Assembly: GCA_028288725.1 (NCBI GenBank)
Contig: JAQGIC010000035.1
Coordinates: 1-64,000 of the forward strand
DNA: 64,000 nt
Direction of reading: 5' to 3'
Source of the DNA: Rhodospirillales bacterium
Lineage (GTDB): Bacteria; Pseudomonadota; Alphaproteobacteria; ATCC43930; CGMCC-115725
Part shown: positions 1 through 64,000 of the stretch, one piece after another
Layout of the letters: each line of letters starts with the position of its first letter
Position numbering within the stretch: position 1 is the stretch's first letter
Translations under genes and position numbers: made by a program
The notes under the pieces: generated by a model
The model's input: the letters and a program-made list of their open reading frames with translations, nothing else
Databases searched by the model: none
What the model was told of the DNA's origin: nothing

Positions 1-373
<373 letters not shown>

Positions 374-439
374 TTCTTTGACGCCTCACATGCCCGATCA
401 GAGGGAAAATTCACTAACCAATATCAACCGGCCGACGGC

Positions 440-513
440 TGGAGCGGGTGGAGGGAATCGAACCCTCGTAGCCAGCTTGGAAGGCTGGTGCTCTACCATT
501 GAGCTACACCCGC
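440..513 (-). tRNA. tRNA-Gly (anticodon TCC)
   Basis: On the minus strand the 7-bp acceptor stem GCGGGTG/CACCCGC is followed by a D arm with GCTCAATGGTAGAGC, the anticodon loop CTTCCAA (anticodon TCC), the T arm GGGTTCGATTCCC and an encoded CCA end. It sits between tRNA-Tyr and tuf on the same strand, as in proteobacterial tRNA-tufB clusters. Confidence 0.97.
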
Positions 514-549
514 CGAGCCGTCCTGCCACCAACCGCGCCGATGGTCGTA

Positions 550-635
550 TGGTGGAGGGGGTTGGATTTGAACCAACGTAGACATACGTCGGCAGATTTA
601 CAGTCTGCTGCCATTGACCGCTCGGCCACCCCTCC
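550..635 (-). tRNA. tRNA-Tyr (anticodon GTA)
   Basis: Minus-strand class II tRNA with a long variable arm. The acceptor stem is GGAGGGG/CCCCTCC, the anticodon loop is CTGTAAA (anticodon GTA), the T loop is GGTTCAAATCC and CCA is encoded. It is the first gene of the tRNA-Tyr, tRNA-Gly, tuf unit. Confidence 0.97.
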
Positions 636-673
636 ACAGCACTACGTCCATCGTCCGGCGCAGCGGAGGAGCG

Positions 674-702
674 CACTATGTAAATTTCCGGAGCATTGTC
701 AA
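674..702 (-). promoter_or_regulatory. Likely sigma-70 promoter of the tRNA-Tyr/tRNA-Gly/tuf unit
   Basis: Reading the minus strand, a perfect TTGACA -35 hexamer (697-702) is followed 15-17 bases later by a TACATAG-like -10 region near 674-681, about 40 bases before the tRNA-Tyr 5' end. The -35 is seen directly; the exact -10 is a judgement. Confidence 0.6.
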
Positions 703-807
703 CTGGCGAAAGCGGACCGCGCATGGCCGGTCCGGCGCCAGACCCCTATGCAGCTCAAGCATTTGCGCCTAAGAGCGTCACCCTACAGCCGTTCCGGAAA
801 CCCTGTC

Positions 808-1860
808 ATGCGCAAGCGTCCCCATTCTTCTTCGTCTTCGACCCCGCAATCGCCCGACAGCGCCCCGCGCGGTCCCGGTCCCGGCGGCCCCGCGCGGCCG
901 TCCAATCCGAAGTCCGGTCAGCGTCCCGAGGGACGCGCCGCGGCGCGCGGCCAGGCGAAACCCGCGACGCGTTCCGACGGCAAGCCCGCGCCGCGCCCCG
1001 CCGGCAAGCCGGCCTACGCTGCCGCGCGGCCGGCCCCGACCCGTCCGGCCGCGCCCGAGCGCGAACCCGCCCGTCCGCCGCGCGCGGCGGCACCGGCACC
1101 CCATGTGTCCGAGCCGCGCCCGGTCGATACCAGCGGCGGCGCCCCGTGGCTGTGGGGCCATCACGCGGTCGCTGCCGCGCTGAAGAACCCGCACCGCAAG
1201 TTCGTGCGTCTGGTCGCGACCGAGGATGCCGCGGTCGAGCTCGCCGGCATGCTGGGCGAAGCGCCGCCGGTCGAGCCGCAGATCATGAACCGCGACACCA
1301 TCGCCAAGCTGCTGCCGCCCGGCGCCGTGCATCAGGGTGTGGCCTTGCTGGCCAAGACGTTGAAGCCCTGGCAGCTGGAAGACGTGATCGCGCACCTGGG
1401 CGAATCCCCTCGCGCGATCGTGGTCGTGCTGGACCAGGTGACCGACCCGCATAATATCGGCGCCATCCTGCGCTCGGCCGCCGCCTTCGGCGCCGTCGCC
1501 GTGGTGCTGCCCGACCGCAATGCCCCCGAGATCTCCGGCACGCTCGCCAAGTCCGCCTCGGGGGCGGTCGAGCACGTGCCGCTCGTGCGCGTGGTCAATC
1601 TGAACCGGACGCTGGAGCTGTTGAAAAAGGCCGGGTTCTGGAGCGTCGGCCTTGCCGGCGAGGCGGAGCAGACGCTGGCCAGCCACAATCTCGGCGGCCG
1701 CGTCGCCCTGGTGCTGGGTTCCGAGGGCGACGGGCTGCGGCGCCTGACGCGCGAGGCATGCGATCTCATGGCCCGCCTGCCGACCCAGGGGCCGGTCGCG
1801 AGCCTCAACGTCTCCAATGCCGCCGCAATCGCGCTTTATGAACTGGTGCGCGCCGGCTGA
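808..1860 (+). CDS. rlmB: 23S rRNA 2'-O-ribose methyltransferase of the TrmH/SpoU family (RlmB-like)
   Basis: SPOUT-class, SAM-dependent RNA 2'-O-methyltransferase; RlmB methylates G2251 of 23S rRNA. The three SpoU motifs are visible: NIGAILRSAAAFGA, LVLGSEGDGLRRL and ASLNVSNAAAIALYE near the C-terminus. An N-terminal substrate-binding domain begins at about residue 112 (WLWGHHAVAAAL). The protein is 350 residues against roughly 245 for E. coli RlmB. The extra ~110 N-terminal residues are a Pro/Ala/Arg/Gly-rich, probably disordered tail. The start at 808 (MRKRPHSS) lies just before this tail; an in-frame ATG at 748 is the alternative and neither has a strong ribosome-binding site. Which rRNA or tRNA base is the substrate cannot be read from the sequence. 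Confidence 0.9.
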   Translation: MRKRPHSSSSSTPQSPDSAPRGPGPGGPARPSNPKSGQRPEGRAAARGQAKPATRSDGKPAPRPAGKPAYAAARPAPTRPAAPEREPARPPRAAAPAPHVSEPRPVDTSGGAPWLWGHHAVAAALKNPHRKFVRLVATEDAAVELAGMLGEAPPVEPQIMNRDTIAKLLPPGAVHQGVALLAKTLKPWQLEDVIAHLGESPRAIVVVLDQVTDPHNIGAILRSAAAFGAVAVVLPDRNAPEISGTLAKSASGAVEHVPLVRVVNLNRTLELLKKAGFWSVGLAGEAEQTLASHNLGGRVALVLGSEGDGLRRLTREACDLMARLPTQGPVASLNVSNAAAIALYELVRAG

Positions 1861-1888
1861 CCTGGCCCGGCCTCGCATCGGAGGCATC

Positions 1889-2593
1889 ATGAAGTACTGG
1901 CTGATCGGGTTGCTGCTGTGGTTGCCGTCGCCGGCGGCGCTCGCCGATGAGCCGCCGGTCGATACCGCGCTCGTCATCGCGGTCGATGTCAGCCTGAGCG
2001 TCGATGCCGGACGCTACGCGCTCCAGCGCGACGGCACGGCCGCGGCGATCGCCAGCCCGGATTTCGTTCGGGCCGCCGGGAGCGGCCCGAACGGCGCCGT
2101 CGCGATCATGGTCATGGAATTCTCGGACCCCGACCGGCAGATCCCGGTGGTGCCCTGGACCCGGGTCGCCTCGGCCGCCGACGCCCAGGCGCTGGCGGAC
2201 CGGATCCGCCATGTCCAGCGCTCGTCCGACGGCCTGACCGGCATCGCCAACGCGCTGCTGACCGCCGAGCAATTGTTCGACGAGGCGCCCTGGGTCGCGA
2301 CCCGCCGGGTCATCGACGTCTCGGGCGACGGCATGAGCAATATCGGCCCCCCGATCGACGAGGTGCGCGACAAGCTGGTCGCCGACGGCATCACCATCAA
2401 CGGCCTGCCGATCCTGACCGAGGAACCGTGGCTGGAGACCTATTACACGCTCTATCTGATCGGGGGGCCCGGCGCCTTCGTGATCGTGGCGCAGGACCAG
2501 GACAGTTTCGCCGACGCGATGCGCCGCAAGCTGGTGACCGAGGTGACGGTCTCTCAAATCCCGCCCCCGAAACGAAACGGGCGGACCTCGTAA
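1889..2593 (+). CDS. DUF1194 exported protein with von Willebrand A-like fold
   Basis: A 234-residue protein with a signal peptide (MKYWLIGLLLWLPSPAALAD). The following vWFA-like domain carries a MIDAS-type motif DVSLSVDAG, and VIDVSGDGMSN further on. This matches the alphaproteobacterial DUF1194 family, whose function is unknown; a periplasmic metal-dependent adhesion or binding role is inference. The start at 1889 is preceded by GGAGG, five bases upstream. It lies 28 bases after rlmB on the same strand and may be cotranscribed with it. Its stop codon is inside a hairpin that may end the transcript. Confidence 0.85.
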   Translation: MKYWLIGLLLWLPSPAALADEPPVDTALVIAVDVSLSVDAGRYALQRDGTAAAIASPDFVRAAGSGPNGAVAIMVMEFSDPDRQIPVVPWTRVASAADAQALADRIRHVQRSSDGLTGIANALLTAEQLFDEAPWVATRRVIDVSGDGMSNIGPPIDEVRDKLVADGITINGLPILTEEPWLETYYTLYLIGGPGAFVIVAQDQDSFADAMRRKLVTEVTVSQIPPPKRNGRTS

Positions 2594-2608
2594 CAAGGCC
2601 CGCCCGTT
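2576..2608. terminator. Hairpin between convergent genes, probable bidirectional terminator
   Basis: AACGGGCGG (2576-2584) pairs with CCGCCCGTT (2600-2608) across a 15-base loop that includes the DUF1194 stop codon. It lies between the 3' ends of the convergent DUF1194 and ettA genes. The T tracts are short on both sides, so termination strength is uncertain. Confidence 0.55.
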
Positions 2609-2627
2609 CGTTTGCGCGTGCCCTCGA

Positions 2628-4307
<1,680 letters not shown>

Positions 4308-4468
4308 CGACCTCTCCAACTCAACCAACGGGCGTCATTTGACGGAATTTGGGGGCGGCGGCATCGATCGGGCGCCGCGCGCAGAAGCCGTTTCTAGCGC
4401 ATCCGGCGGCGCGCGCGCAACCGACCGGGGCGCGGGTCATCCATTCCGCACCACCCCGACGCGGCCCG

Positions 4469-5053
4469 TCAGGCCGATTGCCACCCCGTCTCGGGCAGCC
4501 GCCAGTAGATGCCATGGTCGCGGGCCATCATGCGATAGCCGATCATCTCGCGTCGCAAGGTCGCGCAGTCCCAATGATGGCGCTTCAGGATCTCATTCAG
4601 TTCCGCCTCCGGATAGCGCCGGTCGGCCTCGAACTTCAGGGTAAGGAAGCGCAGCACGATCCAGCGCTTCTTCCGGCTGGCCGGGATTTCCTTGAGCTGC
4701 CCATCGGGCGTCAGAAAATTCTCGAGCACGCGCCGGTCCCAGGCATCCGGCTCGATCCCGCCGGCCAGAGCCGCCACGTCGTCCCGGGTCGCCAGCCGGC
4801 GATTGAGCGCCACCAGCGCCTCCAGATCGAGCGACCACCAATGGGTATTGCCGTCGAGCCGCTGCCGGACCAGCCCCAGTTCGCGCAGCATGGCCAGATG
4901 GTGGGACACCGTCGGCTCCTTCAACGCCAGCAGCGCCGCCAACTCCTGGCCGCTCAATTCCCGGCTGGCCAGCAAGCCGACGATCTTGAGCCGGCTTTCA
5001 TGGGCGAGCGCCTTGAAGAAGGCGAGCAGGGTCGGCAAGGCGGCGCTGGACAT
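4469..5053 (-). CDS. ArsR-type winged-helix regulator with C-terminal DUF2087 domain
   Basis: A 194-residue DNA-binding regulator. Residues ~5-80 form an ArsR-type winged helix (ALAHESRLKIVGLLASREL, then the recognition-helix region LKEPTVSHHLAMLRELG). The C-terminal ~75 residues resemble DUF2087 (FLTPDGQLKEIPASRKKR, then a WDCATLRREMI-like segment). No ArsR-type metal-binding cysteines are visible, so the effector is unknown. The start used is the ATG at 5053; a TTG two codons upstream is possible. It is divergent from the M20 peptidase, and an AT-rich palindromic site lies between them, suggesting control of itself and perhaps the peptidase. Confidence 0.85.
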   Translation of the reverse strand: MSSAALPTLLAFFKALAHESRLKIVGLLASRELSGQELAALLALKEPTVSHHLAMLRELGLVRQRLDGNTHWWSLDLEALVALNRRLATRDDVAALAGGIEPDAWDRRVLENFLTPDGQLKEIPASRKKRWIVLRFLTLKFEADRRYPEAELNEILKRHHWDCATLRREMIGYRMMARDHGIYWRLPETGWQSA

Positions 5054-5071
5054 GATCAACCAGTTCGACGG

Positions 5072-5092
5072 TTATCTATTTTGATAAATATC
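5072..5092. promoter_or_regulatory. Palindromic AT-rich site, candidate operator of the ArsR-type regulator
   Basis: TTATC (5072-5076) and GATAA (5083-5087) form a perfect inverted repeat with a 6-base spacer. GATA-AA-TATC (5083-5092) forms a second overlapping palindrome. The site lies ~20 bases upstream of the regulator start, in the divergent region before the peptidase. The symmetry is seen; its operator role is inferred. Confidence 0.5.
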
Positions 5093-5186
5093 GAATAAGG
5101 TTGTTTGGATTGCAACCCTTTCCTCTTCTCCCGGCGGGTGCGATCCGGCATGGTGGCAGTCTCGCGCAACCAAACTGGGCCCGCCG

Positions 5187-6599
5187 ATGTCCGAAGAAAC
5201 TTCCGTCCTGCGCCATCTCGAACAGGATTTCGATCAGGCGGTCGCCCGCTATATCGAGTTTCTGCGCATCCCCAGCATCTCAACCGATCCGGCCTATGCC
5301 GGCGAGACCCGGCGCGCGGGGCAATGGCTGGCCGATCAACTGACCGGCCTCGGCTTCAAGGCGACACTGCACGACACCCCCGGCCATCCGGTCCTGGTCG
5401 CCCATCACCCGGGCCCCGGCGGCGACGTTCCGCACCTTCTATATTACGGCCACTACGACGTGCAGCCGGCCGATCCGCTGGAGCTGTGGGATCATCCGCC
5501 GTTCGAGCCGACCATCGTCGAGGCCGAGCATGGCCCCCGCGTGGTCGCGCGCGGCGCGGTCGACGACAAGGGGCAGGTCATGACCTTCCTCGAGGCGTTC
5601 CGCGGCTGGCACCGGGTCCATGGCACCCTGCCGGTCCGGATCACGGTGATGATCGAGGGCGAGGAAGAGACCGGCAGCCCGTCGTTGCCCGATTTCCTCA
5701 AGGCCCACCACGCCGAGCTGGCCGCGGCCGACGTCGCCATCGTCACCGACACCAACAGTTGGAACATCGATACGCCGGCGATCACCACCCTGTTGCGCGG
5801 GCTGGTCTATGTCGAGGTCACGCTCAAGGGACCCAGCCGCGATCTGCATTCCGGCCTCTATGGCGGCGCCGCGATCAATCCGCTGAATGCGCTCACCCGG
5901 GTGCTGGGCCAGCTCCACGACGACCGGGGCCAGGTACAGATCCCCGGCTTCTACGACGACGTGGTGGAGGTGCCGAAGGACAAGCTCGCCAGCTGGAAGG
6001 CGCTGGGCTTCGACGAAGCGCGCTTTCTGGGCGAGATCGGCCTGAAGACGCCGAGCGGCGAAGGTGGCCGGCACGTGCTGGAGCGGCTCTGGTCCCGGCC
6101 GACCTGCGACATCAACGGCATCTGGGGCGGCTATACCGGCGCCGGCGCCAAGACCGTGATCGCATCCGAGGCGTCGGCCAAGTTCAGCTGCCGATTGGTC
6201 GCGGCGCAGGATCCGGAGCGCATCGTCGTCGGCATCAAATCCTTCTTCGAGGCCCGCACGCCGCCCGATTGCCGCTGGACCATCAAGCTGTTCGGCCAGT
6301 CCCCCGGCATCAGCGTCCCCTCCGATTCGCCGCATATGGGCGCCGCCAAAGCCGGTCTGAAGCAGGTTTACGGCACGGATCCCGTATTGGTGGGCATAGG
6401 CGGCTCGATTCCAGTGGTTGGCTGGATGCAGGACCTGCTGGGCCTGGAATCCATCCTGCTCGGCTTTGGCCTGGAGGATGATCGCATCCATTCGCCCAAC
6501 GAGAAATTCGAGCTGCGCTGCCTGAAAAACGGGATTCTGTCCCATGCCGCTATCCTGGCGCGAATGGCGGCACTCAAGACGGGCAAGCCGGCCAAGTGA
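5187..6599 (+). CDS. M20 family metallopeptidase (dipeptidase/ArgE-DapE type)
   Basis: Cytoplasmic zinc-dependent amidohydrolase or dipeptidase of 470 residues. The metal and catalytic motifs are in the expected order: YYGHYDVQPAD (H89, D91), GAVDDKGQ (D126), EGEEETGS (E160/E161), TDTNSW (D188) and a C-terminal HSPNE (H435). A dimerisation/lid domain lies between about residues 205 and 320. The substrate cannot be told from sequence; relatives hydrolyse dipeptides, acyl-amino acids or carnosine-like compounds. It starts at ATG 5187 after a short intergenic region shared with the ArsR-type regulator. No signal peptide is seen. Confidence 0.92.
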   Translation: MSEETSVLRHLEQDFDQAVARYIEFLRIPSISTDPAYAGETRRAGQWLADQLTGLGFKATLHDTPGHPVLVAHHPGPGGDVPHLLYYGHYDVQPADPLELWDHPPFEPTIVEAEHGPRVVARGAVDDKGQVMTFLEAFRGWHRVHGTLPVRITVMIEGEEETGSPSLPDFLKAHHAELAAADVAIVTDTNSWNIDTPAITTLLRGLVYVEVTLKGPSRDLHSGLYGGAAINPLNALTRVLGQLHDDRGQVQIPGFYDDVVEVPKDKLASWKALGFDEARFLGEIGLKTPSGEGGRHVLERLWSRPTCDINGIWGGYTGAGAKTVIASEASAKFSCRLVAAQDPERIVVGIKSFFEARTPPDCRWTIKLFGQSPGISVPSDSPHMGAAKAGLKQVYGTDPVLVGIGGSIPVVGWMQDLLGLESILLGFGLEDDRIHSPNEKFELRCLKNGILSHAAILARMAALKTGKPAK

Positions 6600-6783
6600 A
6601 GTCGCACTGCAGCATGAAAGCCACAATCCCCGGACAACATTGAAAAAATTACCCGGGAAAATGAGATTCAGGGCTAGCGAACGGGAGCGAGCTCGTCTAC
6701 TTTATCGTTGAACGACAGGGCTGAGCTCTACCGGCATCGCTACGCCTGTCGACCAGCGAACTAACTAGAGACAGGAGTTTCGA

Positions 6784-7071
6784 ATGCGTAACAAGATTCT
6801 GACCGCCCTCGTCGTCGGCGCCATGCTCGTCACCTCGACCGGTATCGCCGTCGCCCAGACCGCCCCGTCTCAGCCGGCTCCGCCCGCCGCTGGCGCCGCC
6901 GGTTCGTCCGGTGTGGCCGGCCTGTCGGTCGGCACGCTGGCCGCCATCGGCGCCGGTGTGATTGCCGTGGCCGCCGTCGCTGCCGCCGCTTCGTCGAGCA
7001 GCAGCAACAACGGGGCCGCGTCGACCTCGACCTCCACGTCGACCTCGACCTCTTCGACCTCGACCAACTAA
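6784..7071 (+). CDS. Small exported Ala/Ser/Thr-rich protein, YjbE-like in layout
   Basis: A 95-residue protein with a signal peptide (MRNKILTALVVGAMLVTSTG, likely cleaved after VAQ), an Ala/Gly-rich hydrophobic middle (AAIGAGVIAVAAVAAAA) and a low-complexity Ser/Thr tail of alternating T and S. The layout resembles small secreted proteins such as YjbE of exopolysaccharide loci, but that likeness is compositional only and I do not assign a function. The gene stands alone: 184 bases after the peptidase, with its own GACAGGAG ribosome-binding site, and followed at once by a very strong terminator. That layout suggests a short, abundant transcript. Confidence 0.75.
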   Translation: MRNKILTALVVGAMLVTSTGIAVAQTAPSQPAPPAAGAAGSSGVAGLSVGTLAAIGAGVIAVAAVAAAASSSSSNNGAASTSTSTSTSTSSTSTN

Positions 7072-7091
7072 TCGGTCAGGTCTACGAGAAA

Positions 7092-7121
7092 GGGGCGCCC
7101 CTCGCGGGGCGCCCCTTTTTT
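7092..7121 (+). terminator. Strong Rho-independent terminator
   Basis: A perfect 10-bp stem GGGGCGCCCC (7092-7101) / GGGGCGCCCC (7106-7115) with a TCGC loop, followed by six T (7116-7121). It lies 20 bases after the stop of the small exported protein. Confidence 0.93.
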
Positions 7122-7266
7122 ATTGCCCGAAGAATCCAGCCGCTTCGACGGCGCCCCCGGGGCCGAGGCCCCATCCAATATCTTGATCAAGACGACAATT
7201 TCCTGCTTGATGCGGCGATGGATCGGCCCCTTCCGCGCGGGAAGAGGCCTGGCGACGAGGGGCTCC

Positions 7267-8280
7267 ATGGTGAACCGACGAAGCGCGATCGCCGCCCTGC
7301 TCGTGCTCGGCGCGGCAGTCTCGGCGAGCCTGCCGGCCAGCGCCGAAACGAGCGAGATCCGGATTGCCCAGCAGTTCGGCATTTCCTACCTGCCGTTGAT
7401 CGTCATGAAGGAGCAGCGTCTGGTCGAACAGGCTGTGGTCGAGACCGGCCTGCCCAGCCCGACCGTTACCTGGAACCAGTTCAGCGGCGCCGCGGCGATG
7501 AACGATGCGCTGATCTCGGACAATCTGGACGTCGCCACGGCCGGCGTCGGTCCGATGATCATCGTTTGGGCGCGGACCCATGGCTCGCTGAAGATAACCG
7601 GCATCGCAGCTTTGGGCGCGATGCCGAACCTGCTGACCACATCCAATCCGAACATCAGGACGCTGGCCGATTTCACCGACAAGGACCGGATCGCGCTGCC
7701 GGCGGTGAAGATCGGAGCTCAGGCGGTGATGCTGCAGATGGCGGCGGAGCAGGCGTTCGGCGAGGGTCAGCAGAACAAGCTGGACGACATCACCGTCAGC
7801 ATGGCCCATCCGGATGCGGCCGCAGCCCTGCTGGGCGGCGGCAGCGAGATCGACGCCCATTTCACCAGCCCGCCGTTCTCGAACCAGGAATTGGCCAATC
7901 CCAAGGTCCATAAGGTCCTGAGCAACTACGATCAGATGGGCGGCCCGGCGACCTTCAACGTGCTCTATGCGCCCGACAGGTTTCGTCGCGCCAATCCGAA
8001 GACCTACGGTGCCCTTCTGCTGGCGCTCGACCGCGCGATGGCCGCGATCAAGGCCGACCCTGCCGCGGCGGCCGCGCTCTATATCAAATCCGAAAATTCC
8101 AAGCTGGCCCTGGCCTTCGTAGAGGGCATCATCCGCGATCCGGCCAACGAGTTCACCGCAACGCCGCTGCAGACGTTCAAGACGGCGCAGTTTCTGTACA
8201 AGACGGGCGCCATCAAGGTGGCGCCTGCCGGTTGGAAAGACCTGTTCTTCCCCGAAATCCACGATCGGGCGGGAAGCTGA
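7267..8280 (+). CDS. ABC transporter periplasmic substrate-binding protein, NitT/TauT type
   Basis: A 337-residue binding protein with a signal peptide (MVNRRSAIAALLVLGAAVSA, cleavage near ASA-ET). It has the NMT1/TauA-like periplasmic binding fold: IRIAQQFGISYLPLIVMKEQ at the start, then a segment on FSGAAAMNDALISDNLDVAT typical of nitrate/sulfonate/taurine/aromatic-sulfonate binding proteins. It delivers ligand to the permease and ATPase encoded next. The ligand cannot be read from the sequence. The start at 7267 places the signal peptide at the N-terminus; upstream in-frame codons overlap the terminator leader. Confidence 0.9.
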   Translation: MVNRRSAIAALLVLGAAVSASLPASAETSEIRIAQQFGISYLPLIVMKEQRLVEQAVVETGLPSPTVTWNQFSGAAAMNDALISDNLDVATAGVGPMIIVWARTHGSLKITGIAALGAMPNLLTTSNPNIRTLADFTDKDRIALPAVKIGAQAVMLQMAAEQAFGEGQQNKLDDITVSMAHPDAAAALLGGGSEIDAHFTSPPFSNQELANPKVHKVLSNYDQMGGPATFNVLYAPDRFRRANPKTYGALLLALDRAMAAIKADPAAAAALYIKSENSKLALAFVEGIIRDPANEFTATPLQTFKTAQFLYKTGAIKVAPAGWKDLFFPEIHDRAGS

Positions 8281-8282
8281 GG

Positions 8283-9053
8283 GTGCCGCCGACCCCGCTG
8301 CTCTCGGTCGATGCGGTCACCTTGCAATATCGCGTGCCGGGTCGCCTGGTGACGGCGGTGCATGACGTGAGCTTCGAGGTGCTGATCGGCGATCGGTTCG
8401 TCATCCTCGGGCCCTCCGGCTGCGGCAAGTCGAGCCTGTTGAAGGCGATCGCCGGATTCAGCACGCCCAGCGCCGGGGCGATCCGGCTCTCCGGAACGCC
8501 GATCAGCCATCCGGGACCCGACCGCATGATGGTGTTTCAGGACCTCGACCAATTGCTGCCATGGCAGACCGTCGCCGGCAATGTCGAGGCGGCGCTGCGC
8601 CGGGCCGCCGGTCTGTCGCGCGCGGAGGCCCGGATCCGGGCGGCCGAGATGATCGGCCGGGTCGGGTTGGCCAAATTCGCCGACGCCTATCCGCACACCC
8701 TGTCCGGCGGCATGAAGCAGCGGGCCGCCCTCGCCCGCGCGCTGGCGCTGCGCCCCGCCATGCTGCTGATGGACGAACCTTTCGCGGCGCTCGATGCGCT
8801 GACCCGCGCCACCATGCAGCGCGAACTGCTCGACCTCAGTCTCGATATGGATCTGACCGTCCTGTTCGTAACCCATTCGGTCGAGGAGGCCCTGCTGATC
8901 GGCACGCGCATCCTGGTGCTGAGCGCGCACCCGGGCCAGGTCCGCGCCGAGTTCCAGGGCCTTGCTCCGGACGCGCCGCCCGCCGCCAAGGAGCGGCTGA
9001 AGCAGCGCATCGAGACCCTGATCATGGAATCGAGGCTGTCTCATGCCGGATGA
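8283..9053 (+). CDS. ABC transporter ATP-binding protein, NitT/TauT type
   Basis: Cytoplasmic ATPase of 256 residues that powers the importer. Walker A GPSGCGKSSLLKAIAG, Q-loop MVFQDLDQLLPW, signature LSGGMKQRAALARAL, Walker B MLLMDEPFAALD and the switch histidine in FVTHSVEEA are all present, as in TauB/SsuB. The chosen start is GTG 8283, two bases after the binding-protein stop, because it is the first plausible start outside the preceding gene. The 3' end overlaps the permease start by 11 bases, indicating translational coupling. Confidence 0.92.
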   Translation: MPPTPLLSVDAVTLQYRVPGRLVTAVHDVSFEVLIGDRFVILGPSGCGKSSLLKAIAGFSTPSAGAIRLSGTPISHPGPDRMMVFQDLDQLLPWQTVAGNVEAALRRAAGLSRAEARIRAAEMIGRVGLAKFADAYPHTLSGGMKQRAALARALALRPAMLLMDEPFAALDALTRATMQRELLDLSLDMDLTVLFVTHSVEEALLIGTRILVLSAHPGQVRAEFQGLAPDAPPAAKERLKQRIETLIMESRLSHAG

Positions 9054-9903
9054 CCGCCCGGAGCGGGAGATCCCGAGCATCCTGCTGCCCGAAGTCGCGG
9101 ACCTGGCGACGCCGCTCAGCCTGGTCGAGCGGCTGCGGACCAGCCTGGGCTTCTGGCGGCTGATGGTGCTGGTCGTGCTCGCGCTCGCCTGGGAAGGCTA
9201 TGGCCGCTGGATCGGCAACGATCTGCTGTTTCCGACGCTTGGTGAAACCCTGACGGCACTCTGGGAAGCAACGGTCAGCGGCGTGCTGCCGATGCGCATC
9301 TTCGCCAGCCTGCGCCTCCTGCTGGCCGGTTATGCCATCGGTCTCGCCGCCGCGGCCATCTTCACCACGCTCGCCATGTCCAGCCTGATCGGTCGGGCGG
9401 CGCTATCGACCTTGACCGCCATGTTCAACCCGTTGCCGGCGGTGGCATTGCTGCCGCTGGCATTGCTCTGGTTCGGGCTGGGCAGCCCCAGCCTGATCTT
9501 CGTCATCGTCCATTCGGTGCTCTGGTCGGTCAGCCTCAACGCCTATGCCGGCTTCGGCGCGGTCAACCAGACGCTGCGCATGGTCGGCTGGAACCTGGGC
9601 ATCCGCGGCTGGCGGCATGTGGCGCTGATTCTGGTCCCTGCGGCCTTTCCGGCGATCCTGTCCGGTCTCAAGATCGGTTGGGCCTTCGCTTGGCGCACGC
9701 TGATCGCGGCCGAACTGGTATTCGGCGTCTCCTCGCGCTCCGGTGGCATCGGCTGGTTCATCTACGAGAACCGCAATCAACTCGACATCGCCAGCGTCTT
9801 TGCGGGATTATTGGTCGTCATCGCGATCGGCCTGCTGATCGAAGGCCTGATCTTCCGCCTGATCGAGCGCGTCACGATCCAGCGCTGGGGCGTCGGTGCG
9901 TGA
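9043..9903 (+). CDS. ABC transporter permease, NitT/TauT type
   Basis: Inner-membrane permease of 286 residues with about six transmembrane helices (for example LMVLVVLALAWEGYGRW and LLLAGYAIGLAAAAIFTTLA). The EAA-loop region, which contacts the ATPase, is visible around NQTLRMVGWNLGIRGWRHV. It belongs to the BPD_transp_1 family of SsuC/TauC/NrtB permeases. It is the last gene of the binding protein-ATPase-permease operon and overlaps the ATPase gene by 11 bases. The ligand is unknown; sulfonates, taurine, nitrate or pyrimidine precursors are the usual candidates. Confidence 0.92.
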   Translation: MPDDRPEREIPSILLPEVADLATPLSLVERLRTSLGFWRLMVLVVLALAWEGYGRWIGNDLLFPTLGETLTALWEATVSGVLPMRIFASLRLLLAGYAIGLAAAAIFTTLAMSSLIGRAALSTLTAMFNPLPAVALLPLALLWFGLGSPSLIFVIVHSVLWSVSLNAYAGFGAVNQTLRMVGWNLGIRGWRHVALILVPAAFPAILSGLKIGWAFAWRTLIAAELVFGVSSRSGGIGWFIYENRNQLDIASVFAGLLVVIAIGLLIEGLIFRLIERVTIQRWGVGA

Positions 9904-9945
9904 CGCGGGAGGCGGGTCCGGTCGGGTCCGCATCGAATAGGATGC

Positions 9946-9969
9946 ATATAATTAGGATATGAATTATAT
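9946..9969. promoter_or_regulatory. Perfect inverted repeat before marR, candidate MarR operator
   Basis: ATATAATT (9946-9953) and AATTATAT (9962-9969) form a perfect 8-bp inverted repeat with an 8-base spacer. It lies just upstream of the MarR-type gene and is strikingly AT-rich in a GC-rich setting. Half-site size and spacing suit a MarR dimer. Seen directly; the operator role is inferred. Confidence 0.65.
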
Positions 9970-9984
9970 ACGCGGTCGTTCGGC

Positions 9985-10461
9985 ATGGTGCTGGGCCAAG
10001 ATGGAGCGATCCCCGTGACGGAATCTCAGCCCAATTGGCAGATCGGCGTACAGCTGGTGCAACTCGGACGCCGCTGGCGTCGGGTGTTGGACGAGGAGCT
10101 GTCCGGCTACGGTCTGACCGACGCGACCTGGCGCCCCCTGTTCCATCTGGGACGGCTGGGCGACGGCATCCGCCAAACCGAACTGGCCGAGGCGCTGGGC
10201 ATTCAAGGCCCGTCGCTGGTGCGGCTGCTGGATAATCTGGAACGGGACGGGCTGATCGTGCGCCGGGAGGATCGGGGCGATCGGCGGGCCAAGAGCCTGC
10301 TCATGACCGAGGCCGGGCGCCGGGTCTACCAACAGGTTCAGGCCGTGACCGAACAGGTCGCCGACCGGCTGTTTGTCGGGGCGGATCCCACGGATCTGGC
10401 CGCCGTGGCCCGCCTGTTCGCGCATCTGGATTCAGCGCTCCGGGCCGAAGCCGCGCCATGA
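9985..10461 (+). CDS. MarR family transcriptional regulator
   Basis: A 158-residue winged-helix regulator. HTH-bearing residues ~60-100 include RQTELAEALGIQGPSLVRLLDNLERDGLI and the wing carries RREDRGDRRAKSLLMTEAG, the DxRxR-type wing of MarR/SlyA proteins. It probably represses its own operon from the palindrome just upstream and is released by a small aromatic or phenolic ligand, as is usual for MarR proteins next to efflux genes. GTG 10015 (VTESQPNW) is an alternative start with GGAG upstream. Its stop overlaps the FUSC gene start as ATGA, so it is the first gene of the efflux operon. Confidence 0.9.
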   Translation: MVLGQDGAIPVTESQPNWQIGVQLVQLGRRWRRVLDEELSGYGLTDATWRPLFHLGRLGDGIRQTELAEALGIQGPSLVRLLDNLERDGLIVRREDRGDRRAKSLLMTEAGRRVYQQVQAVTEQVADRLFVGADPTDLAAVARLFAHLDSALRAEAAP

Positions 10462-12533
10462 CGACGGACATCGCCCTGCCGGTCCGCCGGACCCTGCTGC
10501 CGAGCTTTCCGGCCAAGGCGTGGCATCACGCCATCAGTACCATGGCCGCCGCCATGCTGGCGCTTTATGTCGCCTTTGCGCTGGAGCTGGACAGCCCCGG
10601 CTCGGCCGTCGTCACGGTTCTGATCGTGTCGAGCCCGCTGCCGGGCATGGTGCTGTCCAAAGGCATCTGGCGCTTCGTCGGCACGTTCGTCGGCGTGATC
10701 ATCTCGGTCCTGCTGATCGCCTGCCTCGCCCAGAGTCCGCCGGCCTTCATCCTGTCGCTCGCGGTCTGGCTCGGCCTCTGCACCTATCTTTCGTCGCTGC
10801 TGCGGTATTTCCAGGCCTATGCCGCCGTGCTTGCCGGCTACACGATCAGCCTGGTGGCCTTGCCCGCGGCGGATAATCCCAACCTGATCTTCGATCTGGC
10901 GACCGGCCGCATCGCGGTGGTGACCGTCGGCATCCTGTGCACGGCCCTGGTCAAGAGCCTGATCGTGCTCGATATCGGCGAGCGAAGACTGCAGCCGGCG
11001 CTGGAAAGCGCGCTGGCGGCGACCGCCACATTCGCCGGCCAGGCGCTCGATCTGGAACCCGGACTGCCGCAACGGCGCAAGGCCGTCGCCGACCGGCTGA
11101 TCGCGCTCGACCCGCTGATCCTGGCCGCGGCGAACGAGTCGGCGGCAACGGCACAGCAGGCACCCGCCGTCCGTCTATACGTGTCGATCCTGGTCAATGT
11201 CATCACGCTGGCGTCCAGCGTGCGCGACGGGCTGGCCACCCTGCCGCCCGACGGTACCGTCGCGGCGGCGATCGCGCCGCTGCGCGATATGGTGCGCGAC
11301 GTGCTGCGCACGCTGTGCGGCACGACGGTCTTCCTGTCCCCCGCCACGGCGGAGGCGTTGGTCGCCGCCCGCCGCGCCGCCGCCGGTCTCTCGGGCGATC
11401 TGGCGCTGGCGACCGCCCCCGAAACGCTCGATGTCCTGGCACTCGCGGCCCGGCTCGAAGACATCGTCGAGCAGCTTCAGCTGGCCCGCAATCACCTGAC
11501 GGGCATCGTCCAGGGCCGCACCGGCCGCGACGTCACGCCGGTTTCGTATCATCGCGACCAGCGGGCCGCCACGATCAACGGCCTGCGCGCGGCCATCGCA
11601 ACCCTGCTCGCCGGCGGCTTCTGGATCGTGACCGCCTGGTCGGCCGGCACGCAGATGCTGGCGGCGGTCTTGCCGATCTGCGCGCTGCTCGGCACCTCCG
11701 ACTATCCCGAACAGGCCAGTCTCGCCTTCGCGCGCGGCATCGCGCTCGCCGGCGTGCTGGCCTTCGTCTGCGAGTTCTTCCTCTTGTCCCAGGTCGATGG
11801 CTTTCCGCTGCTGGTCGTCGCGTTCGCGCCGTTCATCATCGTGGGCTGCCTTTATGCGACGCTGCCCAAGCATGCCGGCTCGGCCACGGCCTTCCTGATC
11901 TTCTTCACGACCTTCATCGGCTTTCGCAACCCGATGCAGTACGACATGGCCGCGATGCTCAATACGATTTTCGCCTTCGTTCTGGGCGCGCTTTGCGGCG
12001 TCCTCGTCTTCCGCATTGTCTGGCCGGTGAACATTGCCCTGGCCGTCCGCCGGATGATCGGACAGATGCGCGGCGACCTCCGCGATCTGGCCGATCGGCG
12101 CCGGCCGCCGGTCTCGCTCACCATGTGGGAGACGACGATGCATGATCGCCTGTCCCGGCTCAGCACCCGATTGGCCGCCTCGCCCGACCGGGCGGCCGTC
12201 ATCGAGGGCGGCATGGCCGCGATCCATATCGGCCGCGAGATGATGCGGGCCAAGTTGGTGCTGGGCAGCCTGACCCTGCCGACGGAGGTCGCCGCCAGCG
12301 TGGAGGCGGCCTGGCGCGCGCTCGGCGGTCTGGCGATCGCCCCCGATGCGGCGGCGCAGGCGACCAAGGTGGCGGCGCTCCGGCTGCTGGCGGCGTCGGG
12401 CGAGCGGGTGGCCGGGGACGAGCGGACCGGCCTGATGCGCACCGCCGCGGCACACCATGAGATCGCCCTGCTGCTGACCCGCCATCGGGCATTCTTCGTT
12501 GGAGAGCTGCCGACGGCAAAGGAAGCATCATGA
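10458..12533 (+). CDS. FUSC family inner-membrane efflux protein (AaeB-like)
   Basis: A 691-residue inner-membrane protein with two hydrophobic blocks (about residues 28-170 and 375-520), each with several helices, separated by a soluble domain and followed by a C-terminal cytoplasmic domain. This is the FUSC/AaeB/PET layout. AaeB exports p-hydroxybenzoate and related aromatic carboxylates together with the HlyD-type partner AaeA. Here DUF1656, HlyD-type and outer-membrane-factor genes follow, completing a tripartite pump. It overlaps marR by 4 bases at the 5' end and DUF1656 by 4 bases at the 3' end. Confidence 0.9.
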   Translation: MTTDIALPVRRTLLPSFPAKAWHHAISTMAAAMLALYVAFALELDSPGSAVVTVLIVSSPLPGMVLSKGIWRFVGTFVGVIISVLLIACLAQSPPAFILSLAVWLGLCTYLSSLLRYFQAYAAVLAGYTISLVALPAADNPNLIFDLATGRIAVVTVGILCTALVKSLIVLDIGERRLQPALESALAATATFAGQALDLEPGLPQRRKAVADRLIALDPLILAAANESAATAQQAPAVRLYVSILVNVITLASSVRDGLATLPPDGTVAAAIAPLRDMVRDVLRTLCGTTVFLSPATAEALVAARRAAAGLSGDLALATAPETLDVLALAARLEDIVEQLQLARNHLTGIVQGRTGRDVTPVSYHRDQRAATINGLRAAIATLLAGGFWIVTAWSAGTQMLAAVLPICALLGTSDYPEQASLAFARGIALAGVLAFVCEFFLLSQVDGFPLLVVAFAPFIIVGCLYATLPKHAGSATAFLIFFTTFIGFRNPMQYDMAAMLNTIFAFVLGALCGVLVFRIVWPVNIALAVRRMIGQMRGDLRDLADRRRPPVSLTMWETTMHDRLSRLSTRLAASPDRAAVIEGGMAAIHIGREMMRAKLVLGSLTLPTEVAASVEAAWRALGGLAIAPDAAAQATKVAALRLLAASGERVAGDERTGLMRTAAAHHEIALLLTRHRAFFVGELPTAKEAS

Positions 12534-12721
12534 TGACCGAGCTGAACGTCGCCGGCATCTACATGGCGCCGATCGTGCTCTACGCCATGGTGGCGCTGCC
12601 GATCTTCCTGGTGCTGCGCGTGATCCTGGCGCGGATCGGCTTTTGGCGGCTCGTCTGGCATCCGGCCCTGTTCGAGACCGCGCTCTATCTTTCGATCCTC
12701 TCGCTTCTCATCCTGCTGTAA
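12530..12721 (+). CDS. DUF1656 small membrane protein (AaeX-like)
   Basis: A 63-residue protein with two hydrophobic helices (YMAPIVLYAMVALPIFLVL and FETALYLSILSLLILL). It fits DUF1656, found almost always between FUSC and HlyD-type genes in aae-like operons. Its role is unknown, perhaps an accessory subunit. It overlaps the FUSC stop by 4 bases (ATGA) and lies 10 bases before the HlyD gene. Confidence 0.9.
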   Translation: MMTELNVAGIYMAPIVLYAMVALPIFLVLRVILARIGFWRLVWHPALFETALYLSILSLLILL

Positions 12722-12731
12722 CGGGCGTCCC

Positions 12732-13652
12732 ATGCGTCTCCTATCCAAATTCTTTCGCGTCGCCCTTACGCTGGCCATGGTGGTGGTCGCCGTCCTGCTG
12801 GTCGGCGCCCTCTGGCAGCGCTACATGCTGTCGCCCTGGACGCGCGACGGCAGGGTCCGTGCCGAAGTCGTCGATGTGGCGCCGGAAGTCTCCGGCACGG
12901 TCGTCGATGTGCCGATCGCGGATAATCAGCTGGTCCATCGCGGCGATATCCTGTTCGCGATCGACCCGGTCCGCTTCAAGCTCGCCATCGCGTCGGCCCA
13001 GGCGTCGGTCGACGGTGCCAAGCAGGAACTGCAATTGCGCGAGTCGGACGCCAAGCGCCGGCAGGGCCTGACGGGCATCGTGTCGGCCGAGGAGCAGGAG
13101 CGCACGCGCAGCACGGCGACGGTCGCCAGCGCCCAGCTCGAGGCCGCCCAGGCGGCGCTCGACCTGGCCAAGCTCAATCTGGAGCGCTCCGTCCTGCGCT
13201 CGCCGGTCAATGGCTATGTCACCAACCTGCGCCTGCGCGTCGGCGATTACGCCAATGCCGGCCAGCCCCGGGTCGCCGTCATCGACGCGGATTCCTTCTG
13301 GATCAGCGGCTATTTCGAGGAAACCAAGCTCAGCCAGATGCACCCGGGCGATCCGGCGCGCATCAAACTGATGGGCTACCAGCCGATCCTGACCGGCCAT
13401 ATCGACACGATCGCGCGCGGCATCAACGACCGCAACAGCTCGCCCGACGGGCTGGGCCTGCAGGACGTCAACCCGGTGTTCACCTGGGTCCGCCTGGCCC
13501 AGCGCATCCCGGTCCGGATCCATATCGACCAGGTGCCCGACGGCGTGATCCTGGCCGCCGGCACGACCTGCTCGATCTCGGTCGGCGTCGATACCCGCCC
13601 GCCCGATGGGCCGGTCGGACGATTGCGCCAATGGATCGAAGGGGCGCTGTGA
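12732..13652 (+). CDS. HlyD/EmrA-type periplasmic adaptor (AaeA-like)
   Basis: A 306-residue membrane-fusion protein with one N-terminal membrane anchor (~8-30), a barrel-sandwich hybrid domain starting RVRAEVVDVAPEVSGTVVDV, a helical hairpin (~70-150, ASAQASVDGAKQELQLRESD) and a beta-barrel domain (ERSVLRSPVNGYVTNLRL). It bridges the inner-membrane FUSC protein to the outer-membrane factor encoded next. The next gene overlaps its stop by 4 bases. Confidence 0.93.
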   Translation: MRLLSKFFRVALTLAMVVVAVLLVGALWQRYMLSPWTRDGRVRAEVVDVAPEVSGTVVDVPIADNQLVHRGDILFAIDPVRFKLAIASAQASVDGAKQELQLRESDAKRRQGLTGIVSAEEQERTRSTATVASAQLEAAQAALDLAKLNLERSVLRSPVNGYVTNLRLRVGDYANAGQPRVAVIDADSFWISGYFEETKLSQMHPGDPARIKLMGYQPILTGHIDTIARGINDRNSSPDGLGLQDVNPVFTWVRLAQRIPVRIHIDQVPDGVILAAGTTCSISVGVDTRPPDGPVGRLRQWIEGAL

Positions 13653-15085
13653 CCGTGCGCCGGCGCCTCTCGGTCCTGGCTCTCGCCGGCCTGACCGCCG
13701 CCTGCACCGTCGGCCCGGACTATCAGCCCGATCAGCTGGCGGCACCATCCACCTGGACCGAACATGAGCCTTCCGTGTCGGACAAAGCCGCCGCCGACGC
13801 CGCGTTGAAAGGCTGGTGGGCCTCGTTCCAGGACCCGCTGCTCGATCAGCTGATCGCCCAGGCGATCCGGGGCAACGAGGATCTGAAGATCGCCAAGCAG
13901 CGCCTGATCCAGGCCCGGGCCGGCCGGGCCATCGCCGCCTCGGTCGACTATCCTCAAGTCAAGGCCGCGGCCAGCCGGACCAATTCGAATTCGAGCACGA
14001 CGGTGGAGTATCCGCCGGGTATCGGTCAGTTCCATACCTGGGAGCTGGGCTTCGACGCGTCCTGGGAGATCGACGTGTTCGGCGGCACCAGGCGCGCCGA
14101 GGAAGCGGCCGACGCCGATATCGGCGCTGCGATCGAGGATCGCCGGACCATCCTGGTCAGCCTGCTGGCCGAAGTCGCGGGCGACTATGCCAGCCTACGC
14201 ACGAGCCAGCTGCGCCTCGCCATCGCCCAGCGCAACATCGAGGCCGCGCGGAAGGGCCTCGACCTGACCCAGCAGGAATTCCAGCGCGGGCTGGGGACCG
14301 ATCTGGAAGTGGCCCAGGCCCGGGCGCAATGGAACAATGTCCGCTCCGCGCCGCCGCCGCTCCGGGCCGCGGTCGCGCGCCTGAGCCACGCGATCGCGGT
14401 GCTGGTCGGCGGCTTCCCGGGCGATCTGGAAGCCGAGCTGTCGAAGCCGGCGCCCCTGATGGCGGTACCCGCAGACCTGCCGGTGGCGCTGCCGTCCGAG
14501 ACCATGACGAACCGCCCGGATATCCGGCGCGCCGAACGGCGCTATGCCGCGGCGACCGCCCGGATCGGCGTGGCCACGGCCGAGCTGTTCCCGCATTTCC
14601 AGATCCCGCTGATGCTCGACCCGACGTCGAGCGCCATCCATACCCTGTTCGAGGCCCGGAGCCTGGATTGGACGCTGGGGCTCGCCGCCAGCGGCCTGAT
14701 CTATGACGGCGGCAAGACCGACGCGCGGATCGAAAGCGCCAAGGCGGCGGCCGAGACCGCACGCCTCGTCTATGAGCAGACGGTGCGCGGCGCGTTCCGC
14801 GATGTCGAGGACGCGCTGATCAATTTCTCGACCGAGACGGAGCGCAACGGCACGCTGAAACAGGCGGCGTCCGACAGCGACCAGGCGCTCGACCGGGCCA
14901 CGCGGCTCTATGGCGCCGGCCTGACCGATTTCCTGAAGGTGCTCGACAGCGAGCGGACCGCCTTCGCCGCCGAGGACCTGGAGGCGCAAAGCCGCCTGGC
15001 CACGGTCCAGGACGTGATCGCCCTGTTCAAGGCACTGGGCGGCGGCTGGCAAGGCGTGGCGTTCGAGGAAGCCGCCACGGACTGA
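13649..15085 (+). CDS. NodT-family outer-membrane efflux lipoprotein
   Basis: A 478-residue TolC/NodT-type outer-membrane factor. The N-terminus is a lipoprotein signal with lipobox LTAAC, Cys19 from the chosen GTG 13649. It is followed by CTVGPDYQPD, the signature start of NodT lipoproteins, and two OEP repeats with long helices. GTG 13649 overlaps the HlyD stop as GTGA, matching the coupling of the operon; a further upstream ATG at 13631 would put residues in front of the signal peptide. It forms the outer-membrane channel of the FUSC-HlyD pump. Confidence 0.92.
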   Translation: MTVRRRLSVLALAGLTAACTVGPDYQPDQLAAPSTWTEHEPSVSDKAAADAALKGWWASFQDPLLDQLIAQAIRGNEDLKIAKQRLIQARAGRAIAASVDYPQVKAAASRTNSNSSTTVEYPPGIGQFHTWELGFDASWEIDVFGGTRRAEEAADADIGAAIEDRRTILVSLLAEVAGDYASLRTSQLRLAIAQRNIEAARKGLDLTQQEFQRGLGTDLEVAQARAQWNNVRSAPPPLRAAVARLSHAIAVLVGGFPGDLEAELSKPAPLMAVPADLPVALPSETMTNRPDIRRAERRYAAATARIGVATAELFPHFQIPLMLDPTSSAIHTLFEARSLDWTLGLAASGLIYDGGKTDARIESAKAAAETARLVYEQTVRGAFRDVEDALINFSTETERNGTLKQAASDSDQALDRATRLYGAGLTDFLKVLDSERTAFAAEDLEAQSRLATVQDVIALFKALGGGWQGVAFEEAATD

Positions 15086-15089
15086 GCCG

Positions 15090-15356
15090 CTACTTGCAGC
15101 GGACCAGCCAGACGCGATAGGCCGGCGCCTGCGGCGGCATGGTCTCGTCGCTCTGGCGGACATAGCCCGCCGGACAGATCGCATCGGCCGCGTTGCCGAG
15201 CCGGGCTTCGGATGGCTGGTCGCCGTGGATATCGACGGTCAGGCGATGAACATGAGGGCCAAGGCTCTCCTCGCGTTCGCCGACCCGTTCCTGACAGGCA
15301 CCGAGGATGAACAGGCCGCCGAGCGCGGCGATCGATAGAATGTGCGGGACGGACAA
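15090..15356 (-). CDS. Small lipoprotein, function unknown, TTG start
   Basis: An 88-residue predicted lipoprotein. From a TTG start at 15356, preceded by GAGGAG at good spacing, the N-terminus reads MSVPHILSIAALGGLFILGA with the lipobox cysteine following at residue 21. The mature part carries AICPAGYVRQSDE and ends in a conserved-looking WLVRC-K tail, giving two more cysteines that may form a disulfide. No ATG is available in frame near the signal peptide. It converges with the NodT gene, with four bases between the stop codons. Family not recognised. Confidence 0.65.
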   Translation of the reverse strand: MSVPHILSIAALGGLFILGACQERVGEREESLGPHVHRLTVDIHGDQPSEARLGNAADAICPAGYVRQSDETMPPQAPAYRVWLVRCK

Positions 15357-15540
15357 AGGGCCTGCTCCTCGAGCATGGTTCGCGCACCATGCCCAGACGT
15401 TATTGATCTGGCGCGAATTACCGCCCCTTGGGCGTTGCCTCCGGCCCTTGTCGTTCGGGGGAAAGCACCCGAACGGAAAGCGCGCCGGATCATTCGGGAG
15501 CAAACCATCGGCCGGGCCACTTGGTTGCAAGGAGATCGCC

Positions 15541-16011
15541 TTACGCCGCCTGTCGGTTGCCCAGCAGACGGGTCAGGGCGTCATGGAGCGCCGCGTCGCC
15601 CACAGCCTGTCGCAACAGCGGAATCGCCGGCGGATCGCGCAAGGTGCGACAGACCCGGGCCAACAGATGCGTGCTTTCCGCCGCGCAATCCTCCGGCGTC
15701 AGAAAGACGAAGATCGCCGAGACCGGATGGCCGTCCACGGCGTCGAACGGTATCGGCGTCGCGGTCAGCGCGAACAGACAGAAGCTTTGCCCGAGGGCGG
15801 GCAGCACCGCGTGCGGGATCGCGACACCGCGGCCGATCGCGGTCGATCCCAGTGCTTCGCGGCGGCACAAGGCCTGAAACACCGTGTCCTCGGGCAAACC
15901 GACAGCCGCGGCGGCCCGCCCGGCAAGCTGACGCAACGCATCGGATTTGGTCGCGACCCGCAGTTGGCTGATCACCCGCTCCGGTATCAGCAGTTCCAAT
16001 AGTGACGGCAT
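15541..16011 (-). CDS. ptsN: PTS EIIA domain protein, nitrogen-regulatory (PtsN-like)
   Basis: A 156-residue EIIA-Ntr-type phosphocarrier. The phosphorylated histidine is in GVAIPHA (H67), preceded by the family segment FQALCRREALGSTAIGRG. PtsN is the last acceptor of the PTS-Ntr chain (EI-Ntr, NPr, EIIA) and regulates rather than transports sugar. The start at 16011 (MPSLLELLIPE) matches PtsN N-termini. It lacks the usual rpoN-hpf neighbourhood: its neighbours are a lipoprotein and a DegP-like protease. It may therefore be a second EIIA-Ntr copy, which cannot be settled here. Confidence 0.85.
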   Translation of the reverse strand: MPSLLELLIPERVISQLRVATKSDALRQLAGRAAAAVGLPEDTVFQALCRREALGSTAIGRGVAIPHAVLPALGQSFCLFALTATPIPFDAVDGHPVSAIFVFLTPEDCAAESTHLLARVCRTLRDPPAIPLLRQAVGDAALHDALTRLLGNRQAA

Positions 16012-16140
16012 CGGACACCCGGTTCGATCGAGCGCCAGCATCGCCCAAAAGCGAAGCCGGCGCGGACCACACTCTGTACCCACCCCGCATGAAAATTCGA
16101 TATGTGGTTCAAGGCCGAAAAATAAAGACGAGGACCGTCG

Positions 16141-17709
16141 TTATTTCTTGGCGCCCCCCGCCGGCGCCGCCGCGGCATCGGTCGCGACCGGCAGCGCCAT
16201 GAATTGCAGGGTGCCGTGCCGGTTGATCAGCATCAGCACGTCGCCGCTCCCCGAGACGAGTTGCAGCTTTCTGGCCGCGTCGGCCGGACTGACGACGGGC
16301 AGACGAGCGATCGACAGGACGACGTCGCCGGCCATCAGCCCGGTCCCGACGGCCGGGCTGTCGTCGGAGATGCCGCCGATGACGACGCCGGTGGCCGAGG
16401 GCGACAGATTGTCCTCGTCGCGCAGGTCGGAACTAAGCGTCGTGAACCACAGGCCGCGCGCCGAATTGGCCTGGGTCGGCCCATCGGTCGCGCCGACCGT
16501 CTGCGGCGCGGCGTTCGGATCAGTCCGCGGCGCCTTGGCGATGGTCACGTCGAGCTTCATGGCTGTGCCGTCGCGATCGATGGTCAGCGCCAGCTTGTCG
16601 CCGACCCGGGCGGCACCGACCACGCGCGAGACATCGTGCGTCGCCAGCGCCGGTTTGCCGTTGGCGCTCTTGATGACGTCGCCGGGCTGAAGGCCCGCCC
16701 CCGCCGCCGGGCTGTCATTGGCGACATCGACGATGATCAGCCCCTGCGGATTGATCGGATCCATGTGCAACGCGCCGGCGATCTCGGGACCCACGACCTG
16801 GACGGTGATGCCCAGATAGCCGTGGTTCGCGTGGCCTTCCTCCTGCAGATGCTTCACGACCAGCCGGCCGATGCTGGACGGGATGGCGAACCCGATGCCG
16901 ACGCTGCCGCCGGACGGCGAATAGATCGCCGTGTTGATGCCGACGACCCGGCCCGACGTATCGAAGGTCGGTCCGCCGGAACTGCCGCGGTTGATCGACG
17001 CGTCGATCTGCAGGAAATCGTCGAACGGCCCGTGCTGGATGTCGCGCCCCAACGCCGAGACGATGCCGGTGGTGACCGTGCCGCCCAGACCGAAGGGATT
17101 GCCGACGGTCATGACCCAGTCGCCGACCTCGACCTTGTCGCTGTCGCCCCATTGCAGCGCCGGCAGCTTGGTCTTGGTCGCGATCTTCAGCACCGCCAGA
17201 TCGGTCTTGGGATCGACGCCGACCACCGTCGCCGGATGTTTCGAATTGTCCTGGAACACGACCGTGATCTTCGTGGCGGCCGCGATCACATGGTTGTTGG
17301 TGACGACATAGCCGGCCGGATCGATCACGAAGCCGGAACCGAGCGACACGCCCCTGGTGCCCGGCGGGGGCTTGGCCGGTCCCGGGACCGGCAGGCCGTG
17401 CTGCTCGAAATAGCGGCGCATGAAATCGTCGAACGGGGTCCGCCCCTGGCCACCCTCGCCGCCGGTCGCGGTCTCACCGCCCTCGCCCACCGATTCGGGC
17501 GGAATCTCCGACACAATATTGACGACCGAAGGCATCACCCTCTTGACCAGCGGCGACAGGGTCGGCAGCGCGATCGGAGTCGGGAGCGGCGGCTTCTTCG
17601 CCGCGTCGGCGGCGCTGTCGGCGCGCGCGGGCACCGTCAGCAACAGGGGCGCCGCCACCAGCAGCAGGCCGAGGTTTCGGGACGAAAAACCTTTGAAACA
17701 CAGCGACAT
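16141..17709 (-). CDS. DegP/HtrA-type periplasmic serine protease (Do family)
   Basis: A 522-residue exported protease and chaperone for misfolded envelope proteins. After a signal peptide (residues ~1-30, cleavage near ARA-D) comes a trypsin-like domain with the catalytic triad H140 (TNNHVIA), D170 (DPKTDLAVLK) and S244 (RGSSGGP). Two PDZ domains follow (~265-365 and ~430-510; YLGITVQVV, then VVIGGISDDSPAVGTGL). The catalytic motif is GSSGGP where many DegP have GNSGGP. It is a single-gene unit upstream of ptsN on the same strand, 129 bases apart. Confidence 0.93.
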   Translation of the reverse strand: MSLCFKGFSSRNLGLLLVAAPLLLTVPARADSAADAAKKPPLPTPIALPTLSPLVKRVMPSVVNIVSEIPPESVGEGGETATGGEGGQGRTPFDDFMRRYFEQHGLPVPGPAKPPPGTRGVSLGSGFVIDPAGYVVTNNHVIAAATKITVVFQDNSKHPATVVGVDPKTDLAVLKIATKTKLPALQWGDSDKVEVGDWVMTVGNPFGLGGTVTTGIVSALGRDIQHGPFDDFLQIDASINRGSSGGPTFDTSGRVVGINTAIYSPSGGSVGIGFAIPSSIGRLVVKHLQEEGHANHGYLGITVQVVGPEIAGALHMDPINPQGLIIVDVANDSPAAGAGLQPGDVIKSANGKPALATHDVSRVVGAARVGDKLALTIDRDGTAMKLDVTIAKAPRTDPNAAPQTVGATDGPTQANSARGLWFTTLSSDLRDEDNLSPSATGVVIGGISDDSPAVGTGLMAGDVVLSIARLPVVSPADAARKLQLVSGSGDVLMLINRHGTLQFMALPVATDAAAAPAGGAKK

Positions 17710-17804
17710 CGGACACCGGGGGTAAAGGGTGCTGGGGCTGCATCATCGTTCAGGCTCGCGTTCCATGCAACGCGTCAGGCAGCCGCTCGCCCAAGAACAC
17801 CCAT

Positions 17805-17839
17805 GGCGACGAGCGTCGCCCTCGGCGACGAGCGTCGCC
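17805..17839. repeat. Tandem duplicate of a 16-bp perfect palindrome
   Basis: GGCGACGAGCGTCGCC occurs at 17805-17820 and again at 17824-17839, separated by CTC. Each copy is itself a hairpin (GGCGACG-AG-CGTCGCC). It lies just downstream of the 2OG oxygenase stop codon and upstream of the degP-like gene. It may help end transcription or bind a protein. Confidence 0.75.
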
Positions 17840-17844
17840 GATGG

Positions 17845-18564
17845 TCAGTGCCGGAACGTCACCACCAGAACGTCGCGATAGGCCGGCTGCGCCGGGTCGA
17901 GCGGTTCGACCGGCGTCACGCCGTGATAGACGCGATCATCATCGACCAGCGCCGAATCGAGCGGCTGGGTCAAAGTGAAGCTGCCGAGCGGTGCCCGGTC
18001 CATGTCATGGATCGTGGTCATGCCGCTGGCGATGTTCACGCGTGCGACCAGCAGGACCAGCACCCAATCGACGCCGTCGCGATGCAGCCCCTCGGGCGTC
18101 GGCCGGCCTTCCTTGCCCGGCTGCGCCTCGATGCGGAACTGATGCGCCTCGACATGCCAGGCGGCCGGCCGTATCTCCGGCGGCGTCAGCCCGTCGAACA
18201 GCTCGAAGCAGGACTGAAGGATGGCGACCATGACCGGATGGCCCGCAACATCGTCCCGGATCGGCTCGAACCAGCGGGCGAGGCCGCCGTTCAGCGGATT
18301 ATAGTCGCGACTTTGATAATGCGGCTGATGCGGCTTGCGCGCGATGCCCGCGGTCGACAGCTCGAACGCCGCATGCCGGCGCCGGCGATAGCGGCCGCCG
18401 TCGGCCATGTAGGTATCGAGCCCGAGATCGTTCCAGCTGTCGGCGAAATGCGCCCAGTCGGCGAGCCCTGCCCGCCGCAGGATGGCCGCCATCTCCTCGG
18501 CCTCGACAAATGCGAAACCCTGCTGTTTCAGCCCGGTGCCGACCGGTTGAAGAAGCCCGTCCAT
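17845..18564 (-). CDS. 2OG-Fe(II) dioxygenase family protein (2OG-Fe_Oxy_2 type)
   Basis: A 239-residue enzyme that resembles the non-haem iron, 2-oxoglutarate-dependent family typified by L-isoleucine 4-hydroxylase. The iron facial triad is visible as HRDGVDW (H161, D163) and VYHGVTPVEP (H214); an arginine for 2-oxoglutarate follows in YRDVLVVTFRH. Family knowledge suggests free amino-acid hydroxylation, but the substrate is not readable. The start at 18564 has GGAGG upstream and is preferred over an earlier in-frame start. No signal peptide. It stands alone, divergent from the flagellar-rod-like gene. Confidence 0.82.
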   Translation of the reverse strand: MDGLLQPVGTGLKQQGFAFVEAEEMAAILRRAGLADWAHFADSWNDLGLDTYMADGGRYRRRRHAAFELSTAGIARKPHQPHYQSRDYNPLNGGLARWFEPIRDDVAGHPVMVAILQSCFELFDGLTPPEIRPAAWHVEAHQFRIEAQPGKEGRPTPEGLHRDGVDWVLVLLVARVNIASGMTTIHDMDRAPLGSFTLTQPLDSALVDDDRVYHGVTPVEPLDPAQPAYRDVLVVTFRH

Positions 18565-18692
18565 GCCGCCTCCGAAGTTACGTCTGACGGAGATAAGCCT
18601 GGCCGAGTTCGGCCTCAACAGGGTCAGGCGATTTTCGCCACCCAGAATCGCGCGGCCGGCGTATGATCGGCCTGTGTGGAACGGAGACGATC

Positions 18693-19013
18693 ATGTTGGA
18701 TGGACTGGCGGGCGCCGCCGCGAACGCGCTGACCGGGATCGAGGCCGCGCAGAACAAGATCGCGACCGCCGCAACCAACATTGCCCAAGCGCCGCTCAGC
18801 CAGCAAACCACGCCGACGACCGCGCCGCCGCTGACCGGCGGTCGGCCGGGCAATGCCGCGGGTCAGGTCGGCCAGGCGCTGCAAGGCGCCGGCGGCGACC
18901 TCGCGACGAATCTCATCGCGGTCCTCGCGGCCAAGATCAGCTACGCGGCCAACGCCAAGGTGCTGGGCACGGTCAAGAAACTCGATCGCGACACGCTCGA
19001 CATCCTCACCTGA
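18693..19013 (+). CDS. Miniature flagellar rod/hook-like protein
   Basis: A 106-residue protein. The N-terminus (10-31, ALTGIEAAQNKIATAATNIA) resembles the start of rod, hook and hook-associated proteins (the LsGm-AAQ-Lx-AaNIAN pattern). The C-terminus (81-104, KISYAANAKVLGTVKKLDRD) resembles the Flg_bbr_C pattern sYxANakvlkt. The middle is a short Thr/Pro/Gly/Gln-rich linker in place of the usual large domain. Start ATG 18693 with an ACGGAGA ribosome-binding site. No other flagellar genes are nearby. The similarity was read by eye and needs a profile search. Confidence 0.65.
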   Translation: MLDGLAGAAANALTGIEAAQNKIATAATNIAQAPLSQQTTPTTAPPLTGGRPGNAAGQVGQALQGAGGDLATNLIAVLAAKISYAANAKVLGTVKKLDRDTLDILT

Positions 19014-19026
19014 TGCCGATGGCGTT

Positions 19027-19200
19027 TTAGCGTGCCATCGCCTCGATTTTCTTCGCCACCAGTTCCCACTGATGCGCGGCCGACATGCTGCCGCCGAGGC
19101 TGCTGTTCTCGGCCCGCTTGCGCGCTTGATCGGCAGCTTTCTTGCCGAACTGTTCGATGAGGGAGCGCGCGGCCTTCAACAATTCAATGTCTTCGCTCAT
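19027..19200 (-). CDS. Short conserved-looking protein, 57 residues
   Basis: An open frame of 57 codons from ATG 19200 (MSEDIELLKAARSLIEQFGK) to TAA 19027, ending WELVAKKIEAMAR. It is charged and probably helical, with no signal or membrane segment. It fills the gap between the rod-like gene, with which it converges 13 bases apart, and the RRM gene on the same strand. Composition and codon use look coding (G/C third positions, clean helical periodicity). Family unknown. Confidence 0.6.
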   Translation of the reverse strand: MSEDIELLKAARSLIEQFGKKAADQARKRAENSSLGGSMSAAHQWELVAKKIEAMAR

Positions 19201-19332
19201 GCAGGCTGAACCGTCTCGAAGTCAAAACAAGGGTTCGGTTGACGTCTCGTCCGGCCTCCCGACCGACCGGACCGTCCGCCGTCCTGCCAGCAAAATCGCT
19301 GCCAACAGGACCGGCCGCCCCGGATATAAGCC

Positions 19333-19779
19333 TTATGGACGAATAATCCGACGATTTTTGTACTCAACCACGATCGGGCGTGCGATTTTTGTCGCAGGCG
19401 CGTCCATTTTGCCATCGAAAGCCTCGGCGACATAGGGCCGGGGTGCTGCGACGGCGGCCGGAGCCGGCGCGGAAACCGGCCGCGGCGCCGGCTTTGGGGC
19501 GCCCTTGGCCCGCGGTGCCTGCGGCTTGGCCCGCCCGACCTTGATCTTGCGCTCGCCGACGATGGTCTTGTCGATCGCGCTGATCGCCTTTTCGACCGCA
19601 TTGTCCGGCGCCAGCGCCACCACCCCGATCGTCGCCGGCCCGGCATTGGCCGGAATCTGCTTGATCACGGCTCCGATCACCACACCGTAATCCTCGAACA
19701 GATCGGCCAGGGCGGGCGCGGTCATGTCGTCCGGCAGGTTGGTGACGATGAGATTGCCTTTGAAGGGTACCGGGCGCAT
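19333..19779 (-). CDS. RNA-recognition-motif protein
   Basis: A 148-residue protein with an N-terminal RRM (~7-84): RNP2-like NLIVTNLP, then ALADLFEDYGVVIGAVIK. The RNP1 position (ATIGVVALA) is poor in aromatics. A Lys/Arg/Pro/Ala-rich linker (KVGRAKPQAPRAKGAPKP) and a short basic C-terminus (VEYKNRRIIRP) follow. It probably binds RNA in the cytoplasm; targets are unknown. Single RRM proteins of bacteria often respond to cold or stress, but no such signal is visible here. Confidence 0.8.
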   Translation of the reverse strand: MRPVPFKGNLIVTNLPDDMTAPALADLFEDYGVVIGAVIKQIPANAGPATIGVVALAPDNAVEKAISAIDKTIVGERKIKVGRAKPQAPRAKGAPKPAPRPVSAPAPAAVAAPRPYVAEAFDGKMDAPATKIARPIVVEYKNRRIIRP

Positions 19780-20273
19780 TTGCCGACTTTCGAGAATGTA
19801 TTTCGTCGTAGTTTATGCTGCATCGCAGCAGAGCGGAAGCCCAAGATGTGGAGGCTGACCCGCATCGCACGCTAGACGATCGGGGTTACGAGACTCTTTC
19901 CACTGAGACGCGCCGGCGACATCGACGGCAATCAGGAGCGACGCGGGACCGAAGTTCCAACAGAATCATGGCCGGCACCGACCGCTCACGCAGGTCACGA
20001 CGGGCCTATCCGTTGCTTGCCAAGATCCTGCGTCCGGTGATTTTTGCCTTTGAGATCAACTCAAGATCGTCTCAATGCGCAGAATAACAATTATTAATTG
20101 CTTTCGTAAAAGTTTACGGGACAAAATTCGATTCTCGGAAGTTCATATCGGAACTGGAGATCTGTAGTTGCTTTCGATCTAACCGCAACTCAGAATTTCT
20201 TTCGTCCACCAACTCGCTTGGCGATCTCTTCCGTAGGGCCATTTTTGGCACCATGCCGACGAGGACCAAGAAG
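19780..20273. other. Gene-poor, AT-richer stretch
   Basis: About 490 bases without a supported gene. From about 20040 the sequence becomes markedly AT-rich for this genome (for example AATAACAATTATTAATTGC). It probably holds the promoter of the exported-protein gene that follows and that of the RRM gene. No duplicate of the nearby tRNA end, integrase remnant or insertion sequence was found. Confidence 0.5.
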
Positions 20274-20864
20274 ATGTCGAGAACAACAGCAGTCGCGGCC
20301 ATAGCATTGGCCGCCATAGCCGGCGCTTCCGCCGCCGTCGCGGCTCCGAGCCGCTCTCTCACCGAAGATGCCGAAGCTTGGTGGGTGAACGAAATGAACC
20401 AGCGAACTGCGCCGCCCGTGCCATTTTGCCTCGATGGCCGAGGCTCCGTCACTTATCTGCTACAAGCCTACAACGTTGGAAAGAAGACTACCGTTTGTCC
20501 CGTGCGGGCCAATAATCCAGTCGTCATTCCCATCGTCACAACGGCGTTTTCCAACACAATATACATCGGAACAATGCTGCTCAGGGCCGGAGCGCTTATC
20601 GACCAAACGACAAATCTGAGCTTCTCGCTCGACGGCCACACCGAAGCCATCACGCCTCAGTGGCGGACGCCCACTTCGTACTTCATAACTTCGGCCACGG
20701 AAGCTCAGCTTCCCACGTATACCATTGCCGACGGATACTTCACCACGCGGAGCTTTCCGCCCGGCACCCACGTGGTCCATACCACCGGCTGCTATCCTTC
20801 CGACACGATGTCGGGAGCAGTTCGATATTGCACCGACATGACCTACATTCTGGTCGCGAAGTAA
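20274..20864 (+). CDS. Exported protein of unknown function
   Basis: A 196-residue protein with a signal peptide (MSRTTAVAAIALAAIAGASA, cleavage near VAA-PSR). The mature part is rich in Thr, Tyr and beta-type segments and has four cysteines (FCLDG, TVCPV, GCYPSD, YCTDM), consistent with disulfides and a beta fold in the periplasm or outside the cell. ATG 20274 has GAGG at good spacing; ATG 20253 is an alternative. Codon use and GC are lower than in neighbouring genes, and it lies downstream of the 3' end of a tRNA gene, hinting at acquisition. No family recognised. Confidence 0.6.
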   Translation: MSRTTAVAAIALAAIAGASAAVAAPSRSLTEDAEAWWVNEMNQRTAPPVPFCLDGRGSVTYLLQAYNVGKKTTVCPVRANNPVVIPIVTTAFSNTIYIGTMLLRAGALIDQTTNLSFSLDGHTEAITPQWRTPTSYFITSATEAQLPTYTIADGYFTTRSFPPGTHVVHTTGCYPSDTMSGAVRYCTDMTYILVAK

Positions 20865-20985
20865 CGATCCGACAGCTCGGCGCATGGATTTTCGTCCAAA
20901 AAGCCGCTTTTTCACGCGATCTTTTCTGGATTTTCCCGCGGCGGAAGATCCCGCAGCGGGGGATTTTCCGAGCGCTTCAAGGGGT

Positions 20986-21062
20986 TGGTAGGCCCGGCCG
21001 GACTCGAACCGACGACAACACCGTTATGAGCGGCGCGTTCTAACCAACTGAACTACGGGCCC
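20986..21062 (-). tRNA. tRNA with CAT anticodon (elongator Met or lysidine-type Ile2)
   Basis: Minus strand: acceptor GGGCCCG/CGGGCCT (first pair G-U), D arm GTTCAGTTGGTTAGAAC, anticodon loop CTCATAA (anticodon CAT), T arm GTCGGTTCGAGTCCGGC and encoded ACCA. It is not an initiator tRNA, because the anticodon stem lacks the three G-C pairs. CAT elongator genes can be Met or Ile2; the GGGCCCG acceptor favours Ile2 in my judgement but this is not certain. Confidence 0.93.
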
Positions 21063-21151
21063 CCGCCTTGCGCATTCGACGGATACCGTCGAATTGGGCG
21101 GCGGAGTTTGCGCGAGCCTCGGGGCAAAAGGCAAGCCCCCGGGGGCGGGCT

Positions 21152-22315
21152 TCAGCCATCGATCTGGCGGAGGGCCGCCACGAACCGGTCAAGCTCCGCC
21201 TCGGTCGTGAGATAGCTGACCGAGGCCCGCAGCACCTCGCCGAGGCCGCGCGCATCCATGTCGAGCGGCGTATAGGCCCGGCCGTTGAAACCGATATTGA
21301 TGCCTTGGGCGGCAAGCGCCGCCTGCACCCGGGCGCCCGTCTGTCCCGCCAGGGTGAAGGCGACCAGGCCGGAGCGTTCGACGCCCAGGTCCTGCAGCCG
21401 GACGCCCGGCACGTCCGCCAGCCGGGCGCGCAAGGCCTCGGCATTGGCGAACACGGCCGCACGGATGCGGTCGAGCCCCAGATCGAGCGCCTGACGCAAG
21501 GCCACGCCCAGGCCGAGGCGCAGGGCGGCCGGCCCCTCGGCGGATTCGAACCGGCGCGCATCGGACAGCGGCACCGCGCCGCCGGGACCGATCGGGGCCG
21601 AATGGGTATCGACGAACGCCGGTTCGAGTCGGTCCTGAAAATCGCGGCGCACGAACAGCAGGCCGGTGCCGCGCGGGCCCCGCAGCGCCTTGCGGCCGGG
21701 TGCGGTCAGCACGTCGCAGCCGAGCGCCGCCACATCGACCGGCAATTGGCCCACGGCCTGGGCCGCGTCGAGGAAATAGGGCACGCCCGCGGCCCGGGCC
21801 AGCCGGCCGACCGCGGCGGCGGGCTGAATGAGGCCGCCATTGGCCGGCGCCCAGGTGAGCGCCACCAGGCGGACCCGATCGTCGAGCAGGCCCGCCAACG
21901 CGTCGAGCGAGATCCGGCCCTCGGCATCGGCCGGCACCGTCTCGATCGCGAGACCGGCCCGCTGCAGGCACGCGAGATTGCCGCCCCATTCGGACCGTCC
22001 GACCAGCACCCGGTCGCCCGGCTTCAGACGCAAGGCGGCGAAAGCGCGGCCCCAGCCGTCGGAATTGCCGCCGGTAAAAGCGATTTCGTCCGCCGCGGCG
22101 CCCAGCAATTCGGCCGCATCGGCGCGGACCTGATCGAGATGGGCGGCGACGGCGACGCCGGACTCCATCGAACCGAACTCGGCCTCGCGCCGGAGATGCG
22201 CCTCGATCGCCGCCACCGTCGCGGCCGACATGAGCGAGCTGCCGGCGTGATTGAGATGCAGGATCCGGTCGGCGCCCGGCGTCTCCGCACGGAGCCGCGC
22301 GATATCGAGGGTCAT
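21152..22315 (-). CDS. Class V aminotransferase family PLP enzyme
   Basis: A 387-residue fold-type I PLP enzyme of the cysteine desulfurase/isopenicillin-N epimerase/kynureninase group. The N-terminus is typical (HLNHAGSSLMSAATVAAIEA). The PLP aspartate is in FLDAAQAVGQ (D183) and the Schiff-base lysine in APGRKALRGPRGTG (K209), followed by GLLFVRRD. The start at 22315 (MTLDIARL) overlaps the ridA stop as ATGA; the frame stays open further upstream only as antisense-like sequence inside ridA. Coupling with RidA suggests a reaction that releases reactive enamine/imine intermediates, which RidA clears. Substrate unknown. Confidence 0.85.
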   Translation of the reverse strand: MTLDIARLRAETPGADRILHLNHAGSSLMSAATVAAIEAHLRREAEFGSMESGVAVAAHLDQVRADAAELLGAAADEIAFTGGNSDGWGRAFAALRLKPGDRVLVGRSEWGGNLACLQRAGLAIETVPADAEGRISLDALAGLLDDRVRLVALTWAPANGGLIQPAAAVGRLARAAGVPYFLDAAQAVGQLPVDVAALGCDVLTAPGRKALRGPRGTGLLFVRRDFQDRLEPAFVDTHSAPIGPGGAVPLSDARRFESAEGPAALRLGLGVALRQALDLGLDRIRAAVFANAEALRARLADVPGVRLQDLGVERSGLVAFTLAGQTGARVQAALAAQGINIGFNGRAYTPLDMDARGLGEVLRASVSYLTTEAELDRFVAALRQIDG

Positions 22316-22776
22316 GCCCGGCCGTCCTTCAGTTCCACGATCGCCTCGACCTCGACGGCGGCGCCGCGCGGCAGCGAGGCGACCCCGACCGTGGTGCGGG
22401 CATGGCGCCCGGCCTCGCCCAGCACCGCCACGACCAGATCCGACGCGCCGTTGCCGACCAGCGGATGCTGGGTGAACTCCGGCGTCGCCGCCACGAAGAT
22501 GCCGAGTCGGGCCACGCGGCCGATCCGCGTGACATCGCCCTCGACCAGCCGGTCGATCTGGGCCAGCAGGCTGAGTGCCGCGGCGGCCGCGGCCGCCTGT
22601 CCCTGCTCGACGGTCAATTCGGCGCCGAGCCGCCCGGTCACGCCGGCCGAGACCTGACCCGAAATGAAGGCGAGCGCGCCGATGCGGGTGACCGGCACGT
22701 AATTCGCGGCCGGTCCCGACGCCTCGGGCAGTTGGTGGCCGAGCCGCGCCAGGCGGTCGGCGATCGTGTCGGTCAT
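22312..22776 (-). CDS. RidA/YjgF family enamine/imine deaminase
   Basis: A 154-residue protein, longer than the classic ~128-residue RidA and closer to the YjgF-like subgroup that begins DTIADRLARLGHQLPEAS and VPVTRIGALAFISGQV. An arginine at the expected site (SLPRGAAVEVEA, R137) is followed by the acidic end of the active site. RidA proteins hydrolyse 2-aminoacrylate and related enamines made by PLP enzymes. It is translationally coupled (ATGA overlap) to the class V aminotransferase. Start 22776 has GGAGGG upstream. Confidence 0.88.
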   Translation of the reverse strand: MTDTIADRLARLGHQLPEASGPAANYVPVTRIGALAFISGQVSAGVTGRLGAELTVEQGQAAAAAAALSLLAQIDRLVEGDVTRIGRVARLGIFVAATPEFTQHPLVGNGASDLVVAVLGEAGRHARTTVGVASLPRGAAVEVEAIVELKDGRA

Positions 22777-22879
22777 GAGACGCTCCCTCCATCGAAACTG
22801 AGGCGCCGATGCTAAGCCATCGGCGGGCTGCCAGACCAATTCATATCAGCCGGACCATGGATGAGCCGGATTGATCCAT

Positions 22880-23053
22880 TGCCGCCGCCCCGACCAGCCA
22901 GTCGCACGGCCAGTCCCCCCTCCAGCGCGTGGATATGGTGGCTGACCGCGCTTTGGCTGACCAGCAGCTCGTCGCCGGCCTTGCTGAAGCTCAGATGCCG
23001 CCCGGCCGCCTCGAAGGCGCGGAGGCGGCGAGCGGCGGCAGGCGGCGGGACAT
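22880..23053 (-). pseudogene. Decayed 5' end of a LysR-type regulator
   Basis: From ATG 23053 the frame reads MSRRLPPL, then the LysR helix-turn-helix continues only in another frame as LRAFEAAGRHLSFSKAG and LLVSQSAVSHHIHALEG. That is the N-terminal domain of GcvA-type LysR proteins. The similarity stops after about 50 residues and the whole effector domain is missing. This is a frameshifted, truncated remnant, upstream of ridA on the same strand. It may once have regulated the ridA-aminotransferase pair. Confidence 0.75.
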
Positions 23054-23128
23054 GGCACCTCGAACCCAAGGAAGTTTGCCGGAGCTTAGCGTGCCGTCAT
23101 CGAAGCTTGCTAGCCTTGGCCCCGACCG

Positions 23129-23185
23129 ATCGTTTAGGGTCGCGCCCGGGCGACAGTGAATCGTTTAGGGTCGCGCCCACGCGAC
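23129..23185. repeat. Two-copy tandem repeat, 31-bp period
   Basis: A 26-base unit beginning ATCGTTTAGGGTCGCGCCC occurs at 23129-23154 and 23160-23185, differing at two positions. It lies between the LysR remnant and the ICMT-like gene, just upstream of that gene's ribosome-binding site. It could be a regulatory duplication or a slippage product. Confidence 0.7.
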
Positions 23186-23197
23186 GGGAGATGCCGG

Positions 23198-23914
23198 GTG
23201 GTCGAAGAAAGTTTGACGGCGGGCGAGGCGGGAGGCGCGCTGGCCGCGTTCCGGTCCAGCCGGACCTACGACACCCTGATGCGCCTGCCGATCCTCATCT
23301 ACAACGGCTATATCCTGGTCGGCGAGATCAGGGGGCTGGCCGCCTGGATCGCGGGCCAGCCGGCGCCGTTCGCACTCACTCCGGCGACCGCGACCGTGCT
23401 CGCGTCGCGCGTCGCCCTCATCCTGTTCCTGGCCCTGCTGATGGCGTTTCATCTGGTCCGCCGCCGGCCGGTCGCCAAGGCGCGCGGGCTGCTGCCGCGC
23501 CTGGTCGCCCTGGCCGGCGCCACCCTGACGCTGGCCATGATCCTGCTGGATCGGACGCCGGGATCGATCGCGGTCAACATCGCGTCGGCGGCGCTGATCC
23601 TGATCGGCAACTACGTCTCGATCGTCGCGGTCATGTCGCTCGGCCGCTCGCTCAGCATCATGCCCGAGGCGCGCCGGCTGGTGACGAGCGGGCCCTACCG
23701 CTTCGTGCGCCATCCGCTCTATGCCGCCGAGGAAATCGCGATCCTGGGCGTCTGGCTGCAATTCATGAGCTGGCCGGCAACGGCGATCCTGGTCGGCCAT
23801 TTCATCATCCAGCTCTGGCGATTGAGCTTCGAGGAAGCCGTGCTGCGCGAGAGCTTCCCGGAATATGACGCGTACGCGCGGCAGACCGCGCGGCTGATAC
23901 CAGGGGTCTATTAG
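23198..23914 (+). CDS. Isoprenylcysteine-carboxyl-methyltransferase-like membrane protein
   Basis: A 238-residue integral membrane protein with about five helices. The C-terminus has the ICMT/PEMT-type SAM-binding pattern: SGPYRFVRHPLYAAEEIA, then an E and FPEYDAYARQTARLIP. Bacterial members of this family methylate small or lipid substrates that are rarely known. GTG 23198 is chosen because GGGAG lies eight bases upstream; an earlier in-frame ATG (23156) would include the tandem repeat. The following gene starts 10 bases later and is likely co-transcribed. Confidence 0.82.
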   Translation: MVEESLTAGEAGGALAAFRSSRTYDTLMRLPILIYNGYILVGEIRGLAAWIAGQPAPFALTPATATVLASRVALILFLALLMAFHLVRRRPVAKARGLLPRLVALAGATLTLAMILLDRTPGSIAVNIASAALILIGNYVSIVAVMSLGRSLSIMPEARRLVTSGPYRFVRHPLYAAEEIAILGVWLQFMSWPATAILVGHFIIQLWRLSFEEAVLRESFPEYDAYARQTARLIPGVY

Positions 23915-23923
23915 GGGGAAAAC

Positions 23924-24346
23924 ATGGGACGGACGGCACTGCTGACGGCGGCGGCGATCATCATCCTGGGCGTGGCTCTGGTCATGTTCTTGCGGCCGAC
24001 GCCCTATTTTCCGGTTGCACGGGTCGCGGCCCCCGAGGGCGTGGCGCTCAGCTTTCTGCAGGACCAGACGGCGACCGAGGCCGATTGCCAGGCCGCCAAC
24101 CAGCGCGTGACTGCGACGATGCTGGCCAATTGCAAGGAATGCAGCCTGGCCGAGGCGCGCTGCGTCGATGACGCGCCCAAGGAACTGGGCCAGACCGCGG
24201 CCGGCCCGCAGGACATGATCGCGGCCAAGGGCCTGAAGATCCTGATCACCGCCCCGCCCGTGGCCGCCCACGCGCTGTGCCGGAGCCTGGCGGCCGGCAT
24301 CGCCACCAACGATGCGACGGCGAAATGCCTGCAGGCGGCGGATTAG
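23924..24346 (+). CDS. Membrane-anchored six-cysteine protein, unknown function
   Basis: A 140-residue protein with one N-terminal hydrophobic helix (ALLTAAAIIILGVALVMFL) and a soluble periplasmic-side domain. Its cysteines are at about 55, 70, 73, 80, 119 and 135, including the CKEC-x6-C cluster (C70, C73, C80). Paired disulfides or metal binding are both possible. It has a GGGGGAAAAC ribosome-binding region and follows the ICMT-like gene by 10 bases. Family not recognised. Confidence 0.72.
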   Translation: MGRTALLTAAAIIILGVALVMFLRPTPYFPVARVAAPEGVALSFLQDQTATEADCQAANQRVTATMLANCKECSLAEARCVDDAPKELGQTAAGPQDMIAAKGLKILITAPPVAAHALCRSLAAGIATNDATAKCLQAAD

Positions 24347-24357
24347 ACACATGAAAA

Positions 24358-24379
24358 GGGCCGGTCTTTCGACCGGCCC
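24358..24379. terminator. Rho-independent terminator between convergent units
   Basis: GGGCCGGTC (24358-24366) pairs with GACCGGCCC (24371-24379) with a 4-base loop. On the minus strand it is followed by TTTT, so it fits the end of the rpoD transcript best. On the plus strand AAATTT follows, which may also serve the six-cysteine gene. Confidence 0.8.
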
Positions 24380-24391
24380 AAATTTCTCTCC

Positions 24392-24420
24392 CGTCATTCC
24401 CGCGGGGGGCGGGAATGACG
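24392..24420. repeat. REP-like palindrome with GCGGGAATGACG core
   Basis: A perfect 12-bp inverted repeat, CGTCATTCCCGC (24392-24403) and GCGGGAATGACG (24409-24420), with a five-G loop. The same core recurs at 34478-34503 and, shorter, at 34400-34426 and 39182-39199, always between genes. Confidence 0.8.
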
Positions 24421-24433
24421 ACGGAAGACGGTC

Positions 24434-26392
<1,959 letters not shown>

Positions 26393-26658
26393 CTTGAACC
26401 CAGTCCTAACATAAACCAGAGGGCGCCGCCGATCCCGCCGCCCGCCCCCGGGACGGCCAGATCGACTCGTCTGTCTTCAGCGGATTCTTACCGTCCGGCA
26501 CGGCCGGAACCCGCTCCTAGTGGAGACATCAGACGGAAGAATCCGCCTGATCTATCCACAACTCATTAATATGGTGGACCAATGCATCTGCCGCTTGGAA
26601 ACCAAGCGATAGGATCGGACCACCAGTCCCCCCTGCAATCTTTACAAGGGTCGAAAAA

Positions 26659-28536
26659 TCAATGCCGACCGGGCGACACCCATCCGGCTGTCGCCCCGTC
26701 GAATTCGGCCTGTTCCGTGCGCTCGATTTCCGCCTGCTCCTGCAAGGCTGTAATGCGGGCCCAACTGGCTTCCGTCGGCTCGATCTCGAACCGGCGCACG
26801 GCCGCTTCGAGTTCCTGTGCCCGATCCAGATGACTGTGCCACAAGGTCAGAGCCTGCAGCCAACCGAGCCTCGTCGTCTCCCGATCCGCCGGCAGCGCAA
26901 ATTGCGTGTGGGCGAGAACCTGTTGACCGAGCAAGCGCTCCACATCCCGGACAAAGCCGTGGTTGGTGAGGTGATGCTGAAGGGTGGCTGCGTCAAGTCC
27001 GGAATTTGCGGCGTGGACGTTTAAGATCTCTCGACGCAGTTTGTCAAGGTCCGGCGCGGTCAGGACCATATGCGCGAATTCCTCGACATGATCGTCGAGC
27101 AGGTCGGGCCGGGCCAGCACCATGGCGACCAGCAGCTCCTGCCGCCGCCGCTCCACCGCTTGGGTCCCGAGCGTCAGGCGCGCACCGGAGACGACCTCCG
27201 GCACCTGCGGCTTGAACCGCCCATTGCGGTCCTTGACGGTCTTCTGGCGGGTATTCGCGCGCTGGGGACGACCCTGCTCGTACATCTTGTTTTTGAAGAA
27301 GTACTGGTATTCCCGCTTCAGCCCCTCGTCGGCAATGGCGAAGGCGCGGGCGTTCAGGCGATGCGTAAGATCGGCGCGACGCTCCGGCGTGTCGATCGGC
27401 CGCGCCGCCAGTTCCTGGGCGAACAGCACCTCGGCCAGCGGCTTAGCGCCATCCAGCACCGCCTGCATGGCAAGATTGCCCTGGCGGCCGATCAGACTGT
27501 CCGGATCCTCCCCCGCCGGCAGCACCGCGAATTTGAGCGAGCGGCCGGCCTTCAGCAGCGGCAAGGCCCGGTCGAGCCCGCGCGACGCCGCGCGCTGGCC
27601 CGCGGCATCGCCGTCGAAACACAGGGTCGGCTCGGGCGTCAGCTTCCATAATTCTTCGAGCTGTTCCTCGGTCAGCGCCGTGCCGAGCGGGGCGACCGCG
27701 CCCTCGAAACCGGCGCGATGCAGCGCGATCACGTCCATATAGCCTTCGGTCACGACCAGCTGCGCGCCCTTGGCCACGCCGGCACGGGCCCAGCTGAGGC
27801 CGTAGAGCACGCGGCCCTTATGGAACAGCGGCGTATCCGGCGAATTCAGGTACTTGGGCTTGCCATCGCCCATGACGCGGCCGCCGAACGCGATGACCCG
27901 GCCGGCGCGATCCAGGATCGGGAACATCACCCGGTCGCGGAAATAGTCGAAGCTGTCGCGGCCGTCGTCGGGCTTCTTCACCAGCCCGGCCTCGATCAGC
28001 ATGTCCTCGGGAAATTCGCGCAGCAGAAACTGCTTCAACAGGCCCTGGCCGCCGGAGAAGCCCGGGGCATAGCCCAGGCGAAACCGCTCGATCGCCGCCC
28101 GGTCGAGCCCGCGCTGATCCAGATAGGCCCGCGCGGCCGCACCCGCCTGCCCGTCCAATTGCGCCTGGAAGAACCCGGCCGCGGCCTCCATGACCTCGAC
28201 CAGGGTCTTCTGCTTGAACACGCGCTCGCGCTCTTGGGGGCTCGCGCGCGGGACTTCCAGCCCTGCCTCGCCGGCCAGCTGCTCGACCGCTTCGAGGAAG
28301 CCCAGGTTCTGCGACTGCATGACATAGCCGATGACGTCGCCATGGGCGCCGCAGCCGAAGCAGTGGAAGAAGCCCTTCTCGTCATTGACCGTGAAGGACG
28401 GCGACTTCTCGTTATGGAACGGGCAGAGCCCGCTGTATTCCCGCCCCTTCTTGATCAGCCGGACCTTGCGGCCGATCACGTCCGGCAGCGAGACGCGAAT
28501 GCGGATCTCGTCGAGGAAGCCGGGCGGAAAGGCCAT
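26659..28536 (-). CDS. dnaG: DNA primase
   Basis: Makes RNA primers at the replication fork. The N-terminal zinc domain is visible as CPFHNEKSPSF and HCFGCGAHGD (C, H, C, C ligands). The TOPRIM catalytic core has VTEGYMDVIALHRAGF and LCFDGDAAGQRA, and the C-terminal helicase-binding domain is compact. At 625 residues it has the usual length for alphaproteobacterial DnaG. It lies 266 bases upstream of rpoD and 25 bases after yqeY on the same strand. Confidence 0.97.
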   Translation of the reverse strand: MAFPPGFLDEIRIRVSLPDVIGRKVRLIKKGREYSGLCPFHNEKSPSFTVNDEKGFFHCFGCGAHGDVIGYVMQSQNLGFLEAVEQLAGEAGLEVPRASPQERERVFKQKTLVEVMEAAAGFFQAQLDGQAGAAARAYLDQRGLDRAAIERFRLGYAPGFSGGQGLLKQFLLREFPEDMLIEAGLVKKPDDGRDSFDYFRDRVMFPILDRAGRVIAFGGRVMGDGKPKYLNSPDTPLFHKGRVLYGLSWARAGVAKGAQLVVTEGYMDVIALHRAGFEGAVAPLGTALTEEQLEELWKLTPEPTLCFDGDAAGQRAASRGLDRALPLLKAGRSLKFAVLPAGEDPDSLIGRQGNLAMQAVLDGAKPLAEVLFAQELAARPIDTPERRADLTHRLNARAFAIADEGLKREYQYFFKNKMYEQGRPQRANTRQKTVKDRNGRFKPQVPEVVSGARLTLGTQAVERRRQELLVAMVLARPDLLDDHVEEFAHMVLTAPDLDKLRREILNVHAANSGLDAATLQHHLTNHGFVRDVERLLGQQVLAHTQFALPADRETTRLGWLQALTLWHSHLDRAQELEAAVRRFEIEPTEASWARITALQEQAEIERTEQAEFDGATAGWVSPGRH

Positions 28537-28561
28537 TTTCGGGGGCGGGGTCTGGCGGGCT

Positions 28562-29023
28562 CTAGACGACGGTCAGCGCTTCTTTGACCAGCGCGCTCGC
28601 CTTCGGAAAATCCATCTCGCCGGCATGGCGTTCCTTCAAAGCCGCCATGGTGCGGCCCATGTCCTTGATGCTGGCGGCGCCGATCTCGCCGATCACGGTC
28701 TTGATTGCGGCGCGCGTCGCCGCCTCGTCCATCTGCTGCGGCAGGAACCGCTCGATGATGGCGATCTCGGCGGATTCCTGGTCGACCAGGTCGGCGCGGT
28801 TGCCCTGTTTATAGAGCTCGATGCTTTCGCGACGCTGCTTGATCATGCCCTGCAGTACCGACAGCACGGCCGAGTCGTCGATTCCGTCCGGGTTGCCCAG
28901 CCCACGCGCCTCGATATCCTTGTCCTTGAGCTTGGCCAGGACCATCCGCAGGGTGGAGGTGGCGCGCTGGTCGCGGGCCTTCATGGCCTCTTTGACCGCG
29001 TCGCTCAGGGCTTGGCGCAGCAT
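28562..29023 (-). CDS. GatB/YqeY domain-containing protein
   Basis: A 153-residue YqeY protein, all helical, resembling the tail domain of GatB. The family pattern runs from LRQALSDAVKEAMKARDQRA to GAASIKDMGRTMAALKERH. It may influence tRNA-dependent amidation, but the exact role is not established. It is the first gene of the yqeY-dnaG-rpoD unit, an order typical of alphaproteobacteria, and is divergent from carA. Confidence 0.93.
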   Translation of the reverse strand: MLRQALSDAVKEAMKARDQRATSTLRMVLAKLKDKDIEARGLGNPDGIDDSAVLSVLQGMIKQRRESIELYKQGNRADLVDQESAEIAIIERFLPQQMDEAATRAAIKTVIGEIGAASIKDMGRTMAALKERHAGEMDFPKASALVKEALTVV

Positions 29024-29392
29024 GATCGTTTCCTATTCATATGAGCGTGAGCCGGCATAGATAGGAAAAATCCTACAGCTTTCCCAATGCCGAATCGAGC
29101 GGCCCGCCATCCGGTTTTGAAACTGGCGTAGCGGGGCAATTCGATGGGTCCTCCGCGCTTGCCGCATTGCAATGCAGCCCCCAGCCCTGAATCGGGACGT
29201 CGCGCTTGACGGCATATGCCTCAGGGACTACTCGAAAAGCTCGCCGGGTCATGTTCCCCGGTGACCCTGTAAGAGGTCGGTTTTGCCGCGAGATGCGGTG
29301 TCCTCCCTGTCGGCTTGGCTTTTGCCTTTCGCCCACGGGGGGTCGACGCGCATCTAAAGGTAAGCACGACCTTTTCGACCGAGGAGCCGATC
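29024..29392. other. Divergent promoter region between yqeY and carA
   Basis: A 369-base spacer without a supported gene, though open frames exist on both strands. It must hold the yqeY and carA promoters. A modest inverted repeat GGGTCA/TGACCC (29246-29251 and 29262-29267) is visible. No riboswitch or PyrR-type anti-terminator was recognised. Confidence 0.5.
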
Positions 29393-30589
29393 ATGTCCCT
29401 GACCGTCAGCGCGCAAGCGCGCCCCCCACGCCCGCCCGGTGCCACCGCCGCCTTGGTGCTGAACGACGGCACGGTCTATTGGGGACGCGGCGTGGGCGCC
29501 ACGGGCACCCAGGTCGGCGAGGTCTGCTTCAACACCTCGATCACCGGCTACCAGGAGATCATGACCGACCCGTCCTACGCCGGGCAGATCATCAGCTTTA
29601 CCTTCCCCCATATCGGCAACGTCGGCGCCAATCCGGAAGATGTCGAGACCACGACGGCGGCCGCCCGCGGCCTGGTCATCCGCACCGACATCACGGATCC
29701 CGCCAACTGGCGCGCGGTCCAGGGCTTCGATGCCTGGCTGAAGAAGAACAACCTGATCGGCCTCGCCGGCATCGACACCCGCGCGCTGACCCGCCGCATC
29801 CGCGACAAGGGCCCGCCGAACGGGGCGATCATCCACGCGCCCGACGGCAACATCGATATCGACGCGCTCCTGGCCCAGGCCCAGGCCTGGCCCGGCCTCG
29901 AAGGCATGGATCTGGCGCTGGAAGTCAGCTGCCGCCAGACCTACGGCTGGGACCAGACGCGCTGGAGCCTGGACGGCGGCTACGGTACGCTGGACGCGCC
30001 GAAGCGCCATGTCGTCGCGGTCGATTACGGCGCCAAGCACAATATCCTGCGCTCGCTCGCGGCCAACGGCTGCCGGGTCACCGTCGTGCCGGCCAATGCC
30101 ACGGCCGAGGAGATCCTGCGCCACGAGCCCGACGGCATCTTCCTGTCGAACGGGCCGGGCGATCCGGCGGCGACCGGCGAATATGCGGTGCCGGTGGTGA
30201 AGGCACTGATCGACAGCGGCAAGCCGATCTTCGGCATCTGTCTCGGCCATCAGATCCTGAGCCTCGCGGTCGGCGGCACCACGACCAAGATGTCGAACGG
30301 CCACCGCGGCGCCAATCACCCGGTCAAGGACCTGGAGACCGGCAAGGTCGAGATCACCAGCCAGAACCACGGCTTCCGCGTCATGCCGGAAAGCTTGCCG
30401 GCCAATACGGTCGTAACCCACGTCTCGTTGTTCGACGGCACCAACGAGGGCTTCCGCCTGACCGACAGGCCGGTGTTCTCGGTCCAGCACCATCCCGAGG
30501 CCTCGCCGGGGCCCCAGGACAGCAACTATCTGTTCGAGCGCTTCGTGCGGCTGATCGACGACCACACCGCCGGAAAGGGAGCGAAGTAG
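29393..30589 (+). CDS. carA: Carbamoyl-phosphate synthase small subunit (glutamine amidotransferase)
   Basis: Hydrolyses glutamine and passes ammonia to CarB for carbamoyl phosphate, used in arginine and pyrimidine synthesis. The class I amidotransferase triad is present: C283 in GICLGHQ and H367/E369 in HHPEASPGP. The N-terminal CPSase_sm domain reads [15 protein letters not shown] and [17 protein letters not shown]. At 398 residues it has normal length. The start at 29393 has GAGGAG upstream; an earlier in-frame ATG (29315) is unlikely. carB follows after one base. Confidence 0.97.
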
Positions 30590-30590
30590 C

Positions 30591-33857
<3,267 letters not shown>

Positions 33858-33909
33858 GGACGGTTTCTTATTCCCGCATCGCCGAAATTCAGGTCAGGCC
33901 GTCGAAGAA

Positions 33910-34380
33910 ATGCAAAGAGTTCCTATGACCGTGGGTGGCTTCAGCCGGATGCAGGAAGAACTGCGCCGCCTGAAGAGCATTGACCGACCGGCCGTGATCC
34001 GCGCCATCGCCGAGGCGCGCGAGCACGGCGATCTTTCGGAAAACGCCGAATATCACGCCGCGCGCGAACGGCAGTCCTTCATCGAGGGCCGTGTCCTCGA
34101 ACTGGAGGACAAGATCTCGCGGGCCGAAGTGATCGACGTCAGCAAGCTGTCGGGCGGCGCCGTCAAGTTCGGCGCCACCGTGGTGCTGGCCGACGAAGAG
34201 ACCGACGAAGAGACCAAATACCAGATCGTCGGCGAGGACGAAGCCGACATCAAACAGGGTCTGCTGTCGGTCACGTCGCCGCTCGGGCGCGCCCTGATCG
34301 GCAAGCAGGCCAAGGAAAGCGTCGAGGTCACCACCCCGCGTGGCGCCAAATCCTACGAGATCGTCAAGGTCCTGTTCTGA
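33910..34380 (+). CDS. greA: Transcription elongation factor GreA
   Basis: A 156-residue factor that rescues backtracked RNA polymerase by stimulating transcript cleavage. The N-terminal coiled coil carries the acidic tip in [15 protein letters not shown]. The C-terminal FKBP-like domain carries [20 protein letters not shown]. The start at 33910 ([18 protein letters not shown]) matches alphaproteobacterial GreA; the open frame extends upstream to 33793 but that part overlaps the end of carB. carB-greA is a frequent order in this class. Confidence 0.96.
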
Positions 34381-34399
34381 AGCGATCCTCGCCCTTCCC

Positions 34400-34426
34400 G
34401 TCAATCCCGCGAAAGCGGGAATCCAG
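34400..34426. repeat. REP-like palindrome after greA
   Basis: TCCCGC (34405-34410) and GCGGGA (34415-34420) with a GAAA loop, flanked by GTCAA and ATCCAG. Degenerate member of the GCGGGAATGAC family, lying 20 bases after the greA stop. Confidence 0.7.
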
Positions 34427-34477
34427 GGTAGCGGCAAAGGCGATCGAAGCGGGACGGCACATCGTGCGCTCGGCTCC

Positions 34478-34503
34478 GGATTCCCGCTTTCGCGGGAATG
34501 ACG
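34478..34503. repeat. REP-like palindrome, inverted partner of the previous
   Basis: ATTCCCGC (34480-34487), TTTC loop, GCGGGAAT (34492-34499), then GACG. With the element at 34400 it forms a head-to-head pair ~60 bases apart, the layout of REP/BIME-type elements. Confidence 0.75.
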
Positions 34504-34525
34504 CTTTGGCAGGCACAACGAAAAA

Positions 34526-34551
34526 GGGGCGCGGACATCGGTCCGCGCCCC
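34526..34551. terminator. Rho-independent terminator of the Lrp-type gene (and perhaps greA)
   Basis: GGGGCGCGGA (34526-34535) pairs with TCCGCGCCCC (34542-34551) across six bases. On the minus strand it is followed by TTTTT (complement of 34521-34525), just after the Lrp-type stop at 34575. It can also act on the plus strand as a weaker terminator. Confidence 0.85.
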
Positions 34552-34574
34552 CTTCGTCTTGGTCCGCCCGACGA

Positions 34575-35066
34575 TCAATCCTCATCGATCGCATCCACGT
34601 CGATCGGCACGCCGACCGCGTATTTGCTCGATCGGATCGCGAGCGCGGATTTGACGTGGCTGACGTTGGGCGCGGTCGTCAGTTTGGTGGTGAGGAACCG
34701 GTGGTAATTGTCCCAATCCGTCGCCACGACCTTCAAGAGGAAGTCGGTTTCGCCGGCCAGCATGTGCGCCTCGCGCACCTCGGGCCAGCCGCCGACCAGA
34801 TCCTCGAACGCCTTCAGGTCGCCTTCGGCCTGGCTGACCAGGCCGACATGGGCAAAGACGGTCACGCCGTAGCCGAGCGCGTCGGGCTCGATCGCGGCGT
34901 GATAGCCCTTGATGTAGCCTGCCTCTTCCAATGCGCGCACGCGGCGCAGGCAGGGTGGGGCGGAAATACCGGCGCGGCGCGCCAACTCGACGTTGGTCAT
35001 CCGGCCATCATTCTGCAAATCCCGCAGGATCCGCCGGTCGATCCTGTCGAGCTTAATTCGACGCAT
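34575..35066 (-). CDS. Lrp/AsnC family transcriptional regulator
   Basis: A 163-residue regulator. The N-terminal winged helix carries KLDRIDRRILRDLQNDGRMT and AGISAPPCLRRVRALEEAGY; the C-terminal RAM effector-binding domain runs to residue ~150. The PPCLRRV recognition helix is typical of alphaproteobacterial Lrp. Members sense amino acids and form octamers. The start at 35066 (MRRIKLDRID) is an ATG; an upstream TTG is possible. It is divergent from the ELM1-like gene. Confidence 0.93.
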   Translation of the reverse strand: MRRIKLDRIDRRILRDLQNDGRMTNVELARRAGISAPPCLRRVRALEEAGYIKGYHAAIEPDALGYGVTVFAHVGLVSQAEGDLKAFEDLVGGWPEVREAHMLAGETDFLLKVVATDWDNYHRFLTTKLTTAPNVSHVKSALAIRSSKYAVGVPIDVDAIDED

Positions 35067-35167
35067 GTATGGAGCCCTCAAAAGATTTTGGGCAACTATC
35101 TTACAAATTACGTCGCCAAATCAACACATGTGAACCGTGTGCATAGGAGATCGGCGGGAGAAAATTC

Positions 35168-36133
35168 ATGAGCGCCGGGGTCTGGTTGCTTTATGACGGC
35201 AAGGTCGGCCTGCGCAGCCAGGTCGTCGGTGTCGCCGAGGCCGTCGGCCTGCCGTTTCAGGAAAAAAAGCTCTCGATTCGCTATCCCTGGAAGGGTTTGC
35301 CGCCGCTCATATGGTGGAACGCGACCGCGGCCGCCGGCCGTTTCGGCGACCGCCTGATACCGCCCTGGCCCCGTCTGGTCATCGCCGCCGGCGGCCGGTC
35401 GGCGGCGCCGGCGCTGGCCATACGGCGCAAGAATCAGGGCCGCACGGTCGTGGTGCAGATCCAGGATCCGAAGATCCCGCCGGACCGCTTCGATCTGATG
35501 ATCGTCGCCGATCACGATAAAGTGCGCGGGCCCAACGTCATGGTCTCGCTGGGCGCGGTCCATCCGGTCACGCCGGCCAAGCTCGCCGCCGGTGCGGCGG
35601 CCTGGGCGCCACGCCTCGCCCACCTGCCCCATCCGCGCATCGCCGTGGTCTTCGGCGGCGACAACGGCGTCTATCGCCTGACGCCCGAAATCACCAACCG
35701 GATCGCCGATCAACTGGCCGTGCTGGTGCGCGACGGCGCCGGGCTGATGATCACGACCTCGCGCCGGACCGGGGCCGAAGCCGAGGCGATCCTGCGCGCC
35801 AAGCTCGCCGGCCCCCAGGTCGAGATCTGGTCCGGCACCGGCGAAAACCCCTATTTCGGCTATCTGGGCCTGGCCGACCATATTCTGGTCACCGCCGACT
35901 CGGTGTCGATGATCACCGAGGCGAGCGCGTCCGGCAAACCGGTCCATGTGCTGCCGCTCGAAGGCGGCTCGAAGAAATTCGAGCGCTTCCATCAGGCGAT
36001 GCATAGCGCCGGCATCACCCGGCCGTTCGACGGCAGCCTGCAACACTGGCACTACACGCCCCAGGACGACACCGGCGCCGCCGGCGCCCGCATCCGCCAG
36101 ATCATGCAGGACCGCGGCCTATGGCCGGCCTGA
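35168..36133 (+). CDS. ELM1/GtrOC1-family protein (mitochondrial fission ELM1-like)
   Basis: A 321-residue protein of the ELM1 (DUF1022) family, which has a nucleotide-sugar-transferase-like two-domain fold. Visible motifs are VWLLYDGKVGLRSQVVGVAE, PRLVIAAGGRSAAPALAIRR, VVFGGDNGVYRLTPE and VTADSVSMITEASASGKPV. In plants ELM1 recruits a dynamin to mitochondria; in bacteria an envelope-glycan or lipid role is likely from neighbours but unproven. It overlaps the start of the PAP2 gene by 13 bases, so the two are coupled. Confidence 0.88.
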   Translation: MSAGVWLLYDGKVGLRSQVVGVAEAVGLPFQEKKLSIRYPWKGLPPLIWWNATAAAGRFGDRLIPPWPRLVIAAGGRSAAPALAIRRKNQGRTVVVQIQDPKIPPDRFDLMIVADHDKVRGPNVMVSLGAVHPVTPAKLAAGAAAWAPRLAHLPHPRIAVVFGGDNGVYRLTPEITNRIADQLAVLVRDGAGLMITTSRRTGAEAEAILRAKLAGPQVEIWSGTGENPYFGYLGLADHILVTADSVSMITEASASGKPVHVLPLEGGSKKFERFHQAMHSAGITRPFDGSLQHWHYTPQDDTGAAGARIRQIMQDRGLWPA

Positions 36134-37605
36134 CCCGCCAGCCCATCCCGGTCCTGCTGCAGGGCGCCGCCGTCGCGGCCGGCGTGCTGTTCATGGCGCT
36201 GCCCGGCATCGATCTCTGGGTCAGCGGGTTGTTCTGGCGCCCGGCCGACGGCTTTTTCCTGCGCGACTGGGCCCCGTTCCGCGACGTGTACGCTGCCGTG
36301 CCGGTCGTGACCTGGGCGCTGGTCGTGGGTTTGCTGCTGCTAGGATTGGCGGTCTGGATCCTGGGCCGCGCGATCGGGCCGTTCGACCGGCGCACCATCC
36401 CATTCCTGCTGCTCAGCATCGCGATCGGCCCGGGACTGCTGACCAACACCGTGCTCAAGGACCATTGGGGCCGCGCCCGGCCGAACCAGGTGACCCAGTT
36501 CGGCGGCATGAAGGCATTCACGCCCGTGCTTCGCCCAAGCGACCAGTGCGGCCATAATTGCTCGTTCCCGTCGGGCCATGGCGCCATGGCCTTCTCGCTG
36601 GTGGCATTGGGCTTTCTGCCGGCGACGCGGCGGCGGCGGCAATGGGTCACCGGCACCGCGCTCGGCTTCGGTGCGCTGGTGGCGCTGGTCCGGATCGGCC
36701 AGGGCGGGCATTTCCTGTCGGACAATATCTTCGCCGCCTTGCTGGTGAGCGCCGTCGCCTGGGGGCTGCATCGCTGGATCGTCGAGGATGACGGGCTCGA
36801 TCGTCCCTGGCTCCGGCGGGTGGCACGGGGCATCGGCGAGACCGCGCTCAGCATCACCGGACGGCTCATGGCGCTGCACCCGTCGCCCCGGCGGGACTGG
36901 GTGCTCGCCGGTGCGGCCACCCTCATCGCCATCGCCGTCTCGGTCGCCTGGATCGATCGGCCGCTGGCGCTCTATTTCAAGGCCGACGACGACAGGCTGG
37001 TCCATTGGTTTCAGTGGATCACCCAGTTCGGGCTGGGCTTGGGCTGGCTGGTCTCCTCGGGGCTGGCCGCACTCGGCTTATGGGCCCTGGCGATGCGCCC
37101 TCAGGCCGGCGCGATGCGCGAGCGGTTCCTGGCCTGGGCCCTGGTGCCGGGCTTCATCTTCCTGTCGGTTCTCACCAGCGGCCTCGTCGCCAACCTCATC
37201 AAGATCCTGGTCGGCCGGACCCGGCCGAAGCTGCTGTTCGCCGACGGCAGTTTCGCGCTCACCGGCCTGTCCTTCCGCTCGGACCATTGGTCGTTTCCAT
37301 CCGGCCATGTCAGCAACGTGGCGGGCCTGGCCGCGGCGCTGACCATGCTGTGGCCGCGCCATGTCGCGGCCTATGCGCTGTTCGTGGCGCTGATCGCGTT
37401 GAGCCGCATCGGCACGACCCAGCATTTCCTCAGCGATACGATCGGTGCCGCCTTCATCGCCACCCTGGTCACCGCCTATATCCGCGGCGTGTTCACCCGC
37501 TCCGGCCTGGTGCTGGGGGATCTCAAGGCGGGGGTGCTGCAGGTTCAGCCGTCGGTGTCGTGGCGCTATCGGCTGCTGGGACAGAAAAGCCGGCATATCC
37601 CTTGA
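36121..37605 (+). CDS. Double PAP2 (lipid phosphatase) membrane protein
   Basis: A 494-residue inner-membrane protein with two complete PAP2/acid-phosphatase domains in tandem. The first has KDHWGRARP (113-121), SFPSGHG (148-154) and RIGQGGHFLSD (H197). The second has KILVGRTRP (361-369), SFPSGHV (391-397) and RIGTTQHFLSD (H435). Both have all three motifs with catalytic histidines, so neither looks dead. Each is flanked by transmembrane helices. Most bacterial PAP2 enzymes are single-domain undecaprenyl- or lipid A phosphatases. The gene begins inside the ELM1-like gene and its 3' end overlaps the ArnT-like gene by 83 bases on the other strand. Confidence 0.9.
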   Translation: MAGLTRQPIPVLLQGAAVAAGVLFMALPGIDLWVSGLFWRPADGFFLRDWAPFRDVYAAVPVVTWALVVGLLLLGLAVWILGRAIGPFDRRTIPFLLLSIAIGPGLLTNTVLKDHWGRARPNQVTQFGGMKAFTPVLRPSDQCGHNCSFPSGHGAMAFSLVALGFLPATRRRRQWVTGTALGFGALVALVRIGQGGHFLSDNIFAALLVSAVAWGLHRWIVEDDGLDRPWLRRVARGIGETALSITGRLMALHPSPRRDWVLAGAATLIAIAVSVAWIDRPLALYFKADDDRLVHWFQWITQFGLGLGWLVSSGLAALGLWALAMRPQAGAMRERFLAWALVPGFIFLSVLTSGLVANLIKILVGRTRPKLLFADGSFALTGLSFRSDHWSFPSGHVSNVAGLAAALTMLWPRHVAAYALFVALIALSRIGTTQHFLSDTIGAAFIATLVTAYIRGVFTRSGLVLGDLKAGVLQVQPSVSWRYRLLGQKSRHIP

Positions 37606-39106
37606 AGCCGGTCAGCTTGTAGATCGTGACGTCGCGCGTCGGCCCGCCCGCGGGCACGACGACATGGGCGACGGGGACATGGGCCTCGAACCGGTCGAAC
37701 ACTTCCTGGGCCTCATGGCCGGTGCGGCCGGTGATCCACAAATAGTCGCCGCCCGGCGCGCCGGGCAGGCTGTCGTCCATCTCGAAGCCGTTCTTCACAT
37801 GGCCGGCCGGGTTCCACATGCGCATCTCGAACGGATGCGGCTGCATGTAATAGATCAGCCCCGCCATCAGCTCGCGCTGGTCGGCCAGGAGCGGCAGCTC
37901 CAGATGCTCCATCCGGATCTGCGACACGCTGGTGCCGAGCGTGCGCCAGCCGCGCACCCGATGCAGCGGCTCATCCTTGGCCGGGATCGGGTGGCCGATC
38001 GCCGCCGCGATGTCGCCGGCGCCGGCCACGCCCACGAACAGCAGGACATGCAGCACGACCGACCATTGCACCAGCCCGTCGCGGCCCTTCTGGCTGAGGT
38101 ACGCCACGACCAGGATCGTCGCGGTAATATAGGTCGGGGCCGACCAGTTCGGCTGGGCGCGCGACAGAATCGATTCGACCAGCATGATCGCCAGCGTCGG
38201 CAGCGCGAAGCACATCAGCATGAGCGCGCGCCGGTCTGCCGCGACCCATCTGGCGGTCGCGACGATCGCGATCAGCGTGGCCAGGAAGATCGGCCCGAAC
38301 ACGGCGAACTGCGCGCCGGCGAATTCGGCGAAGGCCTGGGGATGCAGGCCGAAATTGCGCACATTGGCATTGTCGCGGGTATGCAGATAGCTGACGAAGC
38401 CGTTGGTCGCGTTCCAAACGAAATTGGGTGCATAGACCGCGAACGCCAGGAGGACGCTCAGCAGGAACGGTTTCACATGGCGCCGCTCGTCCGGCACCAG
38501 CACGAGGAAGCCCAGCGCCGAGCCCAGCCAGAAGCCCATGGCATATTTCGACAGCAATCCCAGGCCGCCGGCGACGCCGACCAGCAGCCACCAACGCCCG
38601 CCGCCGGCTTCGCGCGCCCGCACGAAGCCGTAGGTCGCGGCCGCCCAGCACAGGAGCAGCGGCACGTCGGTCGAGACGATGATCGCCGACAGCGATACCG
38701 CCGGGAGCGTGATGAAGGCGATGGTCGCCCAGGCGGCGATGCGCGCATCATAGAGCCGCTTGGCGATGGCATGGACGAACAGGCTGGTCGGCACATAGAG
38801 CAGCGGGGCCGAGACCTTGACCGCCAGATCGGTCTCGCCGAACAGATGGGTCGTCGCCCAGATCAGCCAGGCGATCATCGGCGGCTTGGAATAATAGCCG
38901 AACTGGAATTTCTGCGCCCAGATCCAGTATTGCGCCTCGTCGGGGTAGAGATCGATCGGCTGACCGGCGAGCCAGAGCAGACGCAGGAAGGTGACGGTGC
39001 CGACCGCCAGCAGGGCAATGCGGAACATCGGATCGACCTCGCGACGAACGCGGGGGGCGGGTTTCAGCGCGGCGGCGACCGCGGTCGAGGTTTTTTTGGC
39101 TTTCAT
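37523..39106 (-). CDS. GT-C family glycosyltransferase, ArnT/PMT_2-like
   Basis: A 527-residue membrane glycosyltransferase with about 10-12 helices. The catalytic DE motif is in the first periplasmic loop (IDLYPDEAQYW, D56/E57), followed by FQFGYYSKPPMIAWLIWATT, characteristic of dolichyl-phosphate-mannose-type or ArnT-type enzymes that use polyprenyl-phosphate sugars. The acceptor is unknown; lipid A is one option. The C-terminal ~150 residues are soluble and end in a Pro/Ala-rich tail. Its 3' end overlaps the double-PAP2 gene by 83 bases, antisense. A shorter N-terminus is possible (M27). Confidence 0.9.
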   Translation of the reverse strand: MKAKKTSTAVAAALKPAPRVRREVDPMFRIALLAVGTVTFLRLLWLAGQPIDLYPDEAQYWIWAQKFQFGYYSKPPMIAWLIWATTHLFGETDLAVKVSAPLLYVPTSLFVHAIAKRLYDARIAAWATIAFITLPAVSLSAIIVSTDVPLLLCWAAATYGFVRAREAGGGRWWLLVGVAGGLGLLSKYAMGFWLGSALGFLVLVPDERRHVKPFLLSVLLAFAVYAPNFVWNATNGFVSYLHTRDNANVRNFGLHPQAFAEFAGAQFAVFGPIFLATLIAIVATARWVAADRRALMLMCFALPTLAIMLVESILSRAQPNWSAPTYITATILVVAYLSQKGRDGLVQWSVVLHVLLFVGVAGAGDIAAAIGHPIPAKDEPLHRVRGWRTLGTSVSQIRMEHLELPLLADQRELMAGLIYYMQPHPFEMRMWNPAGHVKNGFEMDDSLPGAPGGDYLWITGRTGHEAQEVFDRFEAHVPVAHVVVPAGGPTRDVTIYKLTGFKGYAGFSVPAADSATTPTAEPAAPPP

Positions 39107-39181
39107 GGCGCGGCAACCTACCCGAAACGTCCAGCACGGCGCTAGACGGACGCATGGCCGCAGCTTCCCTCCGTTTCGTCA

Positions 39182-39199
39182 GTCCCGCTTTCGCGGGAC
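39182..39199. repeat. Short REP-like palindrome
   Basis: GTCCCGC (39182-39188), TTTC, GCGGGAC (39193-39199), in the divergent spacer between the ArnT-like gene and the 633-residue gene. It shares the CCCGCTTTCGCGGG core with the element at 34478. Confidence 0.7.
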
Positions 39200-39324
39200 G
39201 AAGCGATTGCAGGCAGGCTGTCACGCCGCGGCTGACATGCTAAGAGTGGGGTTTCGGGCTGCCCGGGTCATCGCCATATCGCAGGGCCCAGGCACCCGCC
39301 CTTTTTCAGCAAGCCCCGGACGAC

Positions 39325-41226
39325 ATGGCGCTCAAGATCGAAACCTTCTCGTCGCTCAAGGGCGGCAACAGCTTCTTCAAGGCCGTGACCCACCCGGAGA
39401 CGGCGGTGCAGGCGGCGGCCCTCGTCCGGCAGCTGGCCGCCGCGCGCTCGGTCGCGATCTATGATCCGCTGGGTTTCGCCACCGGCTTCGCCGCCTTGCG
39501 CGACCTTAGCGGCGTCCGGATCACCGGCGTCTATGTCCAGGCGGTGACCGATCTGGGCCAGGAGCGGCTGGGCCGCACGACCAGGCCGGTGACCGAGCTG
39601 GCAAGCTCGGGCGCCGATCTGGTGTTCGTGACCGCGTTCGATGCCGAGCGGCTGGTCCAGCAGGTCGCCCATCTGCTGCCCGCCGGGGCCGAGGTCGTCT
39701 CGCTCGATCTGCTGCGGCTGGACGCGAGCCTGCTGACCAACCCGCGCAATTATCTGGATCCGCTGAATTTCGCGACCAACTTCGCCTTCTTCCGCGATCG
39801 CGACGGGGCCCATACCCGCCTCGTGACCGCGAATTACTGGTCGAACTACGGCGGCAAGCAGACCTCGCTCGCGCTTACCCTGTTCGATGCCGCGGGCCAG
39901 GTGCTGGCCCATTGGCGCGAGCCGCTCGAGCCCGGCCAGTCGGCGGTCGTGATCGACAGCCGCGTCGTGCGCACCCGGTTCGACCTGCCGGCGTTCGAGG
40001 GCCAGCTGTTCATCCACGCGGTCGGCGCCGCCGGCCATGATGTGGTGAAATACGCACTCGATACGTTCGAGGAGGATGGCCCGTCGCTGTCCTGCACCCA
40101 TGACGCCAATGCCTGGCCGGCCGATTTCTATGCCGGATTGCCGGCGCCGCGTGCGGACGAGCGGGTCGTGCTCTGGGTCCAGAACAGCATGCCGATCGCC
40201 ATCCCGGCGGGCGGCATCGCGCTCAACCTCATGGGCCATAATGAGATCGTCGCCTTCGGCCGGGAAGTCGCTCCGTTCGCGACCGTGCCGCTCGACGTCG
40301 CCAGCCTGCTGCCGGACGCACGCTGGCCGCAGCAGATCGAGATCTCGGCCGGCAAATATGTCGTGCGGCCGCGCTATGAGGTGACGCGCGCCGGCCGGAC
40401 CCGCGTCGCCCATCCGAACGTCGAGCGCACCGACCTGAAGCCCGACCCCAAGATCGCCGAACTGGGCCAGTATCTGGGCAAGGGCTTCATCCTGCCGGCG
40501 CCGATTCTGCCGCCGAACCAGTGGTCGAGCCTGCTGCTGCCGACGCCGATGGCGCTGACCCAGGCGGCCCTGCCCGTCGCGGCCACGGTCTATGACCCGT
40601 CCGGCGAAGCGCTGGCGACCCGCCAGTTCGGCAATCTCGCCCGTCACGAGTCGGTCGCCTTGGAGCTGGACGAACTAATCGAAGACCGCGCATCCCTGCC
40701 CTGGGGCCATGTCGAGCTGACTTATGATTTCAGCGCCGGCACCGAGGTCGACGGCTGGCTGCACGCACTGTTCCGCTATGAGGATCGGGCGAGCGGCCAT
40801 GCCGCGGAGACCAGTTTCGGCGCCCATGTGTTCAACACGGTGCTGACCTATAAGGACGAGCCGCAGAGCTATGCGGGCCGGCCGCCGGGCCTCAGCACCC
40901 GGCTGTTCCTGCGCCTGGGTGCGGCGCCGTTCGACACGATCTGCCACCTGGTCTATCCGGCCTCGACCCCTTGGCATCCGCGGTCTTCGACCGATTTGAC
41001 CCTGCTGGATGCGACCGGTCGCGAGGTGGCGCGCCGGCGGGTCGAGATCCCGTGCGGCGGGTCGCTGTTCTGGCGGTATCAAGAGACATTCGATGCCGCC
41101 GAGCGCGCCGCGGCCGGCGCCGAGGCCTATGTCGTGATCCGCGACGTCACCTGCCGCCTGTTCGGCTACCACGGGCTCGCCGGGGCTGGCGGAAGGTTCA
41201 GCCTGGACCATATGTTTGGGTTCTAA
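39325..41226 (+). CDS. Large protein with Rossmann-like N-terminus and three similar beta segments, unknown function
   Basis: A 633-residue cytoplasmic-looking protein without a signal peptide or membrane helices. Residues ~30-135 read like a Rossmann-type domain (RSVAIYDPLGFATGFAALRD, then GADLVFVTAFDAERLVQQ), but the usual GxG loop is replaced by YDPLGFA. The rest is beta-rich and holds three related segments at ~182-212, ~417-450 and ~556-590 of the pattern TLxDaxGxxla followed by a xxSaxhxl strand (LTLFDAAGQVLAHW, ATVYDPSGEALATR, LTLLDATGREVARR). It has no close neighbour on the same strand except trxB 94 bases later. Family not recognised. Confidence 0.8.
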   Translation: MALKIETFSSLKGGNSFFKAVTHPETAVQAAALVRQLAAARSVAIYDPLGFATGFAALRDLSGVRITGVYVQAVTDLGQERLGRTTRPVTELASSGADLVFVTAFDAERLVQQVAHLLPAGAEVVSLDLLRLDASLLTNPRNYLDPLNFATNFAFFRDRDGAHTRLVTANYWSNYGGKQTSLALTLFDAAGQVLAHWREPLEPGQSAVVIDSRVVRTRFDLPAFEGQLFIHAVGAAGHDVVKYALDTFEEDGPSLSCTHDANAWPADFYAGLPAPRADERVVLWVQNSMPIAIPAGGIALNLMGHNEIVAFGREVAPFATVPLDVASLLPDARWPQQIEISAGKYVVRPRYEVTRAGRTRVAHPNVERTDLKPDPKIAELGQYLGKGFILPAPILPPNQWSSLLLPTPMALTQAALPVAATVYDPSGEALATRQFGNLARHESVALELDELIEDRASLPWGHVELTYDFSAGTEVDGWLHALFRYEDRASGHAAETSFGAHVFNTVLTYKDEPQSYAGRPPGLSTRLFLRLGAAPFDTICHLVYPASTPWHPRSSTDLTLLDATGREVARRRVEIPCGGSLFWRYQETFDAAERAAAGAEAYVVIRDVTCRLFGYHGLAGAGGRFSLDHMFGF

Positions 41227-41320
41227 GCCACCCGACCCACAAGCCTTAGCCCTTGCGTTTCGACTGTGACATTCAATACTCTCTATAGGGAAGTGGCCTG
41301 CGATAGGCCCCGGAGTTCTC

Positions 41321-42298
41321 ATGTCTGAGCGTCATCATACAAAGGTCCTGATCATCGGTGCCGGCCCGGCCGGCTATACCGCCGCAATCTATGCCGCGCG
41401 CGCGAACCTGAAGCCGATCATGGTGCAGGGCATGCAACCCGGCGGCCAGATGACGATCACGACCGATGTCGAGAATTATCCGGGCTTCGCCGACGTGATC
41501 CAGGGGCCCTGGCTCATGGAGCAGATGCAGAAACAGGCCGAGCATGTCGGCACCAGGATGGTGTTCGACCTGATCACCTCGGTCGATTTTTCCAAGCGTC
41601 CGTTCGTCTGCACCGCCGATAGCGGCGACGTGTTCGTGGCCGAGACGGTGGTGATCGCGACCGGTGCCCAGGCGCGCTGGCTCGGGCTCGAAAGCGAGGA
41701 GCGCTATCGCGGCTTCGGCGTTTCGGCCTGCGCCACCTGCGACGGGTTCTTCTTTCGCAACAAGAACATCGCGATCGTCGGCGGCGGCAATACCGCGGTC
41801 GAGGAAGCGATCTATCTGACCAATCACGCCGACACCGTGACCCTGATCCATCGCCGGGACAGCTTACGCGCCGAGCGGATCATGCAGGACCGGCTGTTCG
41901 CCAATCCGAAGATCCGGATGAAGTGGAACACCGCGGTCGAGGAAATCGTCGGCGAGCAGAACCCGCCCCGCGTGACCGGCCTGAAGCTCAAGGACACGGT
42001 GACCGGCGCCGAAAGCGAACTGGCGGTCGACGGGTTCTTCGTCGCGATCGGGCACACGCCCGTGACCGACATCTTCAAGGGGCAGATCACGCTCGACGAC
42101 GACGGCTATATCGTGACCAAAGCGGATTCGACCGCGACCAATATTCCGGGCGTGTTCGCGGCGGGCGACGTCAAGGACAAGGTCTTTCGCCAGGCGGTCA
42201 CCGCCGCCGGCATGGGCTGCATGGCGGCGCTCGAAGCCGAGAAATTTATCGCGGCCCATGAGTCTCATGGGAAGACGGCGCTGCGCGCAGCCGAGTGA
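41321..42298 (+). CDS. trxB: Thioredoxin reductase (NADPH)
   Basis: A 325-residue cytoplasmic flavoprotein that reduces thioredoxin with NADPH. FAD motif LIIGAGPAGYTAAIYAARA, redox-active ACATCDG (C137, C140), NADPH motif AIVGGGNTAVEEA and the second FAD motif near GVFAAGDVKDK are all present. Length is normal. The following LysR gene starts 93 bases after the stop. Confidence 0.97.
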   Translation: MSERHHTKVLIIGAGPAGYTAAIYAARANLKPIMVQGMQPGGQMTITTDVENYPGFADVIQGPWLMEQMQKQAEHVGTRMVFDLITSVDFSKRPFVCTADSGDVFVAETVVIATGAQARWLGLESEERYRGFGVSACATCDGFFFRNKNIAIVGGGNTAVEEAIYLTNHADTVTLIHRRDSLRAERIMQDRLFANPKIRMKWNTAVEEIVGEQNPPRVTGLKLKDTVTGAESELAVDGFFVAIGHTPVTDIFKGQITLDDDGYIVTKADSTATNIPGVFAAGDVKDKVFRQAVTAAGMGCMAALEAEKFIAAHESHGKTALRAAE

Positions 42299-42391
42299 TT
42301 GCGCGCAAAGGGTTGGGGAGCGGGAGGCATCGGACCGGGGGGTTATCCGATTCAGCTCGCGCACTGACGCCATATTCGACAGGGGACGGTA

Positions 42392-43285
42392 ATGGATTGG
42401 GATAAGCTGCGGGTCTTTCATGCGGTCGCGGAGGCTGGCAGCTTCACCCATGCCGGTGATGCGCTGAACCTCAGTCAATCGGCGGTCAGCCGCCAGATCA
42501 GCGGGCTCGAGGAGAGCCTGCAGGTGCCGTTGTTCCATCGGCATGCGCGCGGCCTGATCCTGACCGAACAGGGCGAGCTGCTGTATCGCACCGCGCGCGA
42601 CGTGTTCGCGAAGCTGTCGATGACCGAGGCGATGCTGTCGGAAAGCAAGGACCGGCCCAAGGGCCCGCTCAAGGTGACGACGACCGTCGCCTTCGGCTCG
42701 GCCTGGCTGACGCCGCGCATCCGCGAGTTCCTGGAGCTCTATCCGGAAATCACGCTCAGCCTGCTGGTCGACGACGGCGAGCTGGATCTGTCGATGCGCG
42801 AGGCCGATGTGGCGATCCGCATGGCCCCGCCGCGCCAGCCGGACTTGGTGCAGCGTCACCTGATGACCGTGCGCTCCCATGCCTATGCCTCGGCGGACTA
42901 TCTGAAGAAGCATGGCACGCCGACCCGGCCCGAGGATCTGGACGAACATCGGGTCGTGATCTACGGCGACGATTCCCGGCCGCCGACGGCCAGCATCAAC
43001 TGGCTGTCCGAAGTGGGCGCCAAGCCGGGCGCGGAACGCCGCCCGATCCTGAAGGTCAACAATATCTACGGCATCTACCGCGCCGTCCAGAGCGGGCTCG
43101 GCATCGGCTCGCTGCCCAACTACATGGGCCAGGAGACGACCGACCTCATCCGCGTGCTGCCCGAACTGTCGGGCCCGACGGTCGAAGCCTATTTCGTCTA
43201 TCCGGAAGAGCTGCGGCCGTCGAAGCGCATTGCGGTGTTCCGAGACTTCCTGATTCGCAAGGTCCAGGAATCGCGCCTGACCTGA
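42392..43285 (+). CDS. LysR-type transcriptional regulator
   Basis: A 297-residue LysR protein. The winged helix is at 1-62 (MDWDKLRVFHAVAEAGSFTH and LNLSQSAVSRQISGLEESLQ), the linker helix follows, and the effector-binding domain spans ~90-290. It resembles regulators found next to trxB in alphaproteobacteria. Same strand as trxB with a 93-base gap and its own terminator. Target and ligand unknown. Confidence 0.92.
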   Translation: MDWDKLRVFHAVAEAGSFTHAGDALNLSQSAVSRQISGLEESLQVPLFHRHARGLILTEQGELLYRTARDVFAKLSMTEAMLSESKDRPKGPLKVTTTVAFGSAWLTPRIREFLELYPEITLSLLVDDGELDLSMREADVAIRMAPPRQPDLVQRHLMTVRSHAYASADYLKKHGTPTRPEDLDEHRVVIYGDDSRPPTASINWLSEVGAKPGAERRPILKVNNIYGIYRAVQSGLGIGSLPNYMGQETTDLIRVLPELSGPTVEAYFVYPEELRPSKRIAVFRDFLIRKVQESRLT

Positions 43286-43315
43286 TCCGCGGCAAAACAC
43301 AGTTCCGCCTATGAG

Positions 43316-43340
43316 ATGCCCGCCTTTCGGCGGGCATTTT
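43316..43340 (+). terminator. Rho-independent terminator after the LysR gene
   Basis: ATGCCCGCC (43316-43324), TTTC loop, GGCGGGCAT (43329-43337), followed by TTT. It lies 31 bases after the stop. Confidence 0.85.
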
Positions 43341-43540
43341 CATGTATGTGGCAAGAGTTTGTCATGAAACAGTCAAATAACCGCAGGCGATGCGTTAGCC
43401 GCAGGGGTGACTTGCCCAATTTCAGGGTGGTTTCCGCAAGCAGACTGCCCAATTATTGCGCTGCGGGAACGGCGCGGCGCGGACAAACGCGACGCGGTTC
43501 CCCAAAGAATTCGCCGGCGAAAGCGACCGCCGGCACCGAG

Positions 43541-43579
43541 TTCCCAGGCCCCGTGCCTGGGAAAAGGGTCTTCGGATCC
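43541..43579 (+). other. Two hairpins just upstream of the first sRNA-like element
   Basis: TTCCCAGGC (43541-43549) pairs with GCCTGGGAA (43555-43563). GGGTC (43566-43570) pairs with GATCC (43575-43579) around a UUCG tetraloop with C-G closing pair, one G-U pair included. They may belong to the same RNA as the following element. They are absent from the second copy at 46107. Confidence 0.55.
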
Positions 43580-43580
43580 T

Positions 43581-43652
43581 ACGTCTCCCAGACGTGAAGC
43601 CTCCCTGTTGACTTACGCCCGGAACCGCAAGGTTTTCCGGGCGTATTTTTTT
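43581..43652 (+). ncRNA. Candidate sRNA with CCC and CCTCCC loops, copy 1
   Basis: Hairpin ACGTCT-CCC-AGACGT (43581-43595) is followed by a second weak hairpin AAG/CTT enclosing CCTCCCTGTTGA (43597-43614), then a strong terminator, TACGCCCGGAA/TTCCGGGCGTA with an inner CC-GCAA-GG cap (43614-43645), and seven T. Bases 43581-43614 are identical to 46108-46141. Exposed CUCCC motifs can pair with Shine-Dalgarno sequences, as in cuckoo/CcsR and alpha-r14 sRNAs of alphaproteobacteria; membership of a known family is inference. The 5' end could lie earlier, near 43541. Confidence 0.7.
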
Positions 43653-44046
43653 GTGCGCAATGTGGTTTTCGACCCAGAAGTGACTGCCCGGGCACAACTG
43701 GGGCACAACGGCGCTCCGCCATGCATCAAACCTCCCACCTAAAATCATTTGCCCCCCATGAGGCGCCGGCAGTGCTGTAAGCCCGACGCGGGAGGATACC
43801 TGTTGCGGGCGCTCCTGCCGGTCGGCATCAGCCTGGGAGCAGCCGATTGAAGAGGGACATCCTCAAGAGGGGTACCAGGCTTTCCACCCGGCCACCGCTA
43901 ATTCACCAACCACTGACCAGGCATCTGTCGGTGAAATTTTTCCCAGAATTCGTCTACCGGTATTCTACTAGCGATTCACTCAGAGGTTCGCAGAGGTTGA
44001 GCACGTTAGTAGTTCATCACCGAGCCCAGAGCCGTCCGCTATCTGA

Positions 44047-45882
44047 TCAAAAACCATGGGTAAGGATGTATCTTATAAATGCCGCATCCTCTTCCGGGGG
44101 CAATTCGGAAGCCGACATAAGTACTTGTGCGTATGCTGGACAGAGTAGTGCGTGTGGGGCGTCATCTGCTAAATTTTTTGATAGTTTCTTTAAGTCGACA
44201 CCATCTTTCACAGCCAGAAGAAGTGCCTTTTCTATCAGTCGCCCACCCAGCTCTGCACTTGGCGGCTGAGTGGGGTTTTTGGTGCCTTCCACCAGAATCT
44301 GGTTCATTACAGTGACTTCCAGTGTCACCAAGTCCTGAGGTAAGTACTTGGTAAGGTCGATACCTCCGCTTCTGAGGTACTGCCAACATAGCTCGGGGTC
44401 AGCTTTTTGAAGAACGTTCAGTTCGCGGAACATCAGGTCGGCAAGTGCAAGGGTGACATCATCTGGAGCTTGCCGGCGCAGACGTTCGGAAGCGGCGTGC
44501 ATGTGGGAGCGAAGAGCAAGACTGAAATCCGAAATTGGGAGACCCTTCAGACCTGTTTGAACCCACGTATCCTCAAGCTCAGACCAGTGGGAGCCGTCCG
44601 CTTTCCTAATGGCTTGTAGATCCGGTTCGGAATTTAGAGCTTTCTTCAGCGTTTCTCCCGTGGGTGCAGGACCATATCCACTGACTGCAAACATTTCGTC
44701 GGGCGCGACCTCGGTGACGACTTTTGCGTTGATCAGTTCGCTAACGCTCGGGTTCCAAATCGAGCTGGATGGAGTGCCGAGTGCCTTTGTGACAAACCAG
44801 GCGGGAACTCCCGCAGCGGAAAAGGCTGATCGGAAGTCCTGGTTGACGTAATCGACCCCGCCAAAGCTCGCACTGTGGAACCCAAGAACGGCGCCAGCGG
44901 CCAACCATCGCCGCTGACCACCGAGAAATACGATGATGCAGGCCGATTGACACTGCTTAGCGACAAACGTGTCCATTCCTCGGGCGATGATCATGTCGCG
45001 GATTTGAACAGCTTCTGCGACTCGACCGCCGAAGCTATCGAGGTGAACTACGTGGGCCTTCGGAGCATTGGCAAGCGCTGCTCTAAAGACATCAGCTTGC
45101 CCTCGCGCGAAGCCGCCGCTGATTTCAAGCTCGGTTCCATCCCGAAGGGTGCGAACACCCCTCGGGCCGAAGTCAGGATCCCCTATCGCGGCTTGGAAAG
45201 CATCGGCGAGTTGAGGCCACGCCTGCTTTACGAGCATGTGACCATCTTTCACTACGCCGCCGATTATCATGAGCATTGCCAACGCTGCCCACCCATGGCG
45301 AGTGCTTCGATTAGCCGAACGCCAGGTGCCGACGACCTGCCAGACAATCACGATGACAACGGATATCCAGGTGGCCAGTAACGCAACAACTGGGATGATT
45401 AGATTGCGGCTGTCCGACGTGCTAGCCAAAATGGCGAAGACTATTGCCGTAGTTGCGATGTTTCCCAGGAACCCGTTAACCCAGTAAGCCACTCCGAGTG
45501 GAAGCTCTCCGCGCCAATGCCTGACGACATAATTGGCGCGAACGGCTGGGGCCGCAGTCGCTACTTCCGAGCCAGAGAGATGAGGCCGAGGACCTGACGC
45601 GAAATCGCTCGAACCATTCTCATCTTGAACTACTTCGTCACCCGGCGCCTTGGCGGCAAGTGCTTGGCCGGCCATGGTCGGGGGAGGGACAAACAAACCT
45701 TCAATTTCTGATGCAGGGCGCCAAGACGGCTCACCAGGTTCCCAGACCTTGTCTTCCGGGGTAAGGGTGCCGCCGCGAACGAGGGCCAGCAACTCGGTAA
45801 ACGCCAGAGGACCCCTAGGTTCACCTCCGACGATCACGTGCCAGTTCGCATTACCGACGCTTGAACGTTCTTGACCCGACAT
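44047..45882 (-). CDS. GYF_2-domain, membrane-anchored ClpP/SppA-like protease
   Basis: A 611-residue protein. Residues ~13-64 are a GYF_2 domain (WHVIVGGEPRGPLAFTELL then WEPGEPSWRPASEI). A disordered linker follows to ~115, then a three-helix membrane module (~128-212, LPLGVAYWVNGFLGNIATTA). Residues ~240-400 resemble ClpP/SppA-type proteases: VVHLDSFGGRVAEAV, a nucleophile Ser313 in KQCQSACIIVFLGG and His336 in VLGFHSASFGG, as in periplasmic ClpP-like COG3904 proteins. The C-terminal ~200 residues are helical and unassigned. GC is visibly lower than in flanking genes. It is the only solid gene between the two sRNA-like copies. Confidence 0.8.
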   Translation of the reverse strand: MSGQERSSVGNANWHVIVGGEPRGPLAFTELLALVRGGTLTPEDKVWEPGEPSWRPASEIEGLFVPPPTMAGQALAAKAPGDEVVQDENGSSDFASGPRPHLSGSEVATAAPAVRANYVVRHWRGELPLGVAYWVNGFLGNIATTAIVFAILASTSDSRNLIIPVVALLATWISVVIVIVWQVVGTWRSANRSTRHGWAALAMLMIIGGVVKDGHMLVKQAWPQLADAFQAAIGDPDFGPRGVRTLRDGTELEISGGFARGQADVFRAALANAPKAHVVHLDSFGGRVAEAVQIRDMIIARGMDTFVAKQCQSACIIVFLGGQRRWLAAGAVLGFHSASFGGVDYVNQDFRSAFSAAGVPAWFVTKALGTPSSSIWNPSVSELINAKVVTEVAPDEMFAVSGYGPAPTGETLKKALNSEPDLQAIRKADGSHWSELEDTWVQTGLKGLPISDFSLALRSHMHAASERLRRQAPDDVTLALADLMFRELNVLQKADPELCWQYLRSGGIDLTKYLPQDLVTLEVTVMNQILVEGTKNPTQPPSAELGGRLIEKALLLAVKDGVDLKKLSKNLADDAPHALLCPAYAQVLMSASELPPEEDAAFIRYILTHGF

Positions 45883-46106
45883 CTGATCCTCACGCCTTCC
45901 TTGTGAAGGAATGCCTCCTTTGTCTCAAGGTTGCAAGAGCGTATGAATCACACGCTCGCGGCTCGATGATTGCGCATCTCGCTGGGCGATATGTCCCGGT
46001 CACATCAGAGCGGCGAAAAATGTCATTCACTCGCCGAATCAAACAGTTATTGGAAATCGCCTCGGACCATGAGAGCCATCGGTGGACCTATGGAGTCTGA
46101 GCATTT

Positions 46107-46173
46107 CACGTCTCCCAGACGTGAAGCCTCCCTGTTGACTTGGGCCGGACCCGCAAGGTGTCCGGCCTTTTTT
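46107..46173 (+). ncRNA. Candidate sRNA with CCC and CCTCCC loops, copy 2
   Basis: The same 34-base core as copy 1 (46108-46141) is followed by its own terminator: GGCCGGAC (46143-46150), CC-GCAA-GG cap, GTCCGGCC (46160-46167) and six T (46168-46173). The first stem is one pair longer here (CACGTCT/AGACGTG). Terminator stems of the two copies differ in sequence but keep the same GCAA cap. Its end abuts the stop of the convergent phosphoesterase gene. Confidence 0.7.
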
Positions 46174-46645
46174 ACGGGGCGATTTCGATCAGATCGACCG
46201 ACACGGTCGCGCCTGTGACGATCAGGCGTCCGAGCCCGATCGGCAGCGAAAACCGGCGGGGCCCGGCGCTGCCCGGGTTCACATACAGCACGCCGGCCCT
46301 TTCATGGCGGCCGGGGCGATGGGAATGGCCGTAGACCACGGCGTGAAAGCCGGCGGCGGCGGGATCGAGCGCAAGATCGTCGATCCGATGGATCACGCAG
46401 ATGGTCGCCTGTCCGACCATCAGCACGGCCGCCTCGGGCAGCGCCGTCGCCCAGTCGCCGATATCGACGTTGCCGCGCACGGCCGTGACCGGCGCCAGAG
46501 CCGCCAATTCGAGGAGGATCCGCGGATCGCCGACATCGCCCGCATGGATGATGAAGTCGCTGCCCCGCAACAGCGCCACGGCTTGCGGACGCAGCAAGCC
46601 ATGCGTGTCGGAGATCAGCCCAACGATGATGTCGCGTCCGCGCAA
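46172..46645 (-). CDS. YfcE/MJ0936-type metallophosphoesterase
   Basis: A 157-residue phosphodiesterase of the YfcE/Mre11-like family. All metal motifs are present: GLISDTHG (D13, H15), HAGDVGD (D37), RGNVD (N59) and YGHSHRP (H107, H109), with NPGSAG near the end. It acts on phosphodiesters of unknown identity in the cytoplasm. The start at 46645 is a TTG with GAGG seven bases upstream; no in-frame ATG precedes the first motif. It converges with sRNA copy 2. Confidence 0.88.
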   Translation of the reverse strand: MRGRDIIVGLISDTHGLLRPQAVALLRGSDFIIHAGDVGDPRILLELAALAPVTAVRGNVDIGDWATALPEAAVLMVGQATICVIHRIDDLALDPAAAGFHAVVYGHSHRPGRHERAGVLYVNPGSAGPRRFSLPIGLGRLIVTGATVSVDLIEIAP

Positions 46646-47038
46646 TCGGACCTCATTCGACGCCGAGTTTGCTCAGCACCGTCGCACGAACCTTTTGCTT
46701 GCGCCCGAGAAATCCGGCCCGGGGTTCTTGGCCGAGGCCAATCCGTTCCGGGCGATCGGGGAGCGCGCATTCTTCGCCGCCATGGTCGCTCTCGGCGATT
46801 GGTCATCCTTCTGCTTCGCGCCCCGACAGCAACCGATCGATGTTTTTGCGTGGGCCGAACCCAACGATTGCGGCAGATCAGGGCGTCATGACGGCGGCCG
46901 GCCAGGCAAACGTTCTCTTAACAATTATGAGGGTATTCCCTGAGACCCGCCGGAGCGAGCTTAACCAACTCAATAGTCTTGAGGTTTCGCCCCTAAGCGA
47001 CCTTTAGCGTCGCGCAGAGTTAACTTGGGGGACCTACG
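46646..47038. other. Spacer before the chemotaxis receptor gene
   Basis: A 393-base stretch between the divergent phosphoesterase and receptor genes. Several frames stay open but none has a start, ribosome-binding site and sensible protein together. It holds the receptor promoter, with a good TTGGGGG ribosome-binding site just before 47039. No RNA gene recognised. Confidence 0.5.
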
Positions 47039-48715
47039 ATGAAAAACCTGAGCATATTCCAACGCCTTGTCCTTATCATCGCGCTTGTCGCCGTTTCCTT
47101 CTGTGTGATCTCGTCTGTCCAGATCTGGTCCTTGCGGCAGACCATCGTCCAGGAGCGGCAGGATAAGCTGCGCGACATGGTCGGCAGCGTCATCAAATTG
47201 ACGAAATTCTACGCCGACAAGGCGGCGTCGGGCGAGCTGCCGCTGGATAAGGCCCAGGAGGCTGCCAAGGAAGCCATCCGAGCCATGCGCTGGGGTGAAG
47301 GCGACTACTACGGCGTCTACCGGTTCGATGGCATGACCCTTGTCCACGGCAATCCCAAGAACGAGGGCATCAACAGGCTGAACCTGACCGATTCCGCCGG
47401 CCATCGTGTCGTCGCCGATATGATCGAGATCGCACAGCATGGCGGGGGTTTTCTAGAGCCGTCGATCCCCCGGGCCGCCGGTGGGAAAGCCCTGCCGAAG
47501 ATCACGTATCAGGCCGCCTTTGAACCTTGGCAATGGGCGGTCCAGGCGGGAACCTACACGGACGATATCGACGCGGCGATGTACCGGCAGGCGCTGTGGA
47601 GCGGCGGCGGTGCCCTTGTCGCGCTGCTTCTGGTCGCCGGCATCGCCAGCCTAGTCGCCCGCGGGATCACTTCGCCGCTCGCCGCCCTGTGCGGTGTCAT
47701 GGACCACTTCGCCGGTGGCCAGCTCACGGAGAACGTGCCCTTTACGGATCGCCGCACCGAGATCGGTCAGATCGCCCGGACCTTGGAAGTGTTCAAGGCC
47801 GGCATGATCGAGAGCGAAAGCCTGCGTAGCGAGCAGGAGACGATCCGCCAGGAAGCCGACGCGGCCAGCCACCGAACAAGGCAGGCGCTCGCCGATGCCT
47901 TCGAGGCCAGCATCAGTGATGTCGTGACCGCCGTATCTGCCGCCGCCTCGCAGATGCGGATGGCCGCACAAAGCATGTCGGCGACCGCTCGGCAGACGGC
48001 CGAGCAATCGATGACGGTGTCCGCCGCCGCCGAACAGGCATCGGCCAACGTGCAGACAGTAGCCTCGGCGAATGAGGAGCTTTCGTCTTCAGTCGCGGAA
48101 ATCAGCCGTCAGATGGCGTACTCGGCCAAGATCACCGGGAAGACGATGGATGATGCGCAGCGCACCAACGCCATCGTCGAGAGCTTGGCGACGGCCGCCC
48201 AGAAGATCGGCGAGGTCGTCTCGCTGATCAATGGCATCGCCAGCCAGACGAATCTTCTTGCGCTCAATGCCTCGATCGAGGCGGCACGAGCCGGCGATGC
48301 CGGCAAGGGCTTCAATGTCGTCGCGGGTGAGGTCAAGGCTTTGGCCGCTCAAACCAGCAATGCCACGCAAGAGATCGCCGAGCAGATCGCCGCAATCCAG
48401 GGGGCGACCAGAGAGGCCGTCACGGCGATCAAGGGGATCGGCGGCACCATCACCGAACTCAACGGGATCGCAACGGCGATCGCCGCCGGCATGGAAGAAC
48501 AAGGCGCGGCGATGCAGGAGATCACGCGGAACACCCAGGAGGCGGCCAGAGGGGTCACGGACGTAACGGCCAATATCGGCGATATCTGCCGCAACGTGGA
48601 GGCGACAGGCGTCGAGGCGTCCGATGTCGTCAAGGCTGCCGGCGATCTCGAGCGCCGCGCCGCGGCGCTAGGCATCGAAGCCGACAAGTTCGTCACCAGC
48701 ATCCGCACGGCCTGA
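47039..48715 (+). CDS. Methyl-accepting chemotaxis protein with single Cache sensor
   Basis: A 558-residue chemoreceptor. TM1 is at ~8-30, a periplasmic single-Cache-type domain at ~33-185 ([20 protein letters not shown] is typical of sCache_2 and followed by [13 protein letters not shown]), TM2 at ~186-208, then HAMP and the kinase-control module with the hairpin tip [20 protein letters not shown]. Such receptors often bind small organic acids, but the ligand here is unknown. No C-terminal CheR-tether pentapeptide. No chemotaxis genes adjoin it, so it is a free-standing receptor. Confidence 0.95.
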
Positions 48716-48787
48716 GTGGTTGTTGCCGTGCCGAACCACACGCCTCGCGAGAGACCCTATGCGGCCTCAGACAACTAGCGACACGCC

Positions 48788-49201
48788 CTAGCCCTCCGCC
48801 CCGATGTCGCCCGACAGCTGGCCGCCGCACGCCACTTCCAGCTGCCCGTAGCGGATCGTGCCCGAAACCTTGCCGGATTCCCGGATCAGCAGCCGCTTGC
48901 GGACCGTCAGCGTGCCCTCGAACCGGCCCGAGATCTCGGCGTCGTCGACCGTCGCCGTGCCATTGAACGTGCCGGGACCGGCGACGTCGATGACGCTGCA
49001 TTCCAGCAGCGTCGCCTCGACCTTGCCTTCGACGTGGAGGCGATCGCAGCCGGTGATCTTGCCCGACAATGTCACTTCGCGACCGACCAGCATCTGGTTG
49101 GTCACGCTCCGCGGCGAGGGCGTCACGGGCGCGACCGTGGCGGCCGGGCCTGGCGTGGTCGAAATCGGGATCGCGACACGGCGGGATGGGTCGATCGACA
49201 T
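48788..49201 (-). CDS. Bactofilin family protein
   Basis: A 137-residue protein with a short disordered N-terminus (~1-32), the bactofilin beta-helix core (VGREVTLSGKITGCDRLHVE and VDVAGPGTFNG-type repeats with regular G positions) and a very short C-terminus. Bactofilins polymerise into cytoskeletal filaments that position envelope enzymes. Two cysteines lie in the core. It is a single gene between the receptor and MscS genes. Confidence 0.92.
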   Translation of the reverse strand: MSIDPSRRVAIPISTTPGPAATVAPVTPSPRSVTNQMLVGREVTLSGKITGCDRLHVEGKVEATLLECSVIDVAGPGTFNGTATVDDAEISGRFEGTLTVRKRLLIRESGKVSGTIRYGQLEVACGGQLSGDIGAEG

Positions 49202-49332
49202 CTAAGCTGCATCCTCAACGACAGGCGGGGTTGAACGATCGTCGTACACGCAAGCCGCCGGCACCGAATGTGAGGAAATTGGGTCGCGACGCGATTTCCG
49301 GACGATCGTCCCTCTCGGTCGGCTTGTGCCGG

Positions 49333-50553
49333 TCATCGCCGCTCGGTGCTTTGGACGGGGCGAGCCGGCGCGGGCGGTGCCGCGAACGGGGACGCCGGTT
49401 CCCTGCCGTCGCGCGCGGCGCCCGCATCGTCGATCGACAGGCGCCGCTGCGGCAGGGCGTGGGGATAGTGCTGTTGCAGGAAACCGACGAGCTTTTCTCG
49501 CACCTCGCATCGCAGATCCCAGGTCTGCGGCGCGTTGCGGGCGCTGACCAGGGCGCGCAACTCGATCACCGTCTCGCGCACGTCGCTGACCTGCAGGCTC
49601 ACGACGCGCCGGTCCCACAGCGCGCTGGCCGCCGCGATGGCGGATAGTTCCTGCCGGACCGCCTCGACCGGCACGGTGTGATCGACATAGACAAAGACCG
49701 AGCCGATCAGGGAGCCGGTCTCGCGCGTCCAATTCTGAAACGGCTTGTCGAGGAAATACGCGAGCGGCACGATCAACCGGCGCCAGTCCCACAGGCGGAT
49801 GACGACATAGGTGCTGGTGATCTCCTCGACCCAGCCCCATTCGCCCTCGACGATCACGGCATCCTCCAGCCGGATCGGCTGGGTGATGGCGATCTGCAGG
49901 CCGGCGATGAGGTTGGTCAGCAGCGGGCGCGCGGCCAGACCCACGACCAGGCTGGCGGCGCCGGCCGAGGCGAACAGGCTGACGCCATATTGCCGCACCG
50001 AATCGAAGCTCATCAGCGCCGCACCCAGCGTGATGATCACCACCAGCGTATCGACCGCGCGCTTCAGAATGCGGATCTGCGTCACGTGCTTGCGGGCCAG
50101 CAGATTATCGTCCACGTCGGTGCGGAACCGCTGCAGATACAGGGTCGCCGCGATCTCGAACGCGCGGATGGCGCTCCAGCCGACCAGGACGGTGAAGGCG
50201 ACGAGCAGCACGTGGCTGATGCGATCGGTGGTTTCGGTCGCGAAGCTGGTCGAGGGCAGCGCCAGACCCAGGGCGAAGACGACGAAGGCCAGGCGGCTCG
50301 GCCCCGCGGTCGCGCCGACGAACGTGCGCAGGAACGTGCGCGGCTTGTCGGTCGTCAGAAAGCGGTTGAACGCCCGCAGGCTCAGGCGATGAAGCAGCAG
50401 CGCGACCAGAACGGCGCACAGCAGGATGCCGGCGCTCCACACTGGCGGCGGCAACCAGGCCGACGCTGCGGCAAGCACGCGATCGATCGTCTGACGGAAG
50501 CTCGTATCGTCCATAGAGGAGAGAACGATCGAAATCCATTCCGGTTGCTGCAT
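49333..50553 (-). CDS. MscS-family mechanosensitive ion channel
   Basis: A 406-residue inner-membrane channel with about four to five helices. The pore helix and beta domain are clear: FASAGAASLVVGLAARPLLT, then VIVEGEWGWVEEITSTYVVI and KPFQNWTRE. It opens on membrane tension to release solutes. The start used is ATG 50553 (MQQPEWISIV); TTG 50568 is an alternative. The C-terminal ~35 residues are a Pro/Ala-rich tail. Single gene, divergent from the RND operon. Confidence 0.92.
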   Translation of the reverse strand: MQQPEWISIVLSSMDDTSFRQTIDRVLAAASAWLPPPVWSAGILLCAVLVALLLHRLSLRAFNRFLTTDKPRTFLRTFVGATAGPSRLAFVVFALGLALPSTSFATETTDRISHVLLVAFTVLVGWSAIRAFEIAATLYLQRFRTDVDDNLLARKHVTQIRILKRAVDTLVVIITLGAALMSFDSVRQYGVSLFASAGAASLVVGLAARPLLTNLIAGLQIAITQPIRLEDAVIVEGEWGWVEEITSTYVVIRLWDWRRLIVPLAYFLDKPFQNWTRETGSLIGSVFVYVDHTVPVEAVRQELSAIAAASALWDRRVVSLQVSDVRETVIELRALVSARNAPQTWDLRCEVREKLVGFLQQHYPHALPQRRLSIDDAGAARDGREPASPFAAPPAPARPVQSTERR

Positions 50554-50795
50554 TGCAAAATCAGTCAATCGGCCGCACCCGTGGCGCGGGGACGATCCGG
50601 CGTGCCGGCTGCCTACAATGCATCGACCCTACCCTGCTGCCGCCCCTCGCGCGGCGGCAGGTTCGACACCTTATCGTTACCATTTTTTAGAGCGTCACCG
50701 GCACGACCGCACGATCTTTCCGTTAGTGGGGCAGATCAACGGCCGCAGGTCGGCCGGGCCAGTTGGATTTGGAAGCCACGTCAGGAAGTCATTGA

Positions 50796-52046
50796 ATGGA
50801 TCTTCAAGGAGGCCAGGCACGGCCCGGAGCACCCCCCGCTCCCCGCCGCCGCTCCTGGCTGCGGCCGTTTCTCTGGTTGCTGCTGCTCGTCGTGATCGCC
50901 GTCGTCGCCTGGCGCTTCTGGGCCGGCGGTTCGGCCACGCCGGCGCGCAGCGCCGATGCGGCAGCCCAGCCGGTCGGCGTCGCCACCATCGGGACGACCG
51001 ATCTGCATGTCGTGATGAACGGCCTGGGCACGGTGACGCCGCTCGCGACCGTCACGGTCAAGACCCAGATCGCCGGCCAATTGATCACGGTCGCCTATGA
51101 GGAAGGCCAGATGGTCAAGAAAGGCGATTTCCTGGCGCAGATCGATTCGCGCCCCTATCAGGTGGCGCTCGAGCAGGCCCAAGGCCAATTCGCGCGCGAC
51201 ACCGCGCTCTTGAAGCAGGCCCAGACCGATCTGCAGCGCTTTCAGAAGCTGAACAGCCAGAACAGCATCTCCAAGCAGCAGTACGAGGACCAGATCTATC
51301 TGGTGCAGCAGGACCAGGGCACGCTGATCACCGATCAGGCGGCGATCGACAGCGCCAAGCTGAATCTCGCCTATTGCCATGTCGTCTCGCCGGTCGACGG
51401 CCGGGTCGGACTGCGGCTGGTCGATGCGGGCAATTACGTCCAGACCAGCGACACGACCGGGCTGGTGACCATCACCCAGACCAACCCGACCACGGTCGTC
51501 TTCACGCTGGCCGAGGATAACGTGCCGGCCGTCGCCAAGGCGATGCGGGCGGGCCCCTTGCCGGTCACCCTGTTCGACCGGGCCAATATCACGCAGATCG
51601 CGACCGGCACGTTGCAGACGATCGACAATGCCATCGACACGACGACCGGCACGGTCAAGCTACGGGCGCAGTTCGCCAACGCCGACGACGCGCTGTTTCC
51701 CCAGCAGTTCGTCAATGCCCGATTGCTGGTGCAGATCATCACGGGCGCCGTGGCGGCACCGGTCTCGGCCGTGCAGCAGGGTGCGCCCGGCGCCTTCGTC
51801 TATCTGGTCAAGCCCGACAACACCGTCGCGGTGACCAACGTCAAGACCGGCATTTCCGACAGCGGCATGGTCCAGATCACTGACGGGCTGAAACCCGGCG
51901 ACCGGGTCGTGGTCGACGGATCGGACCGCCTGCGCGACGGGGCCAAGATCACCATTCCCCCGCCCCCCGGATCGACAGCGCCCGGCTCGGCGCCGGACCA
52001 GAGCCCTGCCAAACCCGGCGGCGGCAAGGCCGGGCATAAGGGATGA
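50796..52046 (+). CDS. mdtA: RND efflux periplasmic adaptor (MdtA-like)
   Basis: A 416-residue membrane-fusion protein with one N-terminal anchor (~20-42, [18 protein letters not shown]). The barrel-sandwich part carries [20 protein letters not shown], a hairpin follows ([18 protein letters not shown]), then the beta-barrel and membrane-proximal domains ([12 protein letters not shown]). It connects the two RND pumps to the outer-membrane factor. The C-terminus is Pro/Gly-rich. It overlaps the next gene by 4 bases. The gene symbol is by homology of operon and sequence, not proof of substrate. Confidence 0.92.
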
Positions 52047-55000
52047 GCCCGTCCCGTGCCTTCATTCTGCGACCGGTCGGCACCTCGCTGCTGATGGCGG
52101 CACTGCTGCTGGTCGGCATCGTCGCCTACCGCTTCCTGCCGATCTCGGCCCTGCCCGAGGTCTCATATCCGACCATCCAGGTTCAGACCTTCTATCCGGG
52201 CGCCAGCCCCGAAGTGATGGCGACCGCCGTCACCGGCCCGCTGGAGCGGCAGTTCGGCCAGATGCCGGGCCTCAATCAGATGTCGTCGATCAGCTCCGGC
52301 GGCGCCTCGATCATCACGCTGCAGTTCAATCTCGACCTGGCGCTCGACGTGGCCGAGCAGGAGGTTCAGGCGGCGATCAATGCCGGCACCAGCCTGCTGC
52401 CGAGCGATCTGCCGGCCCCGCCGGTCTATGCCAAGGTCAATCCGGCCGACACGCCGATCCTGACCATCGCCGTCTCATCGAAGACCATGCCGCTGACCAA
52501 GATCGAGGATCTTGTCGATCTCCGCCTGGCGCAGAAGATCTCGCAACAGCCGGGCGTGGGCCTGGTCAGCATCAGCGGGGGCCAGCGCCCGGCCGTGCGC
52601 GTCGTGGTCAACCCGCGTGCCATGGCCAGCTATGGCCTGGCGATCGACGATATCCGCACCATCATCGGCAATCAGAACGTCAATACGCCCAAGGGCAGCT
52701 TCGACGGCCCGACCCAGTCAACGACGATCAACGCCAACGACCAGCTGCAGAGTGCCGCCGATTATCGCGGGTTGGTCCTGGCCTACAAGAACGGCCGGCC
52801 GATCCATCTGTCGGATATCGGCACGGTCGAGGATGGCGCGGAGAACACCGAGCTGTCGGCCTGGGCCGACCGGACGCCGTCCGTCATCCTGAACGTGCAG
52901 CGCCAACCCGGATCGAACGTGATCCAGGTGGTGGACGGCATCAAGGCGCTGCTGCCGCAGTTCCAGTCGACATTGCCCGCCGCCCTCGACGTGCGCGTGC
53001 TGACCGACCGGACCACGACCATCCGCGCCTCGGTCGCCGATGTGGAGTTCGAGCTGGGTCTCGCCGTCGCCCTGGTCGTGCTGGTGATCTTCCTGTTCCT
53101 GCGCAACCTGCCGGCGACGCTCATCCCCAGCCTGTCGGTTCCGCTGTCGCTGGTCGGCACCTTGGCCGCCATGTATCTGCTGGGCTTCAGCCTGGACAAC
53201 CTGTCGCTGATGGCGCTCACCATCTCGACCGGCTTCGTGGTCGACGATGCGATCGTCATGATCGAGAATATCTCGCGCTATGTGGAAAAGGGCCAGACGC
53301 CGCTCGAGGCCGCCCTCAAGGGGTCCGAGGAGATCGGCTTCACCATCATCTCGCTGACCGTCTCGCTGCTGGCCGTGCTGATCCCGCTGTTGTTCATGGG
53401 TGACGTGGTCGGGCGCCTGTTCCATGAATTCGCCATCACGCTCGCCGTCACCATCGTGCTCTCGGCCGTCGTCTCCCTGACGCTCGTGCCGATGCTGTGC
53501 GCGCTTCTGGTCAAGCATCGGCCGGAGGCGAGCCGCAACCGCCTCGACCTGTGGGCGGAGCGGGCGTTCGACCGGCTGGTCGGCCGCTACGGCCGCGCGC
53601 TCAACTGGGTGCTGGACCGGCAGAGCGCGACCCTGGCCGTCGCGGTCCTGACGCTGGCGCTGACGGTGGTGCTGTATATCTGGATCCCGAAGGGCTTCTT
53701 CCCGGTCCAGGACACCGGCGCGCTCCAGGGCATCTCGCAAGCGTCGCAGAGCATTTCCTTCGGCGCCATGGCGGCCAATCAGCAGAAGCTGGCCGACGTG
53801 ATCCTCCAGGACCGGGACGTCGACAATCTGTCGTCCTTCATCGGCGTCGACGGCAACAACAACACGATCAACGCCGGGCGGCTGCTGATCAACCTGAAGC
53901 CGCGCGACGAACGCACGGCGAGCGCGAGCGAGATCATCCGGCGGCTGGATGATGAAGTGCGGCAGGTCACCGGCATCCAGCTGTTTCTGCAGCCGGTCCA
54001 GGATCTGACCATCGATTCGACCGTCAGCCGGGCCCAGTACCTGTTCTTCCTGGAAAACCCGGACAATGGCCTGTTCGACATCTGGGTTCCGAAGCTGATC
54101 CAGCGCCTGAACCAGCTCCCGGAATTCGCCGATGTCGCGAGCGACCTGCAGGAACATGGCAAGGCGCTGGACCTGACCATCGACCGCGCCACGGCGGCCC
54201 GCTTCGGCATCACGCCGGCGACGGTCGACAACGCGCTCTACGACACGTTCGGCCAGCGCATCGTTTCGACGCTTTATACCCAGTCGAGCCAGTATCGCGT
54301 GATCCTGCGCGCCCAGACACAGGATGCGACGACGGTGCAGCAGGCGCTGGACGGGCTCTATCTGCCGTCGGCGACATCGACCACGACCCAGGTGCCGCTG
54401 TCGGCGATCGTGAAAGCGACCGAGCGCAGCAACCCGCTGTCGATCCATCATCTGGGCCAGTTTCCGTCGACCACGATCTCGTTCAACCTGGCGCCCGGCG
54501 CGTCGCTCGGCCAGGCCGTGGCCGACATCGACCAGGCGGAAAAGGATATCGCCCTGCCCGATAGCTTCCTGACCTCCTACCAGGGCGCGCTATCGGCCTT
54601 CCAGGCTTCGCTGTCGAACGAGCTGATGCTGATCGTGGCCGCCCTGGTCGCGGTCTATGTCGTGCTGGGCGTGCTCTACGAGAGCTTCATCCACCCGATC
54701 ACCATCCTGTCGACCCTGCCGTCGGCCGGGGTCGGCGCCTTGCTGGCGCTCAGGGCCTTCGGCGCCGATCTCGACATCATCGGCATCATCGGCATCATCC
54801 TGCTGATCGGCATCGTGAAGAAGAACGCGATCATGATGATCGACTTCGCGCTCGTCGCCGAACGGACCGAGGGCAAGCATCCGCGCGACGCGATCTATCA
54901 GGCCTGCCTGCTGCGCTTCCGGCCGATCTTGATGACGACCATGGCGGCTCTCCTGGGCGCCTTGCCGCTGATGCTGGGCCACGGCACCGGATCGGAGCTG

Positions 55001-55153
55001 CGCCAGCCGCTCGGCATCGCCATCGTCGGCGGGCTGATCGTCAGCCAGGTGCTGACCCTGTTCACCACACCGGTGATCTATCTGGCGTTCGACCGCATCG
55101 CGGTCTGGGCGCAGCGGCGCTGGCAAGGCGATCCGGCGGTCAGGCCGTCATGA
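52043..55153 (+). CDS. mdtB: RND efflux transporter, MdtB-like
   Basis: A 1036-residue proton-driven pump with 12 helices and two large periplasmic loops in the AcrB layout. Visible motifs are [20 protein letters not shown], the helix-4 proton relay [17 protein letters not shown] (DD pair), and [20 protein letters not shown]. It pairs with the next RND subunit, as MdtB and MdtC do, to form a heteromeric trimer. Likely exports bile-salt-like or other amphiphilic drugs; substrate unproven. 4-base overlaps on both sides. Confidence 0.94.
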
Positions 55154-58100
55154 ATATTTCGGCGCCCTTCATCGGTCGGCCGATCGCGACCACGCTCCTG
55201 ACCATGGCGATCGCGCTCGCCGGGATCCTGGCCTATTCGCGCCTGCCGGTCGCCCCCTTGCCCGAAGTCGATTTCCCGACCATCTCGGTTTCGGCCCAAT
55301 TGCCCGGCGCCAGCCCTGAAACGGTCGCGACCAGCCTGGCGAGCCCGCTCGAACGTCATCTGGGCCAGATCGCCGACGTGACCGAGATCACGTCGCAAAG
55401 CCAGACCGGTCAGGCGCGCATCACCCTGCAGTTCAACCTCAACCGCAACATCGACGGGGCGGCGCGCGACGTGCAGGCCGCGATAAACGCGGCGCGCGCC
55501 GATCTGCCGTCGAACCTGCTGAGCAACCCGACCTATCGCAAGGTCAACCCGGCCGACGCGCCGGTGCTGATCCTGGCCCTGACCTCAAAGACGCTGACGC
55601 GCGGCCAGATGTACGATGCGGCCAGCACGATCCTGGCGCAGCAGCTGTCGCAATTGGGCGGCGTCGGCCAGGTCATCATCAGCGGGGCCGCCCTGCCGGC
55701 GGTCCGGGTCGAGCTCAATCCGCAGGCGCTGTTCAACTACGGCATCGGGCTGGAAGACGTACGCTCGGCGCTCTCGTCTGCCAATGCCAACGCGCCCAAG
55801 GGCACGATCGAGCTCAGCGACGAGCGGTTCCAGATCTATACCAACGATCAGGCGACCCATGCCGCCGATTACAGGCCGCTGATCGTGGCCTACCGCAACG
55901 GCCGCGACGTCAAGTTGCAGGACGTCGCCGACGTCGAGGATTCGGTGCAGGACCTGCGCAACCTGGGCCTGGCGGATGGCCAGCCGGCCGTGCTGGTCAT
56001 CGTGTTCCGCTCGCCCGGGGCCAACATCATCACCACCGTCGACGGCGTGCGCGCGAGCGTGCCGAAGCTGAAAGCGGCCTTGCCCCACGACGTCGCCATC
56101 ACCTTCGCCAGCGACCGCACCACCACGATCCGCGCCTCGCTCGCCGATACCGAACGCACGCTGATCATCTCGGTCGTGCTGGTGACGCTGGTGGTCTATG
56201 CCTTCCTGCGCAACATCCGTGCGACGCTGATCCCGGCGGTGGCCGTGCCGGTCTCGGTCATCGGCACGTTCGGCGCCATGTATCTGCTGGGCTTCAGCCT
56301 CGACAACCTCTCGCTGATGGCGCTGACCATCGCGACCGGCTTCGTCGTCGACGATGCCGTGGTCGTGCTGGAGAACATCTCGCGCCATATGGAAGCCGGC
56401 ATGCCCCGGCGCGAGGCGTCGCTCAGGGGCGCGCGCGAAGTGGGCTTCACCGTCATCTCGATCACGCTCTCGCTGATCGCCGTGTTCCTGCCGATCCTGC
56501 TGATGGGCGGCATCGTCGGCCGGCTGTTCCGCGAGTTCGCGCTGACCCTGTCGCTCGCCATCCTGATCTCGATGGTGATCTCGCTGACCACCACGCCGAT
56601 GCTGTGCGCGCTATTCCTCAAGGTCGAGCCGCACCGGACGGAGGAGAAGCGCGGACCGTCCCTGTTCGACCGGGTGCAGGGCTTCTATGGGCGGACCCTG
56701 GCCTGGGCGCTCGATCACCGCTTCCTTGTGCTCCTGACGCTGATCGCGACGGTAGCGCTCAACATCTTCCTGCTGACGGTCATCCCCAAGGGCTTCTTCC
56801 CGACCCAGGATACCGGGCGCATGACCGGCAGCCTGCAGGCCGACCAGAGCACCTCGTTCCAGCTGATGAGCCAGAAGCTGGCCCAGATGATGGACATCGT
56901 CCGCCAGGATCCGGCGGTCGAATCGGTCGTGGGCGCGACCGGTTCCGGCGGCGGTGGCGGGGCCTCCCAGACCAATACCGGCAGCGTCTATGTCGCGCTG
57001 AAGGCCCGGGGCGAGCGCGACGGCATCGACGTGGTCATGGCGCGGCTCAGGCGCAATCTGTCCCATGTGCCGGGCGGGCGCCTGTTCCTGCAGCCGGTTC
57101 AGGACATCCGCGTCGGCGGCCGGCAGAGCAACGCCGCCTATCAATTCACCCTCCAGGGCGACAATACCGCCGAGGTTTATGAATGGGCGCCCAAGCTGCT
57201 CGACGCCCTGCAGAACGACCCGAACCTGGCCGACGTCAATTCCGACCAGCAGCAGAAGGGGCTGGAGACCGAGCTGATCATCGATCGCGCCACGGCCTCG
57301 CGCCTGGGCATCACCGCGGCCGAAATCGACAACACGCTCTATGACGCGTTCGGGCAGCGGGCGGTTTCGACCATCTTCAACGCGCTGAACCAATATCGCG
57401 TGATCATGGAGGTGGCGCCGCGCTATTGGCAGAGCCCCGACATGCTGAACCAGATCTGGGTCAGCACGTCGGGCGGCGCGGCCAGCGGCAGCGCCACGAC
57501 CAACCTGCCGGGCGGGTTGGTCACCGCCGCCGGCACGGCCGGATCCAGCAGCGGCGCCAATGATTCCGCGCGCAACGCCGCGCAGAACGCGATCAGCGCA
57601 ACCGGCAACAGCGGCAGTTCGGCCGGCGCCGCGGTCAGCACGGGCAAGGAGACGATGGTGCCGCTGTCGGCCATCGCCCATTTCGGCCCGGGCAGCACGC
57701 CGCTCGCGGTCAATCATCAGAGCCAGTTCGTCGCCACGACCCTCTCGTTCAACCTGCCCCCGGGCAAGTCGCTGAGCGACGCCAGCGCCGCCATCAACCG
57801 GGCGATGACCAACCTGAAGCTGCCGGCCGACATGATCGGCACTTTCGCCGGCACGGCCCAGGTGTTCCAATCCTCGCTCGACGACGAAAAGCTGCTGATC
57901 GGCGCCGCTTTGGCCGCGGTCTATATCGTGCTGGGCGTGCTCTATGAGAGCTACATCCATCCGATCACCATCCTGTCGACCCTGCCCTCGGCCGGCGTCG
58001 GCGCGGTGCTGGCGCTGATGCTGTTCCACATCGATTTCACCATCATCGCCATGATCGGCGTGATCCTGCTGATCGGCATCGTCAAGAAGAACGCCATCCT

Positions 58101-58410
58101 GATGATCGATTTCGCGCTGGAGGCCGAGCGCGTGCGCGGGCTGGACAGCCGGGCCGCGATCCTGGAGGCCTGCCTGATGCGCTTTCGCCCGATCATGATG
58201 ACCACGGCGGCCGCCTTGCTGGGTGCCTTGCCGCTCGCCTTTGCCTATGGCGACGGCAGCGAACTGCGCCAGCCGCTGGGCGTCTCGATCGTCGGCGGCC
58301 TGATCTTCAGCCAGATGCTGACGCTCTATACGACCCCCGTGGTCTATCTCTATCTCGACCGGCTGCGACCGCGCGCGCGCCCTGTCCTGCAGGCGGAGCC
58401 CGCTCGATGA
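55150..58410 (+). CDS. mdtC: RND efflux transporter, MdtC-like, with Gly/Ser-rich insert
   Basis: A 1086-residue RND pump, partner of the preceding one. The proton-relay helix reads [20 protein letters not shown] and the helix-10 motif [20 protein letters not shown]. Compared with its neighbour it is ~50 residues longer. The extra part is a Gly/Ser/Ala/Asn-rich insert at residues ~773-833 in the second periplasmic loop (beginning [16 protein letters not shown]), likely a flexible loop of the docking/porter region. 4-base overlaps on both sides indicate coupled translation. Confidence 0.94.
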
Positions 58411-59807
58411 AACAAACCGCCCTGATCGCCCTGCTGCTGCTCGCCGGCTGCACCGTCGGTCCCGACTATCGGCGGCCCGACGCGCCGACCGGCGCCGGCT
58501 TCAAGGAGATCGCCGAGGCGCCGCCGGGCTGGAAGCTGGGCACGCCCGGCGACGCCATCCCCAAAGGCGCCTGGTGGACGATCTATCACGACCCGGTGCT
58601 GGACGGGCTCGAGCGCGAAGTGGCACTGTCGAACCAGAACATCAAGAGTTTCGAGGCGCAATATCGCCAGGCCCGGGCGATCGTCGATGTGGCGCGCGCG
58701 CAGGAATACCCGACCGTCGGCGTCACCGCCGGCGCGACCCAAAGCCGGGCCAGCGGCGGCCGCGGCGCCCACACCCAATATGCCGCCGAGGGCACCCTGA
58801 CCTGGGATCTCGACCTGTGGGGCCGCATCCGGCGCCAGGTCGAAAGCGATCAGGCGAGCGCCGAGCTCAGCGCCGCCGATCTCGCCAATGCCACGCTGTC
58901 GGCGCAGGAGACGCTAGCCAACGATTATTTCCAGCTGCGCGGCCAGGATGCGCTGACCCGGCTGCTGGCCGACACGGTCAAGGCCGACCAGGAAGCGCTG
59001 CGCATCACCCAGAACCAGTATGACGCCGGCACGGCGGCGCCGTCCGACGTGGCCGCGGCGAGGACCCAGCTGGCCGGCGCCCAGGCGCAACTGATCGCGG
59101 CCGGGGTCCAGCGCCAGCAGTTCGAACATGCCATCGCCGTGCTGACCGGCGTGCCGCCCTCGGCCCTCACCCTGCCGCCCGGCGCGCTCGCGACCGATGT
59201 CCCGGTCGCCCCGCCCGGCCTGCCGTCGGCCCTGCTGGAACGCCGGCCGGATATCGCGGCGGCCGAACGGGCAATGGCCGAACAGAACGCGCTGATCGGC
59301 GTCGCCGTGGCGGCCTATTACCCCGACCTCTCGCTGTCGGCCGACTACGGCTTCACCGGCAGTCCGATCGGCAAGCTGTTCCAGGCGGCGAACCGGACCT
59401 GGTCGCTCGGCGCCAACGCGACCGAGACCCTGTTCGACGGCGGCTCGCGCAGTGCCGCCGTCCGGCAGGCCGAAGCCGCCTATGACGGCAGTGTCGCCAC
59501 ATATCGCCAGACCGTGCTGACCGCGTTTCAGCAGGTCGAGGATGAATTGTCCGACCTGCGCATCCTGCAGCAGCAGGCGGGCGCCGAGGCCGAAGCGGTG
59601 CGCGCGGCCCAGCAGTCGCTCGAGATCGTCCTCAACGAGTACCGCGCCGGCACGGTCGCCTACACGGCGGTCGTCACCGCGCAGACCGCGTTGCTGGGCA
59701 ATCAGCAGACGGCCCTCACGGTCCAGCAGAACCGGCTGGTCGCGAGCTCGACCCTGATCGCGGCCCTGGGCGGCGGTTGGAGCCGCGAGGACCTGGCGGC
59801 GCGCTAA
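58407..59807 (+). CDS. NodT-family outer-membrane efflux lipoprotein of the RND pump
   Basis: A 466-residue TolC-like outer-membrane factor with a lipoprotein signal ([15 protein letters not shown], Cys15) and the NodT start [11 protein letters not shown]. Two OEP repeats with long helical segments follow ([20 protein letters not shown]). It is the last gene of the four-gene operon adaptor-RND-RND-OMF, so this pump need not borrow a shared TolC. A second NodT protein belongs to the FUSC operon at 13.6 kb. Confidence 0.93.
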
Positions 59808-59880
59808 CTGGTCGCACCCTGGAAACCTAGGCCTCCCCTGCCGGGTTTGGTCCGGATATATCGGACGATGGAGGCCGGCC

Positions 59881-60474
59881 ATGACGATCCGCAATTTCAC
59901 ACGGCGCGAATTCCTGCGCGACACGGCGGCAACGGGCGGGGCCGCCGCGATCGCCGGCAGCGGCGGCAAGGCATGGGCGGTTCCCGCCGCGGCCGACCCG
60001 CCGGTCCCGACACAGCATCGGGTGACCATTCGCCTGAACGGCACCGAGCGGGCGTTGCAGCTGGATCCGCGTACCAGCCTGCTCGACGCGCTGCGCGAGC
60101 AATTGTATCTGACCGGGACCAAGAAGGGCTGCGATATGGGCGCCTGCGGCGCCTGCACCGTGCTGCTGGACGGCAAGCGGGTGAACGCCTGTCTGGTTCT
60201 GGCGGCGCGGCTCGACGGGCGCGAGGTCAAGACCATCGAAGGCCTGGCCGACGGCGACCAACTGCATCCGCTGCAAGCCGCGTTCATCGAACATGACGGT
60301 TTCCAATGCGGCTATTGCACGCCCGGCCAGATCATGTCGGCCGCGGGATTGCTGAATGAGGGCCGTCCGCTGGACGAGCATTCGATCCGGGAATGGATGA
60401 GCGGCAATATCTGTCGCTGCGGTGCCTATCCGAACATCGTGAGCGCGATCCGCCAAGCCAGCGGGAGGGCCTGA
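59881..60474 (+). CDS. paoA: Aldehyde oxidoreductase [2Fe-2S] subunit, Tat-exported (PaoA-like)
   Basis: A 197-residue electron-transfer subunit. The Tat signal is TRREFLRDTAATGG near the N-terminus. The plant-type [2Fe-2S] cluster uses C84, C89, C92 and C104 (KGCDMGACGACTV). The second cluster uses C143, C146, C178 and C180 (CGYC and CRC). The Tat signal and later subunits match periplasmic PaoABC/YagTSR, which oxidises aromatic aldehydes to acids. The complex would be exported folded with its cofactors. paoB starts three bases after its stop codon. Confidence 0.92.
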   Translation: MTIRNFTRREFLRDTAATGGAAAIAGSGGKAWAVPAAADPPVPTQHRVTIRLNGTERALQLDPRTSLLDALREQLYLTGTKKGCDMGACGACTVLLDGKRVNACLVLAARLDGREVKTIEGLADGDQLHPLQAAFIEHDGFQCGYCTPGQIMSAAGLLNEGRPLDEHSIREWMSGNICRCGAYPNIVSAIRQASGRA

Positions 60475-60477
60475 GCC

Positions 60478-61458
60478 ATGCAGCCCTTCGCCCTGGAACA
60501 AGGCCGCGACATCGCCGACACCATCCGGCGCGGGCGGATGCCGGGCACCGACTACATCGCCGGTGGCACCGACCTGGTGCAGTTGCTGAAGGACGACGTG
60601 CGCCGGCCGCGCCGTCTGGTCGATTTGGAAGGTCTGGATCTGGACCAGATCACGGTGACCCCGCAGGGGCTGCGACTAGGCGCCATGACGCGCATGAGCG
60701 AGGTCGCGGACCATCCGGCGGTGATCCGGGATTATCCGGTCATCTCGCAGGCGCTGCTGGCCAGCGCCGCGCCGCAGATCCGCAATCTGGGCACGATCGG
60801 CGGCAATCTGCTGCAGCGGACGCGCTGCACCTATTTCCGCGATACGGCCTCTCCCTGCAACAAACGGAGCCCCGGCACCGGCTGCGCCGCGATCGAGGGC
60901 GTCCATCGGACCCACGCGATCTTCGGCGGCAGCCGCCAATGCATCGCGACCCATGCGTCGGATCTGGCGGTGGCGCTGGTGGCACTCGACGCGGTCGTGC
61001 ATCTCAGCGGTCCGAACGGCGCCCGCGACGTGCGGCTGACCGAGTTGCATCTGATGCCGAACGATCATCCCGATATCGAAACGGTGCTTCATCCGGGCGA
61101 ACTCATCCTGGCGGTCAGCGTTCCCGCCGGCGCCTGGACGCGCCGGTCGTCCTACCTGAAGGTTCGCGATCGGGCCTCGTTCGAATTCGCGCTGACCTCG
61201 GCCGCCGTAGCCCTCGATATCCAGGACGGCAAGATCCGCGCGGCCCGCGTCGCGGCCGGCGGCGTCGGCACCAAGCCCTGGCGTCTGCCGGCGGTCGAAC
61301 AAGCGCTGGTCGGCGCGCCGGCGACGACGGCGACCTGGCAGCGGGGCGGTCGGTTGGCCACCGCCGGGGCCATGCCGCTCCGGGACAATCGCTTCAAGGT
61401 GCGCCTGTTGCGGGCCACGGTAACGCGCGCCCTTGAACAAGTGGGAGGCGAGGCATGA
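60478..61458 (+). CDS. paoB: Aldehyde oxidoreductase FAD subunit with [4Fe-4S] insert (PaoB-like)
   Basis: A 326-residue FAD-binding subunit of the xanthine oxidase family. FAD motifs are AGGTDLVQLL and IRNLGTIGGNLLQRTRC. The cysteines C117, C127, C136 and C155 in the segment CTYFRDTASPCNKRSPGTGC onward match the extra [4Fe-4S] cluster of PaoB/4-hydroxybenzoyl-CoA-reductase-like subunits. Electrons pass from the molybdenum subunit to FAD. It has no signal of its own and would be carried by PaoA. It overlaps paoC by 4 bases. Confidence 0.92.
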   Translation: MQPFALEQGRDIADTIRRGRMPGTDYIAGGTDLVQLLKDDVRRPRRLVDLEGLDLDQITVTPQGLRLGAMTRMSEVADHPAVIRDYPVISQALLASAAPQIRNLGTIGGNLLQRTRCTYFRDTASPCNKRSPGTGCAAIEGVHRTHAIFGGSRQCIATHASDLAVALVALDAVVHLSGPNGARDVRLTELHLMPNDHPDIETVLHPGELILAVSVPAGAWTRRSSYLKVRDRASFEFALTSAAVALDIQDGKIRAARVAAGGVGTKPWRLPAVEQALVGAPATTATWQRGGRLATAGAMPLRDNRFKVRLLRATVTRALEQVGGEA

Positions 61459-63674
61459 TCCCGATCACGACGGCGAGCCGGGTCGACGGCCGGCTGAAAG
61501 TCACCGGCGGCGCGCGCTACGCCGCCGAGTTCGCGCCCGCCCAGGACAATGTGCTGCATGCGGTTCTGGTGCAGAGCACGATTGCCGCCGGCCGGGTGGC
61601 GAGCATCGATACCGCCCGAGCGAAACAAGTACCCGGCGTGGTCGCGATCATGACGCACGAGAATGCTCCGCGCATCGACCTCGGCAAGGCCGGCGACATG
61701 ACGCCGGGCTTTCCTCTGCTGCAGGACGACAGGGTGATGTTCAACGGCCAGCACCTGGCGGTCGCGATCGCGACCAGTTTCGAAGCGGCCCAGCAGGCGG
61801 CCCAACTGGTCGAGCTCCATTACAATCGCGACGAAGCCACGCTGCTGATGAGCGACAATCCGACCGGGACCAGCGTGCCGCAGCGTTTTCGGAACGGCAT
61901 GCGCCCGCCTGCTTCGACCCGCGGCACGCCCCAAGCGAGCTTCGATGCCGCCGCGGTCAAGATCGACCAGATCTATCGCACCCCGATCGAGCATCACAAC
62001 CCGATGGAGCCTCACGCCACCCTGGCCGAATGGCAGGGCGACCGGTTGCTCGTCCATAACGCCAGCCAATCGGTGTTCGGCAATCGCAAGGCGCTGGCCG
62101 GATTCTTCGGCCTGCCGGAAGATAATGTGCGCATCGTCAGCCCGTTCGTCGGCGGCGGCTTCGGCTCCAAGGGCGTCAGTTGGCCGCATATCACGTTGGC
62201 GGCCATGGCGGCGAAGCTGGTCGGGCAGCCGGTCAAGCTGGTGCTGACCCGCCGGCAGATGTTCACCTCGAACGGCTATCGGCCGAAAACGGTGCAGCAT
62301 GTCCGCCTCGGCGCCGATAGGGACGGCCGATTGACCGCCGTTCTACACGACGGCATCTCGCAGAATTCGGCCTATGGCGAGTTCAGCGAGCCGGTCGGGC
62401 TGGCCTCGGAGATGCTCTATTCCTGCCCGAACGTCGCCGTCACCCACCGGCTGTCAAAGGTCAATCAGGGCCTGCCGACCTTCATGCGCGCGCCCGGGGA
62501 GGCGAGCGGGGTCTATGCGCTCGAATCCGCCATGGACGAATTGGCTTGGGCACTGGGCATGGACCCGATCGAACTGCGACTGAAGAACTATGCCGACAGG
62601 GACGAGCATGAGGATAAGCCGTTTTCGTCCAAGACGCTGCGCGCCTGCTACGAGCAGGGCGCCGCCGCGTTCGATTGGAAGCGGCGGGTCGCCCAGCCGC
62701 GCTCGATGCGCGACGGCCGCCTGCTGATCGGGCTGGGCATGGCGACGGCGACCTACCCCGTCAACCGGTCGGAGGCGGCGGCCAAGGTCCGGCTCCAGGC
62801 CGACGGGACGGCGATCGTGCGTTGCGGGTCCCAGGACATCGGCACCGGCACCTATACGGTAATGGCGCAATTGGTTGGCGAGCATCTGGGCCTGCCGCTC
62901 GACAGGGTTCGCGCCGAGTTGGGCGACACCGCCCTGCCCCAGGCGCCGGTATCCGGCGGCTCGCAGAGCGTCGCCTCGATCTCGCCGGCGATCCGCGAGG
63001 CCTGCCTCGCCGTCCGGGCCCAGACGCTGCAGCTGGCCGCCGGCGACCCGGCCTCGCCGCTCCATGGCCTTGATCCCGAGGAACTGGACGTGGCCGACGG
63101 CCGCATCCTGCAGAGTGCGGAGAAGAGCCGCGGCGAGACCTATCAGGCGCTGCTGGCCCGGCAGGGCCGCGCCGCAATCGAGGCGGATGGCTCGGCCAAA
63201 CCGGGGGAAGAGAAGCAGAAATTCTCCATGCACTCGTTCGGCGCCCAATTCGTCGAGGTCGCGGTCGACCCGGATCTGGGCGAGGTGCGAGTACGCCGCC
63301 ATGTCGGGGCCTTCGCCGCCGGCAGGATCATGAACGCCAAAACCGGGCGCAGCCAAATGATCGGCGGCATCGTGTTCGGCATGGGCATGGCGCTGACCGA
63401 GGCGACCGAGGTCGATCCGCGCTCCGGCCGCGTCACCAATGCGACCATGGCCGACTATCTGGTGCCGGTGCATCTGGACGTGCCCGAGATCGAGGTGATC
63501 ATGGTCGCCGAACAGGACGACGCGGTGAACCCGTTGGGCGCCAAGGGCATCGGGGAATTGCCCACGGTCGGCACGGCGGCGGCGATCGCCAACGCGGTCT
63601 ATCATGCGACCGGCCAGCGCATTCGCGACCTGCCGATCCGGCCGGACAAGCTGATCGATGGCCTATCGATCTGA
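61455..63674 (+). CDS. paoC: Aldehyde oxidoreductase molybdenum-cofactor subunit (PaoC-like)
   Basis: A 739-residue catalytic subunit. Cofactor-binding motifs include FVGGGFGSKGVSWPH and the C-terminal GAKGIGELPTVG, whose Glu (E701) is the base expected in xanthine-oxidase-family enzymes. FMRAPGEASGVYALES (active-site Arg region) is also present. The family takes molybdopterin-cytosine-dinucleotide, which requires insertion chaperones of the PaoD/XdhC type; none is visible before the window ends. Likely substrates are aromatic aldehydes. Confidence 0.93.
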   Translation: MIPITTASRVDGRLKVTGGARYAAEFAPAQDNVLHAVLVQSTIAAGRVASIDTARAKQVPGVVAIMTHENAPRIDLGKAGDMTPGFPLLQDDRVMFNGQHLAVAIATSFEAAQQAAQLVELHYNRDEATLLMSDNPTGTSVPQRFRNGMRPPASTRGTPQASFDAAAVKIDQIYRTPIEHHNPMEPHATLAEWQGDRLLVHNASQSVFGNRKALAGFFGLPEDNVRIVSPFVGGGFGSKGVSWPHITLAAMAAKLVGQPVKLVLTRRQMFTSNGYRPKTVQHVRLGADRDGRLTAVLHDGISQNSAYGEFSEPVGLASEMLYSCPNVAVTHRLSKVNQGLPTFMRAPGEASGVYALESAMDELAWALGMDPIELRLKNYADRDEHEDKPFSSKTLRACYEQGAAAFDWKRRVAQPRSMRDGRLLIGLGMATATYPVNRSEAAAKVRLQADGTAIVRCGSQDIGTGTYTVMAQLVGEHLGLPLDRVRAELGDTALPQAPVSGGSQSVASISPAIREACLAVRAQTLQLAAGDPASPLHGLDPEELDVADGRILQSAEKSRGETYQALLARQGRAAIEADGSAKPGEEKQKFSMHSFGAQFVEVAVDPDLGEVRVRRHVGAFAAGRIMNAKTGRSQMIGGIVFGMGMALTEATEVDPRSGRVTNATMADYLVPVHLDVPEIEVIMVAEQDDAVNPLGAKGIGELPTVGTAAAIANAVYHATGQRIRDLPIRPDKLIDGLSI

Positions 63675-63768
63675 CATGACCCACACCTCGATACCAACAA
63701 GTATATCGGTAGTATAGAATGAGCTTTTCTTTTATTTTTAAAAACACGTGGCCAGGACGAGAAATAAG

Positions 63769-63794
63769 GGAACGGACTCCGGTGCAGATTCATT
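63769..63794 (+). promoter_or_regulatory. EcfG-like general-stress promoter before the KGG gene
   Basis: GGAAC (63769-63773), a 17-base spacer and CATT (63791-63794). The alphaproteobacterial general stress sigma factor EcfG recognises GGAAC-N16/17-CGTT, so the -10 has one mismatch. It lies ~60 bases before a KGG-repeat stress gene, a typical EcfG target. Seen directly; factor assignment inferred. Confidence 0.5.
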
Positions 63795-63800
63795 GAGCAG

Positions 63801-63830
63801 ACGATACGGCCATCACTTCGGTCGTATCGT
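63801..63830 (+). other. Hairpin in the leader of the KGG gene
   Basis: ACGATACGGCC (63801-63811) pairs with GGTCGTATCGT (63820-63830) with one G-U pair and an 8-base loop. It lies between the candidate promoter and the AGGAGG ribosome-binding site, so it is in the mRNA leader and could affect stability or translation. Confidence 0.6.
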
Positions 63831-63852
63831 TCATCCGATGAGGAGGAATTAA

Positions 63853-64000
63853 ATGGCAGGCAATCAGCAAGGCTCCGGCTCACACCGTGGTGGCAGCGGC
63901 AACTTCGCCGACGATCCGCAGCGGGCGTCCGAAGCCGGCAAGAAGGGCGGAGAGCGCAGCCATGGGGGGCAGGCCAGCGGGCATCAGCCGGCCTCGACCC
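63853..64000 (+). CDS. KGG-repeat stress-associated protein (runs off the window)
   Basis: About 49 residues are present. The visible part is hydrophilic and Gly/Ser-rich with one KGG motif (GNFADDPQRASEAGKKGGER), the signature of the stress-induced KGG/con-10 family, whose members are small, disordered and induced by osmotic, acid or dry stress. The ribosome-binding site AGGAGG is eight bases before the ATG. It is probably under EcfG-type control from the motif at 63769. The C-terminus is outside the window. Confidence 0.85.
   Translation, partial: MAGNQQGSGSHRGGSGNFADDPQRASEAGKKGGERSHGGQASGHQPAST

Follow-up and report, generated by a model that had tools for sequence, protein, structure and literature searches.

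A miniature FlgC-like protein encoded apart from flagellar genes in a Rhodospirillales bacterium

The 64,000-nucleotide stretch of DNA analysed here in full (positions 1 to 64,000 of contig JAQGIC010000035.1, assembly GCA_028288725.1, Rhodospirillales bacterium; hereafter, the window) encodes a small protein, P0001, whose two ends resemble those of flagellar axial proteins, and which lies among non-flagellar genes. The locus raises the question of whether this is a real gene, to which axial protein its product is related, and what such a short protein could do in the cell. The most likely reading, as judged by sequence comparison, is that P0001 is a miniature stand-alone FlgC paralog, in which the terminal helices of the axial core have been kept and the FlgC middle has been lost. 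As to its function, we favor, with a probability of about 0.4, that P0001 would be a FlgC-derived exported accessory of the flagellar base or export system, and not a standard rod subunit.

The gene and its conservation

The open reading frame at 18693-19013 is a real gene, and the observation of an earlier note on this DNA is hereby confirmed (Table 1). Around it are found genes for an outer-membrane efflux protein, a PTS EIIA-2 protein, a trypsin/PDZ protease, a 2OG-Fe dioxygenase and an RRM protein, as well as a 57-aa ORF, and the entire stretch is collinear in G001, the sole other genome of the genus among those searched. The ortholog in that genome, P0003, has 119 aa and is 69% identical to P0001 in the local match. 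Between the two species P0001 is under purifying selection (dN 0.30, dS 0.77, dN/dS about 0.39; changes by codon position 32/20/46), with identities of 23/33 at the N-terminal end, 20/34 in the middle, and 28/39 at the C-terminal end. Compared over the same two genomes, P0001 evolves faster than the canonical FlgC (67% versus 120/136 identity). It is most improbable that we are dealing with a spurious frame of a GC-rich genome which matches axial proteins at its ends by chance; P0001 is indeed small, Ala-rich, and below threshold when searched alone, but the ortholog, the gene order, the codon-position pattern and a shuffle control (see below) contradict this explanation.

No other axial gene is present in the 64-kb window, which agrees with the earlier statement that no flagellar gene lies near P0001, and the genome's remaining PF00460/PF06429 matches fall on contigs C37, C136, C70, and C67. 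On plasmids, tblastn with P0001, P0006, and P0004 gave no matches, and a distant DNA search with the P0001 locus retrieved one record, covering the dioxygenase only. The adjoining 57-aa ORF, for which no Pfam match was obtained at E ≤ 0.01, is 96% identical in G001, though the miniature itself is only 67-69% identical. Upstream of P0001, at about 18620-18670, a block GATTTTCGCC-CCCAGAA-CGCGC is kept in the window and in G001 (L056) and is possibly regulatory; no basis was found for calling it a flagellar promoter.

Table 1. Features at the P0001 locus (positions in the window)
Feature	Positions	Strand	Basis
P0001, miniature FlgC-like protein, 106 aa	18693..19013	+	ORF translation, ortholog, codon pattern, HMM and shuffle control
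Possible ribosome-binding site GGAG	18683..18686	+	6 bases 5' of ATG; read from sequence
P0001 residues 1-33, N-terminal helix like FlgC/Flg_bb_rod end	18693..18791	+	4.6 bits with canonical FlgC HMM; ortholog above Pfam cut-off
P0001 residues 44-63, motif APPLTGGRPGNAAGQVGQAL	18822..18881	+	Common to the 151-aa paralog on C70, L101, and L148
P0001 residues 68-106, C-terminal helix like FlgC/Flg_bbr_C end	18893..19010	+	Profile matches
2OG-Fe dioxygenase (PF10014), non-flagellar neighbor	17845..18618	-	Order kept in G001
57-aa ORF, non-flagellar context	19027..19200	-	96% identical in G001

Relationship of the two ends to FlgC

When P0001 is searched alone, it reaches E 0.01 and 15.7 bits with Pfam Flg_bbr_C (PF06429; gathering score 23 bits) and has no match to Flg_bb_rod (PF00460; gathering score 20.7). 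The ends of the NCBIfam FlgE and FlgC models are matched at E 8.7e-5 (FlgE, the best NCBIfam match) and 0.0047, far below cut-off, with 17.2 bits for FlgC (TIGR01395) against a curated cut-off of 102.1. P0001 alone sits below all cut-offs; the evidence on the identity of both its ends is provided by the group. The ortholog P0003 exceeds the threshold of Flg_bb_rod (23.3 bits against 20.7) and stays below cut-off for Flg_bbr_C (20.5 bits, cut-off 23) and TIGR01395 (25.1 bits, cut-off 102.1). With an HMM of 31 canonical FlgC proteins, both ends of P0001 align (C-terminal end 11.0, N-terminal end 4.6, total 17.1 bits), the controls being 8.0 bits for the best of 5000 P0001 shuffles and 2.7 bits for the best other ORF of the window. 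The same HMM, run against the 467 called genes of 25 loci, gave 27 matches above 10 bits, which were 25 orphans (defined below), one FlgC, and one FlgB. Among 15 aligned relatives, Flg_bbr_C was matched by 14 and Flg_bb_rod by 5 at E ≤ 0.1, and 12 of 15 members of A2 matched TIGR01395 at E ≤ 0.01 (best 1.2e-24). Profile A7, made of 16 small proteins, finds the solved FlgC 7bin_V first, over both ends (E 3.7e-10), and FlgE next (3e-9); in hhalign of A3 against six FlgC, the alignment was at the C-terminal end only.

The proposal that a 106-aa protein carries axial-protein ends at both termini is thus borne out through the ortholog, the group, and the canonical FlgC HMM; neither of the findings that the earlier note named as refuting it was obtained, since profile matches exist at both ends (P0003, A7, and the same HMM) and those relatives that were read have both ends. 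The comparisons show, at the level of sequence, that FlgC, and not the rod/hook proteins as a whole, is what the small-protein group has its affinity to. The rod/hook-type likeness described in the earlier note stands as regards the axial ends, and the relationship is narrower, to FlgC (group profile, TIGR01395, and the paralog P0005 treated below).

Among known systems, FlgC (TIGR01395; e.g., 7bin chain V) is alike in both terminal helices and is the best profile match of the orphan group. Unlike FlgC, P0001 has no middle, is not encoded beside flgB/fliE, coexists with the canonical FlgC of its genome, and has no Phe at the position of Salmonella F49 (Gly under one alignment). Both Pfam ends, Flg_bb_rod and Flg_bbr_C, are recognizable in the group, with P0001 itself below both cut-offs. 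FlgE, FlgG, and FlgK have a C-terminal helix similar to that of P0001, but P0001 is without their hook or rod outer domains, and the group profile prefers FlgC, with FlgE close. Other axial proteins built as helix pairs are the type III needle and inner-rod proteins and FliE; these may be like P0001 in size and in a helix-linker-helix plan, as far as an AlphaFold2 model of P0001 with four relatives, of low confidence, indicates (predicted helices 2-31 and 55-105; mean pLDDT 49, pTM 0.35). No Pfam match of P0001 to needle or inner-rod proteins or FliE was obtained at E ≤ 10, and the ORF named FliE by eye in the host genome is separate from P0001.

The middle region and a longer paralog

A 151-aa paralog, P0005, is encoded on contig C70 of the same genome, adjoining pyrB/pyrC-like genes (named by eye). 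It matches the solved FlgC 7bin at E 1.6e-10 and Flg_bbr_C at 30.4 bits, above the gathering score of 23, and retains the FlgC middle stretch in the form YxPxxPxADxxGxVxxPNV. From P0001 this stretch (YxPxHPxADxxGYVxxPNV, as read from the alignments here) is absent, and residues of about 34-67 form a middle rich in T, P, G, A, and Q. The earlier description of a middle domain replaced by a Thr/Pro/Gly linker holds as to the missing domain, but part of the supposed free linker is a motif common to the paralog. This motif, APPxTGxxPxNAAxQVxQAL or close forms, is found in P0001/P0003, in P0005, in its G001 counterpart L101, and in L148 from G012, which is likewise without most of the FlgC middle. 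The motif in common suggests that P0001 would have arisen by shortening from the lineage of P0005, the longer FlgC-like paralog in this genome.

Distribution and genomic context of orphan FlgC-like genes

The orphan group was drawn as short proteins having both axial ends, distinct from the canonical flgC product of the genome, in a flagellated host, and P0001 answers this description throughout. By hand classification, 57 of 385 sampled alphaproteobacterial genomes carry such a non-canonical FlgC-like protein, a lower bound in which G313, G348, G160, G263, and G405 are among the weak, Ala-rich, or odd ones. The A1 search reached 59 of 385 genomes of the class at E ≤ 1e-3, many via the tails of long axial proteins, and the A7 search 209 of 385 at 1e-4, mostly via ordinary axial proteins. 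Candidates were read if most of the profile was covered in a short frame (20 genomes in the first round and 40 in the second, three of the 40 second-round candidates being canonical FlgC). A contig scan gave six loci, with miniatures at four (L073, L075, L076, and L077); L074 and L078 proved to be FlgE-like tails instead. In the phylum sample, 13 of the 18 similar proteins read come from genomes outside the class. In this sample (L224-L251), the similar proteins from other classes include ones of 97-101 aa, several with [YF]x6Q.

As called, the pooled orphans measure 72-191 aa, an upstream start being probable for the longest, and length is thus not conserved in relatives, a point on which the earlier note had sought a check. 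The smallest versions, of 72 aa (L212 8033-8251, minus strand, and L213 7952-8170, plus strand), consist of two helices with almost no linker. Versions of 87-91 aa are kept at one site in several related genomes, beside ffh-like/cinA-like genes (by eye).

In the second round, the stretch fetched around the orphan contained no reference flagellar gene at 33 of 37 loci, some stretches ending at contig ends. The four loci with flagellar genes all belong to family f43 (L180, L181, L183, and L187), and in each the orphan lies 3-8 kb from flgB-flgC-fliE-fliQ, in opposite orientation to the cluster. In the first-round context set, one of 14 orphans (G072) adjoins flgE, and the G108 contig is 4.5 kb long; a further 10 non-canonical loci had their context read by eye, the orphan of G328 being 11 kb from flgC on the same contig. 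Orphan FlgC-like genes are widespread, little noticed, and mostly without flagellar neighbors, and no publication on orphan or miniature FlgC relatives was found in the open-licence PMC literature.

A tree was computed from 31 canonical FlgC and 35 longer orphans, with FlgB outside and miniatures such as P0001 left out. Canonical FlgC forms one clade (100/100) that excludes all 35 longer orphans, thus the latter are not recent copies of the flgC of their own genomes. The longer orphans do not form one clade, with deep forks that are weak, based on few columns, and with a bootstrap that had not settled. A single origin of all orphans was considered and is not supported by these groupings.

Flagella in the carriers and the fate of orphans

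The host genome is flagellated: it encodes FlhA, a canonical FlgC, and, on C37 and C136, additional axial proteins (profiles served to find the FlhA, PF00460, and PF06429 genes; other names of flagellar genes and neighbors were given partly by eye). Four genomes of its own family (G008, G009, G011, and G024) had neither Flg_bbr_C nor orphan matches. On the question of flagella in relatives, raised in the earlier note, FlhA was detected in 220 of 385 genomes: 50 of the 57 orphan carriers have it, compared with 170 of the remaining 328 genomes (Fisher p 1.7e-7, in a test that ignores relatedness). Among the seven FlhA-negative carriers, five (G010, G072, G108, G351, and G161) carry further Flg_bbr_C genes, and G264, which is 70% complete, shows only the orphan. 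G010 was dropped as a carrier without a flagellum, since it has flgB, flgC, flgF/G, flhB, and others (by eye, PF06429). The searches of G412 (97% complete) for FlhA and Flg_bbr_C (PF06429) gave no match, yet this genome has a shortened FlgC-like orphan of 105 aa (L188, 7996-8313, minus strand), at the site of the 144- and 179-aa FlgC-like orphans of its FlhA-positive relatives G246 and G335. This case gives direct evidence that genes of this kind can persist, and become shorter, after the flagellum is gone, and counts against the reading of P0001 as an exported accessory.

The G412 orphan fits the view that P0001 is a decaying remnant, a FlgC-like duplicate shrunk by deletion that is being lost and has no present function, as do the length continuum, the weak profile scores of P0001 and its faster change relative to canonical FlgC. 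We nevertheless consider decay somewhat unlikely, given a frame that is open and a gene order that is kept in G001, the dN/dS of the pair, the conservation of both ends, and the retention of the 87-91 aa versions at one site. The survival of the orphan in G412, together with the 33 loci without flagellar genes, could also point to a non-flagellar function, for which the helical pair would have been recruited in its housekeeping gene contexts. The association of orphans with FlhA across genomes, the proximity of all four f43 orphans to a flagellar cluster, and the G072 orphan adjoining flgE make such a function quite improbable.

The Salmonella F49 position and export signals

For Salmonella FlgC, one study (PMC9307174) reports that changing F49 to K, R, D, Q, or G prevents assembly, and that the F49Q protein is secreted at least at the wild-type level, is not assembled, and leaves cells non-motile. 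According to the same study, residues 6-14 matter for secretion, the N-terminal end is the stronger secretion signal, and FlgC-Bla and FlgB-Bla fusions able to assemble are inhibitory to the assembly of basal bodies.

At the position that we read from our alignments as equivalent to F49, Phe is found in 31/31 canonical FlgC, and the 35 longer orphans have Q (24), A (6), S (2), L (1), or a gap (2), with no Phe in that alignment. The pattern [YF]x6F, looked for independently of alignment, is present in 31/31 canonical FlgC and 1/35 long orphans. [YF]x6Q is found in 24/35 long orphans (mean 7.1 and maximum 13 in 200 shuffles), in 6/30 miniatures (shuffle mean 1.4, maximum 5), and in 4/31 canonical FlgC. 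For P0005, L101, and L148 the assignment of this position is uncertain, as pairwise alignment places a Phe there; by such alignment P0001 has Gly and P0003 has His. The P0001 sequence has no Phe at all. The earlier suggestion of a protein that still assembles is not supported, given the replacement, in the longer relatives, of the residue class that matters for assembly of Salmonella FlgC according to the study above.

The gate-type motif FxxxI/L/V is absent from P0001 and from 15/16 A7 members and is found in 6/6 A5 FlgC, so that P0001 would miss one of two early export signals. This absence, and that of any Phe in P0001, would suit a cytoplasmic decoy or regulator, in which a non-exported D0-like helical pair binds the export gate or rod subunits. 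The inhibitory Bla fusions of Salmonella, as described in PMC9307174, suggest that axial look-alikes can be inhibitory. We hold a decoy to be distinctly unlikely, as P0001 keeps the N-terminal end, which for FlgC was the stronger signal for secretion in that study.

Proposed role and implications

In the favored reading of P0001 as an exported accessory, the protein would leave the cytoplasm through the flagellar type III system via its FlgC-type N-terminal signal region and would not replace FlgC in the rod. It would serve, in low copy number, as an accessory of the flagellar base, in the periplasm or at the rod base, and may there tune the assembly of the rod or of the export gate. The interpretation in the earlier note is, overall, partly supported. 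Regarding the solitary FlgC paralogs of flagellated Pseudomonadota more generally, it is conceivable, though rather doubtful, that they form a long-overlooked set, with the miniatures as its extreme, that has kept the export signal and lost the rod-assembly residue. Its members would then be exported to a task away from the rod itself, such as that of a secreted factor, or of a brake or checkpoint in rod assembly. The parts list of flagellar axial proteins is treated as closed. If this proposal is true, a recurrent set of unlinked FlgC relatives, retained by flagellated genomes, would constitute a class of flagellar export substrate or regulator that is absent from this list, and the position that differs in the orphans would be one that separates secretion from assembly in Salmonella FlgC. 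It would also show how small an axial protein can become and what stays under selection when it does.

Follow-up and report, generated by a model that had tools for sequence, protein, structure and literature searches.

The trxB–vtlR locus has so far been studied through the AbcR small RNAs (sRNAs) of rhizobia, Agrobacterium and Brucella. The gene order trxB–vtlR–abcR1–abcR2 has been published for Agrobacterium (PMC7486931), and in Sinorhizobium abcR1 and abcR2 are flanked by lsrB (PMC8844928). A second group of sRNAs, alpha-r8, is defined by a single-stranded 10-mer (UUUCCUCCCU; PMC12559287), and the CCUCCCU stretch of one of them, SisA, pairs near mRNA start codons (PMC12559287). For mobile DNA, islands in tRNA and tmRNA genes are recognised in the literature by a regenerated gene accompanied by a displaced fragment (Islander, PMC4383910), and prophages have been described in the sRNA genes of enterobacteria (Bobay et al. 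2013, as cited in PMC5502288). Here we describe a locus that resembles both kinds of system. It lies in a stretch of 64,000 nucleotides from a Rhodospirillales bacterium (GCA_028288725.1, JAQGIC010000035.1:1-64000), which we call the window.

The window carries the same 34 bases (ACGTCTCCCAGACGTGAAGCCTCCCTGTTGACTT) twice on the + strand, at 43581–43614 (copy 1) and 46108–46141 (copy 2), and this core was found nowhere else in the 5.54-Mb assembly. The identity had been reported in a first-pass annotation of the DNA and was confirmed by direct reading at both sites. The two copies are 87% identical across ~66 bp (E = 8e-15). As shown by RNA folding, both copies form an ACGUCU-CCC-AGACGU hairpin (P3, 43581–43595 in copy 1), an unpaired linker (GAAGCCUCCCUGUUGACUU) and an intrinsic terminator (43614–43652 in copy 1, 46142–46173 in copy 2, both + strand), with folding z-scores against shuffled sequences of -5.1 (copy 1) and -4.4 (copy 2). 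The two terminator stems differ in sequence, both are paired, and a C-GCAA-G cap is common to both, so that folding bears out the earlier description of a separate paired terminator with a kept GCAA cap for each copy. The linker of copy 1 holds the heptamer CCUCCCU (43600–43606, + strand), which is unpaired in the folding; its proposed anti-Shine–Dalgarno-like character is supported. The annotation had also placed two upstream hairpins at copy 1 and none at copy 2. They are indeed confined to copy 1, but there are three of them, all on the + strand: P0 (43513–43534), P1 (43541–43563) and P2 (43566–43579, with a UUCG loop). P0–P2 are absent from copy 2 in conserved form, the 13 bases 5' of its core being weakly P2-like.

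The core pattern (ACGTCTCCCAGACGTGAAGCCTCCC, with at most three mismatches) was present in 49 of 99 related genomes and, in a GTDB scan, on at least 119 contigs. Among the matches listed in GTDB are the genera Azospirillum, Rhodospirillum, Thalassospira, Kiloniella, Roseomonas, Reyranella, Magnetovibrio, Caedibacter and others. From 50 of these GTDB-listed stretches we derived a covariance model, which detected the RNA behind lysR in ~50 of 80 regions drawn from across the class. Two-sided changes were seen at 17 of the 19 modelled pairs (99 aligned copies); all 8 pairs of P1 and all 5 pairs of P2 have changed on both sides in relatives. The covariation score for the 99 copies was 0.488, whereas shuffling gave 0.162 and slid structures reached no more than 0.163, a large margin from an alignment that was fitted to the model and so carries a favourable bias. 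P3 shows little variation, and the changes that support it as a helix are therefore few. An intrinsic terminator followed every copy tested (194/194), with 151 different stem sequences. RNAalifold run on an initial MAFFT alignment recovered neither P1 nor the terminator, owing to the variable length of the terminators, and the covariance-model alignment was used in its place. The first-pass annotation had argued for a functional structured RNA, and had named a lack of covariation and of copies in related genomes as grounds for giving that up. Covariation is present at nearly all modelled pairs, a terminator follows all copies tested and other genomes hold further copies; the claim therefore stands. 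We conclude that copy 1 is a genuine sRNA gene, belonging to a family that spans much of the Alphaproteobacteria. At gathering cut-offs, Rfam reported only tRNAs in the whole window, and the copy 1 family has no entry of its own in Rfam 15.

Some regions behind lysR differ from this pattern. Three of them (L252, L269 and L277, in G180, G265 and G157, respectively) gave no model match and contain several CUCCC hairpin-loop stretches before a terminator-like stem; they are probable diverged relatives of the copy 1 family. Two others (L241:210-854 in G209 and L231:591-701 in G083) carry two to three tandem CCUCCC RNAs with differing hairpins. These resemble both the SorX and the suhB models, and are a possible bridge between the copy 1 family and AbcR/alpha-r8.

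In the window, the order of genes on the + strand is trxB, lysR and copy 1. The first is a trxB-like thioredoxin reductase gene (41321–42298; an ORF with Pyr_redox_2, E = 1e-56), at which the conserved trxB–lysR–sRNA locus starts. The second encodes a LysR-type regulator (42392–43285; HTH_1 and LysR_substrate domains) that is the positional counterpart of VtlR/LsrB, and that was found in 169 of 289 genomes of the class at E ≤ 1e-60. A LysR gene lies directly 5' of the RNA, on the same strand, for 129 of the 158 family copies that have at least 700 bp of upstream sequence, and in most genomes the distance between the two is ~250 bp. This linkage, together with the published trxB–vtlR–abcR order, places copy 1 at the AbcR locus.

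Two published types of binding site are enriched upstream of the family. The VtlR box (GCAT-N3-TG-N3-T) occurred in 28 of 172 upstream regions, compared with 3.9 in shuffles, and palindromes fitting the strict form of the PhaR consensus (PMC12542648) in 19 of 172, compared with 0.1. Upstream of the window copies both are absent, the VtlR box from either copy. Palindromes such as GATGTTGCGACGCAGCATC, located ~-110 to -90 from the core (for example in L117, L088 and L108), fit the PhaR/AniA consensus, which suggests that in many Rhodospirillales the RNA is controlled by PHB status. Relatives from the window's bacterial family share a further upstream block, TTGCG-TTTTTGCAGACGAGCCAG-N-AAATTCC-N-TGG. 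When upstream regions of the family were aligned, copy 1 proved to have a divergent version of this block (43387–43435, + strand), its putative promoter/operator, and copy 2 to have none. At the f1 family loci the block, which is strongly conserved there, reads TTGCG-TTTTTGCAGACGAGCCAG-NNNN-AAATTCCCGTTGG, lies ~-210 to -165 from the core and holds a palindromic CCAG...CTGG part; it is possibly the operator of the LysR regulator. A sigma-70 scan of the + strand before copy 1 and before copy 2 gave no promoter-like match.

The short, same-strand distance from lysR found in most genomes also allows the RNA to be seen mainly as a processed 3' UTR of the lysR mRNA instead of an independent transcript, and SorX, which is processed from a 3' UTR by RNase E (PMC6238624), is a precedent. 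We consider this unlikely, as a GC-rich stem with a T-rich stretch after it is visible by eye just past the lysR stop codon (~43315–43342), and as, in relatives, lysR and the RNA are separated by conserved blocks and operator-like motifs.

Comparison with a genome of the same genus (G001), which has one copy of the RNA, showed which tail belongs to which head. The 5' flank of the window, through copy 1, aligned with the lysR flank of G001 at 85% identity, while copy 2 matched the core and terminator of the single G001 copy at 95.7% over 69 bp. The terminator in G001 (AGGCCGGACCCGCAAGGTGTCCGGCC) is almost the same as that of copy 2 and is different from that of copy 1. Thus, in copy 1 the original head is joined to a new tail, and copy 2 has the original tail but no head. 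In G001, the genes that follow copy 2 in the window are located away from the sRNA; an empty site is therefore not demonstrable by both flanks, and the case for an insertion is built on the left flank, on the match between terminators and on analogy.

The arrangement in the window, all on the same strand, is a complete copy 1, ~2.5 kb of DNA and a headless copy 2. The DNA in between (43615–46107), which we take as the insert, has a GC content of 0.558, compared with 0.65 in both flanks. Its sole sizeable gene (44047–45882, - strand) encodes a 611-aa protein for which Pfam gave only a GYF_2 domain, and which had no match in PADLOC or the PDB. The protein has hydrophobic stretches, and by eye its middle part recalls ClpP/SDH-like proteases (SFGGRVAEAVQI ... 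CQSACIIVFLGG), a likeness not confirmed by Pfam. Beyond the terminator of copy 1, at 43690–43709 on the + strand, a repeat search found GGGCACAACTGGGGCACAAC, which contains two tandem GGGCACAAC units with a period of 11. These are the only such units in the 64 kb, on either strand, and they resemble arm-type integrase sites. No arm-type repeats were found at the right end of the insert. Neither an integrase nor a recognisable remnant of one was found within it, tblastn giving only chance-level matches, and the window's genome has no integrase of the subfamily associated with the attachment site (below). The insert is therefore best described as an element that has decayed or is mobilised in trans. 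The first gene past it encodes a YfcE-like metallophosphoesterase (46172–46645, - strand), and the stop codon of this gene abuts the T-tract of copy 2.

Headless copies of the core are found beside integrases elsewhere. In seven other genomes (G010, G034, G146, G328 (Reyranella), G329, G330 and G331 (Azospirillum endophyticum)), tyrosine integrases with Arm-DNA-bind_3 and Phage_integrase domains lie ~200 bp upstream of such copies. An integrase was present beside 7 of the 29 copies without lysR, compared with 0 of the 129 with lysR (Fisher p = 4e-6). The restored gene is also present in six of the seven integrase genomes, and is linked to lysR in five. In G146, both copies are on one contig, 10.5 kb apart and in the same orientation, with the integrase at the right end. 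G331 has the same arrangement over 21.5 kb, with DnaB and SLT-domain phage genes between the copies. A tandem direct repeat of period 11, such as GGGGACTTACTGGGGACTTA or GGTTACTAAATGGTTACTAA, follows the restored gene in all six pairs (6/6), and similar repeats occur near the integrase. At +60 to +200, repeats of this kind (at least 8 identical bases, period 11) were found for 12 of 189 copies, compared with ~5 of 1,468 sequence windows further downstream, and they were almost never found at other periods. From their position and form, we infer that they are integrase arm sites. Together, the integrases beside headless copies and the period-11 repeats indicate that the core acts as an attachment site.

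Other copies extend this picture. In G331, a period-11 repeat (TGGGCACATCATGGGCACA) also follows the displaced copy (L318), a hint that a second element may lie behind the first. Headless copies consisting of core plus terminator are also present on IMG/VR viral contigs and in a phage-like MAG region (L373:2926, L374:9938, L377:1445, L378:6980, and L136 in G332). They do not lie beside the integrases used as queries, and the copy in L378 is just upstream of the genes for the small and large terminase subunits; they are possibly phage-borne versions of the host sRNA. When phage and plasmid records were searched for the core, no phage record was found, and the one plasmid found was a 1.1-Mb plasmid of Tistrella.

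Could both copies nevertheless be working sRNAs with the same seed and separate promoters, as the first-pass annotation proposed? Both fold well and have intact terminators, and the alpha-r8 siblings SisA–D of Caulobacter share a seed under unrelated promoters (PMC12559287). However, copy 2 has neither the conserved upstream block nor the hairpins P0–P2, no promoter-like site was found before it, and its placement fits that of a displaced attachment-site fragment. The single copy in G001 ends in a terminator like that of copy 2, and the homologous headless copies in other genomes adjoin integrases. Two parallel sRNA genes are thus improbable, and copy 2 is probably not a second working sRNA gene. 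An ordinary tandem duplication, as for AbcR1/AbcR2, after which copy 2 lost its 5' half and the GYF_2 gene was gained in between, both copies perhaps being expressed, is about as unlikely: true tandem copies with their own upstream hairpins do exist in Thalassospira (L067, 373 bp apart) and in G307, and alpha-r15 sRNAs are in tandem at this locus in Rhizobiaceae (PMC8844928, PMC3712013), but in the window the similarity of copy 2 starts exactly at the core, the GC content of the insert is foreign, its period-11 arm repeats are like those of integrase-bearing islands, and headless copies in other genomes are linked to integrases.

Why, then, are two identical cores split by an insert? We propose that this is because mobile elements also use the RNA gene as a landing site. 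Copy 1 would be the gene for a trans-acting sRNA behind trxB and a VtlR/LsrB-like LysR gene, and its RNA would be made up of the hairpins P0–P3, the unpaired linker and the intrinsic terminator. The core, comprising the 15-bp inverted repeat of P3 and the linker, would also serve elements with a tyrosine integrase as their attachment site. Such elements would bring a core copy and a terminator of their own, so integration would cut the sRNA gene within the core and restore it on one side, while leaving a headless core with the old terminator on the other. Both ends of one such element would then lie in the window. It would by now be reduced to ~2.5 kb, with a single cargo gene and without an integrase, and the cores of copy 1 and copy 2 would be its left and right copies of the attachment site. 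The insert would have supplied the new terminator of copy 1 and pushed the old one away. We estimate a probability of roughly 0.8 that copy 1 is an sRNA gene restored with a new terminator, with its core as the attachment site, and that the insert is the remnant of an element and copy 2 the displaced 3' end. To a wider proposal we would give clearly less than even odds: that mobile DNA repeatedly targets the anti-Shine–Dalgarno sRNA gene at the AbcR locus, with P3 as attB, that the elements swap its terminators, and that phages carry their own versions of the regulator.

If true, these proposals would fill a gap in sRNA annotation, as the trxB–vtlR locus would hold a structured sRNA in many other Alphaproteobacteria. 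Seed and locus would connect the AbcR, alpha-r8 and SorX sRNAs, so that a common origin could be tested. A defined attachment site outside tRNA genes would allow integrative elements to be mapped precisely in Azospirillum, Reyranella and relatives, and the window would be an example of an element rewriting the 3' end of a host regulator.

How does the RNA compare with sRNAs already described? The best Rfam relatives of the two copies are SorX, SorY (RF02651) and suhB/mmgR, all below threshold. For SorX (RF02784), copy 2 scored 38.2 bits (E = 6e-8) and copy 1 21.3 bits, compared with a cut-off of 46.6; for suhB (alpha-r8, RF00519), copy 1 scored 24.4 bits and copy 2 24.1 bits, compared with a cut-off of 41. 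Membership of the cuckoo/CcsR or alpha-r14 families, to whose loops the first-pass annotation had likened those of the window, was not supported, as neither was among the Rfam matches to either copy at E values up to 10. AbcR was compared with the window RNA through its Rfam model, its locus and its published description; the model (ar15, RF02345) did not match either copy at E values up to 10, and over the 289 genomes of the class it gave no match anywhere, controls included, so that this class-wide search carries no weight. One lysR-linked RNA from another genome (L237) does exceed the SorX cut-off. Bona fide alpha-r8 copies are present separately in the window's own genome, on contigs 64 and 114.

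Like AbcR1 and AbcR2, copy 1 lies behind trxB and a vtlR/lsrB-like gene, and its product is a multi-hairpin RNA with an anti-Shine–Dalgarno motif; the VtlR box is also enriched upstream of its wider family. In contrast to AbcR, where UCCUCCC is in the loop of the 5' hairpin, the motif in the window RNA is in the linker 3' of P3, and the VtlR box of the AbcR promoter is missing in the window. With alpha-r8 (MmgR, SisA–D), the window RNA shares a CCUCCCU that is unpaired between a hairpin and the terminator, and PhaR-like palindromes upstream of many members of its family, as for mmgR. However, the single-stranded 10-mer of alpha-r8 is not kept, the window having AAGCCUCCCU, which is identical at 7 of 10 positions, and the copy 1 family occupies another locus. 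SorX and SorY of Rhodobacter have CCUCCCUGUUG in common with the window RNA, and cmscan also places the CCUCCCU heptamer in the consensus of both, whereas SorX is described as a product of the 3' UTR of RSP_0847 (PMC6238624). Therefore, the window RNA is most like AbcR in place and most like alpha-r8/SorX in seed, and by the criteria tested is a member of none of them. From the shared CCUCCCU seed and the position at the AbcR locus, we infer an Hfq-dependent anti-Shine–Dalgarno regulator; by analogy, the copy 1 RNA most likely binds Hfq and its CCUCCCU covers the Shine–Dalgarno regions of metabolic and transport mRNAs. A crude search for complements of the seed in its own genome gave 61 sites, of which 2 are the sRNA's own, compared with 33 for the reversed pattern, a difference that says nothing about targets.

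The insertion has its closest counterparts in the islands of tRNA and tmRNA genes and the prophages of sRNA genes. The likeness lies in the regenerated target and the displaced 3' fragment in the same orientation, and, in the window's relatives, in the tyrosine integrase at one end. The differences are that the element in the window has lost, or never had, an integrase, and that the target here is an alphaproteobacterial anti-Shine–Dalgarno sRNA. Both this kind of sRNA and this kind of insertion are known; what is new is the absence of the family from Rfam and the combination of the two at this locus.
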